Source: Archaeoglobaceae archaeon (GTDB lineage Archaea > Halobacteriota > Archaeoglobi > Archaeoglobales > Archaeoglobaceae). Taken from it: 33,201 nt of DNA. Location: positions 1-33,201 of the forward strand of contig JALSQI010000051.1 of assembly GCA_026985525.1 (NCBI GenBank). Direction: 5' to 3'. Below the pieces are notes generated by a model. The model had not been told where the DNA came from, did no database searches, and worked only from the letters and a program-made list of their open reading frames with translations. Shown piece by piece: positions 1-33,201 of the stretch; positions within the stretch are counted from its first letter, which is position 1; each line of letters starts with the position of its first letter. The position numbers were made by a program, and so were the translations under genes.

Positions 1-462
1 TTAATCTTGGAAGCAAAAAAAGCTGGAGTAAATGTAAGGATTATTCACGCTTCGAGCATAGCATCTGCTGTATGCATTACTGGATTGCAGTTTTACAGGT
101 TTGGTAGAACTGCTACCGTTAGCTATATGATTTCGAGGTATCCAGTTGACGTCGTAGAGCAGAATTGGAAAATTAACGCCCATACACTTCTCTTGCTCGA
201 CCTACATCCTGAACCGATGAGAGTGCCTAAGGCTATAGACTGTCTTTTTAAGGCTGGAATGGAAAATTGGTTTGCAGTAGCCTTAGCTGATGCTGGAGGG
301 AAGAATTACATGAAGTGTGATAAGCTTGATAGGTTAAGAGACTTCAACTTCCCCGGCTTACACTCCTTAGTTGTTATAGCTAAAACTCTGCACGTAGTTG
401 AGTACGAGTATTTGAGAGAGTTCGCTTCTGCACCGAAAGAATTAGAAAGCATAGTAGATTAG
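1..462 (+). CDS. dphB: Diphthine synthase, C-terminal part (cut by window start)
   Basis: The reading frame is open from the first base (Leu-Ile-Leu-Glu-Ala-Lys) and gives about 153 residues, so the N-terminal part lies outside the window; the TTG at position 7 is internal and not a start. The segment with HASSIASAV followed by ITGLQFYRFGRTATV matches the conserved core of DphB, the SAM-dependent methyltransferase that methylates the modified histidine of elongation factor 2 on the way to diphthamide. The later LLLLDLHPE stretch and the C-terminal domain with HSLVVIAKTLHVVE also fit this family. It ends 9 bp before the convergent end of the SMC operon. The family is clear; what is missing is only the 5' part. 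Confidence 0.9.
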   Translation, partial: LILEAKKAGVNVRIIHASSIASAVCITGLQFYRFGRTATVSYMISRYPVDVVEQNWKINAHTLLLLDLHPEPMRVPKAIDCLFKAGMENWFAVALADAGGKNYMKCDKLDRLRDFNFPGLHSLVVIAKTLHVVEYEYLREFASAPKELESIVD

Positions 463-471
463 TCAAACTCC

Positions 472-1185
472 TTAGTCAAGCTCTTTAACTTTAACTCTCC
501 AGAGAGAAGCTATTCTCGTCGCTAACTTTGGATTTCTAAATTTCTTTATTAACTCCTCTTCTGGAGGGTATCCTATGAAGGGATCTACAACTTCTCTATC
601 AACGTCCATTACCCACACCATGAAATTTCCCCTAACTTTTTCGGAGTAATTTTTGAAGAATTTTATGAATGGGAGGGGTGTGCTTTCGGTTAACAAAATA
701 ACGACGTAGAAGTCTTTCTTAGAGTTTATCAGGTGATATTCTAAATCCTCTTCCAGTTCATCTACGGTTGAAATAAATACTTTATACCTATACTTCCTAT
801 TGAACAAGAAGTATGGTTCGTCCTCTATGCATTCAACTTCGAAGAATTTGGATAGAATTTTCTTTGCGATAGAATAGCTGTCTAAAATTCTCCTAGCTCT
901 ATTAGCTCTGTTTAACGCAATCTTCATACTTTTATTGTCTCTTACTCCATGAGAGCTGTAAAGAGTAATTCCCATTTTTTCTAATTTTTCCGGAAAAAAG
1001 CATGAAAGAGTTATCGGTTCTTCGAAAATAGCTTTTTTTATAGTGGTCTTAAAATTTTTTATATTTATTTTTCTTCTTAAAGCAAATCTTTCAACTAATC
1101 TCTCTACTTCTTCTTCGCTCGTATAGTTTTCAACTCTACTGCATATCCACTTAATGCATTCCGCAATAACGTCTAAGTCGGACAT
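472..1185 (-). CDS. Uncharacterised protein, last gene of SMC-ScpA-ScpB operon
   Basis: This 237-residue protein is not recognised. It is soluble-looking, rich in Lys/Glu/Arg, with no membrane segment or signal peptide. The N-terminal third is helical and charged (about residues 1-55, including a VERLVERFALRRK stretch); the C-terminal half has hydrophobic strands such as FYVVILLTES and NFMVWVMDVDRE that suggest an alpha/beta fold. It starts with ATG only 9 bp after the scpB stop on the same strand, so it is very probably co-transcribed with smc, scpA and scpB. No catalytic motif is visible. A role as accessory factor of archaeal condensin is inferred from position alone. A small hairpin (CGTGA-N4-TCACG) sits across the scpB stop just before this start. 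Confidence 0.75.
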   Translation of the reverse strand: MSDLDVIAECIKWICSRVENYTSEEEVERLVERFALRRKINIKNFKTTIKKAIFEEPITLSCFFPEKLEKMGITLYSSHGVRDNKSMKIALNRANRARRILDSYSIAKKILSKFFEVECIEDEPYFLFNRKYRYKVFISTVDELEEDLEYHLINSKKDFYVVILLTESTPLPFIKFFKNYSEKVRGNFMVWVMDVDREVVDPFIGYPPEEELIKKFRNPKLATRIASLWRVKVKELD

Positions 1186-1194
1186 CGTGAATTA

Positions 1195-1728
1195 TCACGT
1201 TTTATCACGTATATACTTTTCCAGTGATTCTCCCGCTCTACTCAGTAACTCTTTTACAGATTCCGGGCTAACTACTTTCAATCCAAAGTACTCTGCAAAC
1301 TTCTTAGTCGTAGTTATAACTCTTGTTTTCCCGACTTTTTCTGTTTTTATGAATCCCAAACTTTCCAGCTTTTTCACGTGCTCGTAACACCTGTTTCCTC
1401 TAATCTTTGCAAGAGTTGAAAGTCTTATAGGTTGTTTTACTGCTATTACTGCTAAGGTTCTTAACACTCCTCTCTCCATGTCTAATTCCCTGAATTTCTC
1501 CACATACTCGTGGTATTCGGGCTTAACTCTCATAGAGTATTTTTCCCCGATTTCTATCACTTCTAAGGAAGTCTCTTTCCCTACGTACTCCTTTTGCAAC
1601 TCTTTTAAAGCTTCTCTAACCTCTTTAATTCCTGCTCCCGCAGTTCTGGCTATTTTTGCTATGGAAATAGGTTCTGGTGACGTGAAAAGTATTGCTTCTA
1701 CAATTCTAACTAACTTCTTTTCTTCCAT
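1195..1728 (-). CDS. scpB: Segregation and condensation protein ScpB
   Basis: The 177-residue protein has the ScpB layout: an N-terminal winged helix opening with LVRIVEAILFTSPEPISI, and a second winged helix with RTLAVIAVKQPIRLSTLAKIRGN. ScpB (a Kite protein) binds as a dimer to the kleisin ScpA, and together with SMC they form the condensin-like complex that compacts and segregates the chromosome. The length is normal. The ATG at 1728 follows a strong Shine-Dalgarno (GGAGGGG) that lies inside the end of scpA; the two genes overlap by 23 bp, which suggests translational coupling and balanced amounts of the two partners. Order and strand (smc-scpA-scpB) match the functional complex. Confidence 0.92.
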   Translation of the reverse strand: MEEKKLVRIVEAILFTSPEPISIAKIARTAGAGIKEVREALKELQKEYVGKETSLEVIEIGEKYSMRVKPEYHEYVEKFRELDMERGVLRTLAVIAVKQPIRLSTLAKIRGNRCYEHVKKLESLGFIKTEKVGKTRVITTTKKFAEYFGLKVVSPESVKELLSRAGESLEKYIRDKT

Positions 1729-2509
1729 TGCTCCCCTCCACAGGGAGAATTACTATATCGTCCTCGTAAATTCTTTCCTGTTCTATTTCTATCTTTTTTC
1801 TAAAAGATAAGTATAGCAGAGACACGAAGTAAGAAAGCATTTCGCTTTTCCTTTTGTTCATCACGAGCTCTGAAAACATTACGATTCCTTTAACTTCAAA
1901 AAGCTTAATTAGTTCTCTTTCGACTCTTTCTATCGTGTCTTCCATATCCTCTTCGTGGGGTATTTCGATCACTCTTTTAACTTCATCTCCTTTCCTCACC
2001 TTTTCTTTTTTCTTCTTTCCTTTTTCAGCTTTCTTTAATTCAGCTAACAAGTCTTTTAGAGTCGTAAACCTCCTGACTTTTCTACGTGGGCTCAATAGAT
2101 AAGATATTACTTCGTCACTTTTGAATTCCTGTAAATCTATATCTAAATCTATATCGATATCGTAAATTTCACACGTACTTTCGCAATTATTGCACACGCC
2201 ATCAAAAAAGTCTATCTCAGGCGGGTAATCTTCTATTATGTAATTTTCATAATTTTCACAGTTATCTTCATTCTCATTTTCGTCATTTTCTAAAACAGCT
2301 TCCTCAGCTAATATATCTGCTTTCATTCTCACGAGTATTGCAGCGTAAAGCAAAACTCTGCCGGAAACTCTGAGGTCTAACTTTTTAGCCCTTTCGAGTT
2401 CTTGCAAAAATTTGTCGGCAACTTCTACTACGTCAACGTTCCACGGGTCTATTTCTCCTCTCCTCGCCATGTCCACTAACATCTTTACTGGATCTTGTAA
2501 TTCCATCAT
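1706..2509 (-). CDS. scpA: Segregation and condensation protein ScpA (kleisin) with Cys-rich acidic insert
   Basis: At 267 residues this is the kleisin that bridges the SMC heads. The N-terminal helical domain begins DPVKMLVDMARRGEIDPWNV, the typical ScpA opening, and the C-terminal part (about 190-265) is the winged helix that docks on the SMC head. Between them, residues about 74-130 form a very acidic, Asn/Asp-rich segment ending in a DIDIDLDIDL run; it carries four cysteines, C84, C106, C109 and C113, including a CNNC motif. Such cysteines are not a usual part of bacterial ScpA. The start ATG overlaps the smc stop (ATGA), and a second in-frame ATG follows at once. Family assignment is firm; any metal binding by the insert is inference. 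Confidence 0.92.
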   Translation of the reverse strand: MMELQDPVKMLVDMARRGEIDPWNVDVVEVADKFLQELERAKKLDLRVSGRVLLYAAILVRMKADILAEEAVLENDENENEDNCENYENYIIEDYPPEIDFFDGVCNNCESTCEIYDIDIDLDIDLQEFKSDEVISYLLSPRRKVRRFTTLKDLLAELKKAEKGKKKKEKVRKGDEVKRVIEIPHEEDMEDTIERVERELIKLFEVKGIVMFSELVMNKRKSEMLSYFVSLLYLSFRKKIEIEQERIYEDDIVILPVEGSNGRKEVS

Positions 2510-5500
2510 GGTTGTTCAACTTCCACGACTTCTTTTTTGAGCCTTATTCCAGTTACCTTGGAACCGTTCTTACCCATAGTAACCCCAACTATGGCATCCG
2601 CCATTTCGAGAGTTGGCTTTCTGAGAGAAACGACTATGAATTGTGCATCTTTCGACCTCTCTTTTATTAGCTTGGCAACTCTGCTCACGTTAGCTCCGTC
2701 GAGAAACATGTCTATTTCGTCAAAGGCGTAGAAAGGAGCCGGTCTGTACATTTGAATGGCAAATATTAAAGCTAAAGCAATTAAACTTTTTTCACCACCA
2801 CTAAGCGACTCTATTCTCTGAACAGGTTTACCGTAAGGTTTTACTTTTATGTTTAACCCACTACTGAACGGATCTTCTCCTTCTAAGTACAATTCTCCTT
2901 TTCCGTCAGTTAATATTTCTATAACTTTCGAGAAATTTTCTCTTATAGCGTTGAAAGTCTCGAAAAAAGCTTCTTTTTTCATTTTTTCGTATTTCTCTAT
3001 TCTTTTCATTATCTCTGTTCTCTCTTCCTCTAAGCTTAACTTCTTTCCAAGCAATTCGTCTCTCCTGCGTTTTACTTCCTCGTATTCCTGTATTGCTTTC
3101 ATGTTGACTTCTCCAAACTCTTTCAAAATTTTTTCTATCTCCTCTACTTTTTTTATGGCTTCTTCCATTGGCGGTATTTCTCCTTCCAATATTCTTGAAG
3201 TGTCAACTCTATCTATTTCCACATTTACGTTCGATATTGCGTCTTTCCTAGCCCTTATTCTTTCTTCTATTGCAGTTAGCGAATACTTGCATCTATCTCT
3301 ACCGCTTTCTAACATCTTCAGCTTTTCGAACATTTCGTCCCTTTTCCTTCTTAACTCTGTTACTTGCTTTCCTATTCTTTCTTCTTTCCTTTTTAATTTC
3401 TCTTCTTCTTCTTTTAGCTGTGAAATTCTATTTTTACCAGCCTCTATTTTTTCCATTAGCTCTTTTACTTCTTCTTCTATTTTTTCGACTTCTCCCTTCT
3501 TCTCCTCCTCGCTCTCTTGAATTTGTTTTATTCTCATTTCTAAGCTTTTAACTCTACTTTCAGCGTTGTTTAGCCTGTCTTTAACTGAAGAAAACTCCTC
3601 TCTCAACTTCTCGTACATCTCTTCAAGCCTTTCAAGTTCACTTCCTTTTAGTTTCTTTCTCAACGTTTCTACTTCGTCTTCCTTTTCCTTTACGAGTTTT
3701 TCAATCTTAGAAATTTCTAATTCTTTCTCCTTTATTTTATTGGAAATTTCTAATTTTTCCTTTTCTATCTTTTCTATCTCTTCTTTTAGCGTTTCAATAG
3801 CCTTCAGCTCTTTTGCTTTCCTGCTTTTTAAAGAGTCAAGTTCTTCCTTCCTTTCTTTTATTTTTCCAGAGATCTCTTCTAATTCTCTTCTAACTTTCTT
3901 TATTTCGTCTTCAACTCTTTTTACTTCAGCTGAAATTCTGGACTTCTCACTTTTTAGAACGGTAATCTCTTCTAAAAGTTCTTTTTCTTTTTTAATTAAG
4001 TCTTTTGAAATTAAAAACATCCTTTTCTTTTCTGCGTAACCACCGCTCATAACTCCACTTCTCTCAACCAAATCTCCGTCTAGAGTTACCATTCTTCCTT
4101 TGAATTTATCCATAAGTCTTCTTGCAGTTTCTATTCTGTCAACTACGAGAGTCTCTCTAAAAACGTAGTTGAAAACGGGTTTAAATTTCCTATCGCACTT
4201 TACTAAGTTTACGGCGTAGTCAACTACTCCCGGAAAAGAAAGAATGCTACTATCGAGTTCGATCTTGCCAAAATTTTTCTTTATTCTGCTTAGAGGTAGA
4301 AAAGTTGCCCTACCTCCTTTTATCTGCTTTAGGTAATTTATCGCTCTGACCGCATCGTCCTCATTTTCCACAACTATGTACTGAAGTGCATTTCCCGCAG
4401 CAGTTTCGAGAGCTAACGCAAATCTTTCCTCTACTTCGCACAGCTGTGCTACCGTACCAAATATTCCGGGTAAAGCCCTTCTCTCCTTTGCTTCGAGAAC
4501 CAACTCTACTCCCCTCGAAAGTCCGGATTCCATCACACTCATTTCGGCTCTTACCTTTGCTATTTCGACTTCTATGTGTTTTATTCTGTCTTCGATGTCA
4601 GAAAGAGTGTCTCTAAGCGAGAAATACTCTTTATCTAATTCGTTTTTCCTCTTTACTATTCTTCCCGCTTCTATCTCCGCTCTATTTATTTCTTCAGAAA
4701 TTTTTTCTATTTTTTCATCTATCTCTTTGATTTCCGTTGATTTTATCTTTTCTCTTAGACTTTCTGCATTGAGTTCGAGCATCCTCGCCCTGTTAACCAA
4801 CCTGTCTTTTTCTCTCAAAAGTTCACTTCTCTTTTCTTTTAATTTGTCAAGTTTATCTTTTTCAGTAAAAAGTCTATTTTTAATCTCTTTTTCTCTGAGG
4901 TCTAATTCTTCCATTTTGCTCCTTAAAATTTCAAGCTTAACTGATAGTTCGTCCGCTAAGTTCTGCAAACTCGCCCTTTCAACTTCTGCCTGTTCGACAC
5001 TCTTTAAAAGCTCACTTTTTTCTCTCTCTAACTCGGCGATTTTCAAGTTTTTTTCCGTTATTTCTTCTCTAAGTTTTTCTATTCTATGTTTGTACTCTTC
5101 TTCAAGCTTCTCAATTCCTTTTATTTCTGATTCGATTTCAGTTATCCTCTGAGTTATTGAATCGTACGCACTCCCAGTTATTCTTGCTATCTCAGAAGAT
5201 ATCTCTTTGACTTCTCTACTTAACTTTTCTATTTCCTCTCCAAAGGATGCTACTTTTTCAATTAACCGATCCCTATCAGATTCAAGTTTTTCAACTTCTT
5301 TTTTTAATTTTTCTTTCTTACTCAGCAGTATTCTATAATGGTGCGTCTCTATAACTTTTGAAAAATAATTTTTTTCATCTAAAAGATTTTTATATTTTAT
5401 AGCTTCTTCCCTATCTTTTTCAAGTTGTTTTAGTCTTGAGGATACTTCTCTTAAAACAGCTTCTATTTTTTCTATGTTTTCTCTTACCTTCTCCAACTCT

Positions 5501-5997
5501 TCCATCGCCCTCTCTTTTTTTTCGTCAAATTCAGAGATTCCCGCTATGTCGTCTATAATCTTTCTTCTCTGATAAGGGGTCATCTCCGCTAACCTTGTAA
5601 CATCGCCTTGCATTATTACGTTGTAAGCGTTTTCGTGAATTCCCGTCTTAGAGAGATATTCTTGGATGTCTGTTAGAGAGCATTGTTTTCCATTTAAATA
5701 GTAGTAGCTGTAGTAGCCCTTTTCTGTAACCTTTATCCTCCTCGTAACAGTAATGTTTTCACTAAACGTTATAGAAACTTCAGCTTCACTTTTACCTGTG
5801 TGTATGAGGTCGGTAAGCTTCTCAGCCCTGAGGGCTCTACTCGAAGAAAGACCAAGACAAAAAACTATTGAATCTATTATGTTCGACTTTCCACTTCCAT
5901 TCGGACCACTAATTACAGTAAATCCCTTAAAGAATGGTATTTCCACTTTGCTTCCAAAAGATTTGAAGTTTTTGAGAATTATCTTTTTTATGTACAT
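2506..5997 (-). CDS. smc: Chromosome segregation ATPase SMC
   Basis: The 1163-residue protein has full SMC architecture and normal length. Residues 31-38 are the Walker A motif GPNGSGKS; long coiled coils run from about 160 to 490 and 670 to 990; the hinge lies between (about 495-650, with PGIFGTVAQL and SGVMSGGYA-like glycines at its end); and the C-terminal head holds the ABC signature LSGGEK at 1065 and Walker B with D1093/E1094 (FYAFDEID). SMC dimerises through the hinge, binds ScpA/ScpB at the heads and uses ATP to compact and segregate DNA. It starts one base after the stop of the upstream coiled-coil gene with no clear Shine-Dalgarno, implying re-initiation, and overlaps scpA by ATGA. 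Clearly intact. Confidence 0.98.
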   Translation of the reverse strand: MYIKKIILKNFKSFGSKVEIPFFKGFTVISGPNGSGKSNIIDSIVFCLGLSSSRALRAEKLTDLIHTGKSEAEVSITFSENITVTRRIKVTEKGYYSYYYLNGKQCSLTDIQEYLSKTGIHENAYNVIMQGDVTRLAEMTPYQRRKIIDDIAGISEFDEKKERAMEELEKVRENIEKIEAVLREVSSRLKQLEKDREEAIKYKNLLDEKNYFSKVIETHHYRILLSKKEKLKKEVEKLESDRDRLIEKVASFGEEIEKLSREVKEISSEIARITGSAYDSITQRITEIESEIKGIEKLEEEYKHRIEKLREEITEKNLKIAELEREKSELLKSVEQAEVERASLQNLADELSVKLEILRSKMEELDLREKEIKNRLFTEKDKLDKLKEKRSELLREKDRLVNRARMLELNAESLREKIKSTEIKEIDEKIEKISEEINRAEIEAGRIVKRKNELDKEYFSLRDTLSDIEDRIKHIEVEIAKVRAEMSVMESGLSRGVELVLEAKERRALPGIFGTVAQLCEVEERFALALETAAGNALQYIVVENEDDAVRAINYLKQIKGGRATFLPLSRIKKNFGKIELDSSILSFPGVVDYAVNLVKCDRKFKPVFNYVFRETLVVDRIETARRLMDKFKGRMVTLDGDLVERSGVMSGGYAEKKRMFLISKDLIKKEKELLEEITVLKSEKSRISAEVKRVEDEIKKVRRELEEISGKIKERKEELDSLKSRKAKELKAIETLKEEIEKIEKEKLEISNKIKEKELEISKIEKLVKEKEDEVETLRKKLKGSELERLEEMYEKLREEFSSVKDRLNNAESRVKSLEMRIKQIQESEEEKKGEVEKIEEEVKELMEKIEAGKNRISQLKEEEEKLKRKEERIGKQVTELRRKRDEMFEKLKMLESGRDRCKYSLTAIEERIRARKDAISNVNVEIDRVDTSRILEGEIPPMEEAIKKVEEIEKILKEFGEVNMKAIQEYEEVKRRRDELLGKKLSLEEERTEIMKRIEKYEKMKKEAFFETFNAIRENFSKVIEILTDGKGELYLEGEDPFSSGLNIKVKPYGKPVQRIESLSGGEKSLIALALIFAIQMYRPAPFYAFDEIDMFLDGANVSRVAKLIKERSKDAQFIVVSLRKPTLEMADAIVGVTMGKNGSKVTGIRLKKEVVEVEQP

Positions 5998-5998
5998 A

Positions 5999-6400
5999 TC
6001 AGTCGCAGATAATTATGTCGTCCTCACTGTCTAACTTCGTGCTACTTTTCAATTGCTGTTTGACCTTTACGCTTAAGTTCTCTTTTTTCTCTAATTTGCC
6101 CGATTTTAGGAATAACACATCTTTTGTCAAACCATCTATAGCTTTTGAAATTTCAAGAACTTTTGATTCCAAAGAAGCAATTCTATCTGAAAGTAGCTTT
6201 TCCTCTTCAGATTGTCTTTTGAGACTTAGTATCTCATCTTTTAGCTGTACTGCCAGCTCTTCTACTATCTTGTCCTTCATTTTCTCAAGTTCTAATTTTA
6301 GCTCCGCAAGAATTTCTCTCTTCAAATCCTCCTCACTCATTTTTTTCAGCTCCTCTGAAAGTCTTTCTTCTGGAATTTCGAGAACATCATCATCTTTCAC
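5999..6400 (-). CDS. Acidic coiled-coil protein, first gene of SMC operon
   Basis: This 133-residue protein is not a recognised family. It is nearly all charged helix: residues about 12-100 show heptad-like spacing (EELKKMSEEDLKREILAELK, later SDRIASLESKVLEISKAIDG), so a dimeric or tetrameric coiled coil is likely. The C-terminus is a basic patch (VKVKQQLKSS) followed by an acidic end with DSEDD. The GTG start at 6400 is supported by an upstream GGGAGG about 8 bp away. It is the promoter-proximal gene, with smc starting one base after its stop, so it is produced together with SMC. An SMC-associated structural or loading role is inference from context; the sequence offers no enzymatic motif. 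Confidence 0.8.
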   Translation of the reverse strand: MKDDDVLEIPEERLSEELKKMSEEDLKREILAELKLELEKMKDKIVEELAVQLKDEILSLKRQSEEEKLLSDRIASLESKVLEISKAIDGLTKDVLFLKSGKLEKKENLSVKVKQQLKSSTKLDSEDDIIICD

Positions 6401-6435
6401 GTTTAGCCCTCCCGCCTGACAGCTTTAGTTTTTAG

Positions 6436-6446
6436 ATTAAATATGT
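6436..6446 (-). promoter_or_regulatory. Likely TATA box of the SMC operon
   Basis: On the minus strand the sequence CATATTTAATC lies about 23-27 bp before a plausible transcription start near 6413, giving a short leader with the GGGAGG ribosome site of the first gene. This indicates that the SMC operon is transcribed separately from the ABC transporter operon upstream of it. Motif-based only. Confidence 0.5.
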
Positions 6447-6457
6447 CTTTCGATTGA

Positions 6458-6481
6458 CATAACTTTTAACATAACTTTTAA
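6458..6481. repeat. Tandem 12-bp repeat at end of transporter operon
   Basis: Two exact head-to-tail copies of CATAACTTTTAA lie across the stop codon of the last transporter gene and just upstream of the SMC operon promoter. They may be a chance AT-rich duplication, a binding site, or, read on the minus strand, part of an AT-rich 3' end. No function can be assigned. Confidence 0.6.
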
Positions 6482-7158
6482 TTCTTACTTTTAACTTTTC
6501 CAGAGTTAATTTCGAGTATTCTATCCGCTATTAGTTCAGCAAGCTCAAAATCGTGGGTTATAAAGAGGTATGACGTATTCATCTCTTTTTGGAGTTTCAT
6601 TAATAGTCTTATTATCGTCGCTTGCGTTGACAGGTCGAGCATTGATGTTGGCTCATCGCAAACTACGAATTTTGGTTTTACTATTAAAGCTCTCGCTATT
6701 ACCACTCTTTGCAATTCTCCACCGCTTAACTGCCAAGGATACCTGCTTAACTGTTCTCTTTTTAATCCAACTTTTTTTGCTATTTCTACAACTCTTTCAT
6801 GCTCGTACATTCCATGAATTTTCAAAGGTTCGGCTATGCTGTCGTACACTTTCCACCTCGGATTTAAAGCATCTTCTGGATTCTGGGGAATTAGCTGCAT
6901 TTTAAGCCTAAGCTTTTTCAGTTCTTTTCTTTTTAACTTTGTCAGATCCGTTCCTTCGAATATAACTCTACCGCTATCCGGTTTTATTAACATTAAAAGC
7001 ACTCTGCCCAGCGTCGTTTTTCCACTTCCACTCTCTCCTATTAGTGCAACTGTTTCCCCTTCGCGTATTTCTATGTCAACGTCATTTAGGACTGAAATAG
7101 TTTTACTTCTAAGAATTCCAGTCTTAAACGTTTTTTTCAATTTCTCTCCTTTTAGCAT
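6478..7158 (-). CDS. ABC transporter ATP-binding protein, DppF/NikE type
   Basis: This 226-residue ATPase powers import together with the DppD-like partner encoded just upstream. Visible motifs are Walker A GESGSGKTT (41-49), the family Q-loop region LIPQNPEDALNP, signature LSGGELQR (144-151), Walker B FVVCDEP with E169, and the switch histidine H202. It lacks the C-terminal oligopeptide/HPY extension that its partner has, which is common in NikE-type subunits. Its start overlaps the end of the partner by 35 bp. It is the last gene of a six-gene operon running from 12094. Whether the substrate is nickel or peptide cannot be read from this subunit. Confidence 0.92.
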   Translation of the reverse strand: MLKGEKLKKTFKTGILRSKTISVLNDVDIEIREGETVALIGESGSGKTTLGRVLLMLIKPDSGRVIFEGTDLTKLKRKELKKLRLKMQLIPQNPEDALNPRWKVYDSIAEPLKIHGMYEHERVVEIAKKVGLKREQLSRYPWQLSGGELQRVVIARALIVKPKFVVCDEPTSMLDLSTQATIIRLLMKLQKEMNTSYLFITHDFELAELIADRILEINSGKVKSKN

Positions 7159-8059
7159 ACAACCAGCACCTCACGAGTCTATCGTTTAATGTAATTACTG
7201 GAGGAGTTTTTTTGCAAGCTTCTATGGAATGTTCACACCTTTCTCTAAACTTACATCCTTTTGGAGAATCTATCATGCTCGGTTGAAATCCTTTTATTGG
7301 CTTTAATCCCCTCGAAGGTAGAGAATCGAGCAAACCTTTGGAGTATGGATGAAGGGGTGATGAGAAAAAATCTTTTGCTGGAGAGATCTCTACTACCTCT
7401 CCGCAGTACATCACTGCTACTCTATCTGACAACTTGTCGGCAAATCTTAAGTCGTGGGTTATTATTAACATTGTTTTATTTATTTTTTTGAATATTTTAA
7501 TTATCTGGCCTATTTTGTTTGCGTCGAGACCCTTAGTTGGCTCGTCTGCTATTAAAAGCTCTGGTTCTGCTGATAGACCCATAGCTACAAGGACTCTCTG
7601 CTTCATCCCACCGCTGAACTGATGTGGATAATTTTTAGCTTTTTTACTCTCTATTCCAAGGAATTTAAAAATTTTAAAAACTCTCGAAAATGCTCTCCTT
7701 TTGCTGACTTTAAAGTGTTCAATTAGGGGTTCCGCACACTGAAATCCAACGCTGAGAACGGGATTCAGGGAATTCTGGCTTTGAGGAATCCAAGCTATCT
7801 CTTTTCCCCTAAGTTTTCTCATTTCCCTTTCACTTAACTCTAAAATATTTCTATTTTTAAAAATTATTTTTCCAGCAACAATTGCATTTTCTGGCAACAA
7901 TCTTAAAATTGCTTGGGCGAGAACAGATTTACCGCTACCACTCTCCCCTATTAATGTGAATTTTTCACCCTCCCTTAAATCAAAGCTAACACGATCTACA
8001 GCCTTAACAATCCCAAGCTCTGTTTTGAAGTGGACTTTTAAATTTTCAACTCTTAACAC
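7124..8059 (-). CDS. ABC transporter ATP-binding protein, DppD/OppD/NikD type
   Basis: The 311-residue ATPase shows Walker A GESGSGKS (38-45), IPQSQNSLNP in the Q-loop region, signature FSGGMKQR (148-155), Walker B LLIADEP with E173, and H202. The C-terminal oligo/HPY region (about 230-300) carries four cysteines in the pattern C269-x5-C275-x6-C282-x15-C298. In some OppD proteins such cysteines bind a [4Fe-4S] cluster, so one is possible here. The GTG start at 8059 is supported by AGGTGAT five bases upstream. It lies 11 bp after the permease C gene and forms a heterodimer with the next ATPase in the family model. Confidence 0.93.
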   Translation of the reverse strand: MLRVENLKVHFKTELGIVKAVDRVSFDLREGEKFTLIGESGSGKSVLAQAILRLLPENAIVAGKIIFKNRNILELSEREMRKLRGKEIAWIPQSQNSLNPVLSVGFQCAEPLIEHFKVSKRRAFSRVFKIFKFLGIESKKAKNYPHQFSGGMKQRVLVAMGLSAEPELLIADEPTKGLDANKIGQIIKIFKKINKTMLIITHDLRFADKLSDRVAVMYCGEVVEISPAKDFFSSPLHPYSKGLLDSLPSRGLKPIKGFQPSMIDSPKGCKFRERCEHSIEACKKTPPVITLNDRLVRCWLYAKRREIEKNV

Positions 8060-8070
8060 CGAATCACCTG

Positions 8071-8931
8071 TTAAGTTTCAACAATTCTTTCTCTGTCCAT
8101 GACTTCCTGCAAACCCTCTCCCAAAAGATTAAATCCTAATATAGACACGGCTATGAATAAGCCCGGAAAGAACGTGAGCCATGGTGCTGTTGTTATGTAG
8201 TTTTTTCCAGCATTAATCATCTGTCCCCACTCTGGAGTTGGAGGTTGAATACCCAAGCCAAGAAATCCTAAGCTCGCTATGGTCATTATCACATTTCCCA
8301 TGTTTAGAGTTGCTAAGACGATCATAGGGCCTATAGCGTTGGGCATAACGTGTCTAATCAAAATGTACAAATCTCCAGCCCCCAAAGCTTTCTCGCATAA
8401 CACGAACTCTCTCTCCTTCAAAGATAGGACTATTCCTCTCATAATTCTCGCGTAGCTTACCCAGTTTGTGATGACAACTGCTAAAATGACGTTCCAGATC
8501 GATTCTCCGTAAGCGAGACAGAATACGCCAACCAAAGCTATGTTAAAAACTAACTCTGGTATTGCCAAGAAAACATCGATGACCCTTCCTATGATATCGT
8601 CAACAATTCCTCCAAAGTACCCAGCTATTGCTCCCAAAAAGCAACCAATGGACATCGACATTAAAGATATCGTAAGAGCTACAAGTAGCGTAGTCCTCAC
8701 ACCCCAAACTACTCTCGAATAAACGTCCCTGCCGAGCTGATCAGTGCCGAATGGATGCTTTAAGTTTGGAGGTTCTAACCTCTCAGCGATGTTAGTCTTG
8801 TACGGATTTTTAGCTATAACTGGTGCAAGAACTCCCATCAGAGTTATGAAAGCTAATATTCCGAAACCTATTAAACACAGGTTATTGTTGAGGAGTTTAC
8901 TTCTGAAAATTGTGCCTTGAGCAAACTCCAT
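8071..8931 (-). CDS. ABC transporter permease, DppC/NikC type
   Basis: The membrane subunit has about 286 residues from the ATG at 8931. It has an N-terminal membrane helix (LIGFGILAFITLMGVLAPVI), the conserved periplasmic HPFGTDQLGRDVYSRVVWG segment typical of DppC/NikC proteins, further membrane helices, and the EAA loop that contacts the ATPases (around CEKALGAGDLYILIRHVMPN). A GTG nine bases upstream (8940) is also in frame, but it falls within GGTGAG, which looks like the ribosome site for the ATG, so the ATG is preferred. The start sits one base after the stop of the permease B gene. It pairs with that permease to form the channel. Confidence 0.93.
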   Translation of the reverse strand: MEFAQGTIFRSKLLNNNLCLIGFGILAFITLMGVLAPVIAKNPYKTNIAERLEPPNLKHPFGTDQLGRDVYSRVVWGVRTTLLVALTISLMSMSIGCFLGAIAGYFGGIVDDIIGRVIDVFLAIPELVFNIALVGVFCLAYGESIWNVILAVVITNWVSYARIMRGIVLSLKEREFVLCEKALGAGDLYILIRHVMPNAIGPMIVLATLNMGNVIMTIASLGFLGLGIQPPTPEWGQMINAGKNYITTAPWLTFFPGLFIAVSILGFNLLGEGLQEVMDRERIVET

Positions 8932-8932
8932 T

Positions 8933-9868
8933 TCACTCACCGTATCTTATTCTCGGATCTATAACTGCGTAGAGCAGATCCACAGCTATGTTTACGAAGA
9001 CGAACATAACTCCTGATATCAACACCAATGCCTGAACTACCGGAAAATCTCTTTTAAAAACGGATTCCACAAGCAGAGATCCCAAACCGGGCCAAGAAAA
9101 AACTACTTCTACCATTATCGAACCTATTATGAGGTGGTGGATGGAAAGGGAGAAGTACGTTATGATTGGGATTAATGCATTCCTGAAAGCATGTCTCAAA
9201 ACGACAACTCTATCTTTCAAACCTTTCGCCCTCGCAACAACTACGTACTCTTTTGAAAGTTCCTCTATAAGGCAACTTCTAACGAACCTCGTTTTTATCG
9301 CCATGAATGAAAAGCTCCACGTTAATACTGGGAGTATGAGGTGTCTCAAACCGCCATAGCCGAAAGCTGGTAAGAGGTGCAATTGGACGGAGAATATCCA
9401 TATAAGCATCAAACCGAGCCAAAAACTTGGAATGCTTATTCCGAGTAACGAAAATATTCTACAGAAGTGGTCTATTGCTTTATCTTTGTAAATAGCTGAC
9501 AGAATTCCGAGAAATACGGCAAAAGCTATGGATATTGCAAATGTAGCGAAGAAAAGTTCAGCTGAAGCTGGAAACCTCTGCATTATTAGCTTAATAACTG
9601 GCTCTCCTTCAGTCCAAGATATACCAAAGTTACCCCTTATAACGTGCGAAAGCCAGTGAACGTATCGGATTAGAAAGGGTTCGTTTAGTCCTAATTCCCT
9701 TCTTACTTCCTCAACTACTTGGGGCGAAGGCTCTATGCCGTATCTTATCTGTGCTACGAACTCTGCTGGATCTCCGGGGAATAAGTATAGAAGGGAAAAG
9801 GAAAGAAGGGATACACCAAAAAGCGTTGGAATTGTCTGTAGCAACCTCTTTGCAATGTACCTCTTCAT
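8933..9868 (-). CDS. ABC transporter permease, DppB/NikB type
   Basis: This 311-residue permease begins RYIAKRLLQTIPTLFGVSLL, the classic DppB/NikB N-terminus with the first membrane helix. It continues with the long external segment typical of the B subunit and an EAA loop with EYVVVARAKGLKDRVVVLRH, followed by HAFRNALIPIITYFSLSI. About six membrane helices can be seen. The ATG overlaps the stop of the solute-binding protein gene (ATGA), so it is translationally coupled. The length equals that of bacterial DppB/NikB. Together with the C-type permease it forms the transmembrane pathway of the importer. Confidence 0.94.
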   Translation of the reverse strand: MKRYIAKRLLQTIPTLFGVSLLSFSLLYLFPGDPAEFVAQIRYGIEPSPQVVEEVRRELGLNEPFLIRYVHWLSHVIRGNFGISWTEGEPVIKLIMQRFPASAELFFATFAISIAFAVFLGILSAIYKDKAIDHFCRIFSLLGISIPSFWLGLMLIWIFSVQLHLLPAFGYGGLRHLILPVLTWSFSFMAIKTRFVRSCLIEELSKEYVVVARAKGLKDRVVVLRHAFRNALIPIITYFSLSIHHLIIGSIMVEVVFSWPGLGSLLVESVFKRDFPVVQALVLISGVMFVFVNIAVDLLYAVIDPRIRYGE

Positions 9869-11466
9869 GCCTTCACTCCTACGTAGTAGAACAACGGCTC
9901 CCCAAACGGAGTTCCGTTGGGATAGTGGAACATGTGGTAGTAGTCAGCCACCACATCTTTTGCTGTAACAGCTGTCATTATGTCGAAGTAGAGCGGAACC
10001 ACTCCGTGTTCATCGTATATAGCCTTGTAGAATTCGACGAGATACTGCTTTCTCTTGTTCTCATCGAACTCTCCTAAAACCTTCTTGCAGAGTTCTCCAG
10101 TCCTCTCGCTAACATATGCGCTCCACTTCTGGCCCGGATAAAATCTCCAGAACATTCTCATATAAAACCTTCTATCTGTCCCTCCAACGTAGTAAAGCCT
10201 GAGATCGTATTCACCCGCATCTCTCCTCTCTCTGTAAGCTCCGCTCTCTAAAACTTCCAGCTTGACGTTCAATCCGACGTTTTTCAGCTGTTGCTGAATC
10301 AGCTGTGCAACTAATATCTGATCACTCTGCGACTTATCAACTATCATATCAACTCTTGTACCCTTGTAACCGTTTTCGATTATTTGTTTGGCTACGTCCG
10401 GCTTAAACTCGTACACAACTCCTTGAGCTTTAGCCTCCTTAATCCCCGGAGCAACTTCTATGAATAACGTTTTTGCTGGAAGAACCTGATTGTCGAATAT
10501 CTTAACTATATCATCTCTGTTAATAGCTAAATCAACAGCTTTTCTCAGATTGACATCGTTAAACGGCTCTTTCTTGTAGTTAAATGCTATTATCCAAGTT
10601 AGAGGTATGTTTCTCTTGAAAACTTTGTATCCCATACTGCTAAGAATTCCAAGCTGATTTCTTGGAGTATATGCACTACCTCCGTGAACGAAATCTGATA
10701 TTGCATCCACCTGACCGCTTTTCAAAGCCATAACTCTTGTATCCTCATCCTTTATGAACTTAACAACGAACTTCTTAAACTTCGGCTTTAACTCAAACCG
10801 CTCGTACCAGTACGGATTTGGTTCGTATATTGCGTACTGCTCTTCCTTGTAATCGACGGCTTTGAAACATCCCGTTCCTATTGGCCAGACAAACTCTCCC
10901 TTCGGACTATTCTCGGGTTTAACTGATTTTGGCGACATTATACTCATGTGAAATTCCGCCATCTTTGCCAAGTTGAAGAATCCCTCTTCTTTATAATATA
11001 TGGATACAGTATAATCGTCTATTGCGTCAGCTCCTTCAAACGTTTCTTGACCAAGGGGGTGGTTGTTTGCGAGCCACTCCACAGTAAACTTCACAGCACT
11101 CGCCTTAAGTTCCGAGCCGTCTGAGAACTTTATACCTCTGTTCAGTTCAAAGGTTATAGTTTTGCCGTTCTTTTCAACCTCCCATTTCTTGGCAAGACTG
11201 GGAATGAGCTTATCCTCTTTTAGGTCGTATTCTACAAGCCTTTCAAGAACGTGTATCTTTGGAAAGAACCCGATTCCCCATTTTCCTCCCTTAAGTTTGT
11301 GATCTTTTCCATATCCAAGCAAGAACTCCGCTTTATACTCTGATGGAGCAACTGTTTCTTTTGCCGTTGGAGTTGGTATTACTGGACTCTGTCTTTTAAC
11401 GCAGCCCAACAGAAGACTTGCCGAGCCTAAGGCAACAAGCTTTACGAACTCTCTCCTAGTAAGCAT
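9865..11466 (-). CDS. Solute-binding protein of peptide/nickel ABC importer (Tat lipoprotein)
   Basis: The 533-residue protein belongs to the extracytoplasmic solute-binding family 5 (NikA/DppA/OppA). It starts with a twin-arginine signal (TRREFVKLVALGSASLLLGC; arginines 4 and 5) that ends in a lipobox-like LLGC with Cys22, so it is probably exported folded and lipid-anchored. The mature part has family hallmarks: LIPSLAKKWEVEKNGKTITF, FELNRGIKFSDGSELKA and PIGTGCFKAVDYKE. The opening segment (HVLERLVEYDL) and IGTG region are NikA-like, but NikA and peptide binders cannot be separated safely by eye. It is co-transcribed with two permeases and two ATPases. Tat export of a binding protein can fit a metal-complex ligand, but this is inference. 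Confidence 0.9.
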   Translation of the reverse strand: MLTRREFVKLVALGSASLLLGCVKRQSPVIPTPTAKETVAPSEYKAEFLLGYGKDHKLKGGKWGIGFFPKIHVLERLVEYDLKEDKLIPSLAKKWEVEKNGKTITFELNRGIKFSDGSELKASAVKFTVEWLANNHPLGQETFEGADAIDDYTVSIYYKEEGFFNLAKMAEFHMSIMSPKSVKPENSPKGEFVWPIGTGCFKAVDYKEEQYAIYEPNPYWYERFELKPKFKKFVVKFIKDEDTRVMALKSGQVDAISDFVHGGSAYTPRNQLGILSSMGYKVFKRNIPLTWIIAFNYKKEPFNDVNLRKAVDLAINRDDIVKIFDNQVLPAKTLFIEVAPGIKEAKAQGVVYEFKPDVAKQIIENGYKGTRVDMIVDKSQSDQILVAQLIQQQLKNVGLNVKLEVLESGAYRERRDAGEYDLRLYYVGGTDRRFYMRMFWRFYPGQKWSAYVSERTGELCKKVLGEFDENKRKQYLVEFYKAIYDEHGVVPLYFDIMTAVTAKDVVADYYHMFHYPNGTPFGEPLFYYVGVKA

Positions 11467-11470
11467 ACTA

Positions 11471-12094
11471 TCACCTCAAAATTGTTAGAGTTGTTACCAA
11501 ACTCCTATGGACATCGATACCTTCATCGACGTATCTTGTGGAAATAACGTTAACACCATTATTAAGCTTCAAAATCGCTCCTTCCTCATTAGCATCGGTT
11601 TCAATAATACCGCTGGCATTTCTGAGCTTTATCTTTCCTGCAATTGGCTCTCCTCTAAATAATATTTGAACTCTAACCTCATCATCGATTTTATCCGGCA
11701 TTAGCTCAAGTTCTAAGCCCAAAGGTTCGATATTTTTGTCCAAGTAGATCTTTGCAAAGCCCAAAATATGCCTTTTCTCCCTCACTTTGTACTTAGAAGG
11801 AACGTGTCTTCCAAAAATCCATTTGTTGTCTTCGGTAAGTGTGTATATACCTCTATCGTATTCTACAGCCAACGCCTCAGCTTCATCAAATTCCAAGAAT
11901 AAACCACCTTTTGCTGAGGATTCCTTATCAAGTCCAATCGCTACTGGCTTGACAGTTCCATTGGCGATGGCAAAAGCTCTGACTATGCTGAGAGGATCCA
12001 ATTTGCCATCTATTTCTGGATAATGCCCCCACTTAAGGTAAGCTCTGCTGTTAACTTCAATCCAAGCCTCGTGGTTTACAAGGTGCAGTAACAT
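11471..12094 (-). CDS. DUF4198-like protein, first gene of ABC importer operon
   Basis: This 207-residue protein has an N-terminal HEAWIE motif that resembles the AHxFWLxP opening of DUF4198 proteins, a family often linked with nickel/cobalt uptake, and its C-terminal part (IPIAGKIKL-like GEPIAGKIKLRNASGIIETD) resembles an Ig-like carboxypeptidase-regulatory domain. No signal peptide is evident, which is odd for a DUF4198 relative. The ATG at 12094 is preferred: the in-frame GTG at 12103 lies inside the Shine-Dalgarno AGGTGG, which is spaced 5 bp from the ATG. It ends 4 bp before the solute-binding gene. The family call is tentative; if right, it supports a metal (nickel-type) rather than peptide substrate. 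Confidence 0.6.
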   Translation of the reverse strand: MLLHLVNHEAWIEVNSRAYLKWGHYPEIDGKLDPLSIVRAFAIANGTVKPVAIGLDKESSAKGGLFLEFDEAEALAVEYDRGIYTLTEDNKWIFGRHVPSKYKVREKRHILGFAKIYLDKNIEPLGLELELMPDKIDDEVRVQILFRGEPIAGKIKLRNASGIIETDANEEGAILKLNNGVNVISTRYVDEGIDVHRSLVTTLTILR

Positions 12095-12274
12095 TTGTAC
12101 CACCTTTTAACACGATTAATGCTGAGCGTTATGTTGTCAGTATATTAACTTTTCTAAAATATTAGCAATACTGGCGTTATATTTTCTAAAATATTAATAC
12201 CCCACTAGAAATTTAGAAATTTAATAATCTAAGCGCATATATCCTTAAATAGTAATACTTAAAATTCAAAAAAT
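12095..12274. promoter_or_regulatory. Divergent control region of ABC importer operon and methyltransferase
   Basis: This 180-bp AT-rich gap holds dense repeats. CAGTAT (12138-12143) and ATACTG (12168-12173) form an inverted repeat with 24 bp between. TTTTCTAAAATATTA occurs twice exactly (12150-12164 and 12182-12196), 32 bp apart, about three helical turns. GCGTTAT occurs at 12126 and 12174. TAGAAATT is doubled at 12206-12221. For the minus operon a TATA-like TTAATATA lies near 12140-12148; for the plus gene CTTAAATAG at 12244-12252 is about 26 bp before its ATG, which fits a leaderless mRNA. A shared regulator is likely; NikR is one candidate but no known NikR site is identified. Confidence 0.6.
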
Positions 12275-13006
12275 ATGAATCCAAAACTTGAAATTAGAAA
12301 CTACTGGAACTCCAGAAAATCAACGTACGACAGAAGTCCGGGACATGTTTGCTTGCCAGAAGTTTGGAGCTCAGTTTTAAGAGAAACTTTCAATTCAAAT
12401 ATGAGAATTTTAGACGTTGGAACGGGTACTGGATTTTTGGCTTTGATTTTAGCGGAATTGGGTCATGAAGTAGTCGGATTGGACATATCTGATGGGATGA
12501 TAGAACTTGCTAAGAAAAAGGCTGAAAAAAAGGGTTTAAAAATTCAATTTAAGTTAGGCGATGCTGAAAATCTGCCTTTTAAAGATAACAGCTTCGACGC
12601 AGTAATCTGCAGACATCTTTTATGGACACTTCCCAGTCCAAAAAAAGCTTTGGCTGAGTGGGTGAGGGTTGCAAGGTATAAAGTCGTTGTGATAGATGGA
12701 AAGTGGTTAGACAACTCCTTAAGTACAAAAATTAGGAAGTTTTTGGGTAGAATCTTAATTGGAATTTATGAGAGGAGAAATCCGTTCAAACACATCCACT
12801 ACAGAAAGGAGATAAACAGAACTTTACCTTTTTACGGAGGTGTAGATAGAGAGGAAATTGTTAAAATGTTCGAGTCTTTCGGTTTAAAGCCAAAAGTGAA
12901 AGACCTTACGTGGATCAGAGAAATTATGATGAGAGACTTGCCATTTGTTTATAAAATTTCGTGGACAAAAAATGAATATTATATGATAGAAGGTTTTAAA
13001 CGTTAG
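12275..13006 (+). CDS. Class I SAM-dependent methyltransferase
   Basis: The 243-residue protein has the class I methyltransferase core: motif I ILDVGTGTGFLALILAELG (about 46-64), the acidic end of strand 2 (VVGLDIS), motif near GDAENLPFKDNSFDAVICRH, and the post-motif III region. The C-terminal third (about 150-243) is a substrate-specific extension with no close recognisable match. It belongs to the UbiE/type-11 group, but its substrate is unknown. It is transcribed away from the ABC importer operon from a repeat-rich shared region, which suggests co-regulation and perhaps a substrate linked with metal uptake; that is inference. It ends 7 bp from the convergent gatE stop. Probably leaderless. 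Confidence 0.85.
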   Translation: MNPKLEIRNYWNSRKSTYDRSPGHVCLPEVWSSVLRETFNSNMRILDVGTGTGFLALILAELGHEVVGLDISDGMIELAKKKAEKKGLKIQFKLGDAENLPFKDNSFDAVICRHLLWTLPSPKKALAEWVRVARYKVVVIDGKWLDNSLSTKIRKFLGRILIGIYERRNPFKHIHYRKEINRTLPFYGGVDREEIVKMFESFGLKPKVKDLTWIREIMMRDLPFVYKISWTKNEYYMIEGFKR

Positions 13007-13013
13007 TTCAAAC

Positions 13014-14864
13014 CTAATTTTGTTTAATACAACTCTCAAGTTTCTTTTTCAAAACGTCTGCAATGATTTTACCGTCTATCTTTCCTCTAAAAACTTTCAT
13101 AACTTCTCCCATTAATGGCTTGAACGCTCCCATTTTTCTTTCTTCGATTAGGTCTTTTTTCTCCTCCAAAAGCTCGTCTATTAGAGCTTCTAACTCCTCT
13201 AATTTTCCAGTCTTTCCTGCTGTAAGTTCCTCTTCACTTGCCTCAGGGTTCTCTATCAATGCCCTTAGTAGCTCTTCAGCACCCTCCTTAGCGACTTTTC
13301 CCTCTTGAATAAGTTTTAAAACCATTCTGTAGTGTCTTTCTTCGAGTTTACTTGTATCTAATCCTTCTTTTCTAATTTCTGCTGGAATTATGTGCAGAAC
13401 TCTTGCAACGAGAGTTGCTGGCAATACTTTTGCAAACTCTTCAAAAAGACTGTAATATGGGGAGTCTGCAATTATCCAAGCTAAGTCCTCTGAAAGGCCC
13501 ATATTTTCGTATCTCTTTGCTCTCTCCTCTATCAATTCTGGAATTTCTAATTCTAACATATCTTTTGTTATTCTAACTGGTGGAACGTCTGTTTCGGGAT
13601 ACATCCTCGCAGCTCCGGGGAGAGGTCTCAGGTAAGAAGTCGTACCATCTTCGTTGGCTTTTCTCGTTTCTTCTGGAACTCCGATTAAACAGTACTCAGC
13701 TCTTTCGATTATTCTTAGGAGAGCTTTCTCTACTCTCTCCTTCTCTCCCGCTGCCAGAATTACTGCATCTCTATCGCTGGAATTCACGATCTTTTTGAGT
13801 TCTTCAACTTCCCTCTCGCTTATACCGTATGCTGGTAACTCATCAGTATGAAATATACCTCCAAGTCCAAAGCTTTTAGCTATGTCTGCAAATTCAGTAC
13901 CCAACCTTCTTCCCGGCTGTATCTCTCTCCCAACTATTCCGGAAAAACCTTCTAATTTTATAGCCATTACTGTCTCAGCTTTTCTTATTATTTTGGATTT
14001 AGTATTTCTAAAAACATCTGAAACGTCGTAAAGTTTTCTATCGACCTTAGCGTTTCTCTTCTTAAGCTCATCTCTGATTTCAAGTAAAGAGAGTTGTCTT
14101 TTAACTTCGTACTCTACTATTTTGTCAAGTATGTCTAAGGTTTGAACGCCTTTTATTTCTACTCTCGCTCCATCTCTTATCGATATGTTGACGTCCTGCC
14201 TTATCGTTCCAAGGCCTCTTTTAACTCTGTTTGTGGATCTAAGTATCATTCCCAATTTTGCTGCTACAGTTTTTGCCATTTTTGGAGACTTTATATCTGG
14301 ATTTGTGCCTATTTCGACGAGAGGTATTCCCAGTCTGTCGAGGGAGTAAACAACCTCTTTACCTCTGTCTTCTACTTTTCTGCACGCTTCCTCTTCCAAA
14401 CACAGTGTGGCAATTCCTATTTTTTCTCCCTCAACTTCTATAAATCCGTCAAACGCTATTAGGGCTGTTCTTTGAAATCCAGTCGTATTACTGCCGTCTA
14501 TAACTATTTTCCTCATTACGTGGACTTCATCAACTACGACCATGTTCAGCATTTTAGCTATTAAAAGAGATAGCTCAAGAGCTTCTCTGTTCATTTCTCT
14601 TGGCGGCTCTTCATCACTCTCTACTAAGCAAGTTGTGTTGTAAGACAGGTATGTAAACTTCTTTCTTCTTTCAACTTCTTCCATCGCCGCCCTGTCAACT
14701 TCTCCCATTTCGCTTCTCTTTGACCTTAAATACCTGAAAAATTGAAAGTTTGACTCTTCAGGATCTCGGTGAACTGTTGGGCAGTTACAGAATAACTTGC
14801 ACTTAGTATCCAACTGCTGGTGAATTTCTATCCCTACTTTCAGTCCTATTGAATCGTAATTCAT
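13014..14864 (-). CDS. gatE: Glutamyl-tRNA(Gln) amidotransferase subunit E
   Basis: The 616-residue protein matches archaeal GatE. It begins with GLKVGIEIHQQLDTKCKLFC, has the GatB-like core with GTIRQDVNISI and the IEIKGVQ-like VEIKGVQTLD, an inserted AspRS-like (GAD) domain around residues 280-400, and the C-terminal helical and YqeY-like tail that grips tRNA (ending MGAFKPLMGEVMKVFRGKIDG). With GatD it converts Glu-tRNA(Gln) to Gln-tRNA(Gln), the archaeal route to glutaminyl-tRNA. gatD is not in this window. Length is normal. It lies 31 bp downstream of the HisA-related gene on the same strand, so the two may share a transcript. A GGGG close to the ATG is only a weak ribosome site. Confidence 0.96.
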   Translation of the reverse strand: MNYDSIGLKVGIEIHQQLDTKCKLFCNCPTVHRDPEESNFQFFRYLRSKRSEMGEVDRAAMEEVERRKKFTYLSYNTTCLVESDEEPPREMNREALELSLLIAKMLNMVVVDEVHVMRKIVIDGSNTTGFQRTALIAFDGFIEVEGEKIGIATLCLEEEACRKVEDRGKEVVYSLDRLGIPLVEIGTNPDIKSPKMAKTVAAKLGMILRSTNRVKRGLGTIRQDVNISIRDGARVEIKGVQTLDILDKIVEYEVKRQLSLLEIRDELKKRNAKVDRKLYDVSDVFRNTKSKIIRKAETVMAIKLEGFSGIVGREIQPGRRLGTEFADIAKSFGLGGIFHTDELPAYGISEREVEELKKIVNSSDRDAVILAAGEKERVEKALLRIIERAEYCLIGVPEETRKANEDGTTSYLRPLPGAARMYPETDVPPVRITKDMLELEIPELIEERAKRYENMGLSEDLAWIIADSPYYSLFEEFAKVLPATLVARVLHIIPAEIRKEGLDTSKLEERHYRMVLKLIQEGKVAKEGAEELLRALIENPEASEEELTAGKTGKLEELEALIDELLEEKKDLIEERKMGAFKPLMGEVMKVFRGKIDGKIIADVLKKKLESCIKQN

Positions 14865-14895
14865 GCCCCAAAATAGTTTTCGAACTTTAAAACAT

Positions 14896-15603
14896 TTACC
14901 TGATAAGTTTTAGAGGTATTCTTTTTTTGTGTACTGCTGTTGCCAATATCGCACCTTTAACACCCATTTCCTCCAACTTTTCTAAGTCATCCATTCCCCT
15001 AATTCCTCCGGCGGCGTAAACGGGGTTTGATGATAAGCTAAGCACGTAGCTTACGAGCTTATAATTGACTCTTTCTTTCCCAACGCTACTCATGTCGAGT
15101 ACTATTACTCCTTCTAACTCATACGTGTTTAGCAATTCAACTGCCTCTTTTAGCTCTAAATCGCAAAGAAATCTACCTTTAAAGTCTAAGCTAACAAAAG
15201 TACCGTCTAAAACCTTTCTTAGGTCGTAAGTTTCACTTCCCAGTACGGGTAGTACTTTTTTTCCGTCAATTTCGGTTTTAATTCCAGTTTTAATTCCTTC
15301 AACTCCAATTATTTCTTTTATCTCTTTTTGGAACTCCACAACTTCTTCTCTACAAGTGAATCCTCTGTCCACTATTGCTTTTTTTACGAGCTTTAAAAAT
15401 TTTAAATCGTTTTTTCCTCTTTTTTCTATTGCATCCAAGTCAGCGACGTAAATTCTTTTGGGCTTTATCTCTTCTAAGACTTTTTCGGGTATTGGAGATC
15501 TTACGAAGCTATGTTTTTCTATGCTTTCGTATTTTTCTCTATTACCACCACAGCCCCATACGACTTTTCCACATTTAACGTCCATTGCCAAGTACAGTTC
15601 CAT
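14896..15603 (-). CDS. HisA-related TIM-barrel protein (COG1411 type)
   Basis: From the ATG at 15603 this is 235 residues. It resembles HisA (ProFAR isomerase): the start MELYLAMDVKCGKVVWG parallels the HisA opening with an Asp at position 8, and the C-terminal half has SNPVYAAGGIRGMDDLEKL followed by VKGAILATAVHKK, the phosphate-binding turn of this barrel family. It is shorter of normal HisA motifs in the middle, so it is the uncharacterised HisA-related archaeal group rather than HisA itself. A longer frame from 15672 would run into mfnB on the other strand and has no family support. It diverges from mfnB by 47 bp; a role in methanofuran or related furan/histidine chemistry is only inference. 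Confidence 0.82.
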   Translation of the reverse strand: MELYLAMDVKCGKVVWGCGGNREKYESIEKHSFVRSPIPEKVLEEIKPKRIYVADLDAIEKRGKNDLKFLKLVKKAIVDRGFTCREEVVEFQKEIKEIIGVEGIKTGIKTEIDGKKVLPVLGSETYDLRKVLDGTFVSLDFKGRFLCDLELKEAVELLNTYELEGVIVLDMSSVGKERVNYKLVSYVLSLSSNPVYAAGGIRGMDDLEKLEEMGVKGAILATAVHKKRIPLKLIR

Positions 15604-15650
15604 GCAGTTAATTGGCAAAACATTATTAGCAATTTTGCGTAGTATTGTCA
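15604..15650. promoter_or_regulatory. Compact bidirectional promoter, mfnB / HisA-like gene
   Basis: Only 47 bp separate the two start codons. In the centre is TTATTA (15623-15628), which read on the other strand is TAATAA, and it lies about 23-25 bp from each ATG. GCAAAA (15615-15620) and TTTTGC (15633-15638) flank it symmetrically, so each strand sees GCAAAA, a BRE-like purine element, upstream of the A/T core. One TATA element may serve two leaderless transcripts. No Shine-Dalgarno precedes either start. Confidence 0.55.
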
Positions 15651-16334
15651 ATGTTAGTGTTGGTAAGTCCAAAAAATGTTGAAGAAGCCTTAGAGGCGAA
15701 AGAAGGTGGAGCTGACATAATCGACGTAAAAAACCCGGCAGAGGGGTCTTTGGGTGCTAACTTTCCTTGGGTGATAAGGGAAATTGCAAACTTTGTGAGA
15801 CCTATTAGTGCTGCGATTGGAGACATGGTCTTTAAACCGGGAACAGCATCTCTTGCAGCATATTCAGCCTCTCTTTGGGCAGATTACGTCAAAGTAGGCT
15901 TAATGGTTGGGGAGATAAATCAAGCTTTGGAGTTGTCCAAAGCTACGGTTAGAGCTGTTAGAGAGAATGGAAAAAAAGCTGTAATAGCCAGCTACGCTGA
16001 CTACTACTTGGTAAATGCACTAAGTCCTATGGAAGTGGTGGAAATAGCGGCTATAAGTGACGCCGATGTGGTTATGGTTGATACAGCTGTAAAAGATGGA
16101 AAAGGACTCTTCGATCACATGGACTTTCAAGAAGTAGTTGAATTTGTAGATTTAGCACACAGTTACGGATTGCTTTGCGCTCTTGCGGGTAGTATAGGGT
16201 TGAAGGACATTCCAGCTATAAAAGATGCAAAAGCGGACATAGTTGGAGTTAGAGGAGCCGTTTGCGAGAACGGTAGAAATGGAAAACTTAGAAAAAAGCT
16301 CGTAGAAGAATTCGTTAAAGCTGTTAAAAATTAA
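15651..16334 (+). CDS. mfnB: (5-formylfuran-3-yl)methyl phosphate synthase
   Basis: The 227-residue TIM-barrel enzyme makes the furan precursor of methanofuran from two molecules of glyceraldehyde-3-phosphate. The N-terminus MLVLVSPKNVEEALEAKEGG and the following DIIDVKNPAEGSLGANFPW are the MfnB signature; Lys27 in DVKNP matches the Schiff-base lysine known from the Methanocaldococcus enzyme, and D144 and K148 in VDTAVKDG match its other catalytic residues. Methanofuran carries the C1 unit in Archaeoglobales as in methanogens. The ATG at 15651 is preferred to a TTG six bases upstream because it matches the family start and suits a leaderless promoter. The 3' end overlaps the convergent PurM-like gene by 11 bp. 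Confidence 0.95.
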   Translation: MLVLVSPKNVEEALEAKEGGADIIDVKNPAEGSLGANFPWVIREIANFVRPISAAIGDMVFKPGTASLAAYSASLWADYVKVGLMVGEINQALELSKATVRAVRENGKKAVIASYADYYLVNALSPMEVVEIAAISDADVVMVDTAVKDGKGLFDHMDFQEVVEFVDLAHSYGLLCALAGSIGLKDIPAIKDAKADIVGVRGAVCENGRNGKLRKKLVEEFVKAVKN

Positions 16335-17667
16335 GTCTAACTTTTTTCACCACTTCATCTTTCTTTTTTATAGCTTCTTTTGCAGCTTTTCTTATTTTTT
16401 CCATCATTTCTTCATAGTTTTCGGGTCTATTCTCTCCAACGACTTTCTTTACTGGTGTGTAAGCTGATTCTCTAAATCTGGGTTTAATTCTTTCTAATCT
16501 TCCACCTCTTTCCAAGTAAACTCCCTCCCCTTCTTCCACTCTACCCACTTCGTAAATCTTAACTCCCGCTTTTTTAACTACCTTCTTAACGTCCTTAGCT
16601 ACGTCCTCTTCGCATATAACCATTAGAGAGTCTATCGAAACTCCCATGAAGTCAACTCCAACTCTTTCGAACATTTCCATAACTCTTGGTTTCACGACTT
16701 TTTTAAGTTCTTCCTCGTAAAAAACCAGCCTTTTCTTAGACACTCTTGCTATCTCTTCCGCATCTCCTCTTATTCCACCGTTAGTGACGTCTGTCATTGC
16801 GTGTACTTCTATTCCTTCTCTTACTATTGGTTCACAAGCTCTTAGGAAGTCAACGTTTAACGTTTCTTCCACTACTTCTGGATAGCCGTAGTATATAGCA
16901 GTCGTACAGACAGTTCCCCCTCCCGCCCCCTCGCTGAGGAGTATTAAATCTCCATCCTTAGCATTCCTTCTCGCGGCAATCTTACTTCCAATCCCAACAC
17001 AACCGACTCCACCACTAAACCTCTCCCCAATAACCATGTCTCCTCCAATTCTCAGCGTACTTCCTGCAATAAGAGGAGTGTTCGTCAATTCACAAACGGT
17101 ACATATCCCAGCTATGTGGTCGAATATTTTGGAGACGTCTCCATCATCTGCTATGTGTATATCAGAAAATATTGCAACTGGTATCGCATTCATGACTAAA
17201 ACGTCTCTCATAGCAGCTCTCGTTACGTGAAATCCTGCTATAAATGGAAATTCGCTCAGACGGGAGTGAATTCCGTCAACTGAAACGTATATGTATTCTT
17301 TATCTTTATCTTTAACTTTTACGACTCCTGCATCATCTAAATCTCTACTGGAAATTACTCCTGAGACCTTAGTTGAAGCTATTATTTCAGCTATCATAGA
17401 GTGTACGAAGAAGTCACCTTCGCCTCTACTTCCAACTCCAGCTTCTCCAGCTTTAACTCCCGATTTGTAATAAGAAAGTAATGGCAACTTTTCTGCCTTC
17501 TTTGCGTTTTTAACTTCTAAAACGACGGCTTTTGAGAATTCTAACCAGTCCTCAGGCTTACCTCCTTTTATTTCAGCTATTCTCTCCGAAAGCTCTTTAA
17601 TTATCTCGTCACTTTTCTTTTCACTCTTTTTTTCCATCATTCTCCTAACAAATCCTTCTAAGTCCAC
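16324..17667 (-). CDS. AIR synthase-related protein (PurM/HypE superfamily)
   Basis: This 447-residue protein has the PurM fold signatures: an N-terminal Gly-rich substrate loop (GEAGVGSRGEGDFFV), DDAGVV and VSVDGIHS with metal/ATP-type aspartates, AMRDVLVMNAIPVAIFSDIH, and in the C-terminal domain VHAMTDVTNGGIRGDAEEIA. It belongs with the hydrogenase-maturation/selenophosphate synthetase-like AIRS proteins common in methanogens and Archaeoglobales, not with true PurM. A charged helical N-terminal extension of about 65 residues precedes the core, and a basic tail ends it. The GTG start follows GAGGTGAT. It is 4 bp behind the EamA gene in the cobQ cluster. An ATP-dependent activation reaction is expected from the family; the substrate is unknown. 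Confidence 0.82.
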   Translation of the reverse strand: MDLEGFVRRMMEKKSEKKSDEIIKELSERIAEIKGGKPEDWLEFSKAVVLEVKNAKKAEKLPLLSYYKSGVKAGEAGVGSRGEGDFFVHSMIAEIIASTKVSGVISSRDLDDAGVVKVKDKDKEYIYVSVDGIHSRLSEFPFIAGFHVTRAAMRDVLVMNAIPVAIFSDIHIADDGDVSKIFDHIAGICTVCELTNTPLIAGSTLRIGGDMVIGERFSGGVGCVGIGSKIAARRNAKDGDLILLSEGAGGGTVCTTAIYYGYPEVVEETLNVDFLRACEPIVREGIEVHAMTDVTNGGIRGDAEEIARVSKKRLVFYEEELKKVVKPRVMEMFERVGVDFMGVSIDSLMVICEEDVAKDVKKVVKKAGVKIYEVGRVEEGEGVYLERGGRLERIKPRFRESAYTPVKKVVGENRPENYEEMMEKIRKAAKEAIKKKDEVVKKVRLNF

Positions 17668-17671
17668 GTGA

Positions 17672-18097
17672 TCACCTCATAACCAATACTATCCCGCAAA
17701 CTATTAAAGCTGTACCCAGAAGAGTTTTTGGCAGGTTTACTTTTTCCCCTAATATTACTGCGGAGAAAATGACTGTTATTAGTGGATATATAGATGTCAG
17801 TGGAACTGTTTTACCTGCTCCGAGAGTAGATAGGGCTTTGTAGTAAGTAACCATCGCCAAACCTCCAGCTATAGCACCGGCTATTACGAGTAAAATTATT
17901 TTTTCAGCATTTATTGCCGAAAAATTCCACTCCTTTGTAACTGCTGCTAAAAATAATAGAGTTATTAAAGCCCCTGCACACCTCACTATGTTTGCCGGAA
18001 CTGGCAAGACTTTTGAATCCGATATGGCTAACTTGTCAAATAAAGGTGCAATTCCCCATAGAAACGCTGAAATTAGAGCAAATGCGAAACCCTTCAT
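17672..18097 (-). CDS. Half-size EamA/DMT-family transporter
   Basis: The 141-residue membrane protein has one EamA repeat with about five hydrophobic helices (ALISAFLWGIAPLFDKLA at the start, LLVIAGAIAGGLAMVTYYKA in the middle and ALIVCGIVLVMR at the end). Most EamA transporters have two such repeats, so this one should work as a dimer, as known for other single-repeat members. The motif LTSIYPLITVIFSAVILGEK is the conserved helix-8-like segment. It lies 16 bp after cobQ and 4 bp before the PurM-like gene on the same strand, so it is likely co-transcribed. Substrate is unknown; amino acids or metabolites are typical of the family. A link with cobamide salvage is possible only by position. 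Confidence 0.88.
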   Translation of the reverse strand: MKGFAFALISAFLWGIAPLFDKLAISDSKVLPVPANIVRCAGALITLLFLAAVTKEWNFSAINAEKIILLVIAGAIAGGLAMVTYYKALSTLGAGKTVPLTSIYPLITVIFSAVILGEKVNLPKTLLGTALIVCGIVLVMR

Positions 18098-18113
18098 AAC
18101 TTAACTAATAACC

Positions 18114-19511
18114 TCAGTTAGTTAAATTGATCGGGAGTTCAATGCATTCCTCTACGGTATTGGCAAACTTTTCTATTCTATTCTCAAATGGTCTAAATCT
18201 AACTTTTACGTCAAGAAACTTAGCTAAGGCTTTTACAACGTTTTCATTCCAGAACAGGGCGTGAGTGTAAGTACCCCAGCATAGAGAGTCTTCGCTAACG
18301 CAACCTTCGTCTTCAAAAACTCTTTTACCTTTAGCTTCCGTAACTCCTTTGTGTATTTCATAGCCTCTAACCTTTTCGCCTTCTATTCTATCGATTATAC
18401 AAGCGTTTCCAGTCACTACTCTTTCAACTCTTTTACACGTTTTTTTGTACTCTAAGAATGTTGTAGATGCGTCGAGTAGAGAAAAGCCTTTCATTCTTAC
18501 GTTACCGTGTTCAACTCCTCTGTCTATTATCTCCTTTCCTAACATCTGGTAACCGCCGCAAATTCCTATTACTGGCTTGTCTCTCGAAAACTCCTTAAGT
18601 TTTTTCTCGAAATTAAAATTCTTTAAAATTTTCAAATCTCTTATAGTGTCTTTACTACCGGGTATAATCAGCACATCCGTATTAAGCTCGTCTCTTGGGC
18701 TTAAAAAAGTGCAGATTTCTCTTATCGGTTCAAAATCTGTAAAATTTGAAATTTTGTCGAGCTTTACTATTCCGACTTTTCCATTTTTTGACTTCCACTC
18801 CTCTACGCATAAACTGTCTTCTGAAAAAACGACGTCCACATAGGGTATTACTCCGAGAACTTTGACTCCTGTAAGCTCTTCGAGCTTTCTTATTCCGCTT
18901 TCCAGTATGCTGGAAACTCCTCTTAGTCTGTTTATCACAAATCCTTTTACCAATTTTCTAACGTCTTCCGGTAAAAGCATGTATGAACCGTATAGAGAAG
19001 CGAAAACTCCTCCTCTTTCAATATCTCCTAAGATTATTATTTCAGGTTTTGCAATTCTTGCAATTCCTATGTTTGCTATATCTCTATCGTACAAGTTTAT
19101 TTCAGCTATACCCCCTGCTCCTTCTATTACAACGACGTCAAAGTCTTTTTCTAACTCTCTATAAGCTTTTTCCACGATTTTCATTAGCTCTGGAATCATG
19201 GAGTAGTATTCTTCGCTAAAAACATCTCCTACGGTTTCTCCCATTACTATCAGCTGAGAAGTGAAGTTACCTTTTGGTTTTAGTAGTATTGGATTCATTC
19301 TCTCATCCGGCTCTATTCCCGCCGCTTTTGCTTGAAAAGCCTGAGATATCGCTATTTCTTTTCCATCTTTCGTAACGTATGAATTCAAGCTCATGTTTTG
19401 AGCTTTGAACGGAGCAACGGAGTAACCCATTTTACTGAGTATTCTGCAAAGTGCAGCTGTAAAAACGGATTTTCCAGCATTGCTAGTTGTTCCGGCAATC
19501 ATTATAGCCAT
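18114..19511 (-). CDS. cobQ: Cobyric acid synthase
   Basis: The 465-residue enzyme (also named CbiP) amidates four side chains of adenosylcobyrinate diamide in cobamide synthesis. The N-terminal ATP-binding domain opens with AGTTSNAGKS (6-15) and contains FKAQNMSLNSYVT; DVVVIEGAGGIAEINL is the second nucleotide motif. The C-terminal class I glutaminase-like domain has the nucleophile Cys318 in GICGGYQMLG, YEIHKG (384-389), and His417 in GTYTHALFWN. All key residues are present, and length is slightly below bacterial CobQ (about 480-500). The ATG directly follows the hisB stop (TGAATG), so both are co-translated. Archaeoglobales need cobamides for methyl transfer. Confidence 0.96.
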   Translation of the reverse strand: MAIMIAGTTSNAGKSVFTAALCRILSKMGYSVAPFKAQNMSLNSYVTKDGKEIAISQAFQAKAAGIEPDERMNPILLKPKGNFTSQLIVMGETVGDVFSEEYYSMIPELMKIVEKAYRELEKDFDVVVIEGAGGIAEINLYDRDIANIGIARIAKPEIIILGDIERGGVFASLYGSYMLLPEDVRKLVKGFVINRLRGVSSILESGIRKLEELTGVKVLGVIPYVDVVFSEDSLCVEEWKSKNGKVGIVKLDKISNFTDFEPIREICTFLSPRDELNTDVLIIPGSKDTIRDLKILKNFNFEKKLKEFSRDKPVIGICGGYQMLGKEIIDRGVEHGNVRMKGFSLLDASTTFLEYKKTCKRVERVVTGNACIIDRIEGEKVRGYEIHKGVTEAKGKRVFEDEGCVSEDSLCWGTYTHALFWNENVVKALAKFLDVKVRFRPFENRIEKFANTVEECIELPINLTN

Positions 19512-20081
19512 TCAATCTAACACTCCTTTCGTGCTTGGTATTCCTTTACCACTTACCTTTCTCGCCTCTAAAAAAGCTACGGCAAACGCTTTAAATGCAG
19601 CTTCCATTACGTGGTGGGAATTTTTCCCTTTAACGTTCAAGTAAACGTTTATTCCTGAATTTCTACAAAAAGTGTCAAAGAAGTGCTCAAAGTTTTCACC
19701 CCTAATACCAGAATCTTTTACTTTACCTTCCATGTTCAAATATCCTCTACCGCTTATGTCCACACCGCAAATAGCAACTGCGTCGTCCATAGGGACTATG
19801 GCGTTTCCAAACCTCTTTATGCCCTCTCTATTTCCCAGAGCTATTGATATGGCTCTTCCAAGAGCAATCGCTACGTCCTCTACTGTGTGATGCTCATCAA
19901 CTTCTAAATCTCCTTCAGCCTTAATAGACAGGGCTATTTTCGAGTGTTTTGCAAAGCTCTTTAACATGTGGTCTAAGAAAGGTATTCCAGTATCTACATT
20001 GATTTCCCCTTCCCTGTCAAGATTTACAGCCACGCTAACTCTTGTTTCTTCTGTTTCTCTACTAAATTCAGCTTCACGCAT
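19512..20081 (-). CDS. hisB: Imidazoleglycerol-phosphate dehydratase
   Basis: The 189-residue enzyme catalyses the sixth step of histidine synthesis. It shows the two manganese-binding repeats of the family: DEHHTVEDVAIALG (His64/His65) and GKNSHHVMEAAFKAFA (His154/His155), together with GIPFLDHMLKSFAKH and MDDAVAICGVDISGRGYL. It is a single-function HisB without the phosphatase domain of enterobacteria, as usual in archaea. Length is normal. It is followed immediately by cobQ and preceded, after 22 bp, by ino1 on the same strand. No other his gene is in this window, so it is scattered from the rest of the pathway; the HisA-like protein at 14896-15603 is not considered a true pathway member. 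Confidence 0.97.
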   Translation of the reverse strand: MREAEFSRETEETRVSVAVNLDREGEINVDTGIPFLDHMLKSFAKHSKIALSIKAEGDLEVDEHHTVEDVAIALGRAISIALGNREGIKRFGNAIVPMDDAVAICGVDISGRGYLNMEGKVKDSGIRGENFEHFFDTFCRNSGINVYLNVKGKNSHHVMEAAFKAFAVAFLEARKVSGKGIPSTKGVLD

Positions 20082-20103
20082 ATTAAAAAAATGTTTGAAT
20101 TGT

Positions 20104-21273
20104 TTAAATCAATTCCTCAAACCACCTCTTCAAAATCTTGAACTGCTCGTGGGTGTTAACAACGTTTGTATCCATTGGACTCTTGAAGAAGAACCCCATT
20201 TCCTTAACAACCCCGCTTATTCCTTTTTTCTTCGCAAACAGTAGAAATCTTGCTATATCTATTAGCAGTGGTGCTGCAACTATTGCGTCTATTCCATCCC
20301 ATATAAAGTAGAACTTCATCTTTGTTCCTAAGAATCCCTCGAAGTGTATGAAGTCGAATGCAGTTTTGTTGTCCACGAGGCTTGGGAAGAACTGTATCTC
20401 AGTTATGCTGTACGGAGAATATCCGAGGACTTTCTCTAAAACTCTATCTTTACTAACTACTTTGCTTTCCTTGTTATCTCTGTGAGATAATACTTTTCCA
20501 TCCAAATCTCCAAGTATATTGTAGCTCATCCACCCAAGCACTTTTAGATTTCTATATAGAAACATAGGTGCTAAGGTTGTTTTTACGAGCGTTTCTCCAG
20601 TTTTTCCATCGTTTCCTGCGTGTGGAACTTTTCTCTCTTCTGCCAACTCTTTTAACGCTGGAATACTCGAACCAACGCTTGGAGTAAAGTTTGCGTAAGG
20701 TATTCCAAGCTTTAAGGAGGCGTAGGCGTAAAGCATGCTTGCAGTGGCGTATTTCTTTTCGTCGTTTTCAATCATTTCTTCGAACTTGTCGAGACTTTCG
20801 TGGTAATCGCTTTTAGCCGGTAGAGGTTCTGTAGAAGCTACGTTTATTACGACTGTTTCCTCATCTGCAAACTCTTTTATGTCCTTCTCTATTCTCTCCA
20901 CGATTTCTGAGAGAGTCAAATTATCTAAGGTTTCTATTTCTCCCAACTCTTCTATTCCGCTTCCACAGTTTAAAGCAGTACCCTTTTTAGCATTTATTCT
21001 TTTCAGCTCTTCTTTTACGTTTTCTAACAGGTTTATGTCGTAGTGCCTGTTCAAATTCCAGTGTTCAATAGCCGCCTCGTAAGCGTTTTTTAGAGGTCTT
21101 ATGTCGTGCCCCCCGAACTCAAACCTTAGTGGAGCAAACTTTTCTATTCCTTCAAACCACGGTAATTCTGAGACGAGTCCAGTTTTTCCTATGTTTCCTT
21201 TTTCTAAGTTCTTTCCTCCGACCATTGCAGTGGTTGAAACTATCCCATAAGCACCTATTATCCACAATTTCAA
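20104..21273 (-). CDS. ino1: Myo-inositol-1-phosphate synthase
   Basis: The enzyme converts glucose-6-phosphate to L-myo-inositol-1-phosphate with NAD, feeding archaeal inositol lipids and the heat-protective solute di-myo-inositol phosphate. The start LKLWIIGAYGIVSTTAMVG contains the NAD-binding GxYGxxS motif; NCGSGIEELGEIETL, VPHAGNDGKTGETLVKTTLA and GWMSYNILGDLDGKVLS are conserved, and the whole protein is similar to the Archaeoglobus fulgidus enzyme (about 390 residues). The TTG at 21273 is the better start: an upstream in-frame GTG at 21282 is part of the strong ribosome site GGAGGTGAT, and the family N-terminus aligns with the TTG. It lies divergent to the CPSF-type nuclease, with hisB following. 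Confidence 0.95.
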   Translation of the reverse strand: MKLWIIGAYGIVSTTAMVGGKNLEKGNIGKTGLVSELPWFEGIEKFAPLRFEFGGHDIRPLKNAYEAAIEHWNLNRHYDINLLENVKEELKRINAKKGTALNCGSGIEELGEIETLDNLTLSEIVERIEKDIKEFADEETVVINVASTEPLPAKSDYHESLDKFEEMIENDEKKYATASMLYAYASLKLGIPYANFTPSVGSSIPALKELAEERKVPHAGNDGKTGETLVKTTLAPMFLYRNLKVLGWMSYNILGDLDGKVLSHRDNKESKVVSKDRVLEKVLGYSPYSITEIQFFPSLVDNKTAFDFIHFEGFLGTKMKFYFIWDGIDAIVAAPLLIDIARFLLFAKKKGISGVVKEMGFFFKSPMDTNVVNTHEQFKILKRWFEELI

Positions 21274-21467
21274 TTCTATCACCTCCCCTAAAATGTTGTA
21301 GTGAAAAAGCTGTGATAGTTTTTCGACAGTTTTTCAAATCTCCATAGAAGAGGACTTAAAAAGTTTGCTTTAACTTGCCTACTGTTTATACGGTTTATAC
21401 AGTTTATGCTATCTTAAAAACTAAGACACCGAAACGTATATATTCTCAGTCGAAAACCCTTAGAGGA
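21274..21467. promoter_or_regulatory. Divergent control region of ino1 and CPSF-type nuclease
   Basis: For ino1 (minus) a TATA-like CTTTTTAAG lies at 21354-21363, giving a leader of about 50-60 bases with GGAGGTGAT. For the plus gene GTATATAT at 21436-21443 is about 27 bp before the ATG at 21468, which fits a leaderless or very short leader. Between them three tandem 9-bp units sit at 21383-21409. The region thus has separate promoters with a possible regulator site between them. Confidence 0.6.
21383..21409. repeat. Three tandem 9-bp repeats (NGTTTATAC)
   Basis: TGTTTATAC, GGTTTATAC and AGTTTATGC follow each other without a gap. The array sits about 20-45 bp upstream of the ino1 TATA element and about 30 bp upstream of the TATA element of the divergent nuclease gene, where an activator or repressor could act on either. 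Nine-base spacing is near one helical turn, so three protein subunits would bind on roughly one face. Confidence 0.65.
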
Positions 21468-22691
21468 ATGGCTGTAATACACTTTCTTGGAGGTTGCAGG
21501 GAGGTTGGAAGGTCTGCGGTGTTAGTTGACAGTATCATGCTCGACTACGGCATGAAACCTTCCTCTCCTCCAGAGTTTCCATTAAACGGAGTTTCACCGT
21601 CGGAGGTAATAATAACTCACGCTCACCTCGACCACGTTGGAGTTGCGCCGAACCTCGTTGACTTGAGTCCGGGAATTTACATGACTCCACCATCAAGAGA
21701 GCTTTCTTACTTATTGCTTAAAGATTCTATGAACATAATGGAATGCCCTCCGTACACTAAGAGGGAGTTTAGGCAGTTTGATAGCAGTATAATAGAAGTT
21801 GACTTCTGCGAGCCGTTTGAAGTTGCAGGCTGGGAAGTTACGTTATACAACGCTGGACACATCCCCGGAAGTGCAATGGTTCACATGTCGAGGGATGTTA
21901 ACCTACTCTACACTGGAGACATAAAACTTGAAGATACGAGATTAATGAATAGAGCGGATACTAAGTTTCCAGAAACTGATGTGCTGATATTGGAAAGTAC
22001 TTATTTTGGGGTTGTACATCCTGAGAGAGAGGAACTTGAAAAGGAATTCGTGGAAAGCGTAGTGGAGACCTTAGACGTGGGAGGACACGCTATAATTCCA
22101 GCTTTTGCAGTTGGAAGAACGCAGGAGATACTAATGATTTTGGAGAAACACGGGATAACTCCATACGTTGACGGAATGGGCAAAGAGGTTGGTAAAATAC
22201 TTGAGGACTATCCGGAGTACATAAAAAGTGCGAAGGGATTGAGAAAAGCTTTGAGTAAAGCCATTCCAGTGGAAAGGGGTAAGAGGGAAAAAGTACTCGA
22301 AGAACCGGCGGCTATAGTAACTACTGCTGGAATGCTAAATGGAGGACCAGCTATGTTTTACATATCGAGGTTATACAACGATGAGAAATCCAAGATTCTG
22401 CTTACGGGATATCAGGTTGAAGGAACTAATGGGGATATGGCATTAAAAACTGGCACTTTGAATCTGGGTAACAGAACTGTTAAGCTTAAAATGGGCGTTG
22501 AACAATACGACTTCTCAGCTCACGCTGACGATGAACAGTTAAAAGAGTTCGTAAGAATATCGGCGGATAGAGGTGTAGAAGTCGTTTTTACTGTTCACGG
22601 AGAAGAGTGCGAAAAATTTGCCGAATGGATTGAAAACGAAGTTGGAATTGAAGCATACGCACCTAAGAACGGAGAAGTTTACGTCATTTAA
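21468..22691 (+). CDS. CPSF-type metallo-beta-lactamase/beta-CASP ribonuclease (aCPSF2-like)
   Basis: From the ATG at 21468 the protein has 407 residues. HAHLDH (51-56) is the zinc motif of the metallo-beta-lactamase fold; GHIPGSAMV, LLYTGDIKLEDTRL and ILESTYFG continue it, and the beta-CASP domain follows with AIIPAFAVGRTQEIL and TTAGMLNGGPAMFYI, ending with FSAHADDEQL and FTVHGEECEKF. No N-terminal KH domains are present, so it is the shorter archaeal CPSF class, which acts as an endo- and/or exoribonuclease in RNA processing and decay. A longer frame from 21375 lacks family support and would include the promoter. It ends one base before the convergent guaA stop. Confidence 0.93.
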   Translation: MAVIHFLGGCREVGRSAVLVDSIMLDYGMKPSSPPEFPLNGVSPSEVIITHAHLDHVGVAPNLVDLSPGIYMTPPSRELSYLLLKDSMNIMECPPYTKREFRQFDSSIIEVDFCEPFEVAGWEVTLYNAGHIPGSAMVHMSRDVNLLYTGDIKLEDTRLMNRADTKFPETDVLILESTYFGVVHPEREELEKEFVESVVETLDVGGHAIIPAFAVGRTQEILMILEKHGITPYVDGMGKEVGKILEDYPEYIKSAKGLRKALSKAIPVERGKREKVLEEPAAIVTTAGMLNGGPAMFYISRLYNDEKSKILLTGYQVEGTNGDMALKTGTLNLGNRTVKLKMGVEQYDFSAHADDEQLKEFVRISADRGVEVVFTVHGEECEKFAEWIENEVGIEAYAPKNGEVYVI

Positions 22692-22692
22692 C

Positions 22693-23247
22693 TTAACTTT
22701 TACATATCTTTACGAAATTTCTGTAGAAATCTTCTCCCCTTTCGGTGTGGTAAACTTCTGGATGCCACTGAACGCCGTATATTGGCTTTGACTTGTGTCT
22801 CATCGCTTCTATTTTGCATATGTCGGATGTTGCAAGTAACTTGAAGCATTCTGGTAATTTTTTCACTTCGTCGGCGTGGCTTGCCCACACCTTCAGTTTT
22901 TCTGGCAGACCTTCAAATATTTCGTCTTTTTCCACTAACTTGACTTCTACTTCAGCGTATCCACCAATTCTACCCTTTCCCACATCTCCACCAAATATTT
23001 TTGCGAGGAGCTGATGGCCTAAGCATATACCAAGTATCGGTACGCTCAGCTCTTTAACGTAAACTTCACAGTTCCCAGTTCTATCGAGGGATGGTCCCCC
23101 TCCAAGAATTATTCCGTCTGCATCTTTCAGCTTTTCTACTGGAGTCGTGTTTTCCACTAATTTTGCTTCAACTCCTATATCTCTAAGGGTTCTCTGTATT
23201 AAGTGGTTGTATTGCCCGAAGTTGTATATCACGTATATCTTGACCAT
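22693..23247 (-). CDS. guaA: GMP synthase, glutaminase subunit A
   Basis: This 184-residue class I glutamine amidotransferase provides ammonia for GMP synthesis from XMP. In archaea it is encoded apart from the ATP-pyrophosphatase subunit B, which is not in this window. The catalytic triad is visible: Cys75 in [10 protein letters not shown], His162 and Glu164 in GVQWHPEV. The motif [12 protein letters not shown] and the short length identify the GuaA-A type rather than PabA/TrpG or CarA. The start ATG at 23247 has no Shine-Dalgarno and lies 27 bp from a central TATA-like element, so it is probably leaderless. It is divergent to a glycosyltransferase gene. Confidence 0.94.
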
Positions 23248-23298
23248 AGTAACGGAAAAAACATTAAACGTTATTAACGTTGTCGTCTAAATTTAATT
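23248..23298. promoter_or_regulatory. Compact bidirectional promoter, guaA / glycosyltransferase
   Basis: Only 51 bp separate the two ATG codons. GTTATTAAC (23270-23278), a near-perfect palindrome, sits about 27 bp from the guaA start and 25 bp from the glycosyltransferase start, so one A/T element could serve both leaderless genes. It is overlapped by two copies of AACGTT (23267-23272 and 23276-23281), three bases apart, which together form a 15-bp palindrome. Neither gene has a ribosome site. Confidence 0.6.
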
Positions 23299-24450
23299 AT
23301 GGAGTCCCTTGGTTTTGTTACGAGATACCCACCTACGCATTGCGGAATAGCTGAATACTCTAAGTTTTTGATCTCCGCTCTAAAGTTTTTGAACCCCCAG
23401 TTGAAAATAACCGTTTTTACGACTGATGAATCTTTTAAGGAGCCTTATTACGACGAGATGGGAATAAAAGTAATTCCGTGTTTTAAAAGATTTGAAAAAG
23501 ATTACTCCGAACTAATAGATGCAGTTTCGGAGGAAAAAGTGGACGTTTTACACGTCCAGCACGAGTATGGAATTTTTGGCTTTGGTAGAGAAATAATCGA
23601 TGCACTATCTGAGCTAAGGGATTGCGTTAAAGCTAACGTTATAACCATGCACACTGTTGAGCATCCTTATACAGCGAGAAAAGGAACTCTTGAATTTCAG
23701 AAGGAATTAAATGAAGTGGACGCGGTGATAATTCACAGCGATTTACAGGAGTTTGAGTTATTAGTTCAGGGAGTAAACCCGTCTAAATTGCATCAAATTC
23801 CTCACGGAACTCTCATAAATCCGTATCTCGGCTACACAAAGCAGTACTTAGCTGACAGTCTTGGGATTAAAGAAGGCTTTAGGGGATTAGTTCTAACGAT
23901 TCCCGGATTCATGAGAAAAGACAAAGGAGTTGATGTTTTACTTGAGGCTCTTGACATAGTTGGAGATTTGAAGTTAACTCTGATACTTGCTGGAGAGCCG
24001 AAAGATGAAGCTGTGAAGGAGCTTGTAGAGAGCTTTAAATCGAAGACAATACTTATAGAGCGATACCTTTCGAGCGACGAAATACTTAAAGTAGTTGCAC
24101 TGGCAGATGCAGTCGTTTTACCCTACAAAGATAGGCCGGGAGCTTACGCTGTTAGCGGAATTCTTCACCTTTCAATGGGAGGTTTAAAGCCTATAATTGG
24201 AAGTAGAGTTCCGAGATTGGTTGAACTTTGCCAACATTCCCCGTGGCTTACAGTTCCAGCATCAAATCCCGAAGAACTTGCCAAGAGAATAAGGTGGCTT
24301 GATAAAAATTACGAGTTCACGGTTTCTTACATGCACGAGCTCTACGCTTACGCTGCGGAAACTCAGTGGGTTAACGTAGCTCACGAGCATTACAAGTTGT
24401 ACTGTTACCTCCTCGGAAAGTTTAAGAGCATTCCTAAAACTTTATATTAA
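23299..24450 (+). CDS. Glycosyltransferase, GT4 family
   Basis: The 383-residue protein has the GT-B fold of group 1 glycosyltransferases. The N-terminal domain begins GFVTRYPPTHCGIAEYSKFL with the Gly of the acceptor loop, then VDVLHVQHEYGIFG, and the second domain has LTIPGFMRKDKGVDVLLEAL, LTLILAGEPKDEAV, and LADAVVLPYKDRPGAYAVSG. The latter replaces the usual EGxGxxxLE nucleotide motif by a GAYAVSGIL form, as in some mannosyl- and trehalose-type GT4 enzymes. It probably moves a sugar from a nucleotide donor onto a glycan, lipid or solute; donor and acceptor are not known. It is followed after 20 bp by a YlbF-family gene. Confidence 0.88.
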   Translation: MESLGFVTRYPPTHCGIAEYSKFLISALKFLNPQLKITVFTTDESFKEPYYDEMGIKVIPCFKRFEKDYSELIDAVSEEKVDVLHVQHEYGIFGFGREIIDALSELRDCVKANVITMHTVEHPYTARKGTLEFQKELNEVDAVIIHSDLQEFELLVQGVNPSKLHQIPHGTLINPYLGYTKQYLADSLGIKEGFRGLVLTIPGFMRKDKGVDVLLEALDIVGDLKLTLILAGEPKDEAVKELVESFKSKTILIERYLSSDEILKVVALADAVVLPYKDRPGAYAVSGILHLSMGGLKPIIGSRVPRLVELCQHSPWLTVPASNPEELAKRIRWLDKNYEFTVSYMHELYAYAAETQWVNVAHEHYKLYCYLLGKFKSIPKTLY

Positions 24451-24451
24451 T
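24439..24451 (+). promoter_or_regulatory. TATA box of the YlbF-family gene, inside the glycosyltransferase stop
   Basis: ACTTTATATTAAT lies 20-32 bp before the ATG at 24471 and spans the last codons and TAA stop of the glycosyltransferase. The match to the archaeal TATA consensus and the spacing indicate a separate leaderless transcript for the downstream gene rather than pure operon read-through. Confidence 0.6.
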
Positions 24452-24470
24452 CCGTTTTTCTCTAAATTTT

Positions 24471-24827
24471 ATGCTTGAAGAGAACGTTAGAAATAAAGCT
24501 ATAGAGCTTGCTGAAGCCATAATGGAGCTTGACGTGCACAAAGAGTTCGTTGAAATGGAAAAAAAGCTTAGTGAGGATGAAAATGCCCAGAAATTACTCG
24601 AAGAATTCAAGAAAAAACAGCAAGATTTTGTGGCAAAACAGCTTTCTGGCGAATTCGATCAGGACTTACTGAACGAACTTACAGTTATGCAGTACAAGCT
24701 AAACGCTATGGAAAGCGTAGTAGAATTCGTGGATGCCTACAGCAGGTTACTTTCAGTCTTAAGCGAAGTCGTCGATTTAATAAGCGAAAAAATTAACGTT
24801 GACTTAAGCGAAGTTTATAGGAGGTGA
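24471..24827 (+). CDS. YlbF/YmcA-family helical protein
   Basis: The 118-residue protein is all helical with the YlbF-family pattern: an N-terminal NKAIELAEAIMELDVHKEF, then MEKKLSEDENAQKLLEEFKK and KQQDF, and a C-terminal helix AYSRLLSVLSEVVDLISEKI. In Bacillus, YlbF-YmcA-YaaT form a complex that affects RNase Y and sporulation/competence; archaeal members are common but have no known function. Here it lies near a CPSF-type ribonuclease three genes away, which is only suggestive. The probable promoter overlaps the end of the preceding gene. The last 13 bp overlap the convergent trpA. Confidence 0.85.
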   Translation: MLEENVRNKAIELAEAIMELDVHKEFVEMEKKLSEDENAQKLLEEFKKKQQDFVAKQLSGEFDQDLLNELTVMQYKLNAMESVVEFVDAYSRLLSVLSEVVDLISEKINVDLSEVYRR

Positions 24828-25585
24828 GGACTTAATCCCTTCCTCAATTTTGCTGTAAATTCCTCTAACTTGTCACTCGCATCTCTACCGTATTCCTCTA
24901 CTATCTTAACTATTGCACTACCAACTACTACTCCATCAGCTCCAGCTTTTATCAGCTCTGCAACATGCTCTTCTTTGGAAACTCCGAATCCAACGCAAAC
25001 TGGATTTCTACATATTTTTTTTGCTCTCCTGATTAGCTGGAAAGCTGTTTCGGGAATTCTATCTCTTGCTCCAGTCGTTCCGTAGAGGGAGACCAAGTAA
25101 ACGAAAGCTGAGCTAACTTCATCTATTACTCTAAGCCTATCATCAGGTGTGTTGGGAGCAGCTAAAAATATCGTATCCATTCCATGCTTTTCGCACGCTC
25201 TTAAGTAATCGGAACTTTCTTCGACGGGTAAATCAACTACTATCATTCCGTTAATTCCACTTTCTTTTGCTTCCTTCACGAAGTTTTCTACGCCCCTAAC
25301 GTAAACGGGGTTGTAGTAAGTCATCAACACGACAGGTTTTTCCGAGTATTCTCTGAATGATTTTACTATCGAAAAAACGTCTTTTACTTTTGTTCCAGCT
25401 TTTAAAGCTCTGACGTTGGCTTTCTGAATTGTTGGACCATCTGCCATTGGATCGCTAAACGGAAGGCCGAGCTCTATTATATCTGAATTTTTTTCGAGTG
25501 CCAACATGTAGTCGAGAGTTAGAGATGGTGAGGGGTCCCCAGCAGTTATAAAAGTTATGAGCCATTTGCTGTTTGAATCGTTCAA
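24815..25585 (-). CDS. trpA: Tryptophan synthase alpha chain
   Basis: The 256-residue TIM-barrel subunit cleaves indole-3-glycerol phosphate to indole. ITFITAGDPSP opens the barrel, and IIELGLPFSDPMADGP holds the catalytic Glu38 and Asp49, equivalent to Glu49 and Asp60 of the Salmonella enzyme. Further on, GVSKEEHVAELIKAGADGVVVG is the phosphate-binding part. Length is normal. The TTG at 25585 is chosen because GGGGTGAT from the end of trpB lies 5 bp before it. It is the last gene of trpGFBA; the alpha and beta subunits are made together for the alpha2beta2 complex. Confidence 0.97.
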   Translation of the reverse strand: MNDSNSKWLITFITAGDPSPSLTLDYMLALEKNSDIIELGLPFSDPMADGPTIQKANVRALKAGTKVKDVFSIVKSFREYSEKPVVLMTYYNPVYVRGVENFVKEAKESGINGMIVVDLPVEESSDYLRACEKHGMDTIFLAAPNTPDDRLRVIDEVSSAFVYLVSLYGTTGARDRIPETAFQLIRRAKKICRNPVCVGFGVSKEEHVAELIKAGADGVVVGSAIVKIVEEYGRDASDKLEEFTAKLRKGLSPHLL

Positions 25586-25586
25586 G

Positions 25587-26753
25587 TTATATCACCCCTT
25601 CTATTTTCATAACTATTTCGAGGTCTTTATCTCCTCTACCCGACAGGTTGACGACGACTACCTCATCTTTACTCATTTCCTTAGCTATTTTTATTGCATA
25701 AGCGATTGCGTGAGCAGACTCTAAGGCAGGAATAATTCCTTCAAGCCTTGAAAGAAGTGAAAAAGCTTTTAAAGCCTCCTCGTCTGTTACAGAAACGTAC
25801 TCTGCTCTTTTAATTTCTTTGAGCCACGCATGCTCTGGCCCTACTCCCGGATAGTCTAACCCGGCGGCAACGCTGTGTGTTGTTAAAATTTGGCCATCTT
25901 CGTTCTGCAAAAAGTAGGAGAGCATTCCGTGCAAAACACCTTTTTTTCCAGCACAGAGCGAAGCAGAATGTTTCCCACTCTCTATACCTTCACCAGCAGC
26001 TTCGACACCAATCAATTTAACAGATTTATCTTTTATGAACGGGTAAAATATTCCCATTGCGTTGCTACCACCTCCAACACAAGCTACTATGCAATCGGGA
26101 ATTCTGCCTTCCAATTCGAGCATTTGTTTCTTCGTTTCTCTACCTATTACTGACTGAAAATCTCTAACCATTACTGGATATGGGTGTGGCCCTACAACTG
26201 AGCCTATTAAGTAGTGAGTGTACTCGAAGCTCGCTACCCAATCTCTCAAAGCTTCGTTTATGGCATCTTTTAGCGTTCTACTTCCGCTTTCAACCGGGAT
26301 AACCTTAGCTCCAAGCAACTTCATTCTAAACACGTTTGGCTTTTGCCTCTCCACATCTTCGCTTCCCATGTAAACTTCCGTTTTTAATCCAAAAAGAGCT
26401 CCGGCTATTGCAGTTGCAACTCCATGCTGTCCAGCTCCAGTCTCTGCGATAAGTCTGCTCTTTCCCATGTGCTTTGCGAGTAAAGCCTGTCCAAGCGTGT
26501 TGTTTATTTTGTGAGCTCCGCTGTGAAGTAAATCTTCTCTTTTTAGGTATATCTTCGCTCCTCCGGCATACTTAGTTAAGTTTTCAGCGAAGTATAGTGG
26601 AGTAGGCCTGCCGGCGTAAACTCTTAGGTAGTAGTCAAGCTCTTTCAAGAACTTCTCGTCCTTTTTCAACCTCTCGTATTCCCTTTCCAGTTCTTTAAGA
26701 GGTGGCATTAGAACTTCCGGTACGAATTGCCCACCAAACTCTCCAAACTTCAC
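25587..26753 (-). CDS. trpB: Tryptophan synthase beta chain (TrpB1)
   Basis: The 388-residue PLP enzyme joins indole and serine to give tryptophan. The Lys that binds PLP is Lys82 in [25 protein letters not shown] follows, and the phosphate-binding [13 protein letters not shown] is near the middle. The start [16 protein letters not shown] and the length identify the TrpB1 type, which pairs with TrpA, rather than the longer TrpB2. The ATG overlaps the trpF stop (ATGA), and trpA follows after one base, so the three genes are translationally coupled. Confidence 0.98.
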
Positions 26754-27373
26754 AAAACCATCCCCCTTACAGTTTCAACGAACTTTTTAACCAAGTATTC
26801 GTCTTTCCTATTGCCTTTCTCAACACCACTCGAAACATCTACTCCCGCTGGTCTAACTTCTTTTACGATTTTAGAAACGTTTTCGGGATTTAGTCCCCCA
26901 GCGAGTATTATAGGGATTTTTGATGATATTAACTTGCTAACTTCTAAGTCGTGAGTTTCTCCACTCCCGTAGCCAGTGTCGAGCAACACTCTATCTACTT
27001 TAAAGCATTTTATTTTGTCAATCAAAACTTCAGCATCTTTCTCTGGATTTTCACTTTTCTTTGGAACTTTAAAAGCTTTCATTACGTAAACTCCAAGATC
27101 TTTAATTTTTTCAACTAACTCAGCATCAACTTCTGCGTGTATCTGAACGTAATTCGCGTTTACCCTGTCTATAACTTTTAACCACTCTTCGTAACTTCTC
27201 AGCGTTGAAACAACAAAAACTGGAATCTTCGAGCACTCAATTATTTCCTTCGCTTTTTCTAATTCAATTCTTCTCTTGGATTTGCACTCTACAACAACTC
27301 CAGTAGCATCAGCATATCTTTCAACGAAATCTAACTCTTCCAAGCTTCTAATACCACATATTTTAACAAACAT
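26750..27373 (-). CDS. trpF: Phosphoribosylanthranilate isomerase
   Basis: The 207-residue TIM barrel carries out the Amadori step of tryptophan synthesis. [14 protein letters not shown] holds the catalytic Cys6, [14 protein letters not shown] the catalytic Asp132, and [12 protein letters not shown] followed by [15 protein letters not shown] the phosphate-binding part. All are standard for TrpF. It is a stand-alone enzyme, not fused with TrpC or TrpD. It begins 3 bp after the trpG stop and overlaps trpB by 4 bp. Confidence 0.97.
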
Positions 27374-27376
27374 AAC

Positions 27377-27958
27377 TTACTTTCTCCCCTTGCAAATTTC
27401 AACGAAGTTTTTTATAATTTTTAATCCATCTCCACTTTCAAATTCCGTCAAAACGCTTTCTGGGTGAAATTGAACTCCCTCTATAGCCCTTTTTTTGTGT
27501 CTAATTCCCATAACTATTCCGTCTTCTTGAGATATTGCTGAAATTTCAAATCCTTTTGGCACTTTTACAACAGCTAAGGAATGGTATCTACCCGCTCTTA
27601 GCGGATTTTTCACACCTTCGAAAATTGTTTTGCTGTCGTGCTTTACAGTAGAAGCTTTTCCATGGAGTGGTTTTACTCTCTCAACTTTTCCACCAAAAAC
27701 GTGTCCTATGATTTGATGCCCCAAGCAAACGCCTAACAATGGTACTTCCGCTTCAAGCACTATCTCCGGACTGTTTCCAACATCTCTTTTGCTTTCTGGA
27801 GAACCGGGACCGGGAGAAACTATTATTCCATCGGGATCTATTTTTTTTACCTCGCTAAGGGTTATTCTGTTAGATACTACCTTTACTTTATCAAACAAAG
27901 AAGCGTATTCCGCTAAATTCCACACGAACGAATCTCTGTTGTCTATTAACAGTATCAC
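27377..27958 (-). CDS. trpG: Anthranilate synthase component II (glutaminase)
   Basis: The 193-residue class I glutaminase supplies ammonia to anthranilate synthase. LLIDNRDSFVWNLAEY is the typical TrpG/PabA start, Cys78 lies in GVCLGHQIIGHVFGG, and His165/Glu167 in GVQFHPESVLTE. The neighbourhood (trpF, trpB, trpA) argues for TrpG rather than PabA. The GTG start follows GAGGTG at a normal distance. It is the first gene of the operon; trpE, trpD and trpC are absent from the window, although TrpG needs TrpE. It is divergent from ilvD over a region with operator-like symmetry. Confidence 0.93.
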   Translation of the reverse strand: MILLIDNRDSFVWNLAEYASLFDKVKVVSNRITLSEVKKIDPDGIIVSPGPGSPESKRDVGNSPEIVLEAEVPLLGVCLGHQIIGHVFGGKVERVKPLHGKASTVKHDSKTIFEGVKNPLRAGRYHSLAVVKVPKGFEISAISQEDGIVMGIRHKKRAIEGVQFHPESVLTEFESGDGLKIIKNFVEICKGRK

Positions 27959-28116
27959 TTTTAGACACCTCTAAACGTTTTGTATAGGTTCATACCCTTT
28001 TAACAGGATTATGCATGTATCCTGAGTAAGGGTATATAAACTTTTGCAAACTTGACAAAGTGAGACAAGTTAATGCTAAGACAAATAATTTATTACTTTT
28101 CTTAACATTCTCTTTC
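27959..28116. promoter_or_regulatory. Divergent control region of trpGFBA and ilvD
   Basis: CAGGAT (28004-28009) and ATCCTG (28019-28024) form a perfect 6-bp inverted repeat with 9 bp between. Outside it ATACCCTT (27992-27999) and AAGGGTAT (28028-28035) form another. The latter arms are the upstream parts of the TATA-like elements on each strand: GGGTATGAAC for trp and GGTATATAAAC (28031-28041) for ilvD. A second A/T element, AATTTATTAC (28087-28096), is 21-30 bp before the preferred ilvD ATG. The symmetrical CAGGAT site between two promoters looks like an operator for both amino acid pathways. Confidence 0.6.
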
Positions 28117-29772
28117 ATGAGAAGCAATATGAGGAGTAACACTGTAAAAAAAGGCGTTGAAAGAACGGCTCATAGAGCTCTTCTAAAAGCGACTGGAATT
28201 ACTGATGGAGATATGGATAAACCTTTCATAGGCGTGGCAAACGCTTACAACGATATAGTTCCTGGGCACATGATGCTTGACAAGTTGACAAAAGCAGTTA
28301 GAGAAGGGATCTGTTCTGCTGGTGGCGTTCCTTTTGAGTTCGGCGTAATCGGCATATGCGATGGTATAGCGATGGGTCACGAGGGAATGAGGTACGCTTT
28401 AGCTTCAAGGGAGCTGATAGCTGATACAATAGAGGCTATGGTTGAAGCACATCGCTTTGATGGAATAGTTATGGTCGGTGCTTGCGATAAAATAGTTCCG
28501 GGAATGCTCATGGCTTTGTTAAGACTTGACATTCCTGCTATAGTTGTTACTGGCGGTCCAATGCTTGCTGAAAAAGTTAATGGAAAAACAGTTACAATAA
28601 AAACTGCATTTGAGGCGGCTGGAGAATTTAAAGCTGGAAGAATAAGTGAAGAAAAGCTGAAGCTTTACGAGGATTTTTGCGCTCCTTACTGCGGGAGTTG
28701 TCAGGGGTTATACACGGCGAACACAATGCAACTTTTAACCGAAACTCTTGGTTTAAGCCTGCCTTATTGCTCCACCTCGCCCTGCGGTTCTTCGAGAAAG
28801 CTTAGAATAGCAAAGATGAGTGGAGTTAGAATAATGGAACTGGTTAAAAACGATATAAAGCCTTCCGATATAGTTACAGAGGAGTCTTTTAAGAATGCAA
28901 TAGTTATGGACATGCTTGTTGGAGGCTCAACAAATACCGTTCTCCACCTGCCAGCTATAGCTAATGAAGCTGGGATAAAGCTTAGCCTCGACTTATTTGA
29001 CGAGATAAGCAGAAAAACACCTCACATAGTGTCTATAGATCCGGCAAGCGAGTTTACGATAGCTGATTTGGATGAGAGTGGTGGAGTTCCGATGCTGATT
29101 AAAAAAGCGAGAAAATACTTTAGTAATGAGATGACGGTTAGCGGAATGAAGATTTACGAAATAGCGGATAGAGCCTTCGTCAGAAATAAGGACATAATTG
29201 CGGAAGTAGATAACCCAATACACAGTGAAGGAGGTATAGCAATTTTGAGAGGTAATTTAGCTGAAAAGGGGTGCGTAGTAAAGCAATCGGCTGTAAGCGA
29301 GGACATGATGAATTTCGAAGGTTATGCAAAAGTTTACGATTCAGAGCAAGAAGCTTTGAAAGCAATTCTAAACAACTGTATCGAGGAAGGAGATGTGGTA
29401 GTAATAAGGTATATGGGACCGAAAGGTGCACCCGGTATGCCCGAAATGCTACTGCCTACTGCTGCGATATCTGGCATGGGATTGAAGAGAGTTGCTTTAA
29501 TAACTGACGGAAGGTTTAGCGGAGCTACGAGAGGGCCTTGTATAGGACACGTTTCCCCTGAGGCTATGGTTGGTGGTACTATAGCACTCGTAGAGGAGGG
29601 AGATAGAATAGAAATAGACATAACTAAAAGAAAAATAGAGCTAAAAGTTAGCGAAGACGAGTTAAAAGATAGGAGAGAAAAGTGGAGAAAACCAGAAAGA
29701 GAACTTAAAGGTTATTTGAGAAGGTATGCGGAATTAGTTAGGGGAGCAGATGAAGGAGCGGTATTGGGGTGA
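28117..29772 (+). CDS. ilvD: Dihydroxy-acid dehydratase
   Basis: The 551-residue iron-sulfur enzyme dehydrates dihydroxy acids in valine and isoleucine synthesis. Conserved segments are [59 protein letters not shown] with a cluster-type Cys, [17 protein letters not shown], and [19 protein letters not shown]. Length is that of archaeal IlvD. Two ATG codons are close, at 28117 and 28129 (the N-terminus reads MRSN twice); the family start fits the second slightly better, the promoter spacing the first. A frame open from a GTG at 28060 is not supported. Its last 23 bp overlap the start of the SpoIIM-family gene. Confidence 0.96.
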
Positions 29773-30334
29773 GAGTTTGAGAAGTATAAAGTATCACTTC
29801 GTTTTTATGCTCTTTCTGTTCTTTTTATCTGCGTTTTTTGGGTACTTTACTGCAGAGAAAAATTCTTTTATTGCTTTAGAACAAATAAAAGCTTTAGCCA
29901 AGTCGTTCTCGTTTGTAAAAACTCTTTCACCGATTGAAATATTTTTGCTGATATTTATAAATAACTCTTTGAAAGCAATACTTTCAACGGTAACGGGCAT
30001 ATTTTTTGGAATATTTCCAGCTTGCTTTGTAGTAATAAACGGGTACTTAGTTGGAGTGGTTTACTACGTTAAGGGTTCTCAAATTGGATACTTCAAAGCT
30101 CTTATGTATCTACTGCCTCACGGAGTAGTCGAAATACCAGCAATTCTATTAGCCTGCAGTTACGGGAGTTGGCTTGGCCTTAGGTTTTTTAAAAAGCTGA
30201 GGGGTGAAAACTTAAACATTCGAGAGGACTTTAACTTCGCAGTTAAAGAGTGTATAAGAAAAGTAATTCCACTCTTACTCGTAGCAGCGTTAATAGAGAC
30301 GTTCGTTACGCCTTTAATAGTTAAACTCGTTTAA
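29750..30334 (+). CDS. SpoIIM/DUF95-family membrane protein
   Basis: The 194-residue protein has about five membrane helices ([17 protein letters not shown] near the start; [35 protein letters not shown]; and a C-terminal [18 protein letters not shown]). The pattern NNSLKAIL, GxxFGIFPxxxxxxNG and [19 protein letters not shown] is diagnostic of the stage II sporulation protein M / DUF95 family. In archaea its function is unknown; the bacterial member joins a membrane complex that drives engulfment. A GGGGAG site is just before the ATG, which lies inside ilvD. The 3' end overlaps the convergent pilin-like gene by 4 bp. Confidence 0.88.
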
Positions 30335-31797
30335 GGATAAGTTATGGTGTACGGTAGTGTTAGTGTTTTGGTTATTGATGTGGAGTTAGTATAGGACGTA
30401 GTTATGCCTGCACAACTTGCGGACAACTGCGTATAGGCGCTCTTATAAGAGATAGTTGTTAACAAAGGCACAGTTATGGGCAAATCCGTAATTTTTGCTA
30501 CCCCACCGCTATCAGTTACAACAACGTTAGTGTATGCGGTACTACTCCCGACTAAGAGTCCTCCACCCCCTCCTTTGTAGTACAAAACGTTCAGCGTTAT
30601 CGTTACTGGTACGCCAGCGACGGGATTTCCACTTGCATTCAATACTTTTACGCTAACGTTTAGACTTGCTGTGTAAGTGTAGTTGTTATAGCTGAGTAGC
30701 GTAAGATTGTTTCCACTTAGAAACTCAATAGTGGTTAGAACCGGAGTTGCTGTTGGGATTGGCAAAGGTAAAACTGTTACGCTTACGTTAACGCTTGCAT
30801 TTCCTGCCTTGAATTCGATTGTAGCGTTTCCAGCATTCAATCCCCTTATGTAAAACGTAGCAATTCCCTGTAAATTTGAAGTTACGTTTAGAGGCGAAAC
30901 ACTTGCATAAGTAGCTCCATACACAACGCTTGCGGTGACGTTAACTCCTGCGTAAGGATTTCCGTACTGATCAGTGACCATTACGCTTAGTGGAACGGCA
31001 CTCCCAGCAGTAACGTAAACTTTGCTGTTAAGCGGGACTAAAGCGTAAACGTATCTGTTAAAGCTTGAAGTAGCTTTTACTGTGGAAACGCTCCAACAGG
31101 GTAGGTAGAGGGTTAGTGAGCTTGCGTTAATTGTAACGACATTTCCACTAACGCTTACGTTCGAATAAATTGCTTTAAGAATTCTTGCCCAGTAATTCGG
31201 ATTTTTCGTTTCAAATTTTATGCTTACGTTTCTTAGAGGAATTCCCGTACTTTTGCTTATAAGGTAGAAGTTTAATGGAATTTTTACTCCGGAAACTATC
31301 TCTCTATTTGCTTCTATAACTGGTATAACTGCTGTCGTGCTTGAAAATGCTGACTGGTTAATGAGAGTTAAATTATTCTCGAAAACGGCTGTGTATTCGA
31401 CTGTTAAAACTCTGCTGGGGGAATAGATGTAATATGGATGAATAACTATGGCACTCGTCGTAAAAGATCTGTTGAAGTACTCACCACTAACTATTGTGCC
31501 GTTAATAGTTATGTTCTCTGGAACGAACTCAACGTAACCAGTTACTGGTGGAGGAGTGTAGAATAAGGGATATTTTGGATAATTAACTCCAACTTGAAGG
31601 CTTAGAGATGTGGAAGTCGAGGAAGTTAAAATTTCAGGTATCTTAGAGACTTGAGAAGTTAGCTTTTCAAAACTCTTCCACTCCACTTCTTTACTCCAAG
31701 CCGGTACGTAAGTACTCTGAATTATAGCCATAGTTAGAGATATTATGGCTAAAATGAGTATAAATCCAACTACTGGTGAAACTGCTTTTCTGGACAT
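30331..31797 (-). CDS. Type IV pilin-like surface protein with Ig-like (Big) domains
   Basis: The 488-residue protein begins SRKAVSPVVGFILILAIISL, the archaeal class III (type IV pilin-like) signal: a short basic start, the SPVVG motif and a hydrophobic helix up to about residue 26. The rest is extracellular, rich in Ser/Thr/Val, and carries many N-x-S/T sites that could be glycosylated. Two segments look like bacterial Ig-like (Big-1) domains: VPLSVMVTDQYGNPYAGVNV with a later GIATFYIRGLNAGNATI, and LNVSVKVLNASGNPVAGVPV with GGVAKITDLPITVP. A Gly5 run lies between. It is much longer than normal pilins (about 100-200 residues), so it may be a minor tip, adhesin or single-anchored surface protein. 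Function is inference. Confidence 0.85.
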   Translation of the reverse strand: MSRKAVSPVVGFILILAIISLTMAIIQSTYVPAWSKEVEWKSFEKLTSQVSKIPEILTSSTSTSLSLQVGVNYPKYPLFYTPPPVTGYVEFVPENITINGTIVSGEYFNRSFTTSAIVIHPYYIYSPSRVLTVEYTAVFENNLTLINQSAFSSTTAVIPVIEANREIVSGVKIPLNFYLISKSTGIPLRNVSIKFETKNPNYWARILKAIYSNVSVSGNVVTINASSLTLYLPCWSVSTVKATSSFNRYVYALVPLNSKVYVTAGSAVPLSVMVTDQYGNPYAGVNVTASVVYGATYASVSPLNVTSNLQGIATFYIRGLNAGNATIEFKAGNASVNVSVTVLPLPIPTATPVLTTIEFLSGNNLTLLSYNNYTYTASLNVSVKVLNASGNPVAGVPVTITLNVLYYKGGGGGLLVGSSTAYTNVVVTDSGGVAKITDLPITVPLLTTISYKSAYTQLSASCAGITTSYTNSTSITKTLTLPYTITYP

Positions 31798-31966
31798 CCC
31801 ATTTCTATTTTTGTTTTACCTTTATTAATTTTTCTAAACTATTTTTGTTATCAAAATACTAATTATGTTTATTTTGACATTGAGTTGATGCAGAACAGTT
31901 TCAGATTTCAAAGTTGCATTACCAAGTTTTAAATAGAGAACAGCATAGTTCAGAAAGGTGATACTC
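31798..31966. promoter_or_regulatory. Divergent region of pilin-like gene and UPF0179 gene
   Basis: For the pilin-like gene (minus) a TATA-like AAAATTAATAA is centred about 26 bp before its ATG, suggesting a leaderless mRNA. For the plus gene TTTTAAATAG (31927-31936) is placed for a start near 31958, leaving a leader of about 10 bases with AAAGGTGAT. No clear operator is visible in the rest of the 169 bp. Confidence 0.5.
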
Positions 31967-32419
31967 ATGGAAGAAGTTAACAAGATCATCACTTTGTGCG
32001 GTAGGGACTGGGCAAAAGTTGGTGTGGAATTTACGTTTCTCGGTGGTAAGTCTGAATGCGAGAGCTGTAAGCTTAAAAAAACGTGTCTGAGATTAAGAGA
32101 AGGTGCAAAATACAAGATAGTTGGTTTGAGAGATGGCACTCCTCAGGATTGCCCTCTGCACGACGAAGGTGTTGTCGCTGTCGAAGTAATTGAATTACCA
32201 ATAATGGCTTTAATAGACTCCAAAATGGCTGTTGAAGGTGCAAAACTTCACTTTGAGAAGAGGTGCAAAATGATGGACTGTCCTATGTACAACTTGTGCA
32301 ATCCAGTGGAACTGAGGGATGGGGATCCAGTTATAGTGGAGAGGATTATAGGCGATGCTCCTGAGAAGTGTCAGAAGGGTTATCGCTTGAAAGTTGTTGA
32401 GCTGAAGAGGTGCGATTAG
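31967..32419 (+). CDS. UPF0179 family protein, Cys-rich
   Basis: The 150-residue protein matches the archaeal UPF0179 family: KVGVEFTFLGG near the start, CESCKLKKTC, and a C-terminal MMDCPMYNLCNPVELRDGDPV. Ten cysteines are present, and eight fall in two similar sets: C31-x2-C34-x5-C40-x21-C62 and C100-x4-C105-x5-C111-x23-C135. This suggests two metal or iron-sulfur sites from an internal repeat. Function is unknown. The ATG at 31967 is chosen because the upstream in-frame GTG (31958) lies in the ribosome site AAAGGTGAT. The 3' end overlaps 74 bp of the opposite-strand regulator gene. Confidence 0.85.
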   Translation: MEEVNKIITLCGRDWAKVGVEFTFLGGKSECESCKLKKTCLRLREGAKYKIVGLRDGTPQDCPLHDEGVVAVEVIELPIMALIDSKMAVEGAKLHFEKRCKMMDCPMYNLCNPVELRDGDPVIVERIIGDAPEKCQKGYRLKVVELKRCD

Positions 32420-32666
32420 ACCTCTCTATCACTTCAAGAGCTTCAATTAGCTCTTCTGCCATTTTCGTAAGTGTTACAGATTTTTTTCCAGATACGTAGC
32501 TTAAGTTTAAAAGTCCAGCTTTTTCTAACTTGTGTACTTTAACGTATGCTGTTGAATACGGAATTGAGAGAATTTTTGCGAGTTCTGAAATGTTTATACC
32601 TTTGTTTTTCTCTACTGTACGTATTAGCTCTAAATCTCTGACAAAGAGTTTGATGGCTTCTCGCAT
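32346..32666 (-). CDS. Winged-helix transcription regulator
   Basis: The 106-residue protein has a clear winged helix: ELIRTVEKNKGINISELAKI, recognition helix SIPYSTAYVKVHKLEKAGLL, and wing LSYVSGKKSVTLTKMAEEL, then a short dimerisation-type helix (about 72-83). The last 23 residues are polar, low in complexity and encoded inside the UPF0179 gene on the other strand; the true protein core ends near 83. ATG at 32666 is about 25 bp from TTTATAAA (32688-32695) on the minus strand, suggesting a leaderless transcript. It may regulate itself and/or the Tat gene at 33098, since perfect palindromes lie between them. Target and ligand are unknown. Confidence 0.8.
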   Translation of the reverse strand: MREAIKLFVRDLELIRTVEKNKGINISELAKILSIPYSTAYVKVHKLEKAGLLNLSYVSGKKSVTLTKMAEELIEALEVIERSNRTSSAQQLSSDNPSDTSQEHRL

Positions 32667-32756
32667 GCGGTGGATTTAAACTTAAGATTTATAAATTTTA
32701 TGTTTTTTATATTGAGTGAACAAATGTATTCAGTAATAATTATCAAAATTTGTGTT

Positions 32757-32778
32757 AATGGAAAATATCATTTCCATT
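32757..32778. repeat. Perfect inverted repeat AATGGAAA-N6-TTTCCATT
   Basis: Two exact 8-bp arms are separated by ATATCA, total 22 bp. Outer flanks AATTTGTG (32747-32754) and CACAAAATT (32787-32795) add an imperfect second layer. The size and symmetry are those of a binding site for a dimeric winged-helix protein; the neighbouring regulator gene starts 91 bp away. Confidence 0.7.
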
Positions 32779-32839
32779 GTTATTTTCACAAAATTCTTAA
32801 AGTGTACGCATGCCAATTTGTTTAATAGTCAAAAAATTA

Positions 32840-32866
32840 AATTTTTAAAATAAAACTTTAAAAATT
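32840..32866. repeat. AT-only inverted repeat AATTTTTAAA-N7-TTTAAAAATT
   Basis: Ten-base perfect arms with a 7-bp spacer. Because both arms are only A and T in an AT-rich stretch, chance is a fair explanation; it could also be a weak terminator or protein site. Confidence 0.4.
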
Positions 32867-33016
32867 AAACATGACTGGCTTTTTTTGCTATAAAGCTATA
32901 GTCGGTTCACTTTTCAAAGATAATACAAGCTTCGTAATACCTTCTTTTTACCTTATTAGCTCAATTTAACCACCTATACCAAAACATTAATAAACTCTAA
33001 CTTCTGAAAGCAAAAA

Positions 33017-33056
33017 GGAGTTTGAAAAGCTCCCTTTGTGTTTGCAGTGGGAGCTT
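33017..33056 (+). promoter_or_regulatory. Two mutually exclusive hairpins in the leader of the Tat gene
   Basis: Hairpin 1 pairs GGAGTTT (33017-33023) with AAGCTCC (33027-33033) around a GAA loop. Hairpin 2 pairs AAGCTCCC (33027-33034) with GGGAGCTT (33049-33056), eight perfect pairs with a 14-base loop. Both use the same AAGCTCC segment, so only one can form. The ribosome site GGAGG (33086-33090) follows 30 bases later and could also meet the CTCC. A TATA-like element near 32985-32995 would start the RNA just before hairpin 1. The layout is that of an attenuator or translation switch; no known riboswitch class is recognised. Confidence 0.5.
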
Positions 33057-33097
33057 GGTAAAAGTGCAGCGATTGGTCATTTGAAGGAGGTGAGTGT

Positions 33098-33201
33098 GTG
33101 ACCTCAAGACGTGAGTTTCTGGTACTGCTTGCTACGGGCACAGCAGCGATTGCTACTGGCAAAGCTATGCAAATGCCAAAAACTGAAGTTGACCTCTCGA
33201 A
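33098..33201 (+). CDS. Tat-exported protein, N-terminus only (cut by window end)
   Basis: From the GTG at 33098 the frame is open to the window end (34 full codons). The product starts MTSRREFLVLLATGTAAIAT, a twin-arginine signal with Arg4-Arg5 and a hydrophobic core, followed by a polar region. A strong ribosome site GGAGGTGA ends 4 bp upstream. Such signals are usual for folded, cofactor-carrying enzymes such as molybdopterin, iron-sulfur or hydrogenase subunits, but too little of the mature protein is present to name it. It was found by reading the sequence directly, because the frame is short and starts with GTG. Confidence 0.75.
   Translation, partial: MTSRREFLVLLATGTAAIATGKAMQMPKTEVDLS

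Follow-up and report, generated by a model that had tools for sequence, protein, structure and literature searches.

The window, which is the whole stretch of 33,201 nucleotides analysed here, forms the end of contig 51 in a 1.34-Mb genome (95% complete) from a genus of the Archaeoglobaceae. Its last 127 bases are shared with contig C28, which then extends further (contig overlap). The gene starting with GTG on the forward strand (33098-33201, MTSRREFLVLLA...) carries a twin-arginine signal and runs on into contig C28 (locus L003, 24-839). The gene order from this GTG is dsrO, dsrP, dsrM, dsrK, dsrJ and then replication factor C: the first gene is recognised by the NCBIfam model for DsrO (NF045797) with a score over the cut-off, and the following ones match DsrP (weakly), DsrM, DsrK and DsrJ. 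Judged by these matches, the leader belongs to DsrMKJOP, the membrane complex of sulfate respiration. An earlier sequence-only reading had placed the leader ahead of a Tat-exported enzyme; Tat export agrees with the signal of DsrO, whereas "enzyme" is a loose word for an iron-sulfur electron-transfer subunit. The nearest upstream gene is divergent and of the winged-helix type (32346-32666).

The promoter ACCAAAACATTAATAAACTC (32978-32997, forward strand) is composed of a BRE-like CCAAAA and the TATA box TTAATAAA at 32987-32994. It is supported by conservation across the genus, where CCAAAACATTAATAAACT is invariant in all eight dsrO leaders, and by sister genera, where the promoter is recognisable as AACCAAAAAATTAATAAATTC. 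From the usual archaeal distance to the TATA box, the transcript would start at about 33012-33018. The Shine-Dalgarno sequence of dsrO, AAGGAGG (33084-33090, forward strand), has a core, GGAGG, that is unchanged in 8/8 leaders.

The leader stem-loop and its conservation

Between promoter and ribosome site lies a conserved stem-loop (33027-33056, forward strand). Its outer stem joins 33027-33034 (AAGCTCCC) with 33049-33056 (GGGAGCTT) in 8 perfect base pairs with a 14-nt loop between the arms, and the interior holds a U-U mismatch (33035/33048), an inner stem (33036-33039 with 33044-33047) and a short loop (33040-33043). Both arms had been named in the sequence-only reading together with GGAGTTT at 33017-33023 and GGAG at 33086-33089, and all four segments are where it had placed them. 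The hairpin lies about 33 nt downstream of the promoter identical in 8/8 leaders, and should begin about 10-15 nt past the predicted transcript start.

In its best frame the hairpin reaches -17.8 kcal/mol, the lowest energy among the 13,264 43-nt windows on both strands of the 33-kb window, and the stem is predicted to be folded at 80 °C in all eight leaders. The exact arm pair occurs once in the 1.34-Mb genome. The number of 8-bp inverted repeats in the window (22, compared to 17 ± 5 in first-order random sequence) is not above chance and was rejected as evidence for the hairpin. The sequence has no run of T after the hairpin and thus no terminator feature. Rfam covariance models gave no match to the leader at the gathering score and, below it, only chance-level matches to unrelated eukaryotic families; Rfam families and tRNA genes were both dropped as the identity of the element. 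A k-turn (a three-nt bulge followed by G-A and A-G pairs) was not seen on reading the stems of the eight leaders, and searching the literature for RNA motifs ahead of dsr genes returned nothing relevant.

Eight different dsrO leaders were compared, drawn from six genomes of this genus plus a single stray contig, with a dsrO nucleotide divergence of 6-23%. Two of the leaders, L040 and L041, are variants within one metagenome bin, and L037 comes from a contig filed in a Desulfurobacteriaceae bin that was counted in the genus by its dsrO. This contig (JALTBO010000128.1) is Archaeoglobaceae by both dsrO and leader, an apparent binning contamination of the Desulfurobacteriaceae bacterium MAG.

The hairpin occurs in all eight leaders, and a covariance model built on five of them recovers the other three (E = 2e-12 to 1e-9). 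On the alignment 93.7% of the hairpin cells are standard pairs. The sequence-only reading had proposed compensatory changes among aligned leaders as a check, and in this 3' stem they are present: 6 of the 16 pairs are changed on both sides, compared to a shuffled mean of 2.1 with none of the 500 shuffles reaching 6, in a test that rests on few (eight) related sequences and on an alignment fitted to the structure. Structures slid along the alignment as controls gave at most 2 such pairs. The clearest case is the pair 33028/33055, which is A-U in six leaders, G-U in L038 and G-C in L040. The exact arms are retained in six of the eight leaders, the loop between them varies from 13 to 16 nt, and residues on the loop side show some conservation (UUU following CCC, AG preceding the 3' arm). 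Thus the sequence data show that the sense strand can fold into the hairpin and that its pairing is maintained across the genus.

The 5' stem and the Shine-Dalgarno sequence

The sequence-only reading had proposed a switch, in which the central segment pairs alternatively with GGAGTTT on its 5' side, with the 3' arm or with the ribosome site. The 5' stem (33017-33033, forward strand) does exist in the window as claimed, GGAGTTT (33017-33023) pairing with AAGCTCC (33027-33033) with one G-U and a 3-nt loop, but it is not conserved. Its energy of -6.9 kcal/mol does not stand out from chance (p = 0.09 compared to dinucleotide-shuffled sequence), and on the eight-leader alignment 64.3% of its cells are paired compared to 63.1% in shuffled alignments, 231 of the 500 shuffles being as good; sliding the structure by one column even improves the score. 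In seven leaders the 5' segment, folded by itself, reaches -2 to -8 kcal/mol and is predicted to be melted at 80 °C; the segment of L040 is the exception, with a different pairing. The arms thus change without compensation, an outcome that the sequence-only reading had itself named as counting against its proposal, and we rejected the 5' stem as a conserved alternative fold since its pairing is at the shuffled level. Moreover, the position of the TATA box places the 5' arm right at the likely transcript start, and therefore this arm may be partly untranscribed.

Pairing of the CTCC arm with the Shine-Dalgarno sequence did not hold up either. It is negligible in the window even if pairing of the 3' arm is disallowed, and reaches at most about 9% per base in the relatives; blocking the 3' arm shifts the unpaired probability of the Shine-Dalgarno sequence by at most 0.16, and mostly not at all. 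A different pairing, of GAGGT in the Shine-Dalgarno sequence with ACCTC of dsrO codons 2-3 (33087-33105) with the start codon in the loop, is possible in 8/8 leaders, but it is invariant and hence uninformative.

In our data neither a coupling of the hairpin to the Shine-Dalgarno sequence, nor a conserved second fold, nor a ligand, nor a bound protein is supported. The dsrO leader resembles riboswitches and attenuators in being the structured 5' leader of a metabolic operon, and differs from them in having no conserved ligand-binding core, alternative fold, terminator or Shine-Dalgarno coupling. As only the 3' stem is conserved, whereas the 5' stem is not and is melted at 80 °C, the leader is apparently a conserved single-state stem-loop and not a mutually exclusive two-state switch, and the claim of a new archaeal switch is not supported.

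Occurrence beyond this leader

There is one hairpin per genome and it always heads the dsrO-P-M-K-J operon. A hairpin regulon was rejected, as the covariance model finds no second convincing copy: a 21-bit match in genome G005 sits within an AAA+-type coding gene, and an equal-scoring match in G003 was taken as the same. Within the genus, the leaders of dsrA and sat are short and do not contain the hairpin, which is also absent from the dsrO leaders of the sister genera. Therefore an abundant mRNA does not need such a hairpin in general.

In the sister genera, the leaders L042, L043, L044, L045 (about 2957-3003) and L013, and also L020 and L021, contain a short ORF with a Shine-Dalgarno-like sequence (GGGGGTCTAAAATG and similar); the ORFs of L013, L020 and L021 were read by eye, and those of L020 and L021 have 36-44 codons. 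The TGA that closes these short ORFs (MKQLINSKRREEV, MRRKISFKFKKGVYV, MKRKISFKFKKGVYV, MRQQFSFKKGVDV, MEDRDCFLSATEVDAL) overlaps the start codon of dsrO, and the ORFs may encode a leader peptide coupled to dsrO. In the genus of the window an upstream ORF (GTG at -29, MI.HLKEVSV) is open in six of the eight leaders. We rejected it as coding: its start is lost in the window, its frame is broken in L035, its amino-acid changes look unconstrained and there is no Shine-Dalgarno sequence at a normal distance.

Possible roles of the hairpin

Stem-loops of the ompA type at the 5' terminus stabilise bacterial mRNAs. Such stabilisation in bacteria is also stated in general terms in PMC3792030. The dsrO leader is similar in having one stable hairpin near the predicted mRNA 5' end and well upstream of the ribosome site; it differs in its archaeal host with other nucleases and in that the hairpin would stand 10-15 nt in, if the start is rightly placed, instead of at the terminus itself. 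On the present indications, the hairpin would work like a 5' stabilising stem-loop. In Sulfolobus, mRNA is a substrate of aCPSF2, a 5'-3' exonuclease of the beta-CASP family (PMC3792030). A beta-CASP protein is also encoded in the window (21375-22688, forward strand); its best match, below the cut-off, is the aCPSF1 model, whose N-terminal part it lacks, and it is a candidate aCPSF2-like nuclease. In A. fulgidus the dsrMKJOP operon is constitutive and highly expressed (PMC3949148), which a static element fits better than a sensor. Therefore, with a single-copy genus-specific hairpin, a constitutive operon and archaeal beta-CASP nucleases, we favour a passive, static element near the 5' end of an abundant, constitutively expressed mRNA, serving stability, spacing or the masking of a Shine-Dalgarno-like sequence, and give this reading about an even chance of being right. 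The stem-loop would probably slow 5'-end-dependent decay, a protective role for which the parallel comes from bacteria only. It would also tie up its own arms, CUCCC and the Shine-Dalgarno-like GGGAG, leaving the true ribosome site 27 nt downstream as the only one in use, and would not toggle between two folds.

The hairpin could instead be recognised by an RNA-binding protein that regulates how the operon is translated, much as L7Ae does on the leader of its own mRNA. This has a precedent in Archaeoglobus: the A. fulgidus l7ae leader, in which a k-turn that is unfolded without the protein L7Ae occludes the Shine-Dalgarno sequence, is a proven archaeal leader switch (PMC6298567). For this reason the remark of the sequence-only reading that switches are rarely described in archaea is fair, yet needs this addition. 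Both mRNAs are of the Archaeoglobus type and have a stem-loop in their 5' leader, and the partly conserved loop-side residues would suit a bound protein. However, the dsrO hairpin has no k-turn, is stable alone and ends 27 nt before the Shine-Dalgarno sequence, which is not involved; with a single site per genome and the constitutive operon of A. fulgidus, we consider such an operator unlikely. Distinctly unlikely in our view is that the hairpin masks GGGAG (33049-33053) as the ribosome site of an upstream start, the remnant of the leader ORF that is open in the sister genera with its own Shine-Dalgarno sequence and ends at the dsrO start. A possible start codon does stand 5-11 nt past the 3' arm GGGAG/GGGGC in 8/8 leaders, as read from the alignment, but start codons are likely to occur by chance at this distance, and the upstream ORFs in the genus of the window are conserved neither in frame nor in sequence. 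A broader variant, a genus-specific regulatory RNA in which the hairpin took the place of a leader ORF translated in the ancestor, folding over the ribosome site of that ORF, would make translation of the dsrOPMKJ complex depend on stem opening or on a bound protein, and strikes us as quite improbable.

The two other readings are weaker still. As a perfect dyad near the promoter, with about 22 bp between half-site centres and exact arms in six of the eight leaders, the inverted repeat could be a DNA operator, bound by a dimeric transcription factor immediately after the promoter. However, the half-site spacing differs by 3 bp among species, a second exact copy was not found in the genome, and the arms change jointly and via G-U, which is meaningful in sense RNA only. 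Since the G-U intermediates pair on the sense strand only and the loop is variable, RNA is favoured over a DNA operator, which we regard as very improbable. A switch in another register would need an early stem of AAAGG (about 33014-33018) with CCUUU (33033-33037), formed first while the RNA is being transcribed and later displaced by the main hairpin. AAAGG or AGAGG can pair with CCUUU/CCCUU in seven of the eight leaders, and in L040 the stem is perfect (AAGGGAAC/GTTCCCTT; -11.0 kcal/mol, p = 0.01), but it is broken in L035, in the remaining seven it is weak and no longer formed at 80 °C, it displays no compensatory change and its 5' arm may fall at or before the transcript start. We hold this reading to be extremely improbable.

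To our knowledge, comparative support exists for few cis-acting structures in the leaders of archaeal mRNAs. The dsrOPMKJ leader hairpin adds such a case, ahead of the membrane complex of sulfate respiration; its novelty is modest, as it belongs with the conserved leader stem-loops. It nevertheless offers a small concrete element for asking whether, in hyperthermophilic archaea, 5' hairpins govern how long an mRNA lasts or which start site is chosen. A separate observation concerns another genus, in which a dsrO-like gene (L023 and L024) has a very short leader with a hairpin in approximately the last 30 nt before 1324/1327. This hairpin (CCTCCAAT/ATTGGAGG) includes the Shine-Dalgarno sequence itself; its calculated energy at 37 °C is -10.8 kcal/mol, and at 80 °C it is marginal. 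As a candidate for control of translation it is stronger than the leader of the window.
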